DNA of 64,000 nt, taken from Gilvimarinus agarilyticus. Lineage in GTDB: Bacteria; Pseudomonadota; Gammaproteobacteria; Pseudomonadales; Cellvibrionaceae. The stretch spans positions 2,666,631 through 2,730,630 of the forward strand of contig NZ_JXCJ01000001.1 in assembly GCF_000832015.1 (NCBI RefSeq), read 5' to 3'. Both the position numbers and the translations under genes were made by a program. Of the stretch, positions 1 through 64,000 are shown one piece after another. Position 1 is the stretch's first letter, and every line of letters starts with the position of its first letter. The notes under the pieces are model-generated. The model worked only from the letters and a program-made list of their open reading frames with translations, ran no database searches and was not told the DNA's origin.

Positions 1-917
1 CCTTTACAACCATCCGAGCCCATGCCGGTCAAAACCACTCCCAAGACCCGATCGGAATAGGCGTTAGCCGCCGCGCCAAACGTAATATCCAGGCTCGGCT
101 TATAATTAACCCGCTCGTCATCGGGTAAAATTTTAACCACGCCGCGACGGTCAACCATCATCTGCTTGCCACCGGGTGCCAATAAGGCGAGCCCAGGCTT
201 AATTAAATCGCCATCTACGGCTTCACGTACGGCAATGGCGCACTGTTTATTAAGGCGCTCGGCAAATGCCCGGGTGAAATTTTCGGGCATGTGCTGTACC
301 AACAAAATTGGCACCGGGTAGTTGGCCGGTAAACTCGCCAACACCTCCATTAGGGCTACCGGCCCCCCGGTTGACGCCCCTACCACAATCAGGCTGGGCT
401 TCGCGCCACTGGGGCGCGAGCGCGGTTTAAGCTGAGCGGGAGTTGGCTGACGAGTAAAATCAATATCCTGCGGGCGCTTGGGTTCGGGCGCTTTTACAAC
501 AGGCTGTGGACTACTGGGGGCGCCTGCCGCCAAAGTAAGCAACCGTTCATGCAACTTTTGCGTTAGCACGATAGAGTTGCGCGAAACCTCAGCAAAATCT
601 TTTGGTAGAAAGTCCACCGCGCCGGCCGCCAGCGCATCGAGGGTGATTCGCGCCCCTTCATAGGTGAGCGACGAAAACATCAGGATGGGTACCGGCCGCT
701 CAGCCATAATCGCGCGCACGGCAGTGACACCGTCCATCACCGGCATTTCAAAATCCATGGTAATCACATCGGGCTTAAGCGAGCGGGCTAAGCTGACGCC
801 TTGTTGGCCGTTGCTCGCCACACCAACCACTTCAAGCCCTGGGTGCTGACCGATAATTTGTTTAAGACGACTCTGAAAAAAATTGGAATCGTCTACGATT
901 AACACCCGTACGGGCAT
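1..917 (-). CDS. cheB: CheB, chemotaxis response regulator protein-glutamate methylesterase (3' end outside window)
   Basis: CheB removes methyl groups from chemoreceptor glutamates when phosphorylated by CheA and so resets receptor sensitivity. Translating the minus strand from the ATG at 917 gives 305 residues. A receiver domain (about 1-120) has phospho-acceptor D55 in TMDFEMP, followed by a proline-rich linker (about 130-172). The methylesterase domain shows the full catalytic triad: S182 in GASTGG, H209 in VQHMP and D302 in GMGSDG. The gene runs off the left edge, so roughly the last 50 residues are missing. It follows cheA by 57 bp in the cheY-cheZ-cheA-cheB run. Confidence 0.96.
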   Translation of the reverse strand, partial: MPVRVLIVDDSNFFQSRLKQIIGQHPGLEVVGVASNGQQGVSLARSLKPDVITMDFEMPVMDGVTAVRAIMAERPVPILMFSSLTYEGARITLDALAAGAVDFLPKDFAEVSRNSIVLTQKLHERLLTLAAGAPSSPQPVVKAPEPKRPQDIDFTRQPTPAQLKPRSRPSGAKPSLIVVGASTGGPVALMEVLASLPANYPVPILLVQHMPENFTRAFAERLNKQCAIAVREAVDGDLIKPGLALLAPGGKQMMVDRRGVVKILPDDERVNYKPSLDITFGAAANAYSDRVLGVVLTGMGSDGCK

Positions 918-974
918 GGGAGTACTCCACTAAATTAGCTGTGCAACTTGTGAGCCTGAATAACGCCTGCGGCG

Positions 975-3260
975 TTACGAGTTAGAATAATGTGCCAGCA
1001 GGCTTGGCACGTCGAGTATCAAGGCAATCGTGCCATCACCGGTGATGGTCGCACCGGCCATGCCCGGTGTGCCCTGTAGCATTTTACCCAGGGGTTTAAT
1101 GACCACTTCTTCCTGACCGATAAGCTGATCGACCACAAATCCGATGCGACGGGTACCGACGGTGACAATGACCACATGCCCTTCTTCCATAGAGCGGGCG
1201 TCTACCCTTTGCCCATTAATAAGCCAATTTTTTAAATAAAATATCGGAATCGCCTGATCACGAACAGCCACACACTCCTGCCCGTCAACCACATGAGATT
1301 TGCGCAAATTCATATGGAATATTTCGTTGACACTCACCAGTGGCAGAGCAAAGGTTTGATTAGCCAGCATTATCATCAACGTAGGCATAATGGCCAACGT
1401 CAATGGCACTTTGATATTAATCCGAGTGCCTTTGCCCATGGTTGAATCAATTTCAATCGAACCATTTAGCTGGTTAATCTTGGTTTTCACCACGTCCATG
1501 CCGACACCGCGGCCAGATACGTCTGAGATTTCCACTTTCGTCGAAAAGCCGGGAGCAAAAATCAAATCAAACGCTTCGGCATCGGTCAAGCGTTGCACCG
1601 CATCCTCATCAAACAGGCCTTTGTCTACTGCAATTTTTCGCAGTTTATTCGGGTCCATACCCGCGCCGTCATCGGTAATCGATAACAGGATGTGGTCGCC
1701 CTCCTGCTCGGCGGCCAGAATAACGCTGCCCTGACGCGGCTTTCCATTCGCTTCGCGCACATCAGGCAACTCAATGCCGTGATCCACGGAGTTTCGCACC
1801 AAGTGAACCAAGGGGTCGGCCAACGCTTCTACCAGATTTTTATCAAGATCAGTCTCTTCACCGACGAGCTCGAGGTTAATGTCTTTTTTAAGGTTGCGCG
1901 CCAAGTCTCGCACCACACGTGGAAACCGCCCAAACACCTTTTTGATAGGTTGCATTCGGGTTTTCATTACCGACGTTTGTAAGTCGGCGGTGACGACATC
2001 GAGGTTGGCGACGGCTTTGCTTAAGGCTTCATCCTGAGCGCTATCACCCAACCGAACCAGGCGGTTGCGTACCAAAACTAGCTCGCCCACCATATTCATA
2101 ATTTCGTCGAGCCGTTGAGTATCAACCCGCACCGTCGTTTCACCTTGCACAGCACCTTTAGCCCCAGACTCTTGTGCCTGAGGTTTTGGCGCGGCGCTTA
2201 AGGTTGGCTGTGCCGCAGGCGTGGCCGATGTGGCGGGAATTGCATTGCCAACAGGCTCGGATGCTTTTGTTGCGTTAGGCTCAACGTCAGCCGACGGCTC
2301 TTCTGTGGGGGCCGCAACCGGAGCATTAGCTCCGACCGCTGGTGGCCTTCCCTTGCCGTGCAACTCATCGAGCAACGCCTCAAATTCGTCGTCGGAGATT
2401 TCATCGCCATTTGCGGCAGGCGTAGCTGGCCCTGAGGATTGCGCGACGTTAGGGGTAGATACTGCCGGCGCCTTACCTTTGCCGTGCAACTCATCGAGTA
2501 ACGCCTCAAACTCATCGTCACTGATTTGATCAGCGCTAGCCGGGCTGGTCGTGGCCGAACTGGTAGCGCCAGCGCTTGGCGCGGCAACACCTGGCCCCTG
2601 CCCTTTACCGTGTAGCTGATCCAACAATGCATCAAACTCATCTTCCGACATTTCGTCGCCATTTGAACTTGAGGACGTATCGCCGGAGGATTGCGAGCGC
2701 ACAACCGGCGCCCCTTGGCCGGGCTCGGCCTGTAAGGCATCCAGAAGGTTTTCAAATTCGTCGTCGGTAATATCGTTGCCAGCGCGAATCGTCGCACTTG
2801 CAGTAGCTTCTGCGGCAGCGGCAGGTGTTTCCCTAGAGGCTTCAACCGCAGTACTCGAAGGGTTCAGATCTTCGCAGGCGACCAGGCGCTCGAGCGTTGC
2901 AATAAGCTCCGGGGCCGGCGCATTGAGTGGCTGCCCTTGTGAGACGCTATCGAATTGCTGATTGATAACATCGAGCGCTTGCAGCACAACATCCATTAGC
3001 TCCGGGGTAACCGAGCGTTTTCCGTTGCGTAAGATATCAAACAGGTTTTCCGTTACGTGACAGCACTCGACCATTTCATTGAGCTGCAAAAAACCGGCAC
3101 CGCCTTTAACCGTATGAAAGCCCCGGAAGATGGCATTCAGTAGATCGGCGTCATCCGGCTGGCGCTCAAGCTGCACCAATTGCTCAGAGAGATTTTCAAG
3201 TATTTCGCCGGCCTCAACCAAAAAGTCCTGGAGAATTTCCTCGTCGTCACCAAACCCCAT
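975..3260 (-). CDS. cheA: CheA, chemotaxis histidine kinase
   Basis: CheA autophosphorylates in receptor arrays and passes phosphate to CheY and CheB. The 761 residues read: Hpt/P1 domain with H49 in FHTVKGGAGF; a long low-complexity linker (about 140-370) in place of a normal P2 domain; dimerisation helices (about 375-440) with MVGELV; an HATPase domain with N-box HLVRNSVDHG (486-495), DDGAGMD and GRGVGMDVV; and a C-terminal CheW-like domain (about 620-755). The linker holds four copies of an acidic motif of the form (I/M)SDDEFEALLDELHGKG at about 163, 203, 246 and 287. The gene starts 11 bp after cheZ. Identification is secure; the role of the repeats is not known to me. Confidence 0.97.
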   Translation of the reverse strand: MGFGDDEEILQDFLVEAGEILENLSEQLVQLERQPDDADLLNAIFRGFHTVKGGAGFLQLNEMVECCHVTENLFDILRNGKRSVTPELMDVVLQALDVINQQFDSVSQGQPLNAPAPELIATLERLVACEDLNPSSTAVEASRETPAAAAEATASATIRAGNDITDDEFENLLDALQAEPGQGAPVVRSQSSGDTSSSSNGDEMSEDEFDALLDQLHGKGQGPGVAAPSAGATSSATTSPASADQISDDEFEALLDELHGKGKAPAVSTPNVAQSSGPATPAANGDEISDDEFEALLDELHGKGRPPAVGANAPVAAPTEEPSADVEPNATKASEPVGNAIPATSATPAAQPTLSAAPKPQAQESGAKGAVQGETTVRVDTQRLDEIMNMVGELVLVRNRLVRLGDSAQDEALSKAVANLDVVTADLQTSVMKTRMQPIKKVFGRFPRVVRDLARNLKKDINLELVGEETDLDKNLVEALADPLVHLVRNSVDHGIELPDVREANGKPRQGSVILAAEQEGDHILLSITDDGAGMDPNKLRKIAVDKGLFDEDAVQRLTDAEAFDLIFAPGFSTKVEISDVSGRGVGMDVVKTKINQLNGSIEIDSTMGKGTRINIKVPLTLAIMPTLMIMLANQTFALPLVSVNEIFHMNLRKSHVVDGQECVAVRDQAIPIFYLKNWLINGQRVDARSMEEGHVVIVTVGTRRIGFVVDQLIGQEEVVIKPLGKMLQGTPGMAGATITGDGTIALILDVPSLLAHYSNS
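2349..2774 (-). repeat. Four imperfect coding repeats in the CheA linker
   Basis: The stretch encodes four copies of an 18-residue acidic-amphipathic motif (D-x-hydrophobic-S/T-D/E-DEF-E/D-x-LLD-x-L), separated by Ala/Ser/Thr/Pro-rich spacers of about 25-40 residues. The last two copies are nearly identical and are alike at DNA level as well; the first lacks the HGKG tail. The spacing and the unstructured spacers suggest short linear docking motifs in a flexible tether rather than a folded domain. Confidence 0.8.
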
Positions 3261-3271
3261 TTACGAAACCC

Positions 3272-4066
3272 TCAAAAGCCGAGACTGGAAAGCAAGTCGT
3301 CCACATCATCTTGACTGGAAACCACATCATTTTTACTGGTATCTATTTGTGGGCCCTCGCCGCTCGAGCGATCGACCACACGTGTTCTACCTTCGTTATC
3401 GGCTTCAACTTGCAAACCTGTAATTTCTTCAACTTGCCCGGCAATACGCACCAGGCTTACCAGGTCTTGCTCAACCTCGGCAATGAGCCCCATCACCCGT
3501 TTTAGTACCTGGCCGGTTAAATCCTGGAATCCCTGTTCAAGGATAATCTCTTGCAGGTTGCGCCCTAAAAGCTCGGTACCAGAGTCCATCTGCACTAAAA
3601 AATCGTCCATTCGTGAGTACAGAGCACGGAACTCATCGGCGCTCATTTCACCGCCCTTTAAGCGCACCCACTCGCTGCGCAAGGACTTTGCTTCCTGCCC
3701 CAAATTCATGGCAATAGGCGCGGCCTCCTCTACCATATCCATGGTTTTGTCGGCGGCTTTTTGCGTTAGCTCTATAACGTACTTTAATCGATCGGATGCA
3801 TCGCGAATTTCGGACGACTCGATGGAGGGAGGCTCGCCATCCAAGTCACCTTCTACATTGAAGTTGACGATGGCACTGTGTAAACCACGGGTCAAACGAC
3901 CAACCGACTGGTACAGATGCTGATTGCGTGATTCGGTGATTGACTCGATGAGGCGGGAGGCTTCATCAAAGTCGTTGCCTTGTAGTTTTTCTACCAGCAG
4001 ACCGGCACTTTCTTTGATCTCTTTGACAAAAAATTGATTGTCCTTTTCCTGGATATCAGAAGTCAT
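3272..4066 (-). CDS. cheZ: CheZ, CheY-phosphate phosphatase
   Basis: CheZ dephosphorylates CheY-P and shortens the motor signal. The 264-residue product is largely helical. It carries the family signature FQDLTGQVLKRV, which holds the catalytic Asp and Gln in the long four-helix bundle. The C-terminal tail DDVDDLLSSLGF is the usual CheY-docking peptide, joined by a disordered linker. It lies between cheY (37 bp upstream) and cheA (11 bp downstream) in the same operon. An intact CheZ implies CheY-P is removed by a dedicated phosphatase. Confidence 0.96.
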   Translation of the reverse strand: MTSDIQEKDNQFFVKEIKESAGLLVEKLQGNDFDEASRLIESITESRNQHLYQSVGRLTRGLHSAIVNFNVEGDLDGEPPSIESSEIRDASDRLKYVIELTQKAADKTMDMVEEAAPIAMNLGQEAKSLRSEWVRLKGGEMSADEFRALYSRMDDFLVQMDSGTELLGRNLQEIILEQGFQDLTGQVLKRVMGLIAEVEQDLVSLVRIAGQVEEITGLQVEADNEGRTRVVDRSSGEGPQIDTSKNDVVSSQDDVDDLLSSLGF

Positions 4067-4103
4067 CGCTGTGCCTTATTGTTGACAACGACGTGGCAGT
4101 AAA

Positions 4104-4487
4104 TTAACCGACACGTTCGAAGATTTTTTCAATCTTTTCTTTCAAGGCCGCGGCCGTAAAAGGTTTCACCACATAACCGTTAACACCCGCCTGAGCCGCT
4201 TCGACAATCTGATCGCGTTTGGCTTCGGCGGTAACCATTAACACCGGCAAAGAGCCGAGTTTTTCATCACCGCGTACGGCGCGCAGCAACTCGATACCGC
4301 TCATGCCCGGCATATTCCAGTCGGTGATTAAAAAGTCAAACCCACCACTTTTTAGCATCGGCAAGGCTGTAACACCGTCGTCCGCCTCGTGAGTGTTGGC
4401 GAAACCTAAATCGCGCAACAAGTTTTTAATGATCCGTCGCATTGTCGAAAAGTCATCGACAATGAGAATCTTCATGTTTTTATCCAA
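4104..4487 (-). CDS. cheY: CheY, chemotaxis response regulator
   Basis: CheY is a single receiver domain that binds FliM/FliN when phosphorylated and changes motor direction. Counting from the start used here, phospho-acceptor D56 lies in [12 protein letters not shown], the acidic pair is D11-D12, T86 is in MVTAEAK and K108 in YVVKPF. The start chosen is TTG at 4487 (MDKNMKIL...), because GGAGG sits five bases before it. An ATG four codons later (4475) would give the shorter MKIL form and has only a weak ribosome-binding site. It heads the cheYZAB block, 153 bp after fliA. Confidence 0.96.
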
Positions 4488-4640
4488 TGCGTCCTCCGTC
4501 TACCCGCGCGGGAGTGTGTGTAACCCTAATTCGATAGTACATACAGTTCGATGGTACGCCGAGTGAGCGATGCTTACCTACTGCAAGCGTTTATGCCCAG
4601 CCTCTGCGAGCCGAGAAATTACTGGGATTTTACCCATTGG

Positions 4641-5384
4641 TCAATCTAATCGTCCCCAATCGGATAGCCTGGCACGCAACCGCGCAGCCGCCTGAGAGTG
4701 AATTTGGCTAACTCGCGATTCGCTAACGCCTAATATTTGACCAATCTCTTTAAGGTTTAACTCCTGGTCATAATAGAGCGCCAACACCATCTTTTCTCGC
4801 TCTGGTAATAGGGTTATCGCCTGCGCGAGCGATTGCTTTAGGCTTGAAGCCGTAAAAGTTTCCTGGGGGTTGGCAAATTCGCTGGTTGAGGCGAGATCTA
4901 CCGCGCTGGCGTCATCATCAAAGGTCTCTTCGTAGCTAAACAACCGGCTAGCGTTAGTATCATTTAAAATGCTGTAGTACTCGTCCAGCTCAACGCCAAG
5001 CTCATCCGCCACCTCGGCGTCTTCGGCGTCGCGTCCTTCGCGCGCCTCTACCCGGCTCATCGCCTCGGCCACCCGCCGGCTGTTACGGTGTACTGAGCGC
5101 GGGGCCCAATCGCCGCGGCGCATCTCATCGACCATTGCCCCACGGATACGAATCCCGGCGTAAGTCTCGAAGCTAGCGCCCTTAGTGCCATCATACTTTT
5201 GGGAGGCCTCAAGCAAGCCGATCATGCCGGCCTGAATCAAGTCGTCCAACTGTACGCTGGCTGGCATTCGGACCATCATATGATGGGCAATACGCTTGAC
5301 AAGGTCCGCATATTCTTCCACACGTATTTGCTTACCCTGCTCTTTCGTCTGTGTGTACATAGCTAACCCACTTGCCGCGTTCAT
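4641..5384 (-). CDS. fliA: FliA, RNA polymerase sigma-28 factor for late flagellar genes
   Basis: FliA directs transcription of class IV flagellar genes such as fliC, fliD and flgM and is held inactive by FlgM until the hook is complete. The 247-residue product has region 2 (about 35-105, with MPASVQLDDLIQAGMIGLLEA), region 3 and a region 4 helix-turn-helix (LNLKEIGQILGVSESRVSQIHSQ, about residues 205-227). It begins 3 bp after flhG, so it is probably translated from the flhF-flhG-fliA transcript. Its targets are recognisable in this window at 35969-35995, 33597-33623 and 50531-50557. Confidence 0.97.
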   Translation of the reverse strand: MNAASGLAMYTQTKEQGKQIRVEEYADLVKRIAHHMMVRMPASVQLDDLIQAGMIGLLEASQKYDGTKGASFETYAGIRIRGAMVDEMRRGDWAPRSVHRNSRRVAEAMSRVEAREGRDAEDAEVADELGVELDEYYSILNDTNASRLFSYEETFDDDASAVDLASTSEFANPQETFTASSLKQSLAQAITLLPEREKMVLALYYDQELNLKEIGQILGVSESRVSQIHSQAAARLRARLSDWGRLD

Positions 5385-5387
5385 GGT

Positions 5388-6215
5388 TTAATACTCCGGG
5401 GCTGTTACCTGCAACAGCCGCTCGACAAAAAACTCTAGTCGCCCGCTAGGCCCTGCTGGCAAAGGCCAGTTGTCGACTTTGTCGGCCAATAAGCGAATAG
5501 CCTGCGCCGCTTTAGAGTGTGGCGCGTACTCAATTAGCGGTTGCTGGCGCTGCACCGCTTTGCGCACGGACTCGTCAAACGGCACGGATCCAACGTACTG
5601 TAAGGCGACATCCAAAAAGCGCTCACACACCCCCGCGAGCTTGTTAAACAGGAGTTGCCCTTCCGTACTGGTGCGGGTCATATTCGCCACCACCCGAAAT
5701 CGCTGTATGTCGTACTCTTTGTTTAACAGCTTAATCAGCGCGTAGGCATCGGTGATGGAGGATGGCTCATCGCAGACAACGACCAGTACCTCGTTGGCGG
5801 CGCGTGCAAAGCTCACCACCGCATCAGAAATACCCGCTGCGGTATCGATAATTAATACATCCAATTGATGGCTTAACTCGCTAAAGGCGGTGATAAGCCC
5901 AGCGTGCTCAGCCTCGCTCAGGTGTGCCATACGTTGCAAGCCCGAGGCGGCCGGTACAATTTTTATCCCACCCGGGCCAGACACTAGCACCTCGGATAAT
6001 GTGTGGGTTCCCGCCAACACGTCAGCCAAGGTGTGAGTGGGCGTTAGCCCCAGCAGAACGTCGACGTTGGCCAACCCGAGGTCGGCATCCATCAACACGA
6101 CCCGACGGCGCAACTGCGCCAATGCCAGGCTGAGATTGACCGATATATTGCTTTTTCCGACACCGCCTTTACCACCACTTACCGCGATGACCTGCACTGG
6201 GCGAGCTTGGCTCAT
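5388..6215 (-). CDS. flhG: FlhG/FleN, MinD-like ATPase controlling flagellar number
   Basis: FlhG (FleN in Pseudomonas) limits flagellar number, in pseudomonads by antagonising FleQ. The 275-residue protein has the deviant Walker A GGKGGVGKS at 14-22, the MinD-type DADLGLANVD segment, and IIDTAAG. It lacks the N-terminal DQAxxLR motif used by some homologues to stimulate FlhF, as also seen in the Pseudomonas form. A C-terminal amphipathic helix (FFVERLLQVT) could be the membrane-targeting sequence. It is sandwiched between flhF and fliA, the standard polar-flagellum order. Confidence 0.95.
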   Translation of the reverse strand: MSQARPVQVIAVSGGKGGVGKSNISVNLSLALAQLRRRVVLMDADLGLANVDVLLGLTPTHTLADVLAGTHTLSEVLVSGPGGIKIVPAASGLQRMAHLSEAEHAGLITAFSELSHQLDVLIIDTAAGISDAVVSFARAANEVLVVVCDEPSSITDAYALIKLLNKEYDIQRFRVVANMTRTSTEGQLLFNKLAGVCERFLDVALQYVGSVPFDESVRKAVQRQQPLIEYAPHSKAAQAIRLLADKVDNWPLPAGPSGRLEFFVERLLQVTAPEY

Positions 6216-6293
6216 GTTATTAATCTCTTTATAAATCTAGACCATACCGGTTAAACCAGCGGTCTTTTTGTGACAAATACTTATGCACAATCG

Positions 6294-7673
6294 CTAACCG
6301 CGCGCTTGCACACTCTGTTGGTTTTGCTGCGCTAACTGCAGCGCTTTAGCCACCATTTGGTGCCCACGTGCTGGCGCGATATCGGCCGGTATATCTTGCC
6401 CATCGGTTGTATAGGCAATGGGCAAGTCTGAGCCGATGGCGCAACTGAGAGCCTCACCGAGGCTCGAGGTTTCATCCAGCTTGGTCAAAATACAACCCGT
6501 CAGTCCAGCGGCGCTGTAGGCGTGTCGCGATGCCTGCAGCATTTGCATTTGGCTGTTAGCGGGCAGCACCAGCAAACTGTTAACTTTGCCAATCGCGGCC
6601 AGTTGCGCCATTTGATGTTTTAGCTCTGGCGCGCCGTGGCGCATTCCGGGGGTATCAATTAGCACCAAATCGCAACGACGAAGCGAACGCAACACACTGG
6701 ACAGTGAATTATTGTCGTCGACCACCCGTACGGGCACCTGCAAAATAGCGGCAAGTGAGCGCAGCTGATCGTGTCCGGCCAAACGATGGGTGTCGGTGGT
6801 CACTAGCGCAACCTTATCGGCGCCATGCTCAAGAACATAGCGCGCAGCGAGCTTGGCGATGGTGGTAGTTTTGCCCGCGCCCGTCGGGCCCACTAGGGCA
6901 AATACACCGCCGTTAGCCGTTAAATCCTGCTCGACAACCGGCACCGCCTTGGCTAAGCGCGCCATGGCTTCGGGCCAGGCTTTGCCCATAACCCGGCTCT
7001 TAAAAGGCGCTTGCATCAATGGCTGGCAAATATCCGCGCTAAATCCCATACGCTCAAAACGGCGTGTTAGGCCGCTCACTTGGGCGCTGTTTGGCCCGGA
7101 GGGGGTTGCACCAAGGCGGCTGAGTTGCTCCTCAAGCAGCTCGCGCATCTGGGCGATCTCTTCGTGGAGTTGACCAATTTCATCGCGATCATTGGCAGCA
7201 TTAACGCTCACGGCGGGTGACTGCTCGAGTAAACCGTAACGCTCAGCGGCCGATTGCGGGCGAGCGCTGGCAGGAGTTTCTTCGCGAGAGGTGTCTCGGC
7301 GGGCGATACCCGCATTGATCACTTGATTACTGCCAAGAAACTCATCGGCCGACTCTACCGCTTGTTGCCTGGCAGTACGCTGACGACTGGCCAGCGCAAT
7401 TTCATCGTGAATTTGACGCGCACTGAGGGCCGCTTTGTCGCCCCCAACACCGGCAAACACCCCCGCCGTAGAAGCCTCAGTTGCTTCACCGGCTGGCTCT
7501 AATGGCACCTCAGGCGGTGCAGCGGGAACATTGGTTTGCGCCGCACTGGTGAGAATCTCTACGCCCTCCCGGACTCGGCGGCTGGACAAAATAATGGCGT
7601 CTGAGCCCAACTCTTGGCGCACCAGTTCTAGCGCGCGGCGCATATCTGTCGCAACAAAACGTTTTACTTGCAT
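6294..7673 (-). CDS. flhF: FlhF, SRP-type GTPase for polar flagellum placement
   Basis: FlhF marks the pole where the first flagellar proteins assemble. The 459-residue protein has a basic N-terminal B domain (about 1-165), a helical N domain, and a C-terminal SRP54-like G domain with P-loop GPTGAGKTTT (262-271), TTDTHRLAGHDQL, LIDTPGM and TKLDE. It starts 20 bp after flhA and is followed by flhG. All GTPase motifs are intact, so it should be active. Confidence 0.96.
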   Translation of the reverse strand: MQVKRFVATDMRRALELVRQELGSDAIILSSRRVREGVEILTSAAQTNVPAAPPEVPLEPAGEATEASTAGVFAGVGGDKAALSARQIHDEIALASRQRTARQQAVESADEFLGSNQVINAGIARRDTSREETPASARPQSAAERYGLLEQSPAVSVNAANDRDEIGQLHEEIAQMRELLEEQLSRLGATPSGPNSAQVSGLTRRFERMGFSADICQPLMQAPFKSRVMGKAWPEAMARLAKAVPVVEQDLTANGGVFALVGPTGAGKTTTIAKLAARYVLEHGADKVALVTTDTHRLAGHDQLRSLAAILQVPVRVVDDNNSLSSVLRSLRRCDLVLIDTPGMRHGAPELKHQMAQLAAIGKVNSLLVLPANSQMQMLQASRHAYSAAGLTGCILTKLDETSSLGEALSCAIGSDLPIAYTTDGQDIPADIAPARGHQMVAKALQLAQQNQQSVQARG

Positions 7674-7693
7674 GTTTGACCCTCTTCCCGCAC

Positions 7694-9898
7694 TCAGCGA
7701 TCGGCGTTCACCGATGCCTCAATCGAAATCTGTTTGTTATCCGGTATTTCTGTGTACGCCAGCACCGGCATATCCGGTAAGCTGTGGCGGCAAAAGCGCG
7801 CGAGCATCGGGCGCAGTGGCGCGGCCACTAATAATACTGCCGATTTTCCTGCCATTTCTTGCTTTTGCGCTGCCTCTTGCAGCGAGCGTTGAAGTTTCTC
7901 GGCCAGTGCCGGCTCGACATACGCGCCATCTTCAACGCCAGCTTTTTGTGCTTGTACGACGGTACCCAGCAATAACTGTTCCAGCTCGGGACTTAAGGTG
8001 ACAACCGGGACGCTGGGCGCCGTGCCTACTATGTTCTGGACGATTTGCCGCCCCAAGGCGGCGCGGGCCGCCGCGGTCAAAGCGGCGGGATCTTGACTCT
8101 TACCGGGATTAGCCGCCAAAGCTTCGGCGATAGAGCGCATATCGCGAATGGCGACTTTCTCGCGCAACAGATTTTGCAGCACCTTGAGCAGGGTATTAAG
8201 GCTAAGCGTATTTGGCACCAGCTCTTCGACTAATTTAGGCGAAGACTTAGCCAGCATATCCAGCAACTGCTGCACATCCTCATGGCCCAGCAGTTCGTGC
8301 ACGTGCTGCTGCAAAATTTGATTGAGGTGCGTTGCCACGACGGTGCTGGCGTCCACCACGGTGTAGCCTAGCGTTTGCGCCTGCTCTTTCTGTGAGGTTG
8401 CAATCCAGATGGCGTCGAGGCCAAAGGCTGGGTCCTGGGTTTTAATACCGTCCAAATCGCCAAACACCTGCCCTGGGTTGATCGCCAACTCACGGTCGGG
8501 GTGAATTTCAGCCTCGGCGGCGGTAACCCCCATAAGCGTGATTCGGTAGCCGTTGGGCACCAACTCTAAATTGTCGCGAATGTGCACAGTAGGCACCAAA
8601 AAGCCCATATCCTGAGACAGCTTTTTACGCACCCCTTTAATTCGCCCAAGCAGCGCCCCGCCCTGGCTTTTATCGACCAGCGGAATTAAGCGGTAACCTA
8701 CCTCCAGGCCAATAATGTCCACTGGCTGAACGTCATCCCAGTTTAGCTCTACTGCCGGCTCACCGGCTGGCAAGGCCGTGGGTGGCTGGGCGATCTGCGC
8801 TTGCCCGGCGGAATTTTGCGGTGTATTGGGCCCGCGGTGCTGTTGATTTTTAGGGATGTAATCTTCATCCATGGCCTCGGGCTGGCCTTTGCGCCAATGG
8901 ATATAGTAAGCCAGGGCACCACAAATGATGGCTAAGCCCAAAAAAGCCACATGAGGCATACCTGGAATTGCGCCCATAATGAACAAAATCGCCGCGGCAA
9001 TCAGCAACGCTTTAGGCGAGTCGAACATCTGGGTCATAACCTGTGCACGCATATCTTGCGAGCTATTGACCCGGGTTACCAAAATCGCAGTGGCCGTCGA
9101 CAATAACAGCGAGGGTATTTGTGCCACCAGACCGTCACCAATGGTCAGCAGAACGTACTTCTCCAGAGCATCGGAAAACTCCAGGCTGTGCTGCACCATG
9201 CCAATGCCGATACCGCCAATGATATTAATCGCGAGAATCAAAATGCCGGCAATCGCATCGCCGCGCACAAACTTGCTGGCACCATCCATCGCGCCGTAAA
9301 AGTCGGCCTCGCTGGCCACATCTTCGCGCCGTTTACGCGCTTCTTCCTGATCGATTAAACCGGCGTTTAAGTCCGCGTCGATAGCCATCTGCTTACCCGG
9401 CATCGCATCCAGAGTAAAACGGGCACTCACCTCAGAGATCCGACCGGCACCTTTGGTCACCACGACGAAGTTAATGATCATTAAAATCAAAAACACCACC
9501 AAACCCACAGCGTAGTTACCACCGATAACCACTTCACCAAACGCCTGAATAACCTTACCGGCGGCATCGCCCCCCTCATGGCCGTTTAGCAGCACTACCC
9601 TGGTTGAGGCTACGTTAAGTGCCAGCCGCATGAGAGTGGCCACCAGCAAGATCGTCGGGAAAGCCGCAAAATCCAAGGGCCGCATCGCGTAGATGCCTAC
9701 CAGCAAAACAACAATGGACAAGGCAATATTGAACGAGAAAAAGGCGTCCAACATAAAAGCTGGCACGGGGAGAATCATCATGCCGAGCAGCATGATTAAC
9801 AGTACGGGAATGCCTATATTGCCCTGCCCCATACCGCGCAGCTGCAACAAGGCATTTTTGCCGTTTTCTTTATTAAATTGTGCGAGTGAAATGGCCAT
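7694..9898 (-). CDS. flhA: FlhA, flagellar type III export gate protein
   Basis: FlhA forms the nonameric export gate ring and binds late substrate-chaperone complexes. The 734 residues comprise an N-terminal membrane domain with about eight helices and the FHIPEP-family segment (RPLDFAAFPTILLVATLMRL), then a cytoplasmic domain with the four usual subdomains. It is somewhat longer than many homologues (about 690-700), mostly from a Gln/Pro/Ala-rich linker around residues 345-380. A sigma-54 promoter lies 45 bp upstream, so flhA-flhF-flhG-fliA can be transcribed apart from flhB. Confidence 0.97.
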   Translation of the reverse strand: MAISLAQFNKENGKNALLQLRGMGQGNIGIPVLLIMLLGMMILPVPAFMLDAFFSFNIALSIVVLLVGIYAMRPLDFAAFPTILLVATLMRLALNVASTRVVLLNGHEGGDAAGKVIQAFGEVVIGGNYAVGLVVFLILMIINFVVVTKGAGRISEVSARFTLDAMPGKQMAIDADLNAGLIDQEEARKRREDVASEADFYGAMDGASKFVRGDAIAGILILAINIIGGIGIGMVQHSLEFSDALEKYVLLTIGDGLVAQIPSLLLSTATAILVTRVNSSQDMRAQVMTQMFDSPKALLIAAAILFIMGAIPGMPHVAFLGLAIICGALAYYIHWRKGQPEAMDEDYIPKNQQHRGPNTPQNSAGQAQIAQPPTALPAGEPAVELNWDDVQPVDIIGLEVGYRLIPLVDKSQGGALLGRIKGVRKKLSQDMGFLVPTVHIRDNLELVPNGYRITLMGVTAAEAEIHPDRELAINPGQVFGDLDGIKTQDPAFGLDAIWIATSQKEQAQTLGYTVVDASTVVATHLNQILQQHVHELLGHEDVQQLLDMLAKSSPKLVEELVPNTLSLNTLLKVLQNLLREKVAIRDMRSIAEALAANPGKSQDPAALTAAARAALGRQIVQNIVGTAPSVPVVTLSPELEQLLLGTVVQAQKAGVEDGAYVEPALAEKLQRSLQEAAQKQEMAGKSAVLLVAAPLRPMLARFCRHSLPDMPVLAYTEIPDNKQISIEASVNADR

Positions 9899-9942
9899 GT
9901 GTACGGTTTTTTGACGCCCCCAGTAAGTTACCTAGAGGTATC

Positions 9943-9957
9943 GCAAGAACTGTACCT
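9943..9957 (-). promoter_or_regulatory. Sigma-54 promoter of flhA
   Basis: The minus strand reads AGGTAC-N5-TTGC, with GG and GC separated by ten bases. It matches the sigma-54 consensus (TGGCAC-N5-TTGC) except for two positions in the first box. Predicted start of transcription is near 9931, about 33 bases before the flhA ATG. Confidence 0.72.
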
Positions 9958-10001
9958 GTTTTAAGTTTTTAGCAATTTTTTATGCAATACAGCGCGGAGG
10001 C

Positions 10002-11135
10002 TTAGTCGTAACGTAAATCGCGAGGCACATCGACACGTGGGTATGGCGGCCGCTCGCCACTGCCGCGCCGATAATTTCGCAGACCAAACACATAGGCCAA
10101 CACTTGCGCAACGGCCACATACAAGCCCGTGGGGATGGGCTCGTCAATTTCAGTGGTATGAAAAATAGAGCGAGCGAGCACCGGGGATTCGATGATTTCG
10201 ATCTTATGAGCTTTGGCGACTTCACGAATTTTTAACGCGATTTGATCCCCACCCTTGGCCAACATTACCGGGGTCGCCATAGTCTCCGGATCGTATTTAA
10301 GCGCTACCGCATAATGTGTTGGGTTGGTAATCACCACATCGGCGTCCGGCACCTGGGCCATCATCCGCCGCTGAGCCATCTCGCGCTGCAACTGGCGGAT
10401 ACGGCCCTTTACCTCGGGCTTACCTTCACTGTCTTTGTGCTCATCCTTTACTTCCTGGCGCGACATTTTGAGCTTTTTACTGTGATCCATTATCTGAAAC
10501 GGCACATCAATCAAGGCAATTAAAATGGTCACCGCCGCCATTAAAATCGTGGTAATACCGCTAATTTCGAGCGATTCGATGACGCCGGTACGAGTCTCTT
10601 GCCCGGCAAGCTGTAGAATATCCTGCTGCCATACTTTTAATGCAAACAGCGCCGCAATCATCACCACGGCCACTTTGCCTAACGATTTGGCCAGCTCGAC
10701 CAACGCTTTAAACGAGAACATTCGCTTAAGCCCGGCCCCCGGGTTCATGCGGCTAAACTTGGGCGCCATTGCTTTGGCGCTTAACAGCCAACCACCTAAA
10801 GCTATCGGCCCCACGACCGAGGCGATCAACAACAAGATAAACAGCGGAATCAGGGAGAACAACCCCTCGGCAAACGAGCTGACCAGGTGGGCAAACATCG
10901 CCTCGGTGTCGAACACCTCGACCCGGGTCAAACTAAAATTATTTTTAGTCAGATCCATCATGCTGCCGGCGATGGCTTGACCAAAGGTATATAGGCCAAT
11001 AGTACCGGCGAGTAATATAAAGGTTGTGGTTAGATCGCGCGATCGGAGTATCTGGCCATCTTCCCGAGCTTTTTCAAGTTTTCGCGGGGTGGCCTCTTCG
11101 GTTTTTTCCTGACTGCTATCACCGCCTTCAGCCAT
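10002..11135 (-). CDS. flhB: FlhB, flagellar export switch protein
   Basis: FlhB switches export specificity from rod/hook to filament substrates. The 377 residues show a charged N-terminus (KTEEATPRKLEKAREDG), four membrane segments (about 35-215) and a cytoplasmic domain with the autocleavage site NPTH at 271-274. Its ATG overlaps the fliR stop by one base (TAATG), so the two are translationally coupled. It is the last gene of the fliLMNOPQR-flhB run; 103 bp carrying the flhA promoter follow. Confidence 0.97.
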   Translation of the reverse strand: MAEGGDSSQEKTEEATPRKLEKAREDGQILRSRDLTTTFILLAGTIGLYTFGQAIAGSMMDLTKNNFSLTRVEVFDTEAMFAHLVSSFAEGLFSLIPLFILLLIASVVGPIALGGWLLSAKAMAPKFSRMNPGAGLKRMFSFKALVELAKSLGKVAVVMIAALFALKVWQQDILQLAGQETRTGVIESLEISGITTILMAAVTILIALIDVPFQIMDHSKKLKMSRQEVKDEHKDSEGKPEVKGRIRQLQREMAQRRMMAQVPDADVVITNPTHYAVALKYDPETMATPVMLAKGGDQIALKIREVAKAHKIEIIESPVLARSIFHTTEIDEPIPTGLYVAVAQVLAYVFGLRNYRRGSGERPPYPRVDVPRDLRYD

Positions 11136-11917
11136 TAGGGTAACCTCAGCAACTGCTCGGCAAACACGGCCGCCGCATCAAATACATAAGTAAAGTATGG
11201 CAAAAAGGCTACCAAACTAACCCACATAAAAATCAAACCAAAAATAAGAGCAATGGGAAATCCGACGGTAAAAACATTAATTTGCGGCGCCGACCGATTC
11301 ATAATGCCAAACGCCATATTGATCACCAGTAAACCTGTGAACAATGGCAGCACAAAAACCAACGCCGCACTAAACATCCACGAACCCATACCCGCGATCA
11401 TGGCAAACTCTTGATAGCCAATGCCGGTGCCAATGGGAATACTGGAAAAACTACGGACGATTAAATCGATTACCAACAAGTGGCCATTAAATATGGTAAA
11501 CAACACAGTCGAAAGCAGTAGATAAAACTGCGATAACACGGTGACCGAGATACCATTGCTCGGGTCGTTCATCGAAGCAAATCCCAAACCCATCTTCATG
11601 GCGACCAACTGACCTGAGAGCACAAATATGTGCAGCACCACCTGAAAACTAAAACCGAGCGCGAGCCCCACTAACACCTCTTGCAACACCCGCAACATGG
11701 CGGGTACACCTAATAACTCGATGGCGGGCGCCGGTGCTAACATAGGGCTTACTAACGCCGTAACCACTAAAGCCAATACCAAACGAATTCTGGCAGGCAC
11801 AGTGCGCGCACCAATCACTGGCACTGCCATAAACATGGCACCAATGCGAATAAACGGCCACAAATACTGGCCAATAAACTGATAAAGCATCGTCTCGCTG
11901 AGTACGATAGGCTCCAT
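11135..11917 (-). CDS. fliR: FliR, flagellar export gate membrane protein
   Basis: FliR forms the export gate core with FliP and FliQ. The ATG at 11917 gives 260 residues (MEPIVLSETM...) with about six membrane helices and the conserved GLGFASMNDP segment in the middle. A longer reading frame would start at a TTG at 11929 and overlap fliQ by eight bases; the ATG leaves a four-base gap and is preferred. It is coupled to flhB by a TAATG junction. Confidence 0.95.
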   Translation of the reverse strand: MEPIVLSETMLYQFIGQYLWPFIRIGAMFMAVPVIGARTVPARIRLVLALVVTALVSPMLAPAPAIELLGVPAMLRVLQEVLVGLALGFSFQVVLHIFVLSGQLVAMKMGLGFASMNDPSNGISVTVLSQFYLLLSTVLFTIFNGHLLVIDLIVRSFSSIPIGTGIGYQEFAMIAGMGSWMFSAALVFVLPLFTGLLVINMAFGIMNRSAPQINVFTVGFPIALIFGLIFMWVSLVAFLPYFTYVFDAAAVFAEQLLRLP

Positions 11918-11921
11918 CGCG

Positions 11922-12191
11922 CTACCCAATTAATTGCGGTATGGCGTTAAACAAACGATTAAACAAATCGCTCAGGCGTATCACCATCCAATGACCCGCA
12001 ATCATAATGGTAATTAGCATCACGATCAGCCGCGGCAAAAAACTTAAGGTCTGCTCGTTAATTTGGGTCGCCGCCTGAAACATACTCACCACCAAGCCGA
12101 CAATCAAGCTCGGACCAACGATAACCAGCACCATGAGGATGGTCAGGTACAGGCCATCGGCAAATAAACTAAGCGCTATCTCTGGTGTCAT
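11922..12191 (-). CDS. fliQ: FliQ, flagellar export gate membrane protein
   Basis: This 89-residue protein matches the family length and consists of two hydrophobic helices (about 14-40 and 55-77) joined by a short charged turn with FQAATQINEQTLSFLPR, the FliQ hallmark. It lies 8 bp after fliP. Together with FliP and FliR it forms the helical gate through which export substrates cross the inner membrane. Confidence 0.96.
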   Translation of the reverse strand: MTPEIALSLFADGLYLTILMVLVIVGPSLIVGLVVSMFQAATQINEQTLSFLPRLIVMLITIMIAGHWMVIRLSDLFNRLFNAIPQLIG

Positions 12192-12199
12192 GTCTCCTC

Positions 12200-13069
12200 C
12201 TACACGCCAAAGCTAGCGGCTAAGGTGCCGATGATCATGGCCCAACCGTCGACCAACACAAACAGCATAATTTTAAAGGGCAACGACACAATCAGTGGCG
12301 AGAGCATCATCATACCCATGGCCATAAGCACACTGGCCACAACAATATCGATGACCAAAAACGGGATGAAAATAATAAAGCCGATTTGAAACGCTGTTTT
12401 TAATTCACTGGTGACAAACGCCGGCACCAAAATGGAAAATGGTGTGTCTTGTGGGGTGGCAATTGGCTCGTTGCCGGCGATGCCAACAAACAGAGCAATA
12501 TCACTCTCACGGGTTTGCGCCAACATAAAACTGTGAAACGGCTGTGCGGCCGAGGCAAGGGCCTGCTGCGCGTTAATTTGGCCGTTAATATAGGGTTGTA
12601 ATGCGTCGGCGTTGGCCTGCTCGAACACCGGCTTCATAATAAACAAGGTTAAAAAAAGCGAGAGGCCAATCAGAATTTGGTTAGATGGCGACTGCTGTAA
12701 CCCTAAGGCTTGGCGCAAAATAGCAAACACAATAATAATGCGGGTGAAGGAGGTTACCATCATCAGCAGCGCTGGCAAGAAAGTCAGCATCGTCATGATG
12801 CCAAGAATTTGCAGCGTTACGGAGTATTCTTCCGAGCCATCGGGCTGAGTCGTTACCGTAAAAGCCGGCAACCCAGGGATTGCCGGAAGCGCACTGCCAG
12901 CGATGTCATTGGGTTGCGCTGAGCTCGATTGAGGCGAAACAGGGTCTAAGGCCTCAGCTGGTTGAGCTTGCGCCGCTGCGCTGCTAAACAGCACTACACA
13001 AATCAGCGCCAGCCATAGCGTGGACCACGACATAAGTAACGGTGGCAATACCCTGACATTAGCGGCCAT
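12200..13069 (-). CDS. fliP: FliP, flagellar export gate membrane protein
   Basis: FliP is the pentameric core of the export gate. Using the ATG at 13069 the product has 289 residues, with a cleavable signal peptide ending near AAAQAQ, then about four membrane helices. Conserved segments include [29 protein letters not shown] and [16 protein letters not shown]. The frame is open to an ATG at 13099, which would overlap fliO by 41 bases; another ATG within the signal region (MSWSTLW) is possible. The start is therefore uncertain, the identity is not. Confidence 0.95.
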
Positions 13070-13559
13070 CTTGAGTCTCGCGATTGGCATGGGCATCACC
13101 CGAGTCTGTACCCGGCGGAGAAAAAGCTGTCGGCTTAGCTTTCATAATGCTCATTAATTTTTGGCTGAACTCTGAGCTTTGAGTGCCGTCGGCCGCAATC
13201 ACAGGCTGCTCAAAGACATGCAGCTGATTGATCGCCTGAGCGGTAACCCCCAGTAGAATTTGCGTACCGGCCACATCCACCACCAGCAACCGCTCACGGG
13301 TACCCAGCGCTAAGGTTGCCACCACTTTCATATCGTTAGAGCGGGCCCAACCGGTGGCACCGGCGCGCCGTGCAAACCACGCCAACCCCAGAATCAAGGC
13401 GATAATACCGAGCAAACCCAGTAACACCGACAAAAGTGTATCGGCCCCCACCGGGGTGACCGCCGCCTGAGCTTCAGTGGCATCGGTTGCCGCCTGAGCC
13501 AGAGTTGCCAAACCCAGGGTCGCCCACAGCACGATAATGAATGACAGTAAGCGGCTCAT
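13059..13559 (-). CDS. fliO: FliO, flagellar export gate assembly protein
   Basis: FliO assists assembly of the FliP ring. The 166-residue protein has an N-terminal signal-like hydrophobic segment (about 5-22), a membrane helix (about 42-63, [21 protein letters not shown]) followed by positive residues, and a cytoplasmic domain with [22 protein letters not shown]-like sequence typical of FliO. It lies two bases after fliN and overlaps the fliP start by about 11 bases. Low conservation is usual for this family; the position in the operon makes the call firm. Confidence 0.92.
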
Positions 13560-13561
13560 AC

Positions 13562-14008
13562 TTAACGTAACTTTTTAATACGTTCAGACGGGCTAATAAC
13601 ATCGGTCATACGAATACCAAACTTCTCGTTAACCACCACCACTTCACCATGAGCAATCAGAGTGCCATTGACTTTTACATCCAGCGGCTCGCCGGCCAAG
13701 CGATCGAGCTCTATGACGGAGCCTTGGTTGAGCTGCAGTAGGTTTCTGATGGTGATTGCGGTGCTACCCACCTCCATAGAGATGCTTACCGGAATATCCA
13801 AAATCAAATCGAGCTCGGGCCCCAGCTCCCGTGGCGAGCCTTCACTCTCGAGCTCATCCAGTGCAAGTGCATCGCTCTCTTGCGCGGCACCGGCGTCGTC
13901 TACGATATCGTCAACGGCTTGTTGCTCTTGCATTGCGGCCGCCCATTCATCGGCCATTGCCTGCTGATCCAGGTCCTCGCCGCCTACGTTTTCGTCATCA
14001 TTTGCCAT
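13562..14008 (-). CDS. fliN: FliN, flagellar motor switch C-ring protein
   Basis: FliN forms the lower C-ring with FliM and binds CheY-P and FliH. The ATG at 14008 is chosen because AAGGAGG stands five bases before it; the frame stays open to 14056 but that start lacks such a site. The product of 148 residues has an acidic, disordered N-terminus (about 1-60) and a C-terminal SpoA domain (about 72-145) with VNEKFGIRMTDV. It overlaps the fliM end by 11 bases. Confidence 0.95.
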   Translation of the reverse strand: MANDDENVGGEDLDQQAMADEWAAAMQEQQAVDDIVDDAGAAQESDALALDELESEGSPRELGPELDLILDIPVSISMEVGSTAITIRNLLQLNQGSVIELDRLAGEPLDVKVNGTLIAHGEVVVVNEKFGIRMTDVISPSERIKKLR

Positions 14009-15005
14009 TAGGGCCTCCTTCGGCAGCGCTGATATTGTGCGCACTACTGTGATCAATAAATTCTTTTATTTTTAAGGCAAGGTTGCCCTTGTGTTGCCCA
14101 AGCTGGGTTCGAAACACCGGCACGCCATTGGCGGTTAGTACCTGGTGGGGCGGAAATTCGATGGGAATAATATCGCCCACGTCGAGATCGACAATATCCC
14201 GTAGCGTGATTTCGCGATTTACCACCTCACACTCCAGATCTACTTTAGCCGACAAAACATCTTCCCGTAACGCTTTAACCCAGCGATCGTCTTGCTCGTC
14301 GGAATCGCTTTGCAGACCGGCATCCAACACTTCGCGAATGGGCTCGATCATCGAATAGGGAATGGTCAGGTGCAAATCGCCCCCGCCACCGTCTAATTCA
14401 ATGTGAAAAGTGCTTACCACCACTACTTCACTGGGGCTAACGATATTTGCCAGCGAGGGGTTAACCTCGGAGTTGATGTACTCAAACTCGATAGGCATAA
14501 CCGCCTTCCAGGCCTCACCCAAATCGACAAACACTTGATTGAGCACCATTTGCACGACGCGCAGCTCGGTTGGAGTGAACTCGCGCCCCTCAATTTTGGC
14601 GTGGCGGCCATCGCCACCAAAAAAATTATCAACCAGCTTAAAAACTAAACGCGCGTCTAAAATCACCAGCGCGGTACCACGCAGCGGACGAAACTTGACC
14701 ATGTTTAAACTGGTAGGCACATACAAGGTATGGACATACTCGCCGAACTTTTGAATCTGGATGCCGCCAATAGAGACATCCGCCGTACGCCGCAACATAT
14801 TAAACATGCTTATACGGGTGTAGCGGGCAAAGCGCTCGTTGATCATCTCCAAAGTCGGCATGCGACCGCGGACAATACGGTCCTGGCTGGTAAGGTCGTA
14901 AGATCGAACGGCGCCCGGCTCTAAATCGTTTTCGGTATCAATGTCGCCTTCGTCGACACCGTGCAACAGCGCATCAATTTCATCTTGTGTCAGTAAGTCT
15001 TGCAC
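13998..15005 (-). CDS. fliM: FliM, flagellar motor switch protein
   Basis: FliM is the CheY-P receptor of the C-ring. The 335 residues begin with the CheY-binding peptide LLTQDEIDALLHG, followed by a CheC-like middle domain (about 45-230, with GGxG-type TADVSIGGIQIQKFGEYV) and a C-terminal SpoA domain (about 245-320). The start is a GTG at 15005 with GAGG nine bases upstream; no ATG is available nearby that keeps the CheY-binding peptide. It lies 12 bp after fliL. Confidence 0.97.
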   Translation of the reverse strand: MQDLLTQDEIDALLHGVDEGDIDTENDLEPGAVRSYDLTSQDRIVRGRMPTLEMINERFARYTRISMFNMLRRTADVSIGGIQIQKFGEYVHTLYVPTSLNMVKFRPLRGTALVILDARLVFKLVDNFFGGDGRHAKIEGREFTPTELRVVQMVLNQVFVDLGEAWKAVMPIEFEYINSEVNPSLANIVSPSEVVVVSTFHIELDGGGGDLHLTIPYSMIEPIREVLDAGLQSDSDEQDDRWVKALREDVLSAKVDLECEVVNREITLRDIVDLDVGDIIPIEFPPHQVLTANGVPVFRTQLGQHKGNLALKIKEFIDHSSAHNISAAEGGPNGK

Positions 15006-15017
15006 GTTGGCTCGCCT

Positions 15018-15551
15018 CTATTGCAGCACTAAATTGGTAAACAACACTTGCTCGATGACCGGCTCTCCGGTTTCAGCTACCAGCACTTCTTGCACAGTGT
15101 TTAATGCCTGTTGACGCAGTAGCTCTTTTCCTTCCGGAGTTTGCAACTCGGCGTAAATTTGCCCGCGCAACAAAATCACCAACGCGTTGCGAATGGCGGG
15201 CATATGCAGTTCGATATCACTCACAGCGGTGTTATCGCGAAGCATTAGGTTCATCTCCACTTGCATAAAACGCTGGCGCCCGCGCACCTCAAAGCTGGTG
15301 ATAAACTCGGGTTTAAGCGGAAAATAAATAGCCGCTTCGCGCTCCGGTTGCTCTACAGCCTCGCTCGCCTCTGGATCGGCCTCCTCGTCAGAGGAGCCTG
15401 ATAACACCCATAAAGTGGCGGCAACCGAGCCCGCGATGAGCAGCAGTAAAATTACCACCAAAATAATGAGCTTTTTTTTGTTACCGGGTTTGCTGCCGGC
15501 ATCTTCTTGTCCGGCCTCTTCCTCGGTGTTTTCTAGCTCGTCTTCCGCCAT
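15018..15551 (-). CDS. fliL: FliL, flagellar basal body-associated stator protein
   Basis: FliL surrounds the stators in the inner membrane. The 177-residue protein has a lysine-preceded membrane helix (about 27-50), an acidic linker and a periplasmic domain (about 75-177) with YFPLKPEFITSFEVRGRQRFMQVEM, the stomatin-like FliL fold. It is first in the fliLMNOPQR-flhB block, directly behind a strong sigma-54 promoter. Confidence 0.95.
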   Translation of the reverse strand: MAEDELENTEEEAGQEDAGSKPGNKKKLIILVVILLLLIAGSVAATLWVLSGSSDEEADPEASEAVEQPEREAAIYFPLKPEFITSFEVRGRQRFMQVEMNLMLRDNTAVSDIELHMPAIRNALVILLRGQIYAELQTPEGKELLRQQALNTVQEVLVAETGEPVIEQVLFTNLVLQ

Positions 15552-15591
15552 GTCAAATATCCGTCGTCTGCGTTGTTCTGGAGGGGTATGA

Positions 15592-15606
15592 GCAATAGCC
15601 GTGCCA
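15592..15606 (-). promoter_or_regulatory. Sigma-54 promoter of the fliL operon
   Basis: The minus strand reads TGGCAC-N5-TTGC, an exact consensus sigma-54 site, with predicted transcription start near 15580, some 29 bases before fliL. It should drive fliLMNOPQR-flhB. Confidence 0.88.
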
Positions 15607-15690
15607 TGCGGTCAGACTATGTAAGGGGCCGGACATTAAGGGAAGATCCAGCAGAGACTGGACTGGAACAAAAGTGGTGACGGGGGTTGT

Positions 15691-15716
15691 AAAGCAGGCG
15701 CGCTACCGCGCCTGCT
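15691..15716 (-). terminator. Hairpin terminator after fliK
   Basis: A perfect 10-bp stem AGCAGGCGCG / CGCGCCTGCT with a four-base loop lies 19 bp after the fliK stop, followed on the minus strand by only three T residues. The stem is strong but the T tail is short, so it may be leaky. It separates fliK from the fliL promoter. Confidence 0.68.
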
Positions 15717-15734
15717 CAGACTAGCTTAAGGAGG

Positions 15735-17213
15735 TTAAGCGTAGTGATCGACCAAGGATATGGTGCCCTGACGAAGGCCCGCACTGGTCTCGTTAAGATT
15801 TTCATCCTCTGCGCTGGCTGTGCGTGTAGCATCGCCACCACCGCTGCCTCGCTCTCCTGTGCCACGGGGGTCCGACTCAGCAAACGATTGTTCATCCGAC
15901 ACATCGACGTTAACGTCGCTCATGCCCTGCTCGGTCAACATCTCACGCAAACGCGCCGAGTGCTGATCCAGCGCCTCGCGGACAACAGGCTGCGCGCTAC
16001 TGAAGCTAACGTGGGCTTGGTCATTTTGAATGGTGACCCGCACGTGAATACTGCCAAGATCGGGTGGATCTAAACGTATGTCAGCGCTGGTGATATTTTG
16101 TCGCGCCATCCAAGTGACTTTTTGCCCCACGGCGTCGCCCCAACCACTTTGGTTAAAGCTCGGCAACACTGGCGGGGCCGCGCGCTGAGCGGCTTGTGCT
16201 GCCGGAGTGCGGTTGGCCAAGCCTAGCGACTCGGTGAGCGCCGTAATGCTACCCGCCGTGGGTTTATCCACGGCTTCGCCCCGCCCGGCCAACAAATTGT
16301 GCAGCTTTGCAGTCTCGAGCAAGGCGCCGCGTTCACGCTGCCCATCAAGGCTTAAGGGGCCCTGCTGCGTCATTTGCAGTTGCCCGCCGGGCTGCTGGGC
16401 TTGACCGGGCTCGGCGCTTCCCAGGGCAGCGCTACCCTCTTTTGCAATACTCGCACCCGGAGTTTGCGCGACGGCGGGGTTGATGCCGCTCAACATCTGT
16501 TTGACGTTACTCTGAACACTCTCTAATCGCGCCACCAAAGAAGCGGCATCGGCGCCTTTACCCTCGCCTTTTATTTGACTGCTGAGCCAGGCCGCCAACT
16601 CTGGCGGTACCTGACCCGCCTCCTGCGCTTGCTCAATCTGTGCCACCAGTGATTCTATCTCTTTCCCGGCGGCTGCTTGATCCGTAAGCGACTGCATCAG
16701 CGCCAACAGCTGCTCCCGCTGCTGTGGATCCAGCTTATCGAGTATGGCGCTTAAGGTTTCATCGGTAATACCGGCCTCGTTCTGCGCCGCAATCTCATCT
16801 AACACCTGAGCTTGTTGGGCAGGTTCCAAGGCCTCAATTGCTTCGCGCTGGGCGGGCTCGAGGCGCTCCAGGGTCTCCCGCTGGCGACTGCTCAAGTGCT
16901 CTTGAGCGGCCCCCTTGGCGGCTTGAGACTGTTCGAGCTGCTCCGCGCGCGACCTTGAAGCAAGGTCTGCCGTGTGGCGGTTATCGTTTGCCGCCATACG
17001 CTCTGGCGGATCTCGGCGGCTATTGTCTGAGCGTGTGTCGGGGCGCTCGGCCGCTTCGGGCCGGCTAGTGCGCTGATCACGATACGCGGTATTTAACGAG
17101 TCGCTGAACAACTGCGCGTCTCGCGTCGCATCGGTACGCGTCTGAGTGGACTGAACTCCACCAGCTTGCGGCCGGAACAGCATACCCAGTAATGAGGGTT
17201 CATTCGTTGCCAT
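15735..17213 (-). CDS. fliK: FliK, flagellar hook-length control protein
   Basis: FliK measures hook length and triggers the FlhB switch. The 492 residues are mostly low-complexity Gln/Ala/Glu/Arg-rich sequence (about 1-340), with a conserved C-terminal domain (about 350-450) containing LRLDPPDLG-like DIRLDPPDLGSIHVRVTI and QDQAHVSF-type QNDQAHVSFSSAQP, and LREMLTEQGMSDVNVDV. The ruler region is typically unconserved. It has its own sigma-54 promoter and an unusual leader (17213-17279). Confidence 0.94.
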   Translation of the reverse strand: MATNEPSLLGMLFRPQAGGVQSTQTRTDATRDAQLFSDSLNTAYRDQRTSRPEAAERPDTRSDNSRRDPPERMAANDNRHTADLASRSRAEQLEQSQAAKGAAQEHLSSRQRETLERLEPAQREAIEALEPAQQAQVLDEIAAQNEAGITDETLSAILDKLDPQQREQLLALMQSLTDQAAAGKEIESLVAQIEQAQEAGQVPPELAAWLSSQIKGEGKGADAASLVARLESVQSNVKQMLSGINPAVAQTPGASIAKEGSAALGSAEPGQAQQPGGQLQMTQQGPLSLDGQRERGALLETAKLHNLLAGRGEAVDKPTAGSITALTESLGLANRTPAAQAAQRAAPPVLPSFNQSGWGDAVGQKVTWMARQNITSADIRLDPPDLGSIHVRVTIQNDQAHVSFSSAQPVVREALDQHSARLREMLTEQGMSDVNVDVSDEQSFAESDPRGTGERGSGGGDATRTASAEDENLNETSAGLRQGTISLVDHYA

Positions 17214-17218
17214 GTGTG

Positions 17219-17279
17219 CTCCTGTAGACCATGGGCGGCAAGCACTTGCCGCTTGCGAACAAAATCTTTAATACAGGAG
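17219..17279 (-). other. fliK leader: palindrome plus sequence complementary to the ribosome-binding site
   Basis: On the minus strand, the fliK ribosome-binding site TACAGGAG (17226-17219) is preceded by an 8-bp dyad GCGGCAAG/CTTGCCGC (17235-17252). Further upstream, CTCCTGTA (17279-17272) is perfectly complementary to TACAGGAG. The predicted sigma-54 start (near 17275) falls inside the upstream copy, so only transcripts starting further upstream would carry all of it. The pairing is visible in the sequence; a regulatory role is inference. Confidence 0.45.
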
Positions 17280-17286
17280 GGTTATA

Positions 17287-17301
17287 GCAAGCACAGTGCC
17301 A
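17287..17301 (-). promoter_or_regulatory. Sigma-54 promoter of fliK
   Basis: The minus strand reads TGGCAC-N5-TTGC, an exact consensus match, 74 bp before the fliK ATG with a predicted start near 17275. Confidence 0.87.
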
Positions 17302-17350
17302 AGGTGGGATGTAAGATTTGAAGTAAACGGGGCGCCGCAGCTACACAGCG

Positions 17351-17692
17351 CTATTGATACACCACAAGCTGATGACGAACCTGACCAAACTCGCCTTGTA
17401 AGGTCACCAATGTGGTCTCCAGGCCAACCAGCTGGTTGTTGGCAGCGGCCTGCTCGATATGCTGGCAGTGTGCCACCAAAGTCTGCGCGCCGATATTACT
17501 GCAGCTGCCTTTAAAACTATGGGCCGCACGCCGTAGCGCCTCACCGTCACCACTGGCTAGGGCCTTTTGCATAGCGGTTAAGCGGTCTTCAGAGTCGTTA
17601 AGGTAGGTATCGATCAGGTGGCCAAAATCATCCTCCATCACCTCCTGCAATGTGAGTAATGTCTCGTGATCGATTAATTGCCTATCGCTCAT
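17351..17692 (-). CDS. Hpt-domain histidine phosphotransfer protein (HptB-like)
   Basis: This 113-residue protein is a single Hpt four-helix bundle. The phospho-accepting His is H58 in RRAAHSFKGSCSNIGA. It should relay phosphate from hybrid kinases to a receiver, most simply the response regulator encoded 92 bp upstream. The same Hpt / receiver-phosphatase / STAS trio is known in Pseudomonas as HptB-HsbR-HsbA, which links a kinase network to flagellar gene expression and biofilm formation. No kinase is encoded in the window. Confidence 0.9.
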   Translation of the reverse strand: MSDRQLIDHETLLTLQEVMEDDFGHLIDTYLNDSEDRLTAMQKALASGDGEALRRAAHSFKGSCSNIGAQTLVAHCQHIEQAAANNQLVGLETTLVTLQGEFGQVRHQLVVYQ

Positions 17693-17784
17693 GGCCTCTC
17701 CCTACTCGTCGGCTAAATCCTTAGCACCACTTTTAAACCTTTTCCTTTGACGTATCAAGTAGTTAACCGTCTGTAAAATGCGAT

Positions 17785-19497
17785 CTAGTCGTCATTGCGC
17801 CAGCAATAGGTAGCGGCCACCACATTGCCGGCTCCTCGCACCTCGAGTGAATCACATAGAGATTCAATCATTTTCAGTCCGCGGCCACTGTACTCATTAC
17901 CGGTAAGCTCTGGGCGCGCCGCCGGATCAAAGCCGTTGCCACTGTCCGCCACCACGATCGCCAGAGAGCCTCCGTCCATATCGGTGCTGTGGGCCAAATC
18001 GATTTTGACATACCCCTCGGTAATGGCTTTGGTGCGCTCGCGACGCAGCTGGTAATAGCGATCAAACCCTTCCGGGTCATCTTTTATCGAAGAGTCTAGC
18101 CCCAATACGCCGTGCTCCAGCGCGTTGGTGTATAACTCAGAAATAATGGTGTACAGAGTACCGCTATGGTTGCGCAGCCCAGGCACCTCTAGCAATACGC
18201 TTAACAGCAGCGGCAACGGGTCAAAAATTGCAAAGCTTGAGGGTTTAACCTCAAAGCTTAGGCTCCACTCGGCCAACTGAGATTGCGAGTTGGCCTGTTC
18301 GGTGCCTGGGGTTACGTAGGCTGAACTAAGCGGCGCCATCAGCAACTCAATTAATGATAAATCATCACTGCGCTGGCCCTGCCCTACAAAATCTTTCACC
18401 CGCTCTAATAATTCATCAAAAAGTACCGGAGCCTGCGTGTTTTGGGCAAAGGCCGCTAGTAGTCGCTCCTCACCAAACATCTCGCCCTCGGTATCGCGTG
18501 CCTCGTGGATACCGTCAGACCAGAGGTACAGCCGCTCCCCTTGCTCCATGCTGATAAGCGCCGGATCGGCTTTAAACTTTTTGTTGGTTAATACGCCCAG
18601 CGGTAAGTGGGTTGATTTAATTTGCTCGACACTGCCATCGCGGCGATACAGGTAAGCCGCAGGCAAGCCGCCATTCCAGATACGCACGGTGTTTTTGCGA
18701 AAATTCATCTCCACCATGGCGGCACAACAAAACAGTCCTACGGGTAAAATACTTTTTAGCTTACCGTTAATTTCCGCAAGGATATCGGACATGGCAAAGC
18801 CTTTGTCCACCATGCCATAAAACGTCGTGGCCAGCGGCATAGCGCCAATAGCGGCTGGCAGTCCGTGGCCTGTAAAATCTCCCAGTAATACCATTAAATT
18901 ACCGGCCGGCGTGGTCGAGGCCACCATCACATCGCCATTAAACACTGCCAAAGGAGACAAGTAATAACGCAAGTGTTCGGTATCAACGTGGCCGCTACTG
19001 GTTATATTGTCGAACACTTGCTTCGCAACCGTCTGCTCTTGCAAGAAGTGCTCATTGTGCTGCGCGATCTGGTCTCGCTGTTCCAGCATCGTTCGTTGCA
19101 TCGAGCGCATCCGAAAAAACGACTTTACTTTGGCTTGCAGAATAACGGGGTTGTAGGGCTTTGATAAAAAGTCGTCGCCACCGGCCTCAAGGCACTTTAC
19201 CAGTGACTCAGTATCGGTAAGGGAGGTGAGAAAGATAATGGGTACAAGCTCTTCCCCGGCCAGGGATTTAATTTGCCGTGCGGCGGCGAACCCATCAAGT
19301 CTCGGCATCAGAGCATCAAGCAACACGATGTCAGGCCGATGCTCTCGAAAACAGATCACCGCTTGCTCGCCATCTTCGGCACTTAACACACGATGGCCCT
19401 GCTTGCGCAATATGGTTTCTAAAATTATTCGATCCGTCGCGGTGTCATCGGCAACCAGCACGGTAATTAAGCGCTCGTCCTTTTTAGCAAGATCCAT
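17785..19497 (-). CDS. Response regulator fused to PP2C-type phosphatase and HATPase anti-sigma kinase (HsbR-like)
   Basis: The 570 residues read: receiver domain (about 10-130) with phospho-acceptor D61 in IVLLDALMPRLDG; a coiled linker; a SpoIIE/PP2C phosphatase domain (about 180-385) with VLLGDFTGHGLPAAI and LYLWSDGIHEARD; and a C-terminal GHKL ATPase of the RsbW type (about 420-568) with ELYTNALEHGVLG, VVADSGNGFDP and YSGRGLKMI. The protein thus has both a kinase and a phosphatase for a STAS antagonist, the HsbR arrangement. It lies three bases from the STAS gene. Confidence 0.93.
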   Translation of the reverse strand: MDLAKKDERLITVLVADDTATDRIILETILRKQGHRVLSAEDGEQAVICFREHRPDIVLLDALMPRLDGFAAARQIKSLAGEELVPIIFLTSLTDTESLVKCLEAGGDDFLSKPYNPVILQAKVKSFFRMRSMQRTMLEQRDQIAQHNEHFLQEQTVAKQVFDNITSSGHVDTEHLRYYLSPLAVFNGDVMVASTTPAGNLMVLLGDFTGHGLPAAIGAMPLATTFYGMVDKGFAMSDILAEINGKLKSILPVGLFCCAAMVEMNFRKNTVRIWNGGLPAAYLYRRDGSVEQIKSTHLPLGVLTNKKFKADPALISMEQGERLYLWSDGIHEARDTEGEMFGEERLLAAFAQNTQAPVLFDELLERVKDFVGQGQRSDDLSLIELLMAPLSSAYVTPGTEQANSQSQLAEWSLSFEVKPSSFAIFDPLPLLLSVLLEVPGLRNHSGTLYTIISELYTNALEHGVLGLDSSIKDDPEGFDRYYQLRRERTKAITEGYVKIDLAHSTDMDGGSLAIVVADSGNGFDPAARPELTGNEYSGRGLKMIESLCDSLEVRGAGNVVAATYCWRNDD

Positions 19498-19500
19498 GTG

Positions 19501-19806
19501 CTACTGAATGGTAAAGAGTTGTTCGAAGTTCGAGATGCTCAATATTCGCCTAACATCAGTACTGGCATTTTTAATGACAATATCCGAGGCGTCACCTCCA
19601 GCGTAATCGCGCAATAGCAATAACATGCCCAGCGCCGAGCTATCGAGGTAAGCGGTATCGGTCATATCGATAATAAAATGATCGGGTCTGACGGGAAGCG
19701 TCTCGTAACTGCCGCGAAAATCCTGATGAGCGCTGAAATCAAAACGCCCTTTGATCACGATGGTCAGTTCGCTGCCGTCACTGGTTACCGTCGACGTGAC
19801 TGTCAT
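19501..19806 (-). CDS. STAS-domain anti-anti-sigma factor (HsbA-like)
   Basis: The 101-residue STAS protein starts at the ATG at 19806, preceded by GAGG at good spacing; a GTG four codons upstream is less likely. The conserved phosphorylatable serine is in YLDSSALGMLLLLR. In the Pseudomonas HsbA system the partner is FlgM, released or bound depending on phosphorylation by HsbR. That partner is inferred here from context; flgM lies at 50.7 kb. Confidence 0.9.
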   Translation of the reverse strand: MTVTSTVTSDGSELTIVIKGRFDFSAHQDFRGSYETLPVRPDHFIIDMTDTAYLDSSALGMLLLLRDYAGGDASDIVIKNASTDVRRILSISNFEQLFTIQ

Positions 19807-19829
19807 AACTCGCCTCACTTATCTACCTG

Positions 19830-19847
19830 TTGTTCACCTCTTAGCGA
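19830..19847. terminator. Small hairpin in the fliJ-STAS gap
   Basis: A CACCTC / GAGGTG inverted repeat with a six-base loop lies between the fliJ end and the STAS gene, near a second palindrome CGGGCGCGCCCG (19875-19886). There is no T tail on the minus strand, so termination is uncertain. No promoter was recognised in this 131-bp gap. Confidence 0.3.
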
Positions 19848-19937
19848 GGTGATATTCCTTGGTGGCTTACGCTACGGGCGCGCCCGCAAGCCCAGTGCCT
19901 AGAGAATAGACTATTTTTGCGCCCAACAATAGCGGCA

Positions 19938-20387
19938 TTAACCGTAGGGCGGCGATTGCCGATTGAGGTTTGCCAACTCATCGAGTTCTTTTTGTAGTTT
20001 TCGCTCCAGCTCGGCATTTTCACCTTGGCGCAAGCGCTCGATTAACGACTCGAGCGACTTGCGCTTATGGCGCTTAACTTGCCAGTGTTGCATAACCTTT
20101 TCACACTGCTCGGCGGCATTGGCGACCTTAAGTTGCTGCTCATCGATGGCACCGGCCAGTCGGCCAATAAAATCACTGTAGCGCATCATATCCTGCACCG
20201 AGTGCCCCACGGACGTATCGCCATACTCGTTTAAATAACTATGGTGGTACTGCTCCAGCTGATCAAGCTGAGAGCGCTCTCCAGCCAACTGCTGTTGATA
20301 CTGCGCAAGATAACCGGCGGCTTCCTGCTCTTGGTGCTCTGCTACGCGCAGAACCACCTTAAGCCTTTCTGAGCGAGGTTTAGCCAT
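19938..20387 (-). CDS. fliJ: FliJ, flagellar export ATPase stalk protein
   Basis: The 149-residue protein is almost entirely charged heptad-rich helix, as expected for the two-helix FliJ coiled coil that sits in the FliI hexamer. [20 protein letters not shown] near the N-terminus and the C-terminal [12 protein letters not shown] fit the family. It overlaps the fliI end by eight bases. Confidence 0.92.
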
Positions 20388-21780
20388 TTACCGAGCCATC
20401 CGTCCGCCCGTGCTCGGCGGCCAACGGGCTTTTACGCGTAGCCTGAGCGTTAGGCTGAACTAAATCGGCCAAGCCTTTGTGCGCCTCGCCCAAGGAAACC
20501 GCCTGCGTTAAGGATTGCTGCACAAACTGGCGCAACTTAGGAAACTTCTCGATCGCTTCGTCGGTTTGCGGGTCGGAGCCCGCGGTATAGGCGCCGATCG
20601 CCACCAAATCGCGATTTTGTTCGTACTTAGCCAGCAGTTGTTTAAACTTTTGCATTTGGGTCAGGTGATTGGCCGAGACAATTTGCGGCATCGCCCGACT
20701 GATGGAAGCCTCCACGTCAATGGCCGGGTAAACCCCCTCTTCAGCCAGCTGACGTGACAACACAATATGGCCGTCGAGGATCGCCCGCGCCGCGTCGGCG
20801 ATTGGATCCTGTAGATCATCGCCTTCGGTTAACACGGTGTAAAACGCCGTTATCGAGCCCTCTCCCTCGGCAGCATTACCCGCGCGCTCAACCAGCTCGG
20901 GGATACGGGCAAACACAGAGGGTGGATAACCTTTGGTAGCCGGCGGCTCACCGATGGCCAGCGAGATTTCGCGCTGAGCTTGAGCAAACCGGGTGAGAGA
21001 ATCCATGAGCAGCAGAACGTTTAAGCCCTGGTCGCGATAGTATTCGGCAATGCGGCTGCACAGCTGGGCCGCGCGCAACCGCATTAGCGGGGCGTCGTCT
21101 GCCGGTGAGGCCACCACCACGGCCCGCGCCATACCCTCGGGGCCCAAAATGTGATCGATGAACTCTTTTACCTCGCGGCCGCGCTCGCCCACCAGCCCCA
21201 CCACCACCACATCGGCGGTGGTGTATTTGGTCATCATTCCCATCAACACACTTTTACCGACACCACTGCCGGCAAACAGCCCCATGCGCTGTCCACGGCC
21301 TACGGTTACCAGCCCATTAATGGCACGTATGCCAACGTCCAAAGGCTCGTGGATAGGGTGACGCTTTAACGGGTTGATATCACTGGGGGCAAAATCGAGA
21401 AAATCGCCGCCCTGCAGTGCACCTTTGCCATCGAGCGGCTGGCCCAAACCATTAATCACGCGGCCTAAGGTTTGCAAGCCAATGCGCATAGCCTGGCTGT
21501 GCGCCAAAGGAATAACCCGGGCGCCGGGTTCTAGCCCCTCGACCCGCTTAACCGGCATTAAAAAAACACTTTGCCCTGAGAAGCCCACCACCTCGGCTTC
21601 GATTCGCCGGCCATCCCGTGACAGCAACACGCACTGCCGCCCCACCGATAAGTTGAGCCCTACTGCCTCGAGCGTCAGCCCCACCGAGCGAACTAGGCGG
21701 CCCTCCGCCTCGGGCACCACCGCGACCGGATCGGGTAGATAAGGCCGCAACCGGTACCACAAATCACGGCGCTCAGACAC
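20380..21780 (-). CDS. fliI: FliI, flagellum-specific ATPase
   Basis: FliI energises flagellar export. The chosen start is GTG at 21780, which overlaps the fliH stop by eight bases and has GGAG nine bases upstream; this gives 466 residues. The frame is open to an ATG at 21834, which would overlap fliH by 62 bases and add an 18-residue tail. Visible motifs are Walker [32 protein letters not shown], the Walker [17 protein letters not shown] and the C-terminal [13 protein letters not shown] segment. Confidence 0.95.
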
Positions 21781-22675
21781 TGGGGTCGGCTCCGCCGTCA
21801 GAGTCTTGCGGCGCGGGTACGGTGTCGGCGCCAAGCTCAGGTGTTTCGGTATTGAGAGCGTCTTGTTCCGAGCTTACCCCCGGGAGCTCTCGCGCCAGCA
21901 ACTGCTCGTCGCTGGTGGTTTCATCCAGATCTTGGCGCAGTTTAAAGCGCTCTAGAGTTTCGTCTAAACGCCGCTCCACGGTAAAGTCTACTAAGCTGTC
22001 GTTGGTACTCACACGTACACCGCCGGCGCTGATTTCAGGAGCAACCCGCAGTGTCCAGTCGTGGCCGTGCTCTTCGGCGTAGCGCTTAACGCAATCGTGA
22101 TCGGCAAGGTTTAGATGCAGCGTCACATTGTTACCTGGGCTGGGTAAGGCGGCGATGGATTGCCGTACCAGCGGGAGAATATCGACGGGCTGAGTCACTA
22201 AATCACGCCCCACCACCGCACGGCTAATGCGCTCGATCATGGTCAACATCAGTGCTTCGAGTTTTTCATCCTGCTCATCGATTGGCTCTTTTAACGCCTG
22301 AACTAAGCTGGCGAAGGTTTGTTGCTCCATGGTCAACAACTGGCGTATATCCTCGCCGCCTCGCTCCTGCCCCTGACGGTAGCCGTCTTCGTAACCTTGT
22401 TGCTGGCCTTTCTCCAGGCCGTGGGCAAAGCCTTCTTGCTCGGCTGCCTGAACGATTTCAGACATTTGCTCGGCGGTTAAACCACTGGCCGTTAACCCTT
22501 CAATTTCCACATCTTCGATGGTTTCACCCGCCTGCGCACCCAAGCGAGCTTCTTCGGCCTTAGTTTTCGTGTCGCCTTTAGCGCCGCCGTCAACAGTGGG
22601 CACGGCCCAAGACTGCCACTCGGCCGTCTCATTGGCGGGAATTCGATTGGGGTTGGATCTGGGTTTATCGACCAT
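21773..22675 (-). CDS. fliH: FliH, flagellar export ATPase regulator
   Basis: FliH links FliI to the C-ring and regulates its ATPase. The 300-residue product is longer than the Salmonella form (235) because of disordered ends. The centre (about 80-125) has Gly-rich helix repeats ([20 protein letters not shown]) with the AxxxG/GxxxG pattern typical of FliH. The C-terminal domain (about 140-255) is the V-ATPase E-like part. It lies between fliG and fliI. Confidence 0.94.
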
Positions 22676-22707
22676 GAAGGGGCTCCGTTAGAGGGCTATA
22701 GCAACGA

Positions 22708-23727
22708 CTATAGCAGCTGCTCGCCGCTGCCCCCGAGCACGATTTCACCGGCATCGGCCATACGCCGGGCAATAGTAAGGATTTCTTTTTGTGCCGACTC
22801 CACCTCAGAGATACGAACCGGGCCTTTGACTTCTAAGTCGTCACGCAGTAATTCGGCGGCGCGTTTAGACATATTTTTAAATATTTTATCTTGCAGCGCG
22901 CCATCGGCCCCTTTCAGCGCCACGATTAACACCTCAGACGACACTTCACGCAACAACATTTGAATACCACGGTCGTCGACGTCTTTGAGGTTTTCGAAGA
23001 CAAACATCAGATCCTGGATCTGGTTACCCATGTCTTCATCCACCTCTTTGATCGAATCCATTAGATCCGTCTCAATGCTACCGTCGAGGTGATTCATAAT
23101 CTCGGCCGCTACTTTGTAACCACCCATGGCTTTGTTTTGCGAGCCGGTTTTACCAGAGAACTGCTTCTCGAGGATATCGTTAAGCTCTTGCAAAGCACTA
23201 GGCTGTACCATATCGAGCGAAGCCACACGCATCATAATGTCTGTACGTACTTTTTCCGTAAAATACCCTAAAATCTCGGCCGATTGATCGGCGTCGAGAT
23301 AAGCAATCACAATAGCCTGAATCTGCGGGTGTTCATTGCGAATGATATCCGCCACCGAGCGTGGGTCCATCCATTTTAGGGTATCAAGCCCGGTTGTATT
23401 GCCGCCTAGCAAGATTCGATCGACCAGTGAGCTGGCTTTGTCTTCGCCCAGTGCGGTGATCAGCATATTGCGAATATAGCTGTCAGAACCCATGCCAAGC
23501 CCCGTTAACGTGCGGGCCTCTTCAAGGAAATTCTGCATGACCATCTGCACGTCACTTTGCTGAACATTGGTCAGGGTCGCCATGGCAGCGCCAATGCGCT
23601 GAACCTCTTTGGGGCCCATGTGCTTTAGCACCTCGGCGGCGTCTTGCTCACCCAACGACATCAACAAAACCGCCGCCTGATCGACAGGGCTCATTTGTGT
23701 AGTCGGTACCGTTTTTTGTTCAGCCAC
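22708..23727 (-). CDS. fliG: FliG, flagellar motor switch rotor protein
   Basis: FliG is the rotor component that contacts the stators. The 339 residues match the family length, with an N-terminal FliF-binding domain, a middle domain (EHPQIQAIVIAYLD, the EHPQ motif) and a C-terminal torque domain with the charged helix (DKIFKNMSKRAAELLRDDLEVKGPVR). It begins six bases after fliF. Confidence 0.97.
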   Translation of the reverse strand: MAEQKTVPTTQMSPVDQAAVLLMSLGEQDAAEVLKHMGPKEVQRIGAAMATLTNVQQSDVQMVMQNFLEEARTLTGLGMGSDSYIRNMLITALGEDKASSLVDRILLGGNTTGLDTLKWMDPRSVADIIRNEHPQIQAIVIAYLDADQSAEILGYFTEKVRTDIMMRVASLDMVQPSALQELNDILEKQFSGKTGSQNKAMGGYKVAAEIMNHLDGSIETDLMDSIKEVDEDMGNQIQDLMFVFENLKDVDDRGIQMLLREVSSEVLIVALKGADGALQDKIFKNMSKRAAELLRDDLEVKGPVRISEVESAQKEILTIARRMADAGEIVLGGSGEQLL

Positions 23728-23733
23728 AATTGT

Positions 23734-25428
23734 TTACTCGTCTTTGTTAATCCAAGATTTAACCACTTGCGCCACCCGGCCTGGGTCTTCCGCAACCAAA
23801 CCTTTAATCGCGCTCAACTGCTGCTCATAGCCCTCTTCTGGGCCGGGCAAGGCCACGGCGCCGCCGGTCAGGGTAACCGAATCGGCTGACATGTCACCAC
23901 CTAAGCCCGCCGCTTCCAGTGCCGCCAGTTGGCGCGCCTCTTCTTCTTCAGCCGAGCGAGATCCGGAACGGGCGATGGTTTTTAACACTGGGCGCAGCAA
24001 GCCAAAAATCAATGCCATCACCAGTAAAAAACCCACCAGCGGCTTAATGTAAGGCGTAAGCCAGCTCTCTTGCCACCAAGGTACTTCCAGGGCACCCGTA
24101 TCGATAGGTTCGCGCTCGATAAAGGGCGAATTGACGACATTGACACTGTCCCCACGAGCGGCCGAAAACCCAACCGCATCACGTACGAGCGTGGTAAAGC
24201 GCTCCAGCTCGGCATCGCTCCAGGGCTCGCTCACCGCTTCGCCCTCGGCGTTTACCGAGCGTTTGTTGTCAAGTACGACGGCAACACTTAAGCGCTCAAT
24301 ATTACCTTGCTGGCGGCGCGTATAACTGATGAGGCGATCGACTTCAAAATTGCGGGTAACCTGCTCGCGGCTGTGGTGTGGTTGTGCAACATCGTCCTGC
24401 ACAAGGTTTGGGTCCACTTGCTGCGGCACCTGAGCGTCCACCGGGGGCTGATTCGTCAAAGCGCCAGGAATACCACCAATTGTGGTATCGCCTCGACGGA
24501 CTTCACTGTGGCTTTGTTCACTGCGCAGAACCGGCTCGGCATCATTAAACACCTCCTCGGCCTGCTCAATTGCCGTAAAGTCCACATCGGCACTCACCTC
24601 GGCGTGAAAATTACCCGGTCCGACTACCGGCGCCAGAATGCTGTCTACCCGGCTGGCTAACTTATCTTCTAAATTAACAGTGTATTGGCGTTGCTTGTCG
24701 GCCAGAATTAACGCGGGTGTCTCTTCACCCAGCGACAATAGATTACCGTACTGATCCACAACGGTAACGTCTTGATTGTTTAATTCGCTGATGCTCGAAG
24801 CCACCATATTAGCGATTGCTTTTACTTGCTTCGGCTCGATATCGCGCCCAGGGAATAGCTCTAAAAATACGGACGCACTGGGCTTTCTGGCGTCGCGAAC
24901 AAACACCGACCGTTTAGGAATGGCCAGATGGACTCGCGCCGAACGCACCGAGTTAATGCTGGTGATGGTGCGGGCAAGCTCCCCCTCCAGGCTGCGCTGG
25001 TAACGCGCGCTCTCGATAAACTGGCTGGTACCCAATGCCTGTTCTTTTTCGAGCAACTCAAAACCCACCGATTGATTTTGCCCAATTCCGACTTCGGCCA
25101 ACTTTAATCGCGCAGTATGAATATTTTCGCTGGTCACCAACAACGCGCCGGTGGAAGGTTCAATTTTATAGGGGATTTGATTTTGCTCTAGAATCGACAC
25201 CACCTCGCCCGAATCCAGGCGATCAAGGCTGCCATACAGCGGGCGGTACTCTTCACCCTGACTCCAAAGCACAATATAAAACCCGATGGCTACCGAGGCG
25301 GCCAAGCCCAGCATCAAGCCGATTTGGCGCAATAGCGATAATCCACCAAAACCCTCAATTAAGTCGTTGCCGCGGGCGGTTTTACCCGTACCTTCATCGG
25401 CCATTGTCGCGGTATCTGTCTGTGCCAT
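23734..25428 (-). CDS. fliF: FliF, flagellar MS-ring protein
   Basis: FliF builds the MS ring in the inner membrane. The 564 residues have a first membrane helix (about 33-53), a periplasmic region with three ring-building motifs (about 55-440), a second membrane helix (about 455-475, KPLVGFLLVMALIFGLL) and a cytoplasmic tail ending in VKSWINKDE that binds FliG. It follows fliE by 24 bp. Confidence 0.97.
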   Translation of the reverse strand: MAQTDTATMADEGTGKTARGNDLIEGFGGLSLLRQIGLMLGLAASVAIGFYIVLWSQGEEYRPLYGSLDRLDSGEVVSILEQNQIPYKIEPSTGALLVTSENIHTARLKLAEVGIGQNQSVGFELLEKEQALGTSQFIESARYQRSLEGELARTITSINSVRSARVHLAIPKRSVFVRDARKPSASVFLELFPGRDIEPKQVKAIANMVASSISELNNQDVTVVDQYGNLLSLGEETPALILADKQRQYTVNLEDKLASRVDSILAPVVGPGNFHAEVSADVDFTAIEQAEEVFNDAEPVLRSEQSHSEVRRGDTTIGGIPGALTNQPPVDAQVPQQVDPNLVQDDVAQPHHSREQVTRNFEVDRLISYTRRQQGNIERLSVAVVLDNKRSVNAEGEAVSEPWSDAELERFTTLVRDAVGFSAARGDSVNVVNSPFIEREPIDTGALEVPWWQESWLTPYIKPLVGFLLVMALIFGLLRPVLKTIARSGSRSAEEEEARQLAALEAAGLGGDMSADSVTLTGGAVALPGPEEGYEQQLSAIKGLVAEDPGRVAQVVKSWINKDE

Positions 25429-25452
25429 AAGCTTGTAACCCAGTCCCTATTT

Positions 25453-25818
25453 TTAAATAGGCATGTTCATAATATCGCGGTAGGCTTCTACCAATTTATT
25501 GCGTACTTGCACGGCGGCCTCAAACGACACGCTGGCTTTTTGCGAAGCGATCATTACATCGGTGATGTCGACATTGGCTTCGCCGCGCTGATAGGCCTCG
25601 GCTTTGGCACCGGCCTGACTTTGCAAGTCGTTAACCTTGTTAACCGCATCGCTCATCACCTCAGAAAAACCCGGTACCTTAGTGCCCGCCTGTACTTCGC
25701 CTGGGCGAGCTGGGCGGTTAACATCCGCCAGTGCTTCTGGCTTTTGAAAGGCGTTGGTTTGCGCTTTTAGCGCGCGCATCTCGGTCAGCAAATTACTGAT
25801 ATCGACCCGGTTGCTCAT
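25453..25818 (-). CDS. fliE: FliE, MS ring-rod junction protein
   Basis: FliE connects the MS ring to the rod. The ATG at 25818 ([10 protein letters not shown]) gives 121 residues, close to family length; an upstream in-frame ATG at 25896 would add 26 residues of unrelated sequence and lies very near the predicted transcription start. The C-terminal conserved segment [32 protein letters not shown]-type sequence is unmistakable. It is first in fliEFGHIJ. Confidence 0.95.
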
Positions 25819-25900
25819 GCCTGTACTCGCTATTGGGGTTGATGGACGGGCGACAGGTTTTTGGCGTTTTTGCCATTTTGTCGCGTTTATACCCAATAGT

Positions 25901-25915
25901 GCACAAACTGGGCCA
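25901..25915 (-). promoter_or_regulatory. Sigma-54 promoter of fliE
   Basis: The minus strand reads TGGCCC-N5-GTGC with GG-N10-GC spacing. It deviates from consensus at one base in each box. The predicted start is near 25889, 71 bases before the fliE ATG. Confidence 0.62.
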
Positions 25916-26002
25916 AAATCTTATTTTTACGTTAGCCAACACCCATAATCACAAACGGCCGCGCGAGTTTCCCCGGCGGCCGCCCTCAAGCAAAGTGCGG
26001 TA

Positions 26003-27454
26003 TTAAATGTCGAGCGCAAAGCCCTCGTCTTTAAATCGGGCTAATTTATAACGCAACGTCCGGGCACTAATGCCTAAGCGCTCTGCGGTATTTTTTCGAC
26101 TGCCGCGCTCGGCACGCAACGCCTCGGCGATAATCTCAAACTCGTGACGGCGCAAATCGCTGCTCAGTTCGGCCGCCTCTGGTGTGTGGACTGCAGGTGT
26201 CGTTGTCGCGAGTGAGGCCACGTGAACCTGACGCTCACTCACCTCGGGCGCCGCCGCAACATCATCCATTAAGCTGGGTTTGTCGCTGTATTGTGATGTG
26301 CTGTGCAAACCTAAATCCGCCGCGCCAATAAAGCCGCCCGACTGCAAAATCAATGCGCGCTGCATAATATTATCCAGCTCGCGCACATTGCCGGGCCAGC
26401 GATAGGCCAGCAGCGCCTGTTTGGCGGAGGCATCGAGCACCACACGACCACGCTTTTGCTTGCGGGCATGGCGCTCAAGCAATTTCGTGGCAAGCGGCAC
26501 AATATCTTCAGTACGGTCGCGCAGCGGTGCCCACTCGAGCGGTAAAACACTTAAGCGAAAGTACAAATCTTCGCGAAACCGGCCAGCGACAACCTCGGCG
26601 CGCATATTGCGGTTTGAGGTGGCAATCACGCGCACATCAAGCGCGATGGTTTTGCGCCCGCCGACCCTTTCCACTTCACGTTCTTGCAGTACGCGTAACA
26701 GTTTAGCTTGTAGGCCTACATCCATTTCAGAGAGCTCATCGAGCAGCAAGGTACCGCCATTGGCTTGCTCAAATTTACCCGGGGCGCTGGTGTGCGCGCC
26801 GGTATAGGCGCCCTTCTCATGGCCAAACAGTGTGGCCTCTAGCATGTTTTCGGGGATTGCCGCACAGTTAATGGCAACAAACGGTTTGTCGCGACGGGGC
26901 GAATGATCATGAACGTAACGCGCCAATACCTCTTTACCGGTGCCAGACTCGCCGATAATCAGCACAGTAGACTCCGATTGCGCCACTCGCTGCGCCAGCT
27001 GCAGTAACTGTTTACTACCGGGTGCTTCGGCCACCGGCTGATCACTTTTGGTTACCACGCCGCCCACGTGACGCGCCACCGACTCGAGTAAGGCCTCGGG
27101 CTCGAAGGGTTTAACCAGATAATCCACAGCACCTTCTTTAATGGCCGAAACCGAATCGGCAATACTCGCGTAGGCGGTCACCAGCAGCACGGGAATATGT
27201 GGATACTCTGCTTTTACCTGTTTTAACAGGTCATAGCCACTCATCACACCCATGTTTACATCCGAGACAATCATCGCCACCTCGGTGCCGCCTTTAAGCT
27301 GACCAATAGCAGACTCGGCACTGTCTGCCTCGGCCACCGAGTAATCAGCCAGCATCAGGGTATCGACTAATGCTTCGCGCAGGTTGGGGTCATCTTCTAC
27401 CACCATAACAACGGGCGCGCAGCGTTGAGTGAGCGACGTGGCTGGGTTTGACAT
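26003..27454 (-). CDS. fleR: FleR/FlrC, sigma-54-dependent flagellar response regulator
   Basis: FleR, phosphorylated by FleS, activates sigma-54 promoters of class III basal-body and hook genes. The 483 residues comprise a receiver (D65 in MIVSDVNMG), an AAA+ domain with Walker A GESGTGKE (168-175), the sigma-54 contact loop GAYTGA (215-220) and Walker B GTLLLDELSEMD, and a C-terminal Fis-type helix-turn-helix (KNTAERLGISARTLRYKLARF). The GAYTGA variant of GAFTGA is common and compatible with activity. It follows fleS by 19 bp. Confidence 0.95.
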   Translation of the reverse strand: MSNPATSLTQRCAPVVMVVEDDPNLREALVDTLMLADYSVAEADSAESAIGQLKGGTEVAMIVSDVNMGVMSGYDLLKQVKAEYPHIPVLLVTAYASIADSVSAIKEGAVDYLVKPFEPEALLESVARHVGGVVTKSDQPVAEAPGSKQLLQLAQRVAQSESTVLIIGESGTGKEVLARYVHDHSPRRDKPFVAINCAAIPENMLEATLFGHEKGAYTGAHTSAPGKFEQANGGTLLLDELSEMDVGLQAKLLRVLQEREVERVGGRKTIALDVRVIATSNRNMRAEVVAGRFREDLYFRLSVLPLEWAPLRDRTEDIVPLATKLLERHARKQKRGRVVLDASAKQALLAYRWPGNVRELDNIMQRALILQSGGFIGAADLGLHSTSQYSDKPSLMDDVAAAPEVSERQVHVASLATTTPAVHTPEAAELSSDLRRHEFEIIAEALRAERGSRKNTAERLGISARTLRYKLARFKDEGFALDI

Positions 27455-27473
27455 AACAAATTCTCCGCAGAGC

Positions 27474-28700
27474 TTAATCGGTAGTATTAACAGTGGGTGC
27501 TATCGCCGGCAGCAACATAAGCGCCTCGGCACCGTCACCTTTGTTGGAGCGCAAATTAAAGCGCCCGCCGTGGGCACGGGCGACGGCTTGCACCACCGCC
27601 AACCCTAACCCGGTACCTTGAGCCTTAGTGGTCACAAACAGCTCACCCAAACTGGGCAGTAACTCGGCATCGATACCGGGGCCGTAATCGCGTACCTCAA
27701 CGGCCAGCCAGGGTTCGCCGGCTACGCACTGAACACTCATCGTGATATCGATACGGGCCTCTCGCCCCGATGCCTGAATGGCGTTGTTGACTAGATTCAG
27801 CAGCGCGCTGACTAACGCATCGCGGTTGCACGACAGGCCATAGTCAGCCCCGCTAACCGACCAATTAATCGTGCTGCTGGAGGTCATTACCGGCACCTCC
27901 ATAGCCTCGGCCAACTCTGCCTGTAAATCGCGAACCTGTAGCTGATTGCTGATGGGCAGTTCGCCTTTTACAAACAGCAGCATGTCCTGCACTTGACGCT
28001 CCATATGATTGAGGCGGTTGGAGACTTTCTCGGCAAACTTTTGGCGCTGCTCTAATGGCAGCTGCTCTTTGCGCAAATGGCCGCAGTAGAGCATGGCAGC
28101 GGATAACGGCGTGCGAATTTGATGGGCCAGAGCTGACACCATTTGCCCCAGCGCTGACAGCCGCTCGTGCTTACTTAACTCGCTTTGCAAACGGCGCGTC
28201 TCGGTTTGATCGGTTAATAGAATAATTTGCCCGTCGCTGCCCTGGTTACGAGTGGCAAGGCTAATGCGCCGACCGTCATGCAGCGAAATCTCGTGGCCGT
28301 CGTCCTGTCGCGGAGCAAACGAGCGCTCGATCACATCGCGCCAAAGCTCTCCCTCCAGTGGCTCACCCAATAATTCAATGGCCGCGGGGTTGCACTCGCG
28401 CACCCGGCCTTTATTGTCCAGCACTACCACGCCGCCAGGTAAAACATTCAGGAGGCTTTCCAGCCGGTTGGCGATACGCTCTTTTTCGGCCAGCTCTTCG
28501 AGCCGCTGTTGGGTAACCTCTGTCAGTTCCTCATTCAGGTCTGCTACCCGCTGCTCCAGCGCCCGGTAAGAGCTGGTCAGTTGATCGGACATTTGTGAGA
28601 ACAGCTCAAACGCATCCGCCAACGCCGCTGCTTTGTCCGGCGTGCCAGAGGCGGATTGATTCAGCTGGTCAATATTAAGGATGTCGGCTTTGGCCGTCAT
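27474..28700 (-). CDS. fleS: FleS/FlrB, flagellar sensor histidine kinase
   Basis: FleS is a soluble kinase for FleR. The 408 residues have an N-terminal coiled coil (about 40-80), a PAS domain (about 82-165), a dimerisation/phospho-acceptor helix with H193 in LAHQIRTPLSAAM, and an HATPase domain with N-box LLNLVNNAIQASG, VRDYGPGID and GTGLGLAVV. No membrane segment is seen, so the signal is cytoplasmic. It is transcribed from a sigma-54 promoter with a hairpin in the leader. Confidence 0.95.
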   Translation of the reverse strand: MTAKADILNIDQLNQSASGTPDKAAALADAFELFSQMSDQLTSSYRALEQRVADLNEELTEVTQQRLEELAEKERIANRLESLLNVLPGGVVVLDNKGRVRECNPAAIELLGEPLEGELWRDVIERSFAPRQDDGHEISLHDGRRISLATRNQGSDGQIILLTDQTETRRLQSELSKHERLSALGQMVSALAHQIRTPLSAAMLYCGHLRKEQLPLEQRQKFAEKVSNRLNHMERQVQDMLLFVKGELPISNQLQVRDLQAELAEAMEVPVMTSSSTINWSVSGADYGLSCNRDALVSALLNLVNNAIQASGREARIDITMSVQCVAGEPWLAVEVRDYGPGIDAELLPSLGELFVTTKAQGTGLGLAVVQAVARAHGGRFNLRSNKGDGAEALMLLPAIAPTVNTTD

Positions 28701-28716
28701 AGCAGTACCCTTTTGG

Positions 28717-28747
28717 CTCGGTGCTTGCCCCGCAGCGGGGAACCGAG
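28717..28747 (-). other. Hairpin in the fleS 5' leader
   Basis: An inverted repeat CTCGGT / ACCGAG encloses a second CCCCG / CGGGG stem, just upstream of the fleS ribosome-binding site (AAAAGGG). It lies inside the transcript made from the sigma-54 promoter. It has no T tail, so it is more likely a leader structure than a terminator. Confidence 0.5.
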
Positions 28748-28789
28748 CAACGGAAATCCATCGTTAGTGCTTCGTTATAACGACTAACT

Positions 28790-28804
28790 GCAAACGCAAT
28801 GCCA
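28790..28804 (-). promoter_or_regulatory. Sigma-54 promoter of fleSR
   Basis: The minus strand reads TGGCAT-N5-TTGCA with GG-N10-GC spacing, one mismatch from consensus. The predicted start is near 28778, leaving a leader of about 78 bases. An AT-rich stretch (28805-28829) lies directly upstream. Confidence 0.82.
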
Positions 28805-28857
28805 ATAAATATTTTATATAATTATCAGTGGCTTAGGGGCACCAGAACAAGAAGGGA

Positions 28858-28871
28858 GTCAAATGTTTGGC
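28858..28871. promoter_or_regulatory. Candidate FleQ box upstream of fleS
   Basis: GTCAAA-TG-TTTGGC is a near-perfect dyad, one base off symmetry. It resembles both the 14-bp Pseudomonas FleQ box (GTC...GAC) and the perfect dyad at the fleQ promoter. It lies about 85 bases upstream of the predicted fleS start, a plausible enhancer position. Confidence 0.45.
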
Positions 28872-28942
28872 ACAAAAACTAAGACTTAGCCTGGGGCGAG
28901 TAAAACGACAAAGTCACGCTGAAGTACAGATATTGAGCCTCA

Positions 28943-28962
28943 GGGCCGGCGAGCACCGGCCC
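28943..28962 (-). terminator. Stem-loop after fleQ
   Basis: GGGCCGG / CCGGCCC with a six-base loop begins nine bases after the fleQ stop. The stem is perfect over seven pairs but no T run follows on the minus strand, so it may stabilise the 3' end rather than terminate efficiently. Confidence 0.45.
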
Positions 28963-28970
28963 ATGTGAGC

Positions 28971-30407
28971 TTAACGTTGCAGGTCGTACTTACGCATTTT
29001 TTCAACCAGCGTAGTGCGCCGGATAGCAAGCTTGTCGGCGGCGCGGGCCACCACCCCGCCGCAATCGTTCAGCGCTTGCTGGATCAGGTCACACTCAAGA
29101 TTGGTCAGGTATTCACGCAAGTCAATGCCCTGCGCAGGCAGCAGTGCGGTATCGTTTAAGCTGACCACCGCGGCACCATGCCCGGACTCATCATCGACGA
29201 TGAAGGATTCATCTTCCACATCGATGTGCCGGTACTTGGGGGGTAAATCTTGCACCCCAACCACACCGTAGGGGTGCATAATGGCCATACGCTCGACGAG
29301 GTTAGCCAACTCGCGAATATTGCCAGACCAAGCGTGCTGGCAAAGTGACAATATAGCGGCTGAATTAAACCGAATAGAGCCGCGTTTTTCGCTCTCCATG
29401 CGCGAGACCAGCTCGTTGATCAGCAGCGGGATATCCTCGGCACGCTCTTTTAGCGAGGGCAACTCGATGGGGAACACGTTGAGGCGATAATACAAATCCT
29501 CACGAAAGCTGCCCTCTTCAATCATTGATTCGAGGTTGCGGTGGGTCGCAGCAATAATACGGACGTTGGTTGGAACGGTGCGATTGCTGCCCACCCTTTC
29601 GTAACACTTCTCTTGCAATACCCGCAGAATCTTTACCTGCATATTCAGGGGCATATCGCCAATTTCATCCAAAAACAGCGTGCCGCCTTCGGCCAGCTCA
29701 AAACGCCCGGCCCGAGCCGAGATGGCACCGGTAAAGGCGCCCTTTTCGTGGCCAAACAACTCGCTCTCGAGTAGCTCGGCGGGTATCGCACCGCAATTCA
29801 CGGGGACAAACGGGCTTTCACGGCGGGCCGAATGATAGTGCAGATTACGGGCAACCACCTCTTTACCCGTGCCAGACTCGCCAGTGATTAAAACCGACAC
29901 CTCTTTATCGGCCACTTGGGTCATCATGTCCCGGACAGTTTGCACCTCGCGGCTGGTACCCACCAAAGAGCGGAATAAGTGCACGGGCCGACGCTGAGCA
30001 CGCTGACGGTTTTGCTCCTGGGCATCGGAATATAACCGGGCCCGGTGCAATATATCGATGAGGGAGGTGTAGTTCAGCGGGCTGGCTAAGGCACCCACTA
30101 CTTTCACGCGCAGCTTGGGCGAGAATCGTTCGACTCCGACGAGCTGGGCGCTGTTCGTCACTGCCACGGCCACTTTATCGTTCCAGCAATCGAGTTTCTC
30201 TACCAGCGGCGCGCCCCATATGCTGCACTGCTCACTTATCATTACCAGCAGCCACTCGTTGGGCTGCTCGTCATCCGCCAATATGGCATCCAGCTCGCCT
30301 GAGGATATAAGAACAGCCTCCTCTTCTAAAAAAGCAAAGATGGTGGCTAATTGGTTGCGGTTATTTTCATTATCATCAATAACTAAAATCTTATGGCTTC
30401 GACACAT
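28971..30407 (-). CDS. fleQ: FleQ/FlrA, master sigma-54-dependent flagellar activator
   Basis: FleQ heads the flagellar hierarchy and in Pseudomonas also binds c-di-GMP. The ATG at 30407 (MCRSHKILVIDD) is chosen, with AAGG at good spacing; the frame extends to 30518 without homology. The 478 residues have a degenerate receiver (about 1-125) with no Asp at the usual site (WLLVMISEQ), an AAA+ domain with Walker A GESGTGKE (176-183), GAFTGA (223-228) and Walker B FLDEIGDM, and a Fis-type helix-turn-helix at the end. The degenerate receiver implies control without phosphorylation. Confidence 0.95.
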   Translation of the reverse strand: MCRSHKILVIDDNENNRNQLATIFAFLEEEAVLISSGELDAILADDEQPNEWLLVMISEQCSIWGAPLVEKLDCWNDKVAVAVTNSAQLVGVERFSPKLRVKVVGALASPLNYTSLIDILHRARLYSDAQEQNRQRAQRRPVHLFRSLVGTSREVQTVRDMMTQVADKEVSVLITGESGTGKEVVARNLHYHSARRESPFVPVNCGAIPAELLESELFGHEKGAFTGAISARAGRFELAEGGTLFLDEIGDMPLNMQVKILRVLQEKCYERVGSNRTVPTNVRIIAATHRNLESMIEEGSFREDLYYRLNVFPIELPSLKERAEDIPLLINELVSRMESEKRGSIRFNSAAILSLCQHAWSGNIRELANLVERMAIMHPYGVVGVQDLPPKYRHIDVEDESFIVDDESGHGAAVVSLNDTALLPAQGIDLREYLTNLECDLIQQALNDCGGVVARAADKLAIRRTTLVEKMRKYDLQR

Positions 30408-30489
30408 ACCGGACCTTAACGCTGCCGATCTATGACCCATACGGAAGAACCCGCGAGGCCCACAGAACGTAAAATACCTAATAGTAGTA

Positions 30490-30518
30490 TTGATAGCGGT
30501 TTTGACGGTAACAGTCAA
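30490..30518 (-). promoter_or_regulatory. Sigma-70-type promoter of fleQ
   Basis: The minus strand has TTGACT, a 17-base spacer and TATCAA, five and four matches to the -35 and -10 consensus. The predicted start is about 75 bases before the fleQ ATG. Its -35 box overlaps the dyad at 30514-30527. Confidence 0.6.
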
Positions 30519-30527
30519 ACATTTGAC
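30514..30527. promoter_or_regulatory. Perfect dyad resembling a FleQ box at the fleQ promoter
   Basis: GTCAAA-CA-TTTGAC is a perfect 14-bp inverted repeat overlapping the fleQ -35 box. A further TTTGAC half-site lies at 30501-30506. This fits the 14-bp GTC...GAC shape of Pseudomonas FleQ boxes and suggests autoregulation; the binding protein is inferred. Confidence 0.55.
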
Positions 30528-30593
30528 GCATAGATTTACAAAACCCGATAAATCAAGGGTTTATGAGGTGCATAAATGCGTATGATTAGCAAT

Positions 30594-30632
30594 TAAAAAG
30601 CCCTTACCACAATGATTAATGCGCTAAGGGCT
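30594..30632 (-). terminator. Rho-independent terminator of fliD-fliS-fliT
   Basis: On the minus strand, an 8-bp stem AGCCCTTA / TAAGGGCT is followed by TTTTTAATT, 23 bp after the fliT stop. Confidence 0.85.
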
Positions 30633-30655
30633 GAATGGAGTAGACACTAACGGGG

Positions 30656-30922
30656 TTAACAAACTTGCGCGGGACGAGCGCTACACTCAGTGAGTAAGTC
30701 GGCGTACATTTGCTTCAAATCCAACATGGTTTGCAGCAAGGTACCAGGTTGCTCACGGTGGAGCTCAATGAGCTTATCGAGCATCACGGTACAGGTATCG
30801 TCTAACTGGCGAACGCGGGTGTAATTTCCCGCTCTCAGGGCTTCACGCATATCGCCCTGTAGCTGGTGCAGCTGGGCGATACCATCGGAACCCGCTAAGC
30901 TCGGGGCGTCAAGCAGTCTCAC
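30656..30922 (-). CDS. fliT: FliT-like flagellar chaperone (after fliS)
   Basis: The 88-residue product is all helical, with LHQLQGDMREALRAGNYTRVRQLDDT and a C-terminal helical stretch, as in small FliT proteins that chaperone FliD. The start is a GTG at 30922 that overlaps the fliS stop as GTGA and has GGAG seven bases upstream; a longer frame to 31003 would overlap fliS by 85 bases. FliT sequences are poorly conserved, so the call rests mostly on size, helicity and position after fliS. Confidence 0.75.
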   Translation of the reverse strand: MRLLDAPSLAGSDGIAQLHQLQGDMREALRAGNYTRVRQLDDTCTVMLDKLIELHREQPGTLLQTMLDLKQMYADLLTECSARPAQVC

Positions 30923-31329
30923 GAGTAAGCTCCAGCGGCGGCCGCCTGAGTATCGAGCATTTGATCCCAGCCCGATTTCACATCCCCCAACAGCTTTGCG
31001 CACTCATCCAGCTTTGCCACATCGTTACTTTGGTTAGCTTGAATTAAGGTACGTATTACGTAATCGTACAGCGCGTCCAGGTTGGCAGTAAGCTCGCCCC
31101 CTTCAGTATCGCTTAAGCTACCTTGCAGGCCCTGAACGATAGCAACCGCCTTGGTAATACGCTCGGATTTTTGTACAAAGCTACCGCGGGCCAAAGAGCC
31201 TTTGGCCTGAGCAATACGCTCCAGAGCGCCTTCAAAGAGCATTTGGATTAAACGATGAGGTGAGGCGTCCACCACACTCGACTGAACATTCACTTGCTGG
31301 TAGTTCTGAATGGCGCTGTAAGAATTCAT
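30919..31329 (-). CDS. fliS: FliS, flagellin export chaperone
   Basis: FliS keeps flagellin monomeric before export. The 136-residue helical protein has the N-terminal YQQVNVQSSV and SPHRLIQMLFEGALERIAQAKG motifs typical of FliS and matches the family length. It lies between fliD and fliT and is coupled to fliT by a four-base overlap. Confidence 0.96.
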   Translation of the reverse strand: MNSYSAIQNYQQVNVQSSVVDASPHRLIQMLFEGALERIAQAKGSLARGSFVQKSERITKAVAIVQGLQGSLSDTEGGELTANLDALYDYVIRTLIQANQSNDVAKLDECAKLLGDVKSGWDQMLDTQAAAAGAYS

Positions 31330-31450
31330 AAATAGGTCTCGACCGCTTACTCAGATTATCATTAAGGCGTTAACGCCTGCGTTAATTAGCTTTCGGCATC
31401 CAGACAAAAAACTTAACCCGTAATGGTAACTTTTTTGTCCGGCAGGCCAT

Positions 31451-31486
31451 AAAAAAAGCCCGTGCGGCTATTGGCGTCACGGGCTT
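31451..31486 (-). terminator. Rho-independent terminator after fliD
   Basis: The minus strand has the stem AAGCCCGTG / CACGGGCTT followed by a run of seven T, 32 bp after the fliD stop. It should cap most fliD transcripts and limit read-through into fliS; no separate fliS promoter was recognised. Confidence 0.88.
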
Positions 31487-31517
31487 GCGTTGTCAGCTTA
31501 AAGAGCTCGCTGTGCGC

Positions 31518-33542
31518 TTATTTCGGTGCCGTAAACGGCAAGCGATCGTTGAGACCGTCTAAAAACGTTTGTGTGTTGTTTAGGTTGTTAACGATCAACT
31601 CCATCGCCAAAAACTGGCTCTCGAGCCGGGCGCGATAAGCATCTGAGCGCCGCTCAACATCAGTGCGATCGTCTGCAATTTCCGTACGCTCGGTTTCAAA
31701 CTTGGCCTCTCGCTCGGCGATCAGGCCTTTGCTGTCTAAAAAGCTATTAATCAAGCTCGACATGCCACCGGCAAAGCCGCGGGAGAAATTAACATTGGCA
31801 CTGGTGGCGCCGTCTTTAACGATAAATTGCAGCCCCTCGGCTGCGCTATTAATCGCCGGCAGCAAAACATTCCCATAGCCAAAGGCGGTTTCGCCGTTCA
31901 CAGTACCGGCCACATCTACCCCCGCGGTGCCCGTTGCCACTTGCAAGCCTAAATCACCGGCGTCGGCCCCCACCGTTTTAATGGCGACGCTGCTGTCGTG
32001 GCCGTAGCTATCGGAGCCAAATTGCAGTGCCCCGCCCACTACACCAACCTCGACCGAGACACCGGCTTGCTGTATCGAGCTGTCGAGATTAATCAGCGAC
32101 TGAATGTCTACCGCCACGTCCTCGAGTGAGTTGTAAATTACCCCAGCGGGCAGCGTGATGTCGGCGACTACGCCATCGACCGCGATGCTAAAGGTGTAAT
32201 CGTTACCGGTGGTATCGAGCGGGAAGCCAGCGGCAGGAGCATTTGCCGTAAGCGCACCCTTGGTGGCCTGCTGGGTAATAACCACCTCGTAATCCCCGGG
32301 GCTGGTGGCACCGCTAAAGCTTGCCACCTCGATCTTGTTGTTATCCGAGCTTACCTGAGGGGTAAACAGTGCTTTTACCAGATCGTAGTTTTCACCCATG
32401 GCCGCCTGAAAGTTGGTGTTGGGGCGATCCGGGTCTTCGTTGATCTCAAGGGTGCCATCCAGGCGGGTTTGGATACCCAGGTTGGCAAGGTTGGTAAAGC
32501 CCGCGCCAATACCCGGTACCGCAGCGCCTAAAAAGCTGCGCACCGAGTCGACCATATTATTGGCCAGTGAGTCAGTGCGCAGGGCGCCGTATTCTTCGGT
32601 TTCTTCGTTGTAGCCCACCAGCTTTTCAGTCTCGCCCAAAAAGGTGTTGTAGGCGGCAACGAAATCGCGAATGGCGGTTTCCGCCAGAGTGCGATCGGCG
32701 CTAATCGAGATGCTTACCGTCTCGGTGGTTGAGGCGCTAAAAATATCAAACTCAAGCCCCTGAATCACATCGGTAATATTATTGCTATCGCGCTCTACCT
32801 GCAGGCCGTTTACGCGCAGCTGGGCGTTAAGCCCCTCTTGTTGTTGCGTTAGCGATTGGCCCGATTCGGCAAAGGCAAAATCATTCAGCCCTGCCACAAC
32901 ACCGTCTTCCGCTACGGTAATTTCCAGCTCATTGTTGGCACCACTGGGGCTGGTTAACAACAAGCGGTACTGACCACCATCGCTGACAACCGCAGCCTGA
33001 ACACCTATGTCGGCATCATTGATGGCATCGCGCAGCCCTTCGAGGGTGTTGTTGGTCTCATCGATGGTAATGCTGGCGCCGGTTTGCTCGGCATCCACGC
33101 TAAAGGCATCCAATGCGCCGTTCCAGGCGCCAAACCGCAGGGTTAGCTCGCCGGTGCCAATTTCGGCGTCGGCGCTGGCGTAGCCGCCGCTGCTGAGTGA
33201 TTGTGATTGCGCGACCTGCTCTACTTTGATCTGGTAGTTGCCTGCGGCCGCGCTCGAATCGAGTTTGGTGAGTGCCAGCAGCGAGGTATCGGGGACCGAT
33301 ACCGCTTTGGCATCAAAAGTGTCGGCGCTGCTTAGCTGAGCGATAGAAGCTTCTAGCTCTGACATAGCGCTGCGCAGCAGGCCGTAATCGGATATTTGCG
33401 CGTCCAGCAGGGTCTCTCGGCTGTCCAGCCGCTGCTGCTGAGGTAAATCGTTGATCTCCACCAAATCGTTGATCAGCTGCGAGCTGTTAATGCCCGAGCC
33501 CGAACCAATCGTGTTGATGATGTCATTACCAATCGTCGCCAT
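31518..33542 (-). CDS. fliD: FliD, flagellar filament cap protein
   Basis: FliD caps the filament and folds flagellin into place. The N-terminal region (INSSQLINDLVEI) and C-terminal coiled coil (about 590-670) are typical. At 674 residues it is much longer than the common 450-480. The central part contains two copies of a hook-IN-like module, beginning at GNYQIKVEQ (about 101) and GDYEVVITQ (about 416), which suggests an internal duplication. It has its own sigma-28 promoter. Confidence 0.94.
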   Translation of the reverse strand: MATIGNDIINTIGSGSGINSSQLINDLVEINDLPQQQRLDSRETLLDAQISDYGLLRSAMSELEASIAQLSSADTFDAKAVSVPDTSLLALTKLDSSAAAGNYQIKVEQVAQSQSLSSGGYASADAEIGTGELTLRFGAWNGALDAFSVDAEQTGASITIDETNNTLEGLRDAINDADIGVQAAVVSDGGQYRLLLTSPSGANNELEITVAEDGVVAGLNDFAFAESGQSLTQQQEGLNAQLRVNGLQVERDSNNITDVIQGLEFDIFSASTTETVSISISADRTLAETAIRDFVAAYNTFLGETEKLVGYNEETEEYGALRTDSLANNMVDSVRSFLGAAVPGIGAGFTNLANLGIQTRLDGTLEINEDPDRPNTNFQAAMGENYDLVKALFTPQVSSDNNKIEVASFSGATSPGDYEVVITQQATKGALTANAPAAGFPLDTTGNDYTFSIAVDGVVADITLPAGVIYNSLEDVAVDIQSLINLDSSIQQAGVSVEVGVVGGALQFGSDSYGHDSSVAIKTVGADAGDLGLQVATGTAGVDVAGTVNGETAFGYGNVLLPAINSAAEGLQFIVKDGATSANVNFSRGFAGGMSSLINSFLDSKGLIAEREAKFETERTEIADDRTDVERRSDAYRARLESQFLAMELIVNNLNNTQTFLDGLNDRLPFTAPK

Positions 33543-33596
33543 AACCGCCCGCCAAAGTAAGTACTTTAAAAGCCAAATATCTGTACTGGTCTCACG

Positions 33597-33623
33597 CTAT
33601 CGGCCACCAAAGGCTAAACTTTA
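33597..33623 (-). promoter_or_regulatory. Sigma-28 (FliA) promoter of fliD
   Basis: The minus strand reads TAAAGTTT-N11-GCCGATAG, seven of eight bases in the -10 and all eight in the -35 box of the sigma-28 consensus. The predicted start is about 45 bases before fliD. The -35 lies within a small TAAA/TTTA palindrome. Confidence 0.9.
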
Positions 33624-33650
33624 GCCACTCAGTTCACAAAACCCGAACAC

Positions 33651-33680
33651 AAAAAAGGGGGCCCTAAATAGGTACCCCCT
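33651..33680 (-). terminator. Rho-independent terminator after flaG
   Basis: The minus strand has AGGGGG, an inner CCT/AGG stem, CCCCC and six T residues, starting 25 bp after the flaG stop. It separates flaG from the fliD promoter. Confidence 0.85.
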
Positions 33681-33704
33681 CATCGGTCTGTTCAGGCCAG
33701 TAAA

Positions 33705-34100
33705 TTAAGCTTGGGCAGACAATAGCTGTACCGGTTCATCGGCATTCAATTGGCGGGCCAACTTTACGAAAATCTCGTCGGGAATCTGGCGTATCACCTC
33801 TTGCGTGGCGCTATCCACGACTCTCACTATGGTGTCCCCCGTGTCACTGTCGTAGCTGAACTGTAAATCGCGCTGGGTAGACTGAATAAACTCATTCATA
33901 TGAGCCACAGCCTCTTGGACACTATTTTGAAAGTCGGCTTCCTTTTGAGTCTCCTGCGAAACCGTTTTTGACGTCTCGGTGATTGCCGGCGGCAACTCTT
34001 TGCCGTCTTTAGTGGCTTCGCGGTTGGCGGGTGCTGATGAAGCCGTTACCGAAGAAACGGGCGCTAAATGCCCCGTAGCGGTTGCGTTCACTTCATTCAT
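33705..34100 (-). CDS. flaG: FlaG, flagellar filament-length protein
   Basis: FlaG proteins affect filament length in Pseudomonas and Vibrio. The ATG at 34100 has GAGG eight bases upstream and gives 131 residues; the frame is open to a TTG at 34118. The first 60 residues are disordered and low-complexity, while the C-terminal domain (about 55-131) has LQFSYDSDTGDTIVRVVDSATQEVIRQIP-type sequence diagnostic of the family. It follows fliC behind a strong terminator. Confidence 0.92.
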   Translation of the reverse strand: MNEVNATATGHLAPVSSVTASSAPANREATKDGKELPPAITETSKTVSQETQKEADFQNSVQEAVAHMNEFIQSTQRDLQFSYDSDTGDTIVRVVDSATQEVIRQIPDEIFVKLARQLNADEPVQLLSAQA

Positions 34101-34116
34101 AGCGTAACCCTCAAGC

Positions 34117-34145
34117 AAAAAATCCCGCCGGTTACCCGGCGGGAT
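34117..34145 (-). terminator. Rho-independent terminator of fliC
   Basis: A perfect 10-bp stem ATCCCGCCGG / CCGGCGGGAT with a four-base loop is followed on the minus strand by TTTTTT, only nine bases after the fliC stop. It should end most flagellin transcripts before flaG. Confidence 0.93.
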
Positions 34146-34154
34146 GATTCAGAC

Positions 34155-35876
34155 TTACTGCAGCAGCGACAGTACCTGCTGCGGACGAGAGTTGGCCTGA
34201 GCCAGCATCGCCGTAGCGGCCTGTTGCAGCACCTGAGAGCGGCTGAGGTTTGCAGTCTCGGCCGCGAAGTCCGCATCGGTAATCCGCGAACGGGCCGCTG
34301 CTGTCTTCTCGCTCACGTTAGACAAGTTAGACACAGTGAAGTCTAAGCGGTTGTTAACCGCACCCAAGTCAGCGCGGGTTTCACCTACCTGGTCGATCGC
34401 ACGGTCGAGAATGCCAATGGCTTTCTGCGCGCCTTCCTGAGTGGTGATATCGATGTTAGCAACGCTATCGCCTACGGTGGTGGCGTTGTTAACTTCTTGC
34501 AGGCCGGTGTTGGCTGTTGTCGCTGCACCGCCAAGCTCGATGGACATCTCGTCACCAGACACAGAGTTAAGTGTCAGTACACCAGCAGCGTTAGAGGCAA
34601 CAACACCAGTTTGATCAGACAACTCGTTAATAGCGGCAGCCAAATTGTCGCCGTGGAGAGTTGCACTACCACCCGCCGCAACCGCGCCGATAGATACTCC
34701 ATTGATCTTAATATCGCCTTCGGCCAGTGCGGCCTGAGCCGTATTAACGACACCTGTGATGTCACCTGCATCCGAGCGCGCATCGATACCTAATACTGCG
34801 GCATCAGTCGCATCAGCGTAGGCTACGGTAATTCCGCTATCATCGGTTGAAGCTAACGAGAGGCTTGCACCGAAAGTACCATCGGTAATGCCTGTAGCAT
34901 CAGTGGTATCCGTGACGGTGATAGAAGATCCACCCTCGTTCGCTAATACCAAACGTCCATCATCGTTGATACTGGCATCAATTTTACCGCCGGTTTCCGA
35001 ATTGATTTTAGCGGCCAGCTCTTCCAGGCTGCCGGTATCGGTAATTTCAAAGCTCGAGGTAGAGCCGTCCCCGTTTACCACATCTAGAGTTACACTATCA
35101 GTGCCTCGCAATACACCTTCACCATCCGCCGTAGCGGTAACTTCGGTCACTGCCGATGCCTCAACATTCGCAACCGCATCGTTAATTTCCGCGAGGAAGT
35201 CATTCATGGTGAGCGCGCCATTCAGGTCGGCTGCAGCCACAACTTGATCGTTAATGGTGACATCATCCGTCAGCGTGCCCGCGCCCAGAACAGCCGTGGC
35301 GCCGTTACCCGTGGTGGCGGTTGCGGTACCAATTGCGCCACCCACGATGTCACCGCCAGCACCGCCGCCAAGCTCGCTTACCGCGAAAGAACCAACAGTG
35401 ATTTCGATGGTTTGATTTTGCTCAGAGCCCACTTGCAAAGAAGTGTTTTGCAGGCTGCCGTCCAGAAGGTTTTTACCGTTAAAGGTCGTCTCTTCGGCGA
35501 TACGGCTAAGTTCAGATTTCAGCTGCTGGGCTTCCGCGTCCAGACGGCTACGGTCAGAGTCAGAGTAGATTCCGTTAGCAGACTGTACCGACAGCTCGCG
35601 CATACGCTGCAGCATGTTGGTGGCTTCTTGCAAAGCGCCTTCAGCGGTTTGAATCATGGATACGCCGTCGTTAGCGTTACGTACCGCTTGGTCCAGGCCG
35701 CGAATTTGCGAGGTCATACGGTTGGCAATGGCGAGGCCGGCGGCATCGTCTTTGGCCGAGTTAATGCGGTTACCGGACGACAGACGTTCGGTGGCTTGAT
35801 CGAGCGAATTGCCTGATTGTAACAGCTGGCGCTGTGTATTCAGGGAGGCAACGTTGGTATTAATTACTAGAGCCAT
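34155..35876 (-). CDS. fliC: FliC, flagellin
   Basis: This is the only flagellin gene in the window. The 573 residues have conserved N-terminal D0/D1 helices (ALVINTNVASLNTQRQL, residues 1-140) and C-terminal helices (about 490-573, ending NSRPQQVLSLLQ). The central, surface-exposed region (about 170-480) is Ala/Thr/Ser/Asp-rich and variable, with a hook-IN-like element (SLEELAAKINSETGG). It begins behind an AGGAG ribosome-binding site and a sigma-28 promoter. Molecular mass is larger than E. coli FliC's conserved core because of this centre. Confidence 0.97.
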   Translation of the reverse strand: MALVINTNVASLNTQRQLLQSGNSLDQATERLSSGNRINSAKDDAAGLAIANRMTSQIRGLDQAVRNANDGVSMIQTAEGALQEATNMLQRMRELSVQSANGIYSDSDRSRLDAEAQQLKSELSRIAEETTFNGKNLLDGSLQNTSLQVGSEQNQTIEITVGSFAVSELGGGAGGDIVGGAIGTATATTGNGATAVLGAGTLTDDVTINDQVVAAADLNGALTMNDFLAEINDAVANVEASAVTEVTATADGEGVLRGTDSVTLDVVNGDGSTSSFEITDTGSLEELAAKINSETGGKIDASINDDGRLVLANEGGSSITVTDTTDATGITDGTFGASLSLASTDDSGITVAYADATDAAVLGIDARSDAGDITGVVNTAQAALAEGDIKINGVSIGAVAAGGSATLHGDNLAAAINELSDQTGVVASNAAGVLTLNSVSGDEMSIELGGAATTANTGLQEVNNATTVGDSVANIDITTQEGAQKAIGILDRAIDQVGETRADLGAVNNRLDFTVSNLSNVSEKTAAARSRITDADFAAETANLSRSQVLQQAATAMLAQANSRPQQVLSLLQ

Positions 35877-36199
35877 GAGTAATCTCCTAAGTTTTATTCC
35901 TGTTCACAGTCTTGCCAGCTGTGATCAGCCGATGATGAAGTTGCGTGTTTGCAGCACTTCTGTGTAGGTTATCGTCCGTAGGTTTGATTGCTTTAGATTT
36001 TTTTTAACTCAGGTGCCAATAAATATAGAAAGTCCATATTTTACAGAGACTTAGAGGTTAAACATTAACGAGGTCAATGGCTAATCAGCGGCGTCTGAAA
36101 CCCATAAGCACACCCTATTCAACCTTTTTAGTGGACGATGCTGGGCTGCTTTACCGAGGGTAACACCGGGAGGGATAAGTTCGGGGGATACTAGAAGTA
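35877..36199. other. Intergenic region upstream of fliC
   Basis: This 323-bp gap holds the fliC leader (about 85 bases, with AGGAG and a GGA within ACAGGAATA that could be a CsrA/RsmA contact), the sigma-28 promoter at 35969-35995, and an AT-rich stretch upstream (35991-36060). Between 36061 and 36199 I see no gene and no convincing terminator for the FliT-like gene; only a short CTAG-N5-CTAG repeat near 36190. Confidence 0.6.
35969..35995 (-). promoter_or_regulatory. Sigma-28 (FliA) promoter of fliC
   Basis: The minus strand reads TAAAGCAA-N11-GACGATAA, with seven of eight matches in the -10 box and the essential TAAAG of the -35. Predicted start is near 35960. Confidence 0.86.
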
Positions 36200-36556
36200 C
36201 TAGGGCTTATTGTAAGCGGCTAAGGCTTTACGGGCACTGCGATCTTTGGCGAGCTCACCCAAGGCGGCGCTTTTGCTTCGCTCAGCCACGGTTAATATTT
36301 GATCGTTTAATTCACGCAGTTGCTTCAACTTCTCACTGATTATTACAGAATCTTGCTCAGATAATGGCAGCAAACCTGTCACCTCTGCGTCGATACGTTG
36401 TAGCAGTGCATCGCGCTGACGAAACTGTCGCTCAAAATCCTGCCAACGTTCACTACTGGCCAGCTGCAACAGCTCATCCGAGGCCTTAATGGCCAGCGAG
36501 AACTGCCGAGCCAAAGCGCTGTTATCGGCCGTACCAGAGGTTGAGTCGTCAGTCAT
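36200..36556 (-). CDS. FliT-like helical protein downstream of flgL
   Basis: The 118-residue protein is helical and charged, with the LLQLASSERWQDFERQFRQRDALLQRI pattern typical of FliT/FlgN-type chaperones (short helix, Trp, then RDxLL). It lies 60 bp after flgL, so it could chaperone FlgK, FlgL or another late export substrate. It is distinct in sequence from the smaller FliT-like protein at 30656. Function is inferred from pattern and position only. Confidence 0.6.
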   Translation of the reverse strand: MTDDSTSGTADNSALARQFSLAIKASDELLQLASSERWQDFERQFRQRDALLQRIDAEVTGLLPLSEQDSVIISEKLKQLRELNDQILTVAERSKSAALGELAKDRSARKALAAYNKP

Positions 36557-36616
36557 AAAAATCTCGAAGTCGATTGGGATACGCAGCAGGCCGCTACCGT
36601 TTGCTATAAGCCCGTG

Positions 36617-37807
36617 TTACAAATAATTAAACAACGTCAGCTTACTGACCTTGGCAAAGCTTTGTTGTGCCGCGCTTAGCACCAGCTCTTGCATTTGCAG
36701 CCGCGTGGTTGCCTCAGCGTAATCCAAATCTTGTAGTGAACCCAGTACTTCCTGAGTGTAGAGCGCGCTATCGGCATTAAGGTTCTTAGTCGACTCCAGG
36801 GTATTTAATCGCGCCCCTACTTCAGCCTGAACCTCGCCAATGCGGGTGACAGCATTGTTTAAGGTGCCAAGTGTTTTATCGATAACTCCGGAGAGCTCGG
36901 CATCGGTCACATTAGCGGCGTTTAGCATCGCATCACGAAAGTTGGTCAGTGTCTGCATGATGTTCGACTGTTCAGGCTTAATATTAAGCGCCAGAGTATC
37001 GCCGCCGGCTAAACTCATACTGATACCCGCAATCTCGATAATATCCCCCGGTGTATAGGGCTGTGAAGCTGGAATAGGCGGCACCGGATTGCCGTTATTA
37101 TCGGTAACTGATAGATTTCCGCCCGTCACGGTTAAATTAAGCGTCGTAGCCACGACCTGATCCAGCGCGTCCTGATCGGCCACCGTAAAACCAGTAACCT
37201 CACTGGCAGCCGCCAAATCGTAGGCACTAAAGGTATTGTGTGAGGTGCTAATACCTTCGAAGATTTTTCGGCCCGGATCGGTCGCCTGAATCGTGACACT
37301 CTCAGACACTTGCAGTGAAACCGAGCCGTCATCGCCCTGGTAGGCAACCGCCCCAGCCTGTTCAGCATAGGCAGGTTGAGCGCTCTGGTAACCCGCAAAA
37401 ATATACTGTCCGGACGAATCTTTGGTATTTTGTAAATTGAGCAGCTCCTTAATACGGCTGTCTACCTCGGCCGCCATCATTTTATATTCCGAGGGCGTTA
37501 AGGTTGCGGTGTTGCCCGCGCTTACCGCGAGCTCTTGCATGCCCTGCACCAGCGAGGTAATGCTATCGAGAGCGACCTCCTCAAGCGAAAGCTTGTTTTC
37601 GGCCACATCGATGTTTTTGTTAAATTGCTCCAGCCGCGCCAACTGCTGCGTTAACTGCATAATTTGCGTGGCCGCTACCGGGTCGTCGGCAGGCGTTAAA
37701 ACACGCTGTCCCGACGCCATTTGCGAGTTGGTTTTGTTAATGGCCGCTTGAGCATCGCGCATGCCGATATTGGCGATGGAATATATCTGTGATGTGGATA
37801 CTCGCAT
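36617..37807 (-). CDS. flgL: FlgL, hook-filament junction protein 3
   Basis: FlgL joins hook and filament together with FlgK. The 396 residues have flagellin-like terminal helices (MRVSTSQIYSIANIGM and NKTNSQMASGQRVLTPADDPVAA at the start, RLQMQELVLSAAQQSFAKVSKLTLFNYL-type end) and a variable centre. It lies 51 bp after flgK with no promoter visible between, so it belongs to the flgF-L transcript. Confidence 0.95.
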   Translation of the reverse strand: MRVSTSQIYSIANIGMRDAQAAINKTNSQMASGQRVLTPADDPVAATQIMQLTQQLARLEQFNKNIDVAENKLSLEEVALDSITSLVQGMQELAVSAGNTATLTPSEYKMMAAEVDSRIKELLNLQNTKDSSGQYIFAGYQSAQPAYAEQAGAVAYQGDDGSVSLQVSESVTIQATDPGRKIFEGISTSHNTFSAYDLAAASEVTGFTVADQDALDQVVATTLNLTVTGGNLSVTDNNGNPVPPIPASQPYTPGDIIEIAGISMSLAGGDTLALNIKPEQSNIMQTLTNFRDAMLNAANVTDAELSGVIDKTLGTLNNAVTRIGEVQAEVGARLNTLESTKNLNADSALYTQEVLGSLQDLDYAEATTRLQMQELVLSAAQQSFAKVSKLTLFNYL

Positions 37808-37858
37808 AATCCGTACCTAATGCTCTTGGGTTACTCAGCCAATGTCATGGCAACGGCC

Positions 37859-39778
37859 TTAAAAGGCATTTAACAAAGTGTCAAAAATGTCCCGCGCGAT
37901 GGAGATTACCTGAGAGTTCGCGTTGTAGGCCTGCTCAAACTTAATCAATTTCGCCGCTTCTTCATCGAGGTTTACCCCAGAGATACTGTCACGCAGCGAC
38001 TGGGTTTGCTCAAGCACGCCGCGCGCCGCATCGGTGTTCATCCGCGCCAAATTAGCCTTGGCACCCACCTGCTCCACCATCTGGCCGTAAGCATCGGATA
38101 GACTTAAACCACCCGCCATAGTAATGGCCGTCTCGAGCCCCGCCATTTTAAGGGCTGTACGGTTATCGTTAGCGGCATTGTCGTTAAAGCTAATGGTAAA
38201 GCTATCGCCCGGAGCTGGGTTTCCTTGAATATTAATTTCATAGCTTTCGGCGCCGGGTATGGCCGCAAACTCTGGGTAAATCGTCGTCCCGGGGGTATAG
38301 CTATGGGTTACACCGGGCTGGAGTTCGTTGCCCGCACTATCGATAAAACGGTATTCATCGGCCGCGACAAACTCAATCGTAACGGGCGCCCCCGCCAACG
38401 GACCAACGTTAGGGGTGTCTGGCCCTAAACCACGAATGACATTGCCGGCACTGATCACACCAGAACCTGCGTTGCCCGCCGAGGCCTCTGTTCGCACCGG
38501 CGAGGCTAACGCTAAATCACGCGGCGTTAACTCATTTACCGAAATACTACTGGCATTAACCGCCAGATTAGTGTCTAACCTAAAGCTGTCGCCCGCCGCA
38601 CCAGTTATATCAAAAGTGATGCCGTCCAGGGTCAAAGACTGGGGTGGCGCTCCGGCAAAGCTCGTCACCTCACCATCATCAAGGCGGGTGATATTGACCT
38701 GGCCGGCGACAATATCTACCTGATAATCGCTGGCCATTAATTCACCGGCATCGGTAACCGCCACGGCTAGGCTGCCACCACCGGCCACACTGCTCACATC
38801 ACCGGCACTAACCGGCGAAAACAGGTTTTCTCCAAACTCACTGTTTAGATCTACGCCCTGAGCTTGCAGGCTATTCATTTCAAAAGACACAACCGCCGCG
38901 AGTTTGCCCAATTGCTCTTGCGCAGGTGCAAGTACGCTGGAATTAAATTGCAGTAAACCATCCAGCTTGCCGCCAGAGATTTGCTCGCTAATATTGGCGG
39001 CGCCAGCGGTGGTGCCCAAAAACACATCCCCTGAGCCGTTACTGGTTACCGACGCGGTATTGCTGCCCACCACGAGCGGCTGGCCATTGCCGATATACAC
39101 ATTCATATCGCCGCCGTCTTGTTGCACGATATTAACCGCCACAAGCTCCGATAACTGACGCAGCGCTTCGTCACGCTTGTCTAACAGATCGTTTGGCTCG
39201 GCGCCGTTAGCGCCACGCAGTTGCACAATAGTTTTGTTCAGCTCGGCAATATTTTCCGCCAGACCATTAATTTGCCCGGCAACCACATTAATTTCGCTGT
39301 TAATGCCACTCTCGATCACGGCAAATCGGTCGTACAAATTATTAAAGCGCGACGCGAGCCCCTTAGCCTGGTCAATCACCAATTGCCTGGCTGGCGTTGA
39401 AGACGGGTCATCGGCGGCACTTTGCAAGGCGGCAAAGAAGCTTTCAAAGCCCCCTGACAAACCGGTGTTTGAGTTAGCCAACAAGCTATCAATTTTACCG
39501 ATATTCAGGTTGAAGGTATCAAGCTGGTTAAAGGTCGCGGTATCAAGACGCAATTGGGTCAGAATAAATTGATCTACGGTACGCGATACTGACTCTGTGC
39601 TTACGCCGTTACCTAAGTATCCCGCGCTGCCTACGTTTTGCGGTGGCCGGGTGCCAAAGGAGACATCCTGCCGGCTATAGCCCTGGGTATTGGCATTGGC
39701 AATATTATTACCGGCCGTGCGCAGCGCATTTTGGCTCGCCTGCAGTCCCGATATGGCGTTAGACAGTAATCCGGCCAT
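37859..39778 (-). CDS. flgK: FlgK, hook-filament junction protein 1
   Basis: FlgK is the first junction protein on the hook. The 639 residues begin with the rod-type helix LLSNAISGLQASQNALRTAGNNIANANTQGYSRQ-type sequence and end with EEAAKLIKFEQAYNANSQVISIARDIFDTLLNAF-type sequence, both diagnostic. It starts in a TAATG overlap with the flgJ stop. Confidence 0.96.
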   Translation of the reverse strand: MAGLLSNAISGLQASQNALRTAGNNIANANTQGYSRQDVSFGTRPPQNVGSAGYLGNGVSTESVSRTVDQFILTQLRLDTATFNQLDTFNLNIGKIDSLLANSNTGLSGGFESFFAALQSAADDPSSTPARQLVIDQAKGLASRFNNLYDRFAVIESGINSEINVVAGQINGLAENIAELNKTIVQLRGANGAEPNDLLDKRDEALRQLSELVAVNIVQQDGGDMNVYIGNGQPLVVGSNTASVTSNGSGDVFLGTTAGAANISEQISGGKLDGLLQFNSSVLAPAQEQLGKLAAVVSFEMNSLQAQGVDLNSEFGENLFSPVSAGDVSSVAGGGSLAVAVTDAGELMASDYQVDIVAGQVNITRLDDGEVTSFAGAPPQSLTLDGITFDITGAAGDSFRLDTNLAVNASSISVNELTPRDLALASPVRTEASAGNAGSGVISAGNVIRGLGPDTPNVGPLAGAPVTIEFVAADEYRFIDSAGNELQPGVTHSYTPGTTIYPEFAAIPGAESYEINIQGNPAPGDSFTISFNDNAANDNRTALKMAGLETAITMAGGLSLSDAYGQMVEQVGAKANLARMNTDAARGVLEQTQSLRDSISGVNLDEEAAKLIKFEQAYNANSQVISIARDIFDTLLNAF

Positions 39779-40794
39779 TATTGATTACCCACATGTTGTT
39801 GATAAGCGGCAACGGCGTTGCTGCCGGCAAAGTCTTCTCGTTGCATAATGGATTTTAATTTATTGGCGTACTGTGGGTCAGTGGCGTAGCCTGCGTGCTG
39901 CAATTGCTCGACATAGGCCTCGGCATCTTTTCCCTGGGCCAACGCATTTTGGTACCGCGGTTTTTGCATCAACTCGATATAATCAGAGAAACTCTCTTGC
40001 AAGGAGCCATAGCGCCGAAACGCTGCTTCAACGCTTTGCGCCTCGCCATCGGCGTACTCGGTCGTTTTGACCGTCACGGTATCACCGCTCCAGCTTTTAC
40101 CGGCTTTAATGTTAAACAAGTTAAAACTACTGCCGGCGTCATCGCGCACCAGGTGCTTGCCCCAACCGGTTTCTAATGCCGCTTGAGCCATTAACGCTTG
40201 GGGCGCTACACCTAAGGTTTGTGCCGCCCAGTTCGCATAGGGCCTTATCGCATCGATAAAACCTGCCGTACCGGTAGCCACCGCGGGTGCTTCCGCTACC
40301 GTTTGGGGTGCATTAGGCTGACCGGTCAAAGTCTTTACGGGTTCAGAAATACTGGCAACCCGTTGGCTAACGCGGCGCGAATCAAACTGCAGCGCTTGTG
40401 GTTGCGCGAACGGGTCCAGTGAGGAAACATCGTTAGTTTTATCGTTGGGCAAATACTGACCATAACTTTTTAGCAATTGTTGGTATAGCGTGTCCGCCAA
40501 CCCCATACCGCGCCCTTTACTCAACTCCAGCGACCACTGCTGATCGAGCATATCGCTGTAAAACTGGGTTTCAGAGCTGTTCATGTAGTTGCCCTCACCA
40601 AAAGACTCAGAGGCCGCCCGCATACTCTTTAGCATTTGTTGCACAAACAAAGACTCAAACTGACGCGCCATTTGACGCAGTGCCTCTGGGTCTTTGTCGC
40701 GCCCCATTTTTTTAACCGCCTCAAGCCCCTGACCGTTCAGAAAGGTGTCTTGGGCAATGCTGGCACTTGCTTTCGTGTCAAAACCGTTCATCAA
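39778..40794 (-). CDS. flgJ: FlgJ, rod cap protein with peptidoglycan hydrolase domain
   Basis: FlgJ guides rod assembly and opens the peptidoglycan. The 338 residues have the rod-scaffold N-terminal domain (about 1-110, [17 protein letters not shown]) and a C-terminal GH73 glucosaminidase domain (about 185-330) with the likely catalytic Glu in [12 protein letters not shown]. The two-domain form is the gammaproteobacterial type. It overlaps the flgI stop by four bases and flgK by one. Confidence 0.96.
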
Positions 40795-41903
40795 ATCACC
40801 AGTAGCTCGGCTTTAAGCGCGCCGGATTGTTTTAGAGCCTCAAGGATCGCCATTAAATCGGAGGGCGATGCACCGACGTTATTCACCGAGCGAACGATAT
40901 CCTCAAGGGTTGAGCCTGGAGCAAACTTAAACATCGGATTAGTTTCTTCTTCGATGTCGATGGTGCTATTAGGTGTAATGGCGGTTTGCCCACGGGAGAA
41001 TGCGCCCGGCTGACTTACGTCGTAATCCTCAGAAATGGACACCGTTAAATTGCCGTGGGTGATCGCCACTGGAGACACCCTTACGTGCTGACCAACCACA
41101 ATGGTTCCAGTGCGTGAGTTGATGACCACACGCGCAGCTTCTTCACCGGGCTTAACTTCGATATTCTCTAGTAACGCCATAAAGTCGACGCGGTGTGCGG
41201 GATCTTGTGGCGCCTTAACCGCTACCGATACCGCATCGATGGCGGCCGCCACCTCGGGGCCGAGCATATCGTTAATGGCAGTTGCTAAACGGTTGGCGGT
41301 GGTGAAATCTGCACGGTTTAAGTTAAAAACAATGGGCTGATTGCTATTAAAGTTATTGGGGACGCTGCGCTCGACTGTGGCGCCATTGGGTATACGTCCT
41401 ACACTCGGCACATTAACAGTAATATTGGATCCGTCGTTAGCGTCCACGCCAAAACCACCTACCACCAAACTGCCCTGGGCGACGGCGTAGGTATTTCCGT
41501 CAATACCTTTAAGTTTGGACATCAGCAAGGTGCCACCGCGTAAGCTTTTGGCGTTACTCACCGACGACACTGTAATGTCTATTGCCTGACCTGGCTTGGC
41601 AAAGGCTGGCAGTTCAGCGTGAATCATCACCGCGGCAACGTTTTTCATTTGCATGCGGGTACCCTCGGGCACATTAATGCCAAACTGTTTTAGCATATTG
41701 CCAAACGATTGCGTGGTGAACGGGCTTTGGGTCGTCTGATCGCCCGTGCCATCAAGCCCCACCACCAAACCATAACCAATAAGTTGGTTAGAGCGCACCC
41801 CCGCCACCGAGGCAAGATCTTTAACCCGGGCGGCGTTCGCCCAGGCACCCAGCAAGGATGTGGCCAGTAAAATGGTTAACAGCAAACCTGTAAGTTTTTT
41901 CAT
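40791..41903 (-). CDS. flgI: FlgI, periplasmic P-ring protein
   Basis: FlgI forms the P ring around the rod in the peptidoglycan layer. The 370 residues begin with a signal peptide (about 1-24, [17 protein letters not shown]) and match the family throughout, with [29 protein letters not shown]-type N-terminus and the C-terminal [36 protein letters not shown]-type sequence. It lies nine bases after flgH. Confidence 0.97.
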
Positions 41904-41912
41904 ACCGCCCCC

Positions 41913-42596
41913 TTAGAACGGCCAATAGGCGCTGTTAAAAAAGCGCGACATCCAACCCATCGATTGCGAGTTGGCGAGCTCCCCGGTACCACTGTAGGAG
42001 ATTTGAGCATTGGCAAGCTTGGTGGAAGACACGGTGTTTTGTCTGGAAATATCATCGGGACGTAAAATGCCGCTGATACGAATAAACTCGTCACCACGGT
42101 TGAGCGTCATCCACTTTTCGCCGCGCACGATTAAATTGCCGTTGGGCAAAACATCGGCGACGGTGACGGCAATTGAACCGCTCAGGCTGTTGCTTTGATC
42201 GGCCCCGGCATCGCCATTAAACTCCCGCTCTTGGGTTACGCTGGTATCAAAAGGCACGCCATTTAAGGTGGGCGTCATACCAAGAATAGTGCCGGCCGGT
42301 AAACTGGTAGAACTGTCTTTGCTGACGTTAACACCCGAGCTTTTACTGGATACCGTGCGTTCGGTGAGCATAATGGTAATAATATCCCCCACGTTGCGCG
42401 CTTTAGAGTCGGTAAACAAACTCATGCTGCGCTCGTGGTACAAAGAGCCGCTGGTTTGCACCGGCTCTTGATGAGCGGCCGACACCACAGGTGCGTAGTG
42501 CGGGTCGCCCGGTTGTGGCGGTGCGTAGGAGGCGCAACCGCTTAACCACAGTGCCGCCAACCCCCACAAACTCACAACGTTTTTATTAGCCATCAT
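41913..42596 (-). CDS. flgH: FlgH, outer-membrane L-ring lipoprotein
   Basis: FlgH builds the L ring in the outer membrane. The ATG at 42596 is chosen (AGGTGA five bases upstream); a GTG nine bases earlier is possible. The 227 residues have a lipoprotein signal with lipobox LSGC, and the conserved LFTDSKARNVGDIITIMLTE and LIVRGEKWMTLNRGDEFIRISGILRP-type segments. It follows flgG by 23 bp. Confidence 0.96.
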   Translation of the reverse strand: MMANKNVVSLWGLAALWLSGCASYAPPQPGDPHYAPVVSAAHQEPVQTSGSLYHERSMSLFTDSKARNVGDIITIMLTERTVSSKSSGVNVSKDSSTSLPAGTILGMTPTLNGVPFDTSVTQEREFNGDAGADQSNSLSGSIAVTVADVLPNGNLIVRGEKWMTLNRGDEFIRISGILRPDDISRQNTVSSTKLANAQISYSGTGELANSQSMGWMSRFFNSAYWPF

Positions 42597-42619
42597 GGTA
42601 TTCACCTATTGCCCAGCCT

Positions 42620-43405
42620 TTACAGAGTTTGCGTGATGTATTGCAGCATTTGGTCGGCAGTGGAGACGACTTTTGAGTTCAGCTCGTAGGCCCGCTGAGT
42701 GCTGATCATGTCAACCATCTCTTGTACGATCTCAACGTTTGAGCTCTCAAGCATGCCCTGCTGCAAGCTGCCCATACCGTTTTCAGACGGGGCGCCAATC
42801 AGCGGGTTACCGCTGGCTACCGACTCGACAAATAAATTGCCACCAATCGCCTGCAAGCCGGCGGGATTGATAAAGTCCGCCAGTAAAATATCACCCAATT
42901 GCTGTGGGTCGACTTCGCCGTCGACGTAGGCGTTCACAACACCGTCTTGGCTAATGGTAATGTTACTGGCGTTCTCTGGGACGTTAATCGCCGGCTCCAG
43001 TAAGTGGCCATCGGCGTTGACCAACTGACCCTCGCCATTGATTTGCAGCTGACCGTTGCGGGTATAGGCAACCGAGCCATCGGGCCGCAATATTTGCAAA
43101 AAGCCGCGGCCATTAATGGCAACGTCAAGAGCCTGATCGGTAACCTCAAGGTTACCTTCGGTAAATTGTTTTTGCGTCCCCACTACCCGCACACCGGTTC
43201 CCAATTGCAAGCCCGACGGAAGCTCAGTGTCTTGCGTGGATTGCGCACCCGGTTGGCGTTGCGTTTGGTACAGCAAATCTTCGAAGGTCACCCGGTCGCG
43301 TTTAAAGCCCACGGTGCCGACGTTAGCCAGGTTGTTGGATATGGTGGTCAGTTGCTTGTCCTGCGCCGTAAGGCCGGTTTTACTGACATAAAGTGCCGCG
43401 TGCAT
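42620..43405 (-). CDS. flgG: FlgG, distal rod protein
   Basis: FlgG forms the distal rod. The 261 residues match the family length, with N-terminal ALYVSKTGLTAQDKQLTTISNNLANVGTVGFKRDR-type helix and C-terminal SNVEIVQEMVDMISTQRAYELNSKVV-type helix. It is 30 bp after flgF in the same orientation. Confidence 0.97.
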   Translation of the reverse strand: MHAALYVSKTGLTAQDKQLTTISNNLANVGTVGFKRDRVTFEDLLYQTQRQPGAQSTQDTELPSGLQLGTGVRVVGTQKQFTEGNLEVTDQALDVAINGRGFLQILRPDGSVAYTRNGQLQINGEGQLVNADGHLLEPAINVPENASNITISQDGVVNAYVDGEVDPQQLGDILLADFINPAGLQAIGGNLFVESVASGNPLIGAPSENGMGSLQQGMLESSNVEIVQEMVDMISTQRAYELNSKVVSTADQMLQYITQTL

Positions 43406-43435
43406 GGCGTTATCCTCTAGTCGTTAGCGAACGGA

Positions 43436-44179
43436 TCAAGACATCTGTAACAGACGTGCTGAACTTTCGGAGTTTTGTTCAAAGGTTTTCATCAGCTTGA
43501 CTTGCATCTCATACTGGCGAGACAAACTTAAGATATCGGTAAAGGCATCGACCGCACTAACATTGCTACCCTCCAGCGCACCCGAGGTCACTCGCACCGC
43601 CGCATCGGCCTCTAAGTCACCGCCGTTAGGGTTGCGAAACAAACCGTCAGCAGACTTCTCCAGTGAGGCGTATTCAGGTTTAACCAGTTTTAACCGGTCT
43701 ACCTCTACCAAAGTTTCCGGGCCTTCGCCCTGCCCTTGAATAGAAATGGTGCCATCTTCACCGATGCTAATTTGCGTGGTGGGCGGCAGTGCAATCGGGC
43801 CGTTGTTGCCCATCACCGGCAACCCACCGGCGCCGCGTAAAATGCCATTGGCATCGAGCGTTAAATTACCCGCGCGGGTGTAAGCCTCACCCCCGGTGGG
43901 AGACTGAACCGCCAAAAAGCCATCACCTTCAATCGCCACATCAAGCTCGCGCCCGGTTTGCTGAATGGGACCCGGCGTAAAATCTGAAGCCGGAGATTCC
44001 GTCATGGCATAGGCGCGGGTTGGTTGGCCATCGCCGTAATACACACCCATACTACGGGCTACGGCGAAGTCCGCTCGAAAACCCGTGGTATTAATATTGG
44101 CCATGTTATTCGCGTGGCTCGCCTGCGCGATCATGTTGTGCTTGGCACCGGTCATTGCGATATAGAGAGCTTTATCCAC
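43436..44179 (-). CDS. flgF: FlgF, proximal rod protein
   Basis: FlgF is a proximal rod component. The 247 residues have the rod-family N-terminus (ALYIAMTGAKHNMIAQ, NNMANINTTGFRADF) and C-terminus (FTDILSLSRQYEMQVKLMKTFEQN). It is first in flgFGHIJKL, directly downstream of a sigma-54 promoter and the flgE terminator. Confidence 0.96.
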   Translation of the reverse strand: MDKALYIAMTGAKHNMIAQASHANNMANINTTGFRADFAVARSMGVYYGDGQPTRAYAMTESPASDFTPGPIQQTGRELDVAIEGDGFLAVQSPTGGEAYTRAGNLTLDANGILRGAGGLPVMGNNGPIALPPTTQISIGEDGTISIQGQGEGPETLVEVDRLKLVKPEYASLEKSADGLFRNPNGGDLEADAAVRVTSGALEGSNVSAVDAFTDILSLSRQYEMQVKLMKTFEQNSESSARLLQMS

Positions 44180-44229
44180 AACAGACTCCGTTGGTTTATT
44201 GGCAGTTATGCGTCGTTACTGTGGTTATT

Positions 44230-44244
44230 GCAACCGCTGTGCCA
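44230..44244 (-). promoter_or_regulatory. Sigma-54 promoter of flgF operon
   Basis: The minus strand reads TGGCAC-N5-TTGC, an exact consensus match. Predicted start is near 44218, about 39 bases before flgF. Confidence 0.88.
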
Positions 44245-44308
44245 ACACCAACACCCGCGTCATACGGGGGCTAGAGCGCGACTATCCGAGAAATTAAAAA
44301 TCAGACAC

Positions 44309-44342
44309 AAAAAAGCGGCAAACCGCTTCCGCCGTTTGCCGC
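44309..44342 (-). terminator. Rho-independent terminator of flgBCDE
   Basis: The minus strand has GCGGCAAAC / GTTTGCCGC (nine perfect pairs, ten-base loop) followed by six T, 38 bp after flgE in the transcription direction. It separates flgBCDE from flgFGHIJKL. Confidence 0.9.
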
Positions 44343-44380
44343 CGCTTCACCCTCCGGTTTGCGCCAGTTGGCGCTAACCG

Positions 44381-45640
44381 TTAACGCAGATTAATAATGG
44401 TTTGCGTGGTCTGGTTAGCCGTCTCAATCGTCTTAGAATTCGCCTGGAAGTTTCGCTGGGCAATAATCAAGTTCACTAGCTGCTCAGACAAATCAACGTT
44501 AGACTCCTCCAGCGCACCGGCCTGAATATCACCAAAAGAAGCCGATCCCGGCGCCCCGACAATCAACTCACCACTGTCAGCGGTTTGCGCCCACAAGGTG
44601 GAGCCAACAGGCTTTAGAGCCTCCAGGTTATTAAAGCTGGCCAAGGCTACCTGACCGATGGTCTGGGCCTCACCGTTGGTAAAGCGGGCGAAGATTAAGC
44701 CCTGCTCATCGATGTCGATACCGGCTAAGCGGCCGGTGGTGTAACCATCCTGCGTAAGCCCCTCTACCGAGAAGCCACTGCCAAACTGGGTAGAGTTGGC
44801 AAAATCAACCGCCAGGCCCGCCACTGGAGTTGCACCATTGCCCGGGTCGTAGTCCAACGCAAACTCAGTCGCATTGGATACCCCATCGACACTGGTTAGC
44901 GCACCCTCGGTATCAAAAACCAAGGCAACGGGCCCGGCTGGCGCCGTTGGGTTCGCGCCATCAATTTGCACATGGACGTTCCAGCTGTTGGTAACGTCGT
45001 CTGTCTTCACAAAGTACTGGCTCATAGTGTGCGGATTACCGAGACTATCGTAAACCGTAGCCGACGTTGCATGGTTGTAGGTGGCCGGATCAGCGGGATC
45101 AAAATAGGCCGCGGGGTCTGCCGGTACATTGGGGTCCAGTACCGTTTCTCGCGCGTCTAGATTAAACGAGATATTCAATTCGGTTGAGGCGTTAGGGGCT
45201 TGGTTTTCTACGTTTACGCGTAAATCTTCGAGAATGCCGCCCACATTACCTTCGTCATCGGCAATAAAGCCCTGTAAATTAGAGCCGGTATTGTTGACGA
45301 TATAACCGTCTTTATCCAAACCAAAGGTTCCGTCACGGCCGTAAAGCTTATCGCCGGCGTTGTCGAGGATAAACATCCCCGCGCCATTGATGGCTAAATC
45401 CAGCTGGTTTTCGGTAAAGTTGAGGTTACCCTGGCTAAACTGTTGCCGAATTTTTTGCAGGTTTACCCCCGCACCCGGCGTGTTCGAGCCGCTACCCAGT
45501 AGCGAGCTGGCGTATACGTCGCCAAACTCGGCACGAGAATTTTTAAAGCCGGTAGTGCTGGCATTGGCAATGTTGTTGCCGGTCACCTTTAGATCAGTAT
45601 TGGCGGCCCGAATGCCGCTCAGAGCAGTGTTAAAAGGCAT
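44381..45640 (-). CDS. flgE: FlgE, flagellar hook protein
   Basis: FlgE polymerises into the hook. The 419 residues have the N-terminal NTALSGIRAANTDLKVTGNNIANASTTGFKNSR-type helix, a variable central region (about 140-330), and the C-terminal ESNVDLSEQLVNLIIAQRNFQANSKTIETANQT-type helix. It follows flgD by 50 bp and ends just before a strong terminator. Confidence 0.96.
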   Translation of the reverse strand: MPFNTALSGIRAANTDLKVTGNNIANASTTGFKNSRAEFGDVYASSLLGSGSNTPGAGVNLQKIRQQFSQGNLNFTENQLDLAINGAGMFILDNAGDKLYGRDGTFGLDKDGYIVNNTGSNLQGFIADDEGNVGGILEDLRVNVENQAPNASTELNISFNLDARETVLDPNVPADPAAYFDPADPATYNHATSATVYDSLGNPHTMSQYFVKTDDVTNSWNVHVQIDGANPTAPAGPVALVFDTEGALTSVDGVSNATEFALDYDPGNGATPVAGLAVDFANSTQFGSGFSVEGLTQDGYTTGRLAGIDIDEQGLIFARFTNGEAQTIGQVALASFNNLEALKPVGSTLWAQTADSGELIVGAPGSASFGDIQAGALEESNVDLSEQLVNLIIAQRNFQANSKTIETANQTTQTIINLR

Positions 45641-45690
45641 CGTACGCTTCTCCTGTTAATGCAGACCGGCCATCGGCATGCAATTTTTAA

Positions 45691-46404
45691 TTAGTTAAAT
45701 TGTTTAATATCGGAAATATTAACCGCGCCGACACCGGCCAGGTTAAGGATGATGCCGCCGTCTTCGGCGAGCGTCACACTGTTTACATTGGCACTCAGAG
45801 AGGTCGCCAGAGACTCTGTCTTACCATCGACATTGGCGTTGACTTCAAACCGATAGTCACCGGGAGCGAATGGCTCCTCCCCCGCCGTCCAATTGCTTAG
45901 CTCACCGTTTACTTCCATGTACTGGCCATCAAAGCGGAATACCAACTCGCCAGCCTCTTGACTCCCCATCGGGATTTGCCCGACCAGAGCACCGCTGCTG
46001 TCGTAAATACTCACCTGAGTATTAGCGCTCGCCTGCGGCAGATTTACCGAACCCGAGATAATGCCACCCTCCGCCAAATAGGTAGAATCGGTAGGCACTG
46101 TCACCGAGCGCCCGACCAGCGAGGAAGCCTGCAATGCCTGGTTCGACATAAAGTTGCCGCTAAAATCTTCAAAGCTGGTGTTTAACCGCTCTAACCCCTC
46201 GACCGAACTAAACTGAGCCAGCTGGGCAATAAACTCGGTATTGTCCTGCGGACTCAGCGGGTCCTGATTGTTCATTTGTGTAATCATCAACTCCAAAAAA
46301 GCCGATTGCCCTAACTCGTTGGTTTTGGTTTCGGGCTCTTTGTTGCCAATGCTTAAATTGCTCAGGATGCTTCCGGCCGCGTTTGTTTCATTCACCGTTG
46401 TCAT
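45691..46404 (-). CDS. flgD: FlgD, hook-capping protein
   Basis: FlgD caps the growing hook. The 237 residues have LGQSAFLELMITQMNNQDPLSPQDNTEFIAQLAQFSSVEG-type N-terminal region, the family hallmark, and two beta-rich domains in the second half. It lies 10 bp after flgC. Confidence 0.96.
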   Translation of the reverse strand: MTTVNETNAAGSILSNLSIGNKEPETKTNELGQSAFLELMITQMNNQDPLSPQDNTEFIAQLAQFSSVEGLERLNTSFEDFSGNFMSNQALQASSLVGRSVTVPTDSTYLAEGGIISGSVNLPQASANTQVSIYDSSGALVGQIPMGSQEAGELVFRFDGQYMEVNGELSNWTAGEEPFAPGDYRFEVNANVDGKTESLATSLSANVNSVTLAEDGGIILNLAGVGAVNISDIKQFN

Positions 46405-46414
46405 GGCTTAATCC

Positions 46415-46858
46415 TTACTGTCCGAGCGTGATGACGCGTTGCGCCATCTGTTTGGCCGCGTTCATCACCTCGACGTTTACCTGAAACGAGCGCGAAGCCG
46501 AAATCATATTGGTCATTTCTTCAACCACATTAACGTTGGGGTAGTACACATAACCGTCTTCGTCGGCGAGCGGGTGAGTGGGCTCATGGCGTTGTTCATA
46601 GGGAGCATCGCTTTCAACCACGCCTAACACCTGCACCCCAGCGCTGGCAGCTTGCTCATTACCACTGATGGGCTGAGCACCAAAGGCCATCGCCTCGCGG
46701 GCCAGAGCGGCAAACACTGGCTGGCGCGAGCGGTACACATCACCGGCACTGGATGAGGCCGACTGAGCGTTAGCCAAGTTACTGGCCGTGGTGTTCAGGC
46801 GTAGGCTTTGGGCGTTCATGCCAGAGCCTGCTACATCAAAAATATTTCCAATCGCCAT
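46415..46858 (-). CDS. flgC: FlgC, proximal rod protein
   Basis: FlgC is a proximal rod component. The 147 residues have the rod N-terminus (IFDVAGSGMNAQSLRLNTTASNLANAQ) and the conserved YYPNVNVVEEMTNMISASRSFQVNVEVMNAAKQM-type C-terminus. It follows flgB by 36 bp. Confidence 0.96.
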   Translation of the reverse strand: MAIGNIFDVAGSGMNAQSLRLNTTASNLANAQSASSSAGDVYRSRQPVFAALAREAMAFGAQPISGNEQAASAGVQVLGVVESDAPYEQRHEPTHPLADEDGYVYYPNVNVVEEMTNMISASRSFQVNVEVMNAAKQMAQRVITLGQ

Positions 46859-46894
46859 GGGTTAACTCCGCTACTTATCCAATTATTGCCGCTA

Positions 46895-47305
46895 TTACTG
46901 TCCGCTAATCGCGCTAGACAAGCCTTTAAATTTTTTGTTGAGCATCATAAAGCTGGCCTGAAAATCCAATGCGTTTTTCATAAACGCGGCGTGCTCGACC
47001 TGCGCCTCTACCGTGTTTCCGTCCACCGAGCTTTGGTGTGGCACACGAAACCCTAAAGAAACATCGCCCGAGGCTGAGGCGCCACCCCCTATGTGGCCTA
47101 CATGGGTTTTATTAACCGCAACATCAAAGTGGCGTTCGGCCGCCGCGTACTGGCGATTAAGCTCTGCTTTAAAATCCATATCCCGCGCTTTAAACCCCGG
47201 GGTGTCAGCGTTGGCCAGGTTGTTAGCCAGCACCTCAGCGCGACGGGCCCGAAGCTGTAACGCCGGTTCGTGGATTCCAAGTGCTTCTGAAAAAGAAATT
47301 GCCAT
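46895..47305 (-). CDS. flgB: FlgB, proximal rod protein
   Basis: FlgB is the first rod protein. The ATG at 47305 (MAISFSEALGIH) gives 136 residues, the family length; the frame is open to 47341 but that start would sit at the predicted transcription start. LRARRAEVLANNLANADTPGFKARDMDF-type sequence and the C-terminal AAFMKNALDFQASFMMLN stretch are diagnostic. It leads flgBCDE. Confidence 0.96.
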   Translation of the reverse strand: MAISFSEALGIHEPALQLRARRAEVLANNLANADTPGFKARDMDFKAELNRQYAAAERHFDVAVNKTHVGHIGGGASASGDVSLGFRVPHQSSVDGNTVEAQVEHAAFMKNALDFQASFMMLNKKFKGLSSAISGQ

Positions 47306-47351
47306 TTTCGTTTGCTCGCAGTGCGTGATAAAGAATGTCACAGACGATAAA

Positions 47352-47366
47352 GCACAGCTCGTGCCA
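47352..47366 (-). promoter_or_regulatory. Sigma-54 promoter of flgBCDE
   Basis: The minus strand reads TGGCAC-N5-GTGC with GG-N10-GC spacing, one base from consensus. Predicted start is near 47340, 35 bases before flgB. Confidence 0.8.
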
Positions 47367-47459
47367 ACAACAGAAAATAACGATAAGCCATTGTTATTAT
47401 TGATTTATTTTAAAAAAGAAGCAGGGCCATCAGGCGATTGAACGAGGATAAGCGGGCTA

Positions 47460-47495
47460 AAGCGGCAAAGCATTACCGCCCAAACGTTGCCGCTT
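47460..47495. terminator. Candidate terminator between cheR and flgB
   Basis: A nine-pair stem AAGCGGCAA / TTGCCGCTT lies in the 285-bp cheR-flgB gap, followed on the minus strand by TTAG and on the plus strand by TAAAAA. A weaker stem with GGCCA/TGGCC lies at 47566-47590. Neither has a good T run, so termination of cheR is uncertain. Confidence 0.4.
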
Positions 47496-47590
47496 AAAAA
47501 CGCTAGCGTCATTAAAAAGAGGGGCAACGACAGAAAGAAAGCCGTAGGAGGGTTTACGACAAACCGGCCAAGTCGGGTATAGACTGGCCG

Positions 47591-48451
47591 CTAGAGGGCG
47601 CGGTACAAAATGCCGGGTTCACAGCGCACCATTTCAAATAGATGAGAGGCGCCCGCCACCCCTTCTGAGGAGCCCAAAAACACAACACCGCCGGGCTTTA
47701 AGCAGCCGTGGATTTTCTCCAAAATGCGTTTTTTAAGCTCGGCATCAAAATAGATCAATACATTGCGGCAAAACACCACATCAAAGCGCCCCAGGGCCGC
47801 GTATGAGTCCAACAGATTTAAAGCGCGAAACTCTATGCACTCGCGCAGCTTAGGCTTTACCTGCCATCGGTTGTCGTCGAGCGCGTCAAAATACATATCG
47901 CGCCGCTCTTGAGATAAACCGCGCATCACCGACAATCGGTCATAAATGCCCTGGCGCGCCTGTTCGAGCACGATAGAGGATAAATCGGTTGCCACGATTT
48001 GTACCGGGCGAGCCAACGCGCCCATGGCGCGGCGGCGGTACTCCTCCAGCACCATACTTAGCGAATAAGGCTCCTGCCCCGACGAGCAAGCGGCAGACCA
48101 GATCCGCACCGGCCCAAACATCCGGTTGGCCGGTAACATAAGCTCGGGTAATAACGTCGATTTAAGATACTCAAACGGATAGCTGTCGCGAAACCAAAAG
48201 GTCTCGTTGGTCGTCATTACATCGATCACTTGATCTCGCAAACGACGATTACTGTTGTTTTTCAGCACGCCAACCAACTCGGTAAACGAGTGCAGCCCGT
48301 GCTCCTCTAATAGGCGGCGCACGCGGTTGGTCACTAAATACTGTTTGTTTTCACCCAGTGAAATACCACAGGCGTCCTGTAAAAACTGACGAAAGTGATC
48401 AAACTCAGCCTGAGCCAGCGCTCCGCCTGGCGCGGTACGTTCGATGGTCAT
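47591..48451 (-). CDS. cheR: CheR, chemoreceptor glutamate methyltransferase
   Basis: CheR methylates receptor glutamates using S-adenosylmethionine. The 286 residues have an N-terminal helical domain (about 10-85, FRQFLQDACGISLGENKQYLVTNRVRRLLEEHG-type), and a methyltransferase domain with IWSAACSSGQEPYSLSMVL, the SAM motif, and FDVVFCRNVLIYFD. It follows cheV by 78 bp and is upstream of flgB, as in Pseudomonas. Confidence 0.97.
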   Translation of the reverse strand: MTIERTAPGGALAQAEFDHFRQFLQDACGISLGENKQYLVTNRVRRLLEEHGLHSFTELVGVLKNNSNRRLRDQVIDVMTTNETFWFRDSYPFEYLKSTLLPELMLPANRMFGPVRIWSAACSSGQEPYSLSMVLEEYRRRAMGALARPVQIVATDLSSIVLEQARQGIYDRLSVMRGLSQERRDMYFDALDDNRWQVKPKLRECIEFRALNLLDSYAALGRFDVVFCRNVLIYFDAELKKRILEKIHGCLKPGGVVFLGSSEGVAGASHLFEMVRCEPGILYRAL

Positions 48452-48529
48452 ATTCGCCCTTGTGTTATCTGCCAGAACATCAAATAAACTATAGATTTAA
48501 CATTAACAGTTTTAGCTAATGTATTGATT

Positions 48530-49483
48530 TTATTCAGTATCACCAAGCAAATCTTCACCCGAAATAGCCAGTACACGATCGTTGACACGCTTGGCAAGCT
48601 CGTCTGGGTGGAACTTAGCCAAAAAGTCATCGGCCCCCACCTTTTTAACCATCGCGGCGTTAAATACCCCACTGAGTGACGTGTGCAGTACCACGTGCAT
48701 TTGGCTTAACGTGTTGTTGGCACGCAGCTCGGCCGTAAAGGTATAGCCGTCCATTTCGGGCATCTCGATGTCTGAAATAATCATAATCAGCTCTTCGAGT
48801 GGGTTTAACCCCTGCTCTTGCATACCCAGCAGGTAATCCATTGCCTCCCGGCCATCTTTTTTAAGCGTAGTACGAATTCCCATAGATTCGACCACCCGCT
48901 GGATTTGCTTGCGCGCAATGTTCGAGTCATCCACGATTAATACATGCTTTTTGACTACACGCTCACTGATGCCATCGGCAACCACGCCGGCGCTGATTTG
49001 CTCGTTAACCGGCGCCACCTCGGCGAGGATCTTCTCAACATCCACGATTTCGACCAGTTTTTCCTCAACTTCGGTTACGGCGGTTAAATAATGATCTTTG
49101 CCGGCACCGGTTGGTGGTGGGTGAATATCGCTCCAGTTCATATTAACGATACGCTCTACCCCGCTCACCAAAAAGCCCTGCTGGGTGCGGTTGTACTCGG
49201 TAATAATCACAAAGCACTCGGCCAGGTTGTCGAGCGGTTTACGACCAATCGCGAGGTTCATATCCAGTATGGGGATGGTGCCGCCGCGGATATGTGCGAC
49301 GCCACGGACCACCGAGCTGCGCCCCGGAATCTCATTTAATGGCGGGCACTGCAGCACCTCTTTCACTTTAAATACGTTAATCCCGTACAGCTGTTGGCCC
49401 CTAAGCCGAAACAGTAACAGCTCTAATCGGTTCTGCCCTACTAACTGGGTTCTTTGATTAACACTATCCAATACCCCGGCCAT
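48530..49483 (-). CDS. cheV: CheV, CheW-receiver coupling protein
   Basis: CheV couples CheA to receptors and carries a phosphorylatable receiver. The ATG at 49483 has GAGG five bases upstream (the frame is open to 49507) and gives 317 residues. It has a CheW-like domain (about 15-160, LLFRLRGQQLYGINVFKVKEVLQ-type) and a receiver (about 180-305) with phospho-acceptor in MIISDIEMPEMDG. No separate cheW occurs in the window. Confidence 0.95.
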   Translation of the reverse strand: MAGVLDSVNQRTQLVGQNRLELLLFRLRGQQLYGINVFKVKEVLQCPPLNEIPGRSSVVRGVAHIRGGTIPILDMNLAIGRKPLDNLAECFVIITEYNRTQQGFLVSGVERIVNMNWSDIHPPPTGAGKDHYLTAVTEVEEKLVEIVDVEKILAEVAPVNEQISAGVVADGISERVVKKHVLIVDDSNIARKQIQRVVESMGIRTTLKKDGREAMDYLLGMQEQGLNPLEELIMIISDIEMPEMDGYTFTAELRANNTLSQMHVVLHTSLSGVFNAAMVKKVGADDFLAKFHPDELAKRVNDRVLAISGEDLLGDTE

Positions 49484-49525
49484 AGCCACCTCTCCAGACA
49501 AGCGCACAACAAGCTGCCGCCTTTA

Positions 49526-49552
49526 TTATCAATGGGTTACATAGAATACTTA
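49526..49552 (-). promoter_or_regulatory. Weak sigma-28-like site upstream of cheV
   Basis: The minus strand reads TAAGTATT-N11-ATTGATAA. Only five of eight bases match in each box, and AT-rich sequence makes chance matches easy. It is the best promoter candidate seen in the 276-bp cheV-flgA divergent gap, which otherwise shows only a short AGCTC/GAGCT palindrome at 49691-49705. Confidence 0.28.
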
Positions 49553-49759
49553 AAATTTACCTTAAAATTAAGCAACCACTATTTAACCCGATCACGCTCG
49601 GTTTACCGCCGGCACGGTCTTTGCTCTAACAACTCTATATCATTGTTAACGGCTGATTTTTGACGCACTTTAGTATCTCAGCACAAATCCAGCTCAAATA
49701 GAGCTACTTAAACTTGTGGTGCGGCAGCTACTGCCCCCACGACGACCGGACCTTAGACC

Positions 49760-50479
49760 ATGAGCCAACGGCGCAAATACTTACGCCCTTTAGTCTGTGC
49801 AGCACTCGCTATGCTGCTAGCGGCTAGTGCCGTGGCAACCGAGCCCCATAGTCTGGATGAGCTAACGACCGCCACCCACCAATTTTTGCAAGAGCATTAC
49901 ACGCTGGAAGACGACTCGGCCGCCACGGAGGTGAGCGTCACCCCGCTCGATCCACGCTTGCGTCTGGCTCAATGCCCTACGCCCCTGACGTTCTCCGTGC
50001 GAGACCTCGGCGACAAGGGCGGTGCCGTAAGCGTTAAAGCCCAATGCGAAGGGCAACAGCCCTGGTCAATCTATGTTAGCGCACAAGTGGATATCCACCG
50101 GGACGTTCTCGTCGCCGCGGTCACACTTGGCCGGGGCGCCCTGATTGATGAATCGGTTATCCGCTACCAGAGATTCAATACCAGCGACTTACGCCAGGGG
50201 TACATGGTCGCCACACGACAGGTTCTCGGGCAGCAGTTAAAAAGGCCACTGCAAGCCGGCGAGCCCTTGCGCTCAGGCGTTTTAGAGCAGCCCCTGGCCG
50301 TCGAGAGAGGCGATATTGTAACGCTAGAATCGAGCAACGGCTCGATTACCGTGGCGACCCAGGCCGAGGCGCTCTCCAGCGGGCGGATTGGCGAGCAAAT
50401 ACGAGTGCGCAACACCAGTTCAGAACGTGTCATTAGCGCCAATGTGTTAGCCAAAGGCCGCGTGGGCGCCAATTTTTAG
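49760..50479 (+). CDS. flgA: FlgA, P-ring assembly chaperone
   Basis: FlgA is a periplasmic chaperone for FlgI. The 239 residues have a signal peptide (about 1-28, ending SAVA), a beta-clip/SAF domain (about 110-170) with VAAVTLGRGALIDESVIRYQR-type sequence, and a C-terminal domain with VTLESSNGSITVATQAEALSSGRIGEQIRVRN-type sequence. It is divergent from cheV and precedes flgM. Confidence 0.95.
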   Translation: MSQRRKYLRPLVCAALAMLLAASAVATEPHSLDELTTATHQFLQEHYTLEDDSAATEVSVTPLDPRLRLAQCPTPLTFSVRDLGDKGGAVSVKAQCEGQQPWSIYVSAQVDIHRDVLVAAVTLGRGALIDESVIRYQRFNTSDLRQGYMVATRQVLGQQLKRPLQAGEPLRSGVLEQPLAVERGDIVTLESSNGSITVATQAEALSSGRIGEQIRVRNTSSERVISANVLAKGRVGANF

Positions 50480-50530
50480 ACACTTAGTGGGTCAATGTGA
50501 AGCAACTCACAAAAAAGTGACAAAAAACAT

Positions 50531-50557
50531 TAAAGTTGTACGCTAGCTTGCCGAAAG
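50531..50557 (+). promoter_or_regulatory. Sigma-28 (FliA) promoter of flgMN
   Basis: TAAAGTTG-N11-GCCGAAAG matches seven of eight -35 bases and six of eight -10 bases of the sigma-28 consensus. Predicted start is near 50565, leaving a leader of about 93 bases before flgM. Confidence 0.82.
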
Positions 50558-50603
50558 CGGATATAGACAAGTTGCATGTATCGCATTAGCGATCGTGCGA
50601 GAC

Positions 50604-50633
50604 GTGTTTTGGCAAACACCGGTGCGACACCGG
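50604..50633 (+). other. Structured flgM 5' leader with two overlapping hairpins
   Basis: Two stems share a base: GTGTTT / AAACAC (50604-50619, loop TGGC) and CCGGTG / CACCGG (50619-50633, loop CGA). They end about 14 bases before the AGGAA ribosome-binding site of flgM. I could not match them to a named riboswitch. Confidence 0.5.
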
Positions 50634-50657
50634 AATCAGGCAACGTAGGAACATATT

Positions 50658-50972
50658 ATGGTTATTGATACTTCAAACACAGTAAAGACCAACACCCCAA
50701 ACAGTGGCCGTGCTGCCGCAGCAGCGGGGAACACCCGCGCCGATAAAACGCAAGCGCAAGCGGGTAACCAGCCCAGCAACAGCGACGATAGCGTAGCCCT
50801 AAGCCCTGAGGCGCAAAACATTGGCCGGCTGCGCGAAGCTATCGATAACGCCTCTGGTGTTGATAGCGAGCGAGTGAGCGCCATCAAACAGGCCATTGCC
50901 GAGGGTCGATTTGAAATTAACCCCGAGCGCTTAGCCGAGGCTATGCTCGCACAAGACGAGCTACTGAGTTAA
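50658..50972 (+). CDS. flgM: FlgM, anti-sigma-28 factor
   Basis: FlgM binds FliA and is secreted when the hook is finished, releasing late gene expression. The 104 residues have a disordered N-terminus and a C-terminal helix region (about 55-104) with VALSPEAQNIGRLREAIDNASGVDSERVSAIKQAIAEGRFEI-type sequence, the sigma-binding signature. AGGA precedes the ATG. It is followed by flgN, its co-transcribed chaperone partner. Confidence 0.96.
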   Translation: MVIDTSNTVKTNTPNSGRAAAAAGNTRADKTQAQAGNQPSNSDDSVALSPEAQNIGRLREAIDNASGVDSERVSAIKQAIAEGRFEINPERLAEAMLAQDELLS

Positions 50973-51104
50973 TAAAGGCGGCCGCGAGTCCATTTGCCTG
51001 AGCTCGTAGGCCGCACATCCCTCATCGATTAGCGCTGAGGCGCCGGGGTTACGCCCGGCACTTGTTAAAACGTTTGCCACTACATTGTCTATCGAGGTTT
51101 ACCC

Positions 51105-51581
51105 ATGTCGGCCAATCCGCAACTGGTACGTGAAATGCTCAACCGAGACCTGCACGCTGCCCAGCGCCTGCAGGCCCTGCTGACTCAAGAGCGCGAGCTG
51201 CTGCAGCAGCGTAATCACGAGGCACTGAGCGCGCTCATCAATGAGAAAAACGACCACCTTGCCCTGCTTGAGGGGCACGCCAAAGAGCGTACCGCACTAC
51301 TGCAGGCGCTGAAAATTGAGGACAACGGCTCGAGCTGGGAAAAGTTTCTCGCCAGCGACGACGGTTTAAGCCCACTGATACCGCTGTGGCACCAACTACA
51401 ACAAGAAGTACGCCAATGCCACGAGCTAAACAATCACAACGGCAAGCTGGTGGCCCGCTCGCAACAAACCCTTAAGCGGCTAATTGATTTAGTGCGCGGC
51501 AAAAATCAAAACGCTGGCCTTTACGATGCCAGCGGTAGCGCCGCCAATAGCGCGTCCAGCAATACCCTGACGCGGGCGTAA
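51105..51581 (+). CDS. flgN: FlgN, chaperone for FlgK and FlgL
   Basis: FlgN binds the hook-junction proteins before export. The 158-residue helical protein has LQALLTQERELLQQRNHEALSALINEKNDHLALLEGHAKERTALLQ-type N-terminal helices and WEKFL, typical of FlgN. It follows flgM by 132 bp; that gap shows no promoter I can identify, so both are probably transcribed together. Confidence 0.94.
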   Translation: MSANPQLVREMLNRDLHAAQRLQALLTQERELLQQRNHEALSALINEKNDHLALLEGHAKERTALLQALKIEDNGSSWEKFLASDDGLSPLIPLWHQLQQEVRQCHELNNHNGKLVARSQQTLKRLIDLVRGKNQNAGLYDASGSAANSASSNTLTRA

Positions 51582-51611
51582 CGTTAAATCGCGCTAAAAC
51601 CTCTCACTCCC

Positions 51612-51640
51612 TTGGCTTATCGCGGCAAAGTTCTTACAAT
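51612..51640 (+). promoter_or_regulatory. Sigma-70 promoter of tRNA-Arg
   Basis: TTGGCT, a 17-base spacer and TACAAT, followed by a GC-rich discriminator (GGCGCC), precede the tRNA by 29 bases. This is the layout of a stable-RNA promoter. Confidence 0.7.
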
Positions 51641-51669
51641 GGCGCCTCGCTCTATTGGGGGCGAACATC

Positions 51670-51746
51670 GCCCCGGTAGCTCAGTTGGATAGAGCAGCCG
51701 CCTCCTAAGCGGCAGGTCGGACGTTCAAATCGTCTCCGGGGCGCCA
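51670..51746 (+). tRNA. tRNA-Arg(CCU)
   Basis: A 77-nt cloverleaf: acceptor GCCCCGG / CCGGGGC, D arm with GCTC/GAGC, anticodon stem GCCGC/GCGGC with loop CTCCTAA (anticodon CCT at 51704-51706), T arm with TTCAAAT, and encoded CCA at the 3' end. It reads AGG codons. Position 32 is C and position 38 is A. No attachment-site duplication or integrase is seen nearby. Confidence 0.97.
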
Positions 51747-51770
51747 CTTATTGCCGCGTGGCGACACACC

Positions 51771-52484
51771 ATGAATCTCATTTTACTGTTCAGCGACGAC
51801 TTTGACCCAGAGGGCCGTGCCGTACTCAAAGACGCTCGCCGCCTGGAACATATCATTAAGGTTCACCGGGCCGAGCTCGGCGATACGTTACGTGTGGGGC
51901 AGGTAGACGGCCTGATGGGCACGGGTAAAATCATCGATCTCAGCGCTACCGGTATTACCCTGGAGGTAAGCCTAACGCAGCCTCCGCCCGCCCCCTCTAA
52001 TATCCACATGATACTGGGCTTACCCCGCCCCCCCATGCTTAAGCGCACACTGCAAACCATTGCCGCTCTGGGCGTAAAACAATTAACACTACTGCAAAGT
52101 GCCCGGGTCGAAAAAAGCTACTGGCAATCTCCACAGTTACAGCCCAAAAAAATTCACGCCGAGTTGTTGCTGGGTTTAGAGCAAGGCTGTGACACACGGT
52201 TTCCGGTAATTCACTGGGCGAAACGCTTTAGACCTTTTGTCGAAGATGATCTGCCCGAACTTATGCGCGGCCACGATGCACTGCTGGCTCATCCCTACGT
52301 GACGACGCCCTGCCCAACCGAAACCACTAAACCCACACTATTGGCCATTGGCCCCGAAGGTGGGTTTATCGACAATGAAATTGCGATGCTGACAGAGGCG
52401 GGGTTTCAAGGGGTGACATTAGGCGAGCGTATTATGCGGGTAGAAACCGTCGTGCCCTACTTGCTCGGTCGGCTCGGAGGATAA
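51771..52484 (+). CDS. rsmE: RsmE, 16S rRNA (uracil-1498-N3) methyltransferase
   Basis: RsmE methylates U1498 of 16S rRNA. The 237 residues have an N-terminal PUA-like domain (about 1-70) and a C-terminal SPOUT knot domain with LAIGPEGGFIDNEI and LGERIMRVETVVPYLLGRL. It ends 28 bases inside the 3' end of the opposite-strand GGDEF-EAL gene. Confidence 0.95.
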   Translation: MNLILLFSDDFDPEGRAVLKDARRLEHIIKVHRAELGDTLRVGQVDGLMGTGKIIDLSATGITLEVSLTQPPPAPSNIHMILGLPRPPMLKRTLQTIAALGVKQLTLLQSARVEKSYWQSPQLQPKKIHAELLLGLEQGCDTRFPVIHWAKRFRPFVEDDLPELMRGHDALLAHPYVTTPCPTETTKPTLLAIGPEGGFIDNEIAMLTEAGFQGVTLGERIMRVETVVPYLLGRLGG

Positions 52485-54916
52485 CGCGTTAAAAACGCGC
52501 TGAAGGCCTCTTCGGCGACCGCAGGGCTAAAGTAATAACCTTGATAACTATGACACTGGTAATCCCGCAAAATATCAAGCTGCTCCGGGGTTTCAACACC
52601 TTCCGCCACCACGGTTAAGTCAAGTAAGCGCGCCATGGTAATAATGGTTTCGACCAACACCCGGTCACTGCGATCACAGCTTAAATCGCGGATAAAGCTT
52701 TTATCGATTTTTAAAGTAGACACCGGTAAACGCTTTAAGTAACTAATGGAAGAGTAGCCCGTTCCAAAATCATCCAGCGAGAAGCTTACCCCATGAGCGT
52801 CGAGCGCCGACATAGTGGCAATCGCCTCATCCACTCGCTGAATAATAATACCCTCTGTCACCTCGATATCAAGTGCACCGGGGGGCACCTTGTACCTTTG
52901 TAACGCATCAACCACGTCCGGAACAAAGTGTGTGTCGCGAAACTGGCGCGGGCTGATGTTCACACTTAGCGTCATCCCCGGATGCCACAACCCCTGCTGA
53001 CTCCACGTTGCCAAGCTCTGACAGGCTTGTTCGATGACCCACTGCCCCACCTCGATAATTAAACCGGATGTTTCCAGCACCGGGATAAACTCCATAGGCG
53101 ATATGGCGCCTTTTAGCGGATGCTGCCAGCGTAATAATGCCTCGGCCCCAACCACCCGGCCCGAGGCGATGTCCAGTTTAGGTTGGTAATGCAAAGCAAA
53201 CTGTTGTTGCTCTAAAGCCCGGTGCAAGTCGCCTTCCATTACCAGCTGGGCACTCACTTTGTCGGCCATGTCTTCGTTAAAAAATTCAATGGCATCACGC
53301 CCGCGCTCTTTCACGTGATACATGGCGGTATCCGCGTAGCGCAACAACTCATGCACCACATTGTGTTTATCAGGGTACACCACAACCCCGACACTGCAGG
53401 TAACCCGCAACTCCATTTGCTCGTGCATAATAGGCTGGGAAACAATCGCACGAATCTTTTCACTGATCTCACCTGCTTTTAGCCCGGCCACTTGCAGGTC
53501 TTGATCGAGCACGGTAAGCACCACGATAAACTCATCACCACTTAAGCGCGCCACTAAATCCTCTTCACGTACCGCGCCTTTTAGTCGACAGGCGATCTCT
53601 TGCAACACGAGATCACCCACCGGGTGCCCCAGCGAATCATTAATATTTTTAAACTTATCTAAATCGATAAACAAAACCGCGCCATAATAACCGTGACGCA
53701 CCGCCCGGCGCACCTCATGCTCTAAGCGCTCGACTAACTGCAAGCGGTTGGGCAAGCTCGTCAGAGCGTCGTGGTGCGCCATGTATTGCATTTCTTCCTG
53801 GGCGTTTTTGCGCTCGGTCACATCCACCGACAACACAAGTGACACCACCTCATCATAATAATCGAGTGGGATCATATGGGTTTGCAAAAACAGCTGATTA
53901 CCGTCGGCGCCGATAAAGCTCTCCTCGACCACATCAAGCTCTTCGCGGTTGTCGATAACCCGAGAGTCATTCGCAAGCACCTGATCAATATCATTCACCG
54001 AGTGCTTTAGTAAACTACGTACATGAATACGGCACATCTGATCGGGGGTATAGCCTAAGGCATCGGCCAGCGCCCGGTTGGCAAAACGATAGTACCCCTG
54101 TTTATTGCGCGCGCCGATCAGTACCGGCAAGCTATCGACGATTTGGCGTAAATGCTCTTCACTTTTGCGCAACGCCAGCTCGACCGCGCGACGCTTGGCC
54201 AGAGATAACTCCACCACATCGAGCAACTGGTTAGTGTTGCTAATAACACTGGCCAACTCATCCTTGCGCTCTTGGGGTAACGGCGTCAGGCGCCGCACGC
54301 CTGGCTGATCGGGATTGATTTCATTAATTTCGTGGGACAAACGCGCCAACGGCTTAGTTAGCTTGACGTAAAACGCAATAAACAACAGCACCACTAAGGT
54401 CAAGTTGCGCAACACGCCCACTAACAGGTTAATCTCGGATCGGCTGTAAAAACCGGCAAGCGCCTGACGCTTATCGACCCGGAAGGTAATCTCACCAGTG
54501 GACTGCTGGCTGTAACCCGGCACCGCCAACTGAGAGGTATAAGCAAGCAAATCGTCGTCGACAATTTTAACCAGCCAGCCGGTCCGCTCGGTCACCGGCG
54601 GCTGGTTGGCTTCGGCCAGCACATTGCCACGCTCGTCGCGAATCGACACTTCACGGATAAAATCGTAATTGAGTAGGCCGTTCACCACCTCAATGGCGAG
54701 GTCGTCATCCAGTGTATGCACGGCGCGGGCCGCAGGCGGGCTGGCAACTTCAATCACCCGCCCCACAAGGCTTTCAAACTCCTGCGACTGATTTTGATAA
54801 TCGAGATAAACCTGAACGAGGTTCATCGAAAAGCTCAACACAAACACCAATATGATGCCGATTTTAGCCAGCTGAAATGAAATACCTTCGGAAAAAGTTG
54901 GCCCTTTATTGCGCAT
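52457..54916 (-). CDS. Membrane GGDEF-EAL c-di-GMP enzyme with periplasmic sensor, HAMP and PAS
   Basis: The 819 residues read: membrane helix (about 16-38), a periplasmic sensor domain (about 40-160), a second helix (about 163-184), HAMP (about 184-240), PAS (about 252-370), GGDEF (about 378-545) and EAL (about 560-815). The GGDEF signature is SGDEF (459-463), a one-residue variant that may or may not make c-di-GMP. The EAL domain has all key motifs: EALLRW, NISPRQF, EVTEG, LDDFGTGYSS, KIDKSFI and AEGVET, so it should degrade c-di-GMP. The C-terminus overlaps rsmE tail-to-tail. Confidence 0.92.
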   Translation of the reverse strand: MRNKGPTFSEGISFQLAKIGIILVFVLSFSMNLVQVYLDYQNQSQEFESLVGRVIEVASPPAARAVHTLDDDLAIEVVNGLLNYDFIREVSIRDERGNVLAEANQPPVTERTGWLVKIVDDDLLAYTSQLAVPGYSQQSTGEITFRVDKRQALAGFYSRSEINLLVGVLRNLTLVVLLFIAFYVKLTKPLARLSHEINEINPDQPGVRRLTPLPQERKDELASVISNTNQLLDVVELSLAKRRAVELALRKSEEHLRQIVDSLPVLIGARNKQGYYRFANRALADALGYTPDQMCRIHVRSLLKHSVNDIDQVLANDSRVIDNREELDVVEESFIGADGNQLFLQTHMIPLDYYDEVVSLVLSVDVTERKNAQEEMQYMAHHDALTSLPNRLQLVERLEHEVRRAVRHGYYGAVLFIDLDKFKNINDSLGHPVGDLVLQEIACRLKGAVREEDLVARLSGDEFIVVLTVLDQDLQVAGLKAGEISEKIRAIVSQPIMHEQMELRVTCSVGVVVYPDKHNVVHELLRYADTAMYHVKERGRDAIEFFNEDMADKVSAQLVMEGDLHRALEQQQFALHYQPKLDIASGRVVGAEALLRWQHPLKGAISPMEFIPVLETSGLIIEVGQWVIEQACQSLATWSQQGLWHPGMTLSVNISPRQFRDTHFVPDVVDALQRYKVPPGALDIEVTEGIIIQRVDEAIATMSALDAHGVSFSLDDFGTGYSSISYLKRLPVSTLKIDKSFIRDLSCDRSDRVLVETIITMARLLDLTVVAEGVETPEQLDILRDYQCHSYQGYYFSPAVAEEAFSAFLTRYPPSRPSK

Positions 54917-55004
54917 TTGTTGTTGATTCCCCAGCAGGGTCGATAACGACCAACCTTACGACAATAACCTACAGACTTATGATTATTATGGCTCTTGTGA
55001 ATCT

Positions 55005-56108
55005 TTACCAACGGGACTCATGGAAAGACTTACCAAGCGCCTCAGCCACGGCTTTATGGGTAACATTACCCCGATGCACATTAACACCACGAGCGAGCCA
55101 TGGATTGTGCTTAAGCCCGGCCAAACCCTCCGACGCCAGTGCCTGCACGTACGGCAGTGTCGCATGAGACAATGCCAATGTCGACGTTCGCGCCACCGCA
55201 CTGGGGATATTGGCCACACAATAATGCAGCGTATCGCCGACATGATAGGTGGGATGCTCATGGGTCGTCGGCCGCGACGTGGCAAAACAGCCACCTTGGT
55301 CGATGGCCACGTCCACCACCACACTACCCGGCGGCATCGCTAAAATATCGTCGCGCTCAAGCAGGCGCGGCGCACTTGCCCCCGGAATCAACACCGCCCC
55401 AATCAGTAAATCGGCGCTACGGGCGAGCCGTGTAATCGTATCGTGGGTGGCAAACAGGCCGGTAATAGCACCGCGAAACAAATCATCGAGTTGACGCAAG
55501 CGCGGCAAGGACGCATCCACAACCGTAACCTGCGCCCCCAGGCCCACAGCCATACGCGCAGCATTGTAGCCAACCACACCGCCACCCAAAATAACAACAT
55601 TGGCCGGGGCGACGCCGGGGACTCCGCCCAGCAAAACCCCGCGGCCGCCATGGGTTGACTCCAGATGGTAACACCCTGCCTGTACTGCGAGCCTGCCCGC
55701 GACCTCCGACATAGGTGCCAGCAGGGGCAGCTGCCCCTGCCCTGCGCCAACGGTTTCGTAACCAATCGCTGTGGCCCCGGATTCCAGTAGATGATTGGCT
55801 AAATCGGGCACCGCCGCCAAGTGCAAAAAGGTAAATAAGATTTGTCCGGGCCTAAGCTGGTCGCACTCTGAAGCTTGCGGCTCTTTGACTTTAACCACCA
55901 GCTCGGCCTGTTTAAATACCGCCTGTGGCGACTCGACCACGGTGGCCCCGGCTTCCTTGTAGTCGTCATCGGCAAAGCCGCTGCCAACACCGCAGCCGGC
56001 CTGCACAATAACCTCGTGACCGGCGCGGGTTAACTCTAACACCGCACCAGGGGTAAGGCCTACGCGTAACTCATCGTGCTTTATTTCGGTTGGGACACCC
56101 ACTCTCAT
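55005..56108 (-). CDS. ald: Alanine dehydrogenase
   Basis: The enzyme converts L-alanine and NAD+ to pyruvate, ammonia and NADH. The 367 residues match the family, with MRVGVPTEIKHDELRVGLTP at the N-terminus, catalytic His in TFLHLAAVPDL, and the Rossmann motif GGGVVGYNAARMAVGLGAQVTVVD-type segment. AAGGAGG precedes the ATG. It is not part of the flagellar operons. Confidence 0.94.
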   Translation of the reverse strand: MRVGVPTEIKHDELRVGLTPGAVLELTRAGHEVIVQAGCGVGSGFADDDYKEAGATVVESPQAVFKQAELVVKVKEPQASECDQLRPGQILFTFLHLAAVPDLANHLLESGATAIGYETVGAGQGQLPLLAPMSEVAGRLAVQAGCYHLESTHGGRGVLLGGVPGVAPANVVILGGGVVGYNAARMAVGLGAQVTVVDASLPRLRQLDDLFRGAITGLFATHDTITRLARSADLLIGAVLIPGASAPRLLERDDILAMPPGSVVVDVAIDQGGCFATSRPTTHEHPTYHVGDTLHYCVANIPSAVARTSTLALSHATLPYVQALASEGLAGLKHNPWLARGVNVHRGNVTHKAVAEALGKSFHESRW

Positions 56109-56221
56109 GGCGGCCTCCTTACTCCTGCGTGTCGTCGATAACTGGGTTCAGTATCAGTATAGAACAGGGCAAGCGCCTGTTTATCGTGGCAAGGTCACAA
56201 ACAGGCCGTACTATTAATGGG

Positions 56222-57127
56222 TTAAAGCTCGACAGCCTTAATGGTGTTGCAGGTGCTAGAGGCCTTGGCGTCACCAGCGTTAGGGGTAAGCGCGAGAAAA
56301 TCAAACAGGTTGCGATCGGCCAGTTGCGAGGGGGCAACATTACAAATAGCCGAGAATATCGTCTCTAACCGGCCCGGATGCGACTGCTCCCAGGTATTCA
56401 GCATCTCTTTGATCACCTGACGCTGAAGGTTCTCTTGCGAGCCGCACAAATTACACGGGATAATCGGAAAGCCACGTAGCTCGGCAAACGCCGCCAGATC
56501 TTTCTCTTTACAGTAGGCCATGGGGCGAATCAACACATTGCGGCCGTTATCGGCCAGCAACTTAGGCGGCATCGCCTTTAACTTGCCACCGTAAAACATA
56601 TTGAGAAACAAGGTTTCGATGATGTCGTCGCGGTGATGACCAAGCGCGATTTTAGTGGCCCCTATTTCATCGGCAAAACTGTATAAGGTGCCGCGCCGTA
56701 AACGCGAACAAAGACCACAGGTGGTTTTCCCCTCCGGCACTAACTCTTTCACAATACTATAGGTGTCTTTTTCGACGATGTGATATTCAACACCCAATGC
56801 CTCGAGGTAAGCCGGCAGTACATGCTCAGGAAACCCCGGCTGCTTTTGATCCATATTAACCGCCACCAAATCAAACTTAATAGGCGCGGTCTTTTGTAAC
56901 CCCAGCAATACATCCAGCATACCGTACGAGTCTTTGCCCCCCGACAAACACACCATCACCTTATCGCCTTCATTGATCATATCGAAGTCGGCAATGGCGG
57001 TGCCTACCTGTCGGCGCAAGCGTTTTTGCAGCTTATTAAACTCAAGCTTTTGCTTGCGCTCAGGCGTCACCTTGGGCGCTGACTCAGCCTTGGGCTTACC
57101 GGGATACATGGACACCAAATCACTCAT
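56222..57127 (-). CDS. ttcA: TtcA, tRNA 2-thiocytidine(32) synthase
   Basis: TtcA adds sulfur to C32 of certain tRNAs using an iron-sulfur cluster. The 301 residues have the PP-loop [10 protein letters not shown], two cysteine pairs ([10 protein letters not shown] and CNLCGSQE), and [19 protein letters not shown], all diagnostic. A promoter lies at 57215-57243. Confidence 0.96.
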
Positions 57128-57214
57128 ACTTAAAACCTACACTATTCACTAAGGCGCTGCTCACCTAACAGCACTAACGCCGACCAAACGCTCGCCTGCG
57201 ATCTCGGGGCCGCC

Positions 57215-57243
57215 ATTGTACGGATTTTAAACATAAGTGCGAA
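57215..57243 (-). promoter_or_regulatory. Sigma-70-type promoter of ttcA
   Basis: The minus strand has TTCGCA, a 17-base spacer and TACAAT, with a predicted start about 80 bases before ttcA. Confidence 0.55.
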
Positions 57244-57360
57244 GCCTTTTGCCGCGAAGCGGCAGCGCTTTGCCGATTTTTCTGTGTCTGCCGCCCGGAC
57301 GGTTGCCATACCAGCACCCGTACGGCACATGTGGCGGGGGCTAGGAGCATAACAGCGCGA

Positions 57361-57375
57361 TGGCACACGGATTGC
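57361..57375 (+). promoter_or_regulatory. Sigma-54 promoter of the PilZ gene
   Basis: TGGCAC-N5-TTGC is an exact consensus sigma-54 site on the plus strand. Predicted start is near 57388, about 47 bases before the PilZ gene. It places this gene and the following chemoreceptor in the RpoN regulon. Confidence 0.86.
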
Positions 57376-57434
57376 TCTAGGGATACAACAAGTACAACAC
57401 CCGCGTTTTGAGCGCACTGGCACAGGAAAACACC

Positions 57435-58220
57435 GTGAAGAAGACTTTTTGGCGTGAGCTGTTACAACCGCTTAAAAACCTGAGCCGAAATACGGACAAA
57501 ACCTACGACGCCGAGCAGAAGCTGACCGCCTGTTTGCCGCAAAACCACCACTGTCTGGAAACTCTCAACCAATGGCTGGCAAACCGTCGGGTGCTCAGTG
57601 TTGGCAATCAGCACTGGCAAGGCCAAAGTTTGCTTATGGCGATCGATAGTAGGCGCGACATTTTGTGGCTTGACGATATCTTCCCCCAGCAGGAGCAACT
57701 TGGCGAAGGTGTCACCTTGCAAATTAGTCTGCGTCAGGGCTTTGAGCACTGCTATTTTAGCGCGACTGTGATCGCCATCGTCGATAAGCCGGCGGGACGC
57801 ATGATTGCACTGCATCTACCCCGCGAAATACACCGCGCCCCCAGGCGTCGACAGCGGCGCTTTAATTTACCGGGGCCGGCACTCAATGTCAGGGTTCGGG
57901 CATCTGGCAACGAGGCCGAAACCGCTCAAGTGATCAATATTAGTGCCGGCGGCTTGCGCATTACCCTTAATGGTAATCGCCTGACGACCTACCGCCCCGG
58001 CACACTGCTGCCGTTTTGCCGCTTTACCCTCGGGCCCGACATTGTTATTAACTGCCGCGCCACGGTAAAAGCGGCTGTGCTCGACAAAACTTCCGGGCGT
58101 CGCACTCAAGTTAGCCTGGCTTTCGCCGATATACCTGTAGGGCAGCGACATCAAGTGGATGCCTACCTACACAAGCTAGAGGCGCTGCAGGGGCAAACCC
58201 ACGTACCCGCCAGCGCTTAA
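57435..58220 (+). CDS. YcgR-like PilZ-domain c-di-GMP receptor
   Basis: The start is GTG at 57435 with AGGA seven bases upstream; a TTG at 57408 is also in frame. The 261 residues have an N-terminal YcgR-type domain (about 25-130) and a C-terminal PilZ domain with the RxxxR motif in RRRQRR (137-142) and NISAGG (168-173), the residues that bind c-di-GMP. YcgR-type proteins act as a motor brake at high c-di-GMP. The sigma-54 promoter supports a flagellar role; direct motor binding is inference. Confidence 0.88.
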   Translation: MKKTFWRELLQPLKNLSRNTDKTYDAEQKLTACLPQNHHCLETLNQWLANRRVLSVGNQHWQGQSLLMAIDSRRDILWLDDIFPQQEQLGEGVTLQISLRQGFEHCYFSATVIAIVDKPAGRMIALHLPREIHRAPRRRQRRFNLPGPALNVRVRASGNEAETAQVINISAGGLRITLNGNRLTTYRPGTLLPFCRFTLGPDIVINCRATVKAAVLDKTSGRRTQVSLAFADIPVGQRHQVDAYLHKLEALQGQTHVPASA

Positions 58221-58273
58221 CGCATCACCATCGAGTGTTATACGCGCTTTGCAACGCGTTTCGGAGTTAAAGA

Positions 58274-59842
58274 ATGCGCAACAATGGGCATGTTACCGGG
58301 CGAGAAGTCCCGGTTCAGGCCGAGCAAGAAATTGTCTCGTCCACGGACACACAGGGAAAAATTGAGTTTTGTAACGACACCTTTTGTGAGATATCGGGCT
58401 ATCAGCGAGACGAGCTCATCGCTCAGCATCACAATATTCTGCGTCATCCGGACATGCCACCCGAGACTTTTGCCATGCTTTGGCAGGCGCTTAAACAGCG
58501 TAAAGCCTGGATGGGCATTATAAAAAACCGCTGTAAAAACGGCGACCATTACTGGGTAAGTGCCTACGTCACCCCGGTTGGTAAACGCGGTAACGTCAGT
58601 GGTTATGAATCGGTACGGGTGCAAGCCGACCGCACCGTGATTGGCCGCGCCGAGAGCGCTTACCGACGCTTGCAGGCTGGCAAATCAGCCTGCCCCCCTG
58701 TAAAAGCCTTTTACCAACGCAGCCAAACCGGACTATGGGTCGCCCTCGCCCTATTAATGCTCAGCGTAGCCTACTGCGCTGGCAGCCAGCTTGGCTGGTT
58801 AAGCTATAGCATCGCCGCCGCGCTCTCAGTGGCCATTGGGCTTGGCGCACAGTGGTGTCATAAACTCACCCTACAGAGTGCATTGGAGCGCGCCCGCGCG
58901 AGCCATCACGATCCGGTGGCCGCTTACATTTACACCGGGCGGGCCGATGCAGCAGGTGAGGTCGAGCTCGCCAATCTCGCGTTAACGGCGCGCTTGCGTA
59001 CCGCCCTGGGGCGCTTTCAGGAGTCCGCCGCGGCACTCAAAGGTCAGGCCGATACCGCTCAAACACAGGCGCACATCACATTTGAACGCATGGCCGAGCA
59101 GCAAAACCAAACCGCCAGCGTCGCCCACGCCATGAGCCAAATGTCGCAAGCGGTACAAGAAGTCGCACAAGGGGCCAGCGAAACCTCAAACACCACGGGA
59201 GAGGCCATCAAAGAAGTCGAGCGTGGCAATCAAGTGATCAGTCAGGCCAATAGCGCTATTGATGAGCTGTCTTCTACCGTTAAAGCACTTAACCATGTGC
59301 TGGCAAGACTCACAGAAGGTAGCGGCAAAATTGCCAGCGTGGCGGATGTCATCCGCGCCGTGGCCGAGCAAACCAACTTACTCGCACTCAATGCCGCCAT
59401 CGAAGCCGCCCGAGCCGGCGAACAGGGCCGCGGCTTTGCCGTCGTCGCCGATGAAGTACGCACGCTGGCCCAACGTACCCAGCGCTCCACCGAGGATATT
59501 CAGGCCATTATTGGCGAGCTTTCCGAAAGCACCCAATTGGCCGGCGATAATATGGCCCAGTGTCAGTCGTTAGTCGATCTCAGTGTCAGCGAGATGGTTA
59601 ACGTCAGCGATGCGCTCGCAGCCATCACCAGCGCCGTCAGCGCCATCGACTCCCTGTCACACCAAATTGCGGCCGCCGCCGAAGAGCAATCGGCAACCGC
59701 CAACGACATCGACAGCAATACCCGCGCGATCACGCAGATTGCCGACGACACCAAAACCGATATCGATGCAGCGAGCCGCGCTAACCGCGAGATGGCCGAG
59801 CTTGCCGCCGATCAATTTGATCTGGTGCACCGCTTTGGCTAG
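58274..59842 (+). CDS. PAS-containing methyl-accepting chemotaxis protein (Aer-type)
   Basis: The 522 residues have a PAS domain (about 18-105) of the Aer kind ([22 protein letters not shown]), two membrane helices (about 153-171 and 173-193) with almost no periplasmic loop, and a signalling domain with the hairpin tip [29 protein letters not shown]-type sequence (about 368-395). This fits an internal energy or redox sensor feeding CheA. A cofactor cannot be proved from sequence. It lies 53 bp after the PilZ gene. Confidence 0.92.
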
Positions 59843-59855
59843 TCGCCCCAAAAGC

Positions 59856-59891
59856 GCGGCCTTTGGCACGGCAAAACTTGCCAAAGGCCGC
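59856..59891 (+). terminator. Long hairpin after the chemoreceptor gene
   Basis: A perfect 13-pair stem GCGGCCTTTGGCA / TGCCAAAGGCCGC with a ten-base loop begins 14 bases after the chemoreceptor stop. No T run follows at once on the plus strand (TTTT appears 12 bases later), so it may terminate inefficiently or act at the 3' end. Confidence 0.6.
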
Positions 59892-59942
59892 CAAACCCCG
59901 TAGTTTTGGCCGCTTTTATTGGCAGACTCGAGGGGCTTACTG

Positions 59943-61229
59943 ATGGCGCTTAGTAACGATGAAATTTTAGCCGGTGACCGCGCGCACGTTTGGCATCCCT
60001 ACTCCTCTTTTTTAACGCCCTCACCCACCTATGCGGTACGTAAAGCGCAGGGGGTTACCATCACCCTGGCCGATGGCCGCGAGCTGATCGACGGTATGTC
60101 ATCCTGGTGGAGTGTGCTGCACGGTTATAATCACCCGATCATGAATGCCGCACTTGTGGCTCAATCAGAGCAAGTGAGCCATGTTATGTTTGGCGGCCTC
60201 ACCCACGAGCCGGCCGTTACCCTGTGCCAAAAACTGGTCGAGTTAACCCCTCAAGGACTCAATAAAGTTTTTTTATCCGACTCAGGCTCGGTCAGTGTTG
60301 AAGTTGCCATGAAGATGGCCCTGCAATATTGGCACTCACAGGGGCGGCCAGAAAAACACCAATTTTTAGCCTTAAAAAAGGGTTATCACGGCGACACCTT
60401 TGGCGCCATGAGTGTCTGCGATCCTGTTACGGGCATGCACCATTTGTTTAGCGACAACTTGATGCGCCAGCGCTTTGCCGAACCCCCAAGCAGTGATTTT
60501 TACGGGGAATTTAACCCGGCCGATCTCGATAGCGTTAAAGAGCAGCTTGCCGCTCACGATCAGATTGCCGCACTAATACTCGAGCCCATTGTGCAAGGCA
60601 CTGGCGGTATGCGGTTTTACTCCCCGGAATATTTGCGTCAGGTACGCACGCTATGTGATCAGCATGAGGTGCTGTTAATTGCCGATGAAATCGCCACAGG
60701 CTTTGGCCGTACCGGAAAATTATTTGCCTGCGAACACGCTGGCATCAGCCCAGACATTATGTGTTTGGGTAAAACCCTAACCGGCGGTTACATGACATTG
60801 GCCGCCACCTTGTGCAACGACAAAATCAGTGACGGTATCTGCCGCGGTGAAGCCGGCGTGTTTATGCATGGCCCGACGTTTATGGGTAACCCGCTGGCCT
60901 GTGCAATGGCCAACACCAGTATAGAGTTGCTGCTGCAAAACAACTGGCAACAACAAGTGGCTAATTTAGAATCTGGCTTACGTCAGGGCCTGGCGCCTTG
61001 CCGGGAGTTACCTGCGGTGGCCGATGTACGTGTGCTCGGCGGCATTGGTGTGGTGCAATTACACCAGGCGCAAACGCTTGATACGCTGCAACCGCTGTTT
61101 GTCGACGAGGGGATTTGGGTGCGCCCGTTTGGCAAATTAGTGTATGTCATGCCGCCTTATGTGATGAGCGCTGATGAGTTAAGCCGCCTCACCCAAGGCA
61201 TTTACAAAGTGGTGGCTCAGCTCTCTTGA
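59943..61229 (+). CDS. bioA: BioA, adenosylmethionine-8-amino-7-oxononanoate aminotransferase
   Basis: BioA makes 7,8-diaminononanoate for biotin from KAPA and SAM. The ATG at 59943 has GAGG nine bases upstream (a TTG at 59919 is in frame) and gives 428 residues. Motifs are WHPYSSF, SSWWSVLHGYNHP, the PLP-site YHGDTFGAMS and lysine in CLGKTLTGGYM, which indicate BioA rather than another class III aminotransferase. No other bio gene lies in the window. Confidence 0.94.
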   Translation: MALSNDEILAGDRAHVWHPYSSFLTPSPTYAVRKAQGVTITLADGRELIDGMSSWWSVLHGYNHPIMNAALVAQSEQVSHVMFGGLTHEPAVTLCQKLVELTPQGLNKVFLSDSGSVSVEVAMKMALQYWHSQGRPEKHQFLALKKGYHGDTFGAMSVCDPVTGMHHLFSDNLMRQRFAEPPSSDFYGEFNPADLDSVKEQLAAHDQIAALILEPIVQGTGGMRFYSPEYLRQVRTLCDQHEVLLIADEIATGFGRTGKLFACEHAGISPDIMCLGKTLTGGYMTLAATLCNDKISDGICRGEAGVFMHGPTFMGNPLACAMANTSIELLLQNNWQQQVANLESGLRQGLAPCRELPAVADVRVLGGIGVVQLHQAQTLDTLQPLFVDEGIWVRPFGKLVYVMPPYVMSADELSRLTQGIYKVVAQLS

Positions 61230-61237
61230 TAAACCTA

Positions 61238-61272
61238 GAGCGCCGGTTCTTTACACAAAAGCACCGACGCTC
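61238..61272. terminator. Hairpin between convergent bioA and trpS
   Basis: GAGCGCCGGT and ACCGACGCTC form a nine-pair stem with one mismatch in the 49-bp gap. Neither side carries a good T run, so it is only a candidate bidirectional terminator. Confidence 0.4.
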
Positions 61273-61278
61273 GCCGCT

Positions 61279-62286
61279 TTATATCATCGCCTTTAGGCCG
61301 ACGGCAGAGCGCAGCTTTTCAATTAAAGGCTTGCTGTAACTGCGTGCTTTTGCGGCACCCTGCTGCAGTATCTCTTCAACATCTGCGGGGCGCGCCATAA
61401 GGTCTTCGTAGGCTTCACGCGCATCACCGAGCTGATCATTCACCAACTCAAACAACTGCCGCTTAGCTTCGCCCCAGGCGATACCTTCGGCAAACTGAGT
61501 GCGCATCTGCTCGGTTTGCTCGGCGCTGGCAAAAGCCTCCCAAATTTGAAACACCGTTGAGGTCTCCGGGTCTTTCGGCTCACCCGGCTCCAACAAGTTA
61601 GTTTTGATTTTATTGATGTGCTTTTTCAATTGTTTTTCGGGCAAAAACAAAGGGATGGTGTTGTTGTAGCTTTTGCTCATTTTGCGACCATCCAACCCCT
61701 GTAAGACGGCTACTTTATCGTCCACCTGTACCTGCGGCAGTACAAAGTGCTCGCCGTAGTGATGGTTAAACCGCCCGGCAATGTCGCGCGCCATTTCGAC
61801 GTGCTGGATTTGATCTTTACCTACGGGTACCACATTGGCGTTAAACATAAGAATATCGGCTGCCATCAACACCGGGTAACCATACAGCCCCATGGTGACG
61901 CCATAATCCGGATCTTCACCGGCCTCTTCATTGGCCGCCACCGCCGCTTTATACGCGTGCGCCCGATTCATCAGGCCTTTGGCCGCCATGCAGCTTAGCA
62001 ACCAACACAACTCGGGAATCTCGGGAACGTCCGATTGACGGTAAAACACCGCTTTGTCGGTATCCAGGCCTAAAGCCAGCCAGGTTGCAGCGATCTCGCG
62101 ACGGGATTGCTCGATGCGGGCAGCGTCGTCGCACTTAATCAGCGCATGATAATCGGCCAAAAAATAAAACGACTGCAGCTCGGGATCACGGCTGGCCGCA
62201 ATAGCTGGCCGAATGGCACCGACATAATTACCTAAATGAGGCGTTCCGGTGGTGGTAATACCCGTTAAAACACGTTGTTTGCTCAT
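61279..62286 (-). CDS. trpS: TrpS, tryptophanyl-tRNA synthetase
   Basis: The enzyme charges tRNA-Trp. The 335 residues match the bacterial family, with the class I signature [11 protein letters not shown] and KMSKSYNN, and the [19 protein letters not shown] segment. The reading frame is complete and ends against bioA. Confidence 0.97.
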
Positions 62287-62348
62287 GGAGTTCTCTTTGA
62301 TTTCGGATCACTTAGCAGCTTTAAAGGGCGCCTATGATACAGGTTCGC

Positions 62349-63470
62349 TTAACGCCTGTGTAGCGCGGCTAAATCCAGTAATAGCTGCCGATACTGACCA
62401 CCACCGCGAGACCACTGTAGGCGGGATAGGTCGATACCCGGCGGGCGGGAGGCGAACGGTAACTGAGCAATAATCGCCTCGGCAAATGCCTGGCCATCTG
62501 CTTCAAGCTCTCCTTTGACCGGGTAGCAGACCTCAGCACCAAACCACTCAGGGTAAGCCTGCCGGGCCGGTACAATCGGTGTAGCGCCGGCGGCAACCGC
62601 CTCGAGTACCGACAGGCCCTGAAAGTCGTGATCAGCACTGGATAACACCACATCACTGTCAGCCAGCAATTGACGGTACTGCCCCGCCGGGAGGAACCCC
62701 CACTGCCCCAATGCCTTGGCGTTAGTTAACAAATTGTGGATCGCGGCAAACTCTTGTGGCACGTTACGAAACGACTGGCCGGCCACGTGCAACACAAACG
62801 GTAGCTCACCGCCAAAGTGTACAAGCAGACACTCCAAAGCGCGTAACAATAAGGCGGGGTTTTTGTCGTATTCCCAGCGGTGATTCCAAATCAGTTGCGC
62901 CCGCTGCTCGATGTTTGCCGAGCGGGCTGGTCGATTAAAACAATCATCTTCAAGCAAAACCGGTATTACTCGTGCGCGCTCACGCATCACGTCAACAAGC
63001 CCGCTCGGTACTAAGTCGGGTAAGCGGCGCAGTAACTGCTCGGTTCCGCTAAAAAAAGAGTCGCAGTTAAACGCGGTATTAAACACCAACTGATCGGCGC
63101 ATAAAGCGCTGTAGAGCGTCACAATTTGTGGCTCTACCGATGCGTGGGCGCGATCACTTTTAGGGTAAGCAAACTGGTTTTCATGAAAATAAAGCGCTGT
63201 TGGCAATTGCGCAAGCTCCGGCACCATACCCCGGAGGCTCGATAAATCCACCATACTGGTGGCAATAAGCGCTTGATAGGAATCGCACAGGGTGTCGCGG
63301 TGTAAGCCGGCAAAACTTAAGCTGTTGCCGCGAATACGCCAACTAAAGTGCCGCGGCGGCAACGCCAACTGAGTAAATTCAACATCGTTTAGGTAGCGTG
63401 CAAGACCTTGCCGCCAGCGTTGGTGACTGGCGGCATCGTAACCCGATAACAGTAAAACCCGGTCACTCAA
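62349..63470 (-). CDS. Glycosyltransferase homologous to tRNA-queuosine alpha-mannosyltransferase (GTDC1/QTMAN family)
   Basis: The 373 residues match the family that includes human GTDC1/QTMAN, which mannosylates queuosine in tRNA-Asp: N-terminal [24 protein letters not shown] (94-103), [18 protein letters not shown] (195-205), [15 protein letters not shown] (281-295) and YPEWF (306-310). The second half is a GT-B donor-binding fold. It starts in a four-base overlap with the end of the upstream aminopeptidase gene, so the two are co-transcribed. A tRNA target in this organism is inferred. Confidence 0.82.
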
Positions 63471-64000
63471 ACGCTCTGGCCTAAACGTAGTGGGCGCCGA
63501 TAAAACAACTCGAGCACTTGTTTTAAGGCAAAGGCGTCGTCGCTGCCGGCCAATTCGCGAATCGAGTGCATGGCAAAAGTGGGCACGCCGATATCAATGG
63601 TACGAACCCCCACCTCGGCGGAGGTAATCGGTCCAATGGTGCTGCCACACTCCATATCCGTGCGCGAGACAAAACTCTGCACCGGAACACCTGCCTCTTG
63701 GCACAGTAAGCGAAACATACCGCTGGTTTCACTGTTCGTCGCATAGCGCTGATTGGCATTTACTTTAATAACCGGGCCGGCGTTTAATCGCGGGCCGTGT
63801 TGCGCATCGTGCTTGGCCGTGAAGTTGGGGTGTATACCATGTGCATTATCGGCCGATATCATTATCGACCGATCCAGCGTTCGCATACGCTCGCTAACAT
63901 CCGGAATCATCCGCTGCAAAAACTGATCGAGCATCGGACCTTTTGCGCCACAGGCTGAGGCACTGCCTACTTCTTCGTGATCGTTACACACCAACAGGCG
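63467..64000 (-). CDS. apeB: M18-family aminopeptidase (5' end outside window)
   Basis: The C-terminal 177 or so residues show M18-family motifs: [11 protein letters not shown] (metal ligands), [42 protein letters not shown] and FAMHSIREL. The enzyme should release N-terminal acidic residues as a large metallo-oligomer. The gene enters from the right edge; its start is not visible. Its last four bases overlap the glycosyltransferase start. Confidence 0.93.

Follow-up and report, generated by a model that had tools for sequence, protein, structure and literature searches.

Both the polar-flagellum cascade and the switch to biofilm have FleQ at their head. FlrA of Vibrio cholerae is homologous to FleQ and is described as likewise a master flagellar regulator under the control of c-di-GMP. 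According to the title of a 2002 paper, fleQ is reportedly sigma-70 dependent and downregulated by Vfr. In Pseudomonas aeruginosa, a 3D-seq study reports a peak of FleQ upstream of fleQ, places all FleQ 3D-seq sites within the ChIP-seq set, and gives a 14-bp motif that is present in 13 of the 14 peaks (PMC9159945). In a ChIP-seq study of P. fluorescens F113, fleQ is counted among the flagellar genes likely to be regulated by FleQ and fleSR is named as a FleQ target in Pseudomonas; the authors called the FleQ consensus unreliable in F113 and could not define a motif (PMC6120874). The same report gives GTCaNTAAAtTGAC as the FleQ box consensus of P. aeruginosa biofilm promoters (PMC6120874), and the box is printed elsewhere as GTCAAT and ATTGAC, two bases apart, with some P. 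aeruginosa boxes lying close to or over regulatory regions (PMC10723142). Among the matches listed from the open-access literature, none stated that FleQ represses fleQ, and none described an operator on the -35 element of fleQ or the tracing of such a site through the class.

We analyzed a 64-kb stretch of the Gilvimarinus genome, hereafter called the window; genome-wide motif searches covered the whole genome of 4.19 Mb. The window contains a flagellar cluster with fliA, a MinD-like ATPase gene, flhF, flhA, flhB, fliP, fliM, fliE and fliS, and the genes fleR, fleS and fleQ in this cluster were named from gene order and similarity. Also encoded in the cluster, at positions 17785-19497, is a protein of 570 aa whose N-terminal part is a response-regulator receiver domain. 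The features that concern fleQ are as follows.

28971 to 30407, minus strand: fleQ coding region, with its ATG at 30407.
30514 to 30527, minus strand: predicted operator of the FleQ-box type, reading GTCAAATGTTTGAC on the fleQ strand, assigned from sequence and upstream conservation.
30513 to 30518, minus strand: -35 hexamer TTGACT, which is mostly the downstream arm of the operator.
30490 to 30495, minus strand: -10-like hexamer TATCAA after a 17-bp spacer, assigned from sequence and comparison.
30501 to 30506, minus strand: isolated, unconserved TTTGAC half-site.
30595 to 30632 (also given as 30599 to 30632), minus strand: candidate terminator, a hairpin followed by UUUUAAUU, in the gap between a fliT-like open reading frame and fleQ.
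5388 to 6215, minus strand: MinD-like ATPase, a candidate for FlhG/FleN, between flhF and fliA.

The fleQ product gave a 608-bit match to the FleQ chain 8p53, and its C-terminal helix-turn-helix segment, IRRTTLVEKMRKY, is identical to that of 8p53. In its own genome the next paralogue scored 256 bits, compared with 1061 bits for fleQ itself. The nearest sequences are those of Gilvimarinus, with 81% identity to G. polysaccharolyticus, and among the best 25 of 28 NCBIfam models none passed its cut-off for FleQ. The ATG was placed at 30407 because the N-terminus that it gives is common to the relatives; a TTG at 30518, which merely begins the longest open frame in the ORF list, was rejected as the start. 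As for the ATPase at 5388 to 6215, MinD models stayed below their cut-offs, and its FlhF and FliA neighbours were above theirs.

The initial annotation had described a dyad, GTCAAA-CA-TTTGAC, on the fleQ promoter, and the sequence confirms it: GTCAAACATTTGAC occupies positions 30514-30527, which correspond to -120 to -107 relative to the fleQ ATG. No further exact copy of GTCAAANNTTTGAC occurs in the 64-kb window or in the 4.19-Mb genome. The statement that this dyad covers the -35 element also held, since its right arm is TTGACT, 17 bp from TATCAA, and this spacing is kept in the relatives. On the fleQ strand the promoter reads TTGACT-17-TATCAA from 30518 to 30490, where its end coincides with the start of the range annotated initially. 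Thus, by sequence and comparison, the predicted operator overlaps the core promoter of its own gene. All 8 of the same-genus promoters have a -10 hexamer that starts with TAT at this 17-bp distance. TTGACT-17-TATCAA is missing from the calls of the promoter scanner on the window, because the rule of the scanner requires T at position 6 of the -10 hexamer. The additional TTTGAC half-site that had been pointed out is indeed present at 30501-30506, but none of the 7 other same-genus promoters has it there; for this lack of conservation it was rejected as a second operator, and it is probably due to chance. The hairpin upstream (-19.6 kcal/mol, z -4.0, with a short U-run) is absent from the output of the terminator scan of the window; we regard it as a likely terminator, and in that case fleQ would depend on its own promoter.

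The perfect symmetry of the dyad did not prove to be strong evidence. The window contains 27 perfect 6-2-6 dyads, and when the 248-bp intergenic region was shuffled 5000 times such a dyad arose in 261 cases, so that symmetry by itself is weak evidence. Unlike the symmetry, the FleQ-type core is remarkable at the fleQ intergenic region; exact GTCANNNNNTTGAC appeared in 2 of the 5000 shuffles of that region. In the whole genome the core was not enriched (10 and 12 matches, compared with 9 and 8 for the reversed control), and the case therefore rests on position and conservation. That is, the motif alone is insufficient to identify FleQ sites. In the window the core occurs at 21 places with at most one mismatch, 19 of them inside open frames, and no intergenic one was found there besides the fleQ site and a site upstream of fleS.

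The resemblance of the 14-bp shape to a FleQ box, which had also been noticed at the outset, is borne out: the form agrees with the printed box, and the window site matches GTCANNNNNTTGAC exactly and has 3 mismatches to GTCANTAAATTGAC at 13 specified positions. The biofilm FleQ boxes and the window site share the 14-bp pseudopalindrome GTCA...TGAC, but the centre of the window box is AAAnnTTT, unlike that of the biofilm-promoter boxes. Moreover, the biofilm targets mostly carry several boxes, whereas the window has one box over the -35 element of fleQ. With respect to fleQ itself, the P. aeruginosa peak and the present locus both represent a FleQ-type site at the regulator's own gene, though in different species; the overlap with the -35 element and the operator coordinates come from the Gilvimarinus sequence, and for P. 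aeruginosa a peak is described without a sign (PMC9159945). The regulon described for P. fluorescens F113 includes fleQ, as here, but without a definable motif (PMC6120874). The presence of FleQ at fleQ is thus known in Pseudomonas, and the Gilvimarinus site would be another instance of it.

Conservation in relatives had been proposed as a check of the dyad. We gathered 110 fleQ loci, of which one short locus and ten duplicates were dropped, leaving 99 distinct upstream regions including the window's own, and searched the 250 bp upstream of fleQ for the core. The core was exact in 57 of the 99 regions (0.05% in dinucleotide shuffles) and present with at most one mismatch in 89 (4.2% in dinucleotide shuffles); many of these genomes are related, and such counts are not independent. 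For the sets beyond these, and for the fleS regions considered below, the shuffles keep the single-base make-up only. In further fleQ regions of the same order the core was found at the same threshold in 12 of 15 (13 of 16 before removal of L225, a duplicate of L111; 2.2% in shuffles, computed for the 16). In the class outside the order, where most families are represented by a single genome and some by two, the count was 42 of 54 (3.8% in shuffles), or 39 of 54 when the fleQ strand only was considered. The regions that lacked the core at this threshold numbered 10/99, 3/15 and 12/54, respectively. Control stretches of equal length at two places inside fleQ contained it in 7 and 2 of 99, and stretches 300-550 bp upstream in 13 of 98, a value that may be raised by a few box-like sites lying far upstream, such as that of L137 at -293. 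Across the relatives the distance from the box to the ATG ranges from about -69 to -213, and the -10-like hexamer stays at 17 bp. The site is therefore preserved within the genus, within the order and in most of the class sample, which contradicts the absence of conservation that had been named as part of a refutation, and to judge from these sequences the site is more widespread than the initial annotation could know.

The left arm was examined separately, because conservation of TTGAC would be expected of any -35 element. GnCA stands exactly 5 bp before TTGAC in 89 of 99 main regions, in 13 of 16 further same-order regions (this count includes L225, the duplicate of L111) and in 30 of 54 class regions; at each other gap from 0 to 11 it was seen in 0 or 1 region. 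In the regions with a single TTGAC, the left-arm letters can be counted without being used to locate the site. There, position 1 of the box is G in 37 of 39, 6 of 8 and 33 of 35 regions of the main, same-order and class sets, and position 3 is C in 38 of 39, 6 of 8 and 33 of 35, while position 2 between them is variable. Of the same regions, 36/39, 8/8 and 29/35 have a -10-like hexamer with T as its first letter at a distance of 17 bp. The fixed G and C of the left arm mean that the conservation exceeds that of a -35 element alone. Thus the comparison argues that both the promoter and a second conserved half, which makes up the predicted 14-bp operator, are real. These constant G-x-C ends are consistent with the 5'-GxC contacts that a published model assigns to the arginine pair of FleQ (PMC10723142).

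The class set has the consensus TTGACAT...gTG.TTaACT, an extended -10 form, and TTGACA is the -35 hexamer in 29 of its 35 single-TTGAC regions. Many class fleQ promoters (among L163-L217) have TTAACT or TTTACT as the -10 hexamer after TG and one base, and at position 2 of this hexamer T replaces the usual A in 30 of the 35 regions.

A second box-like site lies on the other side of fleQ, with the following features.

27474 to 28700, minus strand: fleS-like sensor kinase, named from gene order and similarity.
28858 to 28871, minus strand: second FleQ-box-like site, GCCAAACATTTGAC, upstream of fleS.
28789 to 28805, minus strand: TTGGCATTGCGTTTGCA, a sigma-54-type promoter before fleS.

Read on the plus strand, positions 28858-28871 share 13 of 14 letters with the fleQ-strand operator. 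The sigma-54-type promoter follows downstream of this site after a gap of 52 bp, measured edge to edge. In the fleS regions of relatives the core with at most one mismatch was found in 20 of 74 (4.3% in shuffles), and in 5 of 8 rows of the same genus; an exact core was found in 0 of 74. We therefore regard the support from the fleS regions across relatives as modest. The fleS-like kinase gene is a probable FleQ target. No NCBIfam model reached its cut-off for this kinase among the matches listed.

In some lineages the fleQ promoter carries a second box-like site. At +18 from the box such a site was seen in 14 of 30 Pseudomonas regions and in 8 of the 35 remaining same-order regions (a set in which one genome appears twice, as L111 and L225), compared with a mean of 0.69 per offset; the counts at +18 and -18 partly mirror each other, since either of two boxes may be taken as primary. 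In the Pseudomonas regions the +18 site overlies the -10 hexamer. At +50, just past the expected transcript start, it was seen in 9 of 9 Thalassolituus-like regions (L057, L059, L063, L064, L065, L073, L080, L081 and L091). Between -80 and +99 of the box, no further core site with up to 2 mismatches occurs in the window promoter, and a weak +50 site occurs in 1 of the 7 other same-genus promoters (L119). A two-box looping model was rejected for the window, where the +18 and +50 sites are absent.

From these sequence comparisons we think it probable that the dyad serves FleQ as an operator and overlies the -35 element of a sigma-70-type promoter of fleQ, and hence that fleQ is under direct negative autoregulation. 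The interpretation proposed in the initial annotation is supported by the conservation, the form of the box, its position at the -35 element and the presence of FleQ at fleQ in Pseudomonas. We infer repression as the sign of the effect here and, by analogy, an input of FlhG/FleN and c-di-GMP at this promoter. The mechanism may be considered as follows. A FleQ dimer would, by means of its Fis-like helix-turn-helix domain, contact the 14-bp box at both of its G-x-C ends. Exclusion of RNA polymerase is proposed because the downstream arm is the -35 element; that is, bound FleQ would keep the polymerase from the promoter and lower fleQ transcription, and this direct negative feedback would set the FleQ level. 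FlhG/FleN with ATP would probably strengthen the binding of FleQ, and c-di-GMP may modulate it.

The main competitor accepts the FleQ operator but gives it a positive or dual sign, with FleQ activating fleQ, perhaps only with c-di-GMP, as is reported at pel and lapA. FleQ activates or represses biofilm promoters depending on c-di-GMP and FleN, as two reports describe (PMC6120874, PMC10723142), and some lineages have the second box-like site at +18 or +50. With the box centred about 37 bp ahead of the start expected for the transcript, use as an activator site is conceivable. On the other hand, the -35 element is near consensus (TTGACT here, TTGACA in most class regions) and lies inside the operator, so that occlusion is the simpler explanation, and in the window promoter the core site stands alone within the range and mismatch limit given above. 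We therefore consider activation unlikely here, while giving it more weight than the alternatives that follow.

It is a good deal less probable that the dyad is the operator of AmrZ, Vfr or another protein, with FleQ uninvolved. AmrZ and Vfr are described as repressors of fleQ in Pseudomonas. Of these two, it is the Vfr site, of the CRP type, that was compared with the dyad, and it is unlike it. The dyad agrees instead with the form of the FleQ box, a near-identical 14-mer recurs before the fleS sigma-54-type promoter, and in P. aeruginosa a FleQ peak is reported at fleQ (PMC9159945). That only the -35 element is conserved, and that the symmetric left arm is a coincidence, seems to us extremely improbable: perfect 6-2-6 dyads are indeed frequent (the window has 27, and 5% of the intergenic shuffles contain one), but the left-arm G and C recur at a single, constant spacing in the order and class samples alike, which contradicts coincidence.

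Returning to the reading of the dyad as a repressing FleQ operator, a broader proposal can be put forward tentatively, as something slightly short of an even chance. That is, a FleQ operator that forms one unit with the -35 element of fleQ may be an ancient and near-universal gammaproteobacterial feature, by which a common switch caps FleQ, and the variation among the boxes may reflect the binding code of FleQ. The comparison also yields a phylogenetic footprint for the FleQ box, whose motif was left undefined by one ChIP-seq study (PMC6120874). If the proposal is true class-wide, the fixed G-x-C ends with a free middle would be a binding code that this ChIP-seq study was unable to define. Conservation of such an operator at the fleQ promoter would, if true, explain a steady level of FleQ, and it would give FlhG and c-di-GMP a route for feedback on the whole cascade.
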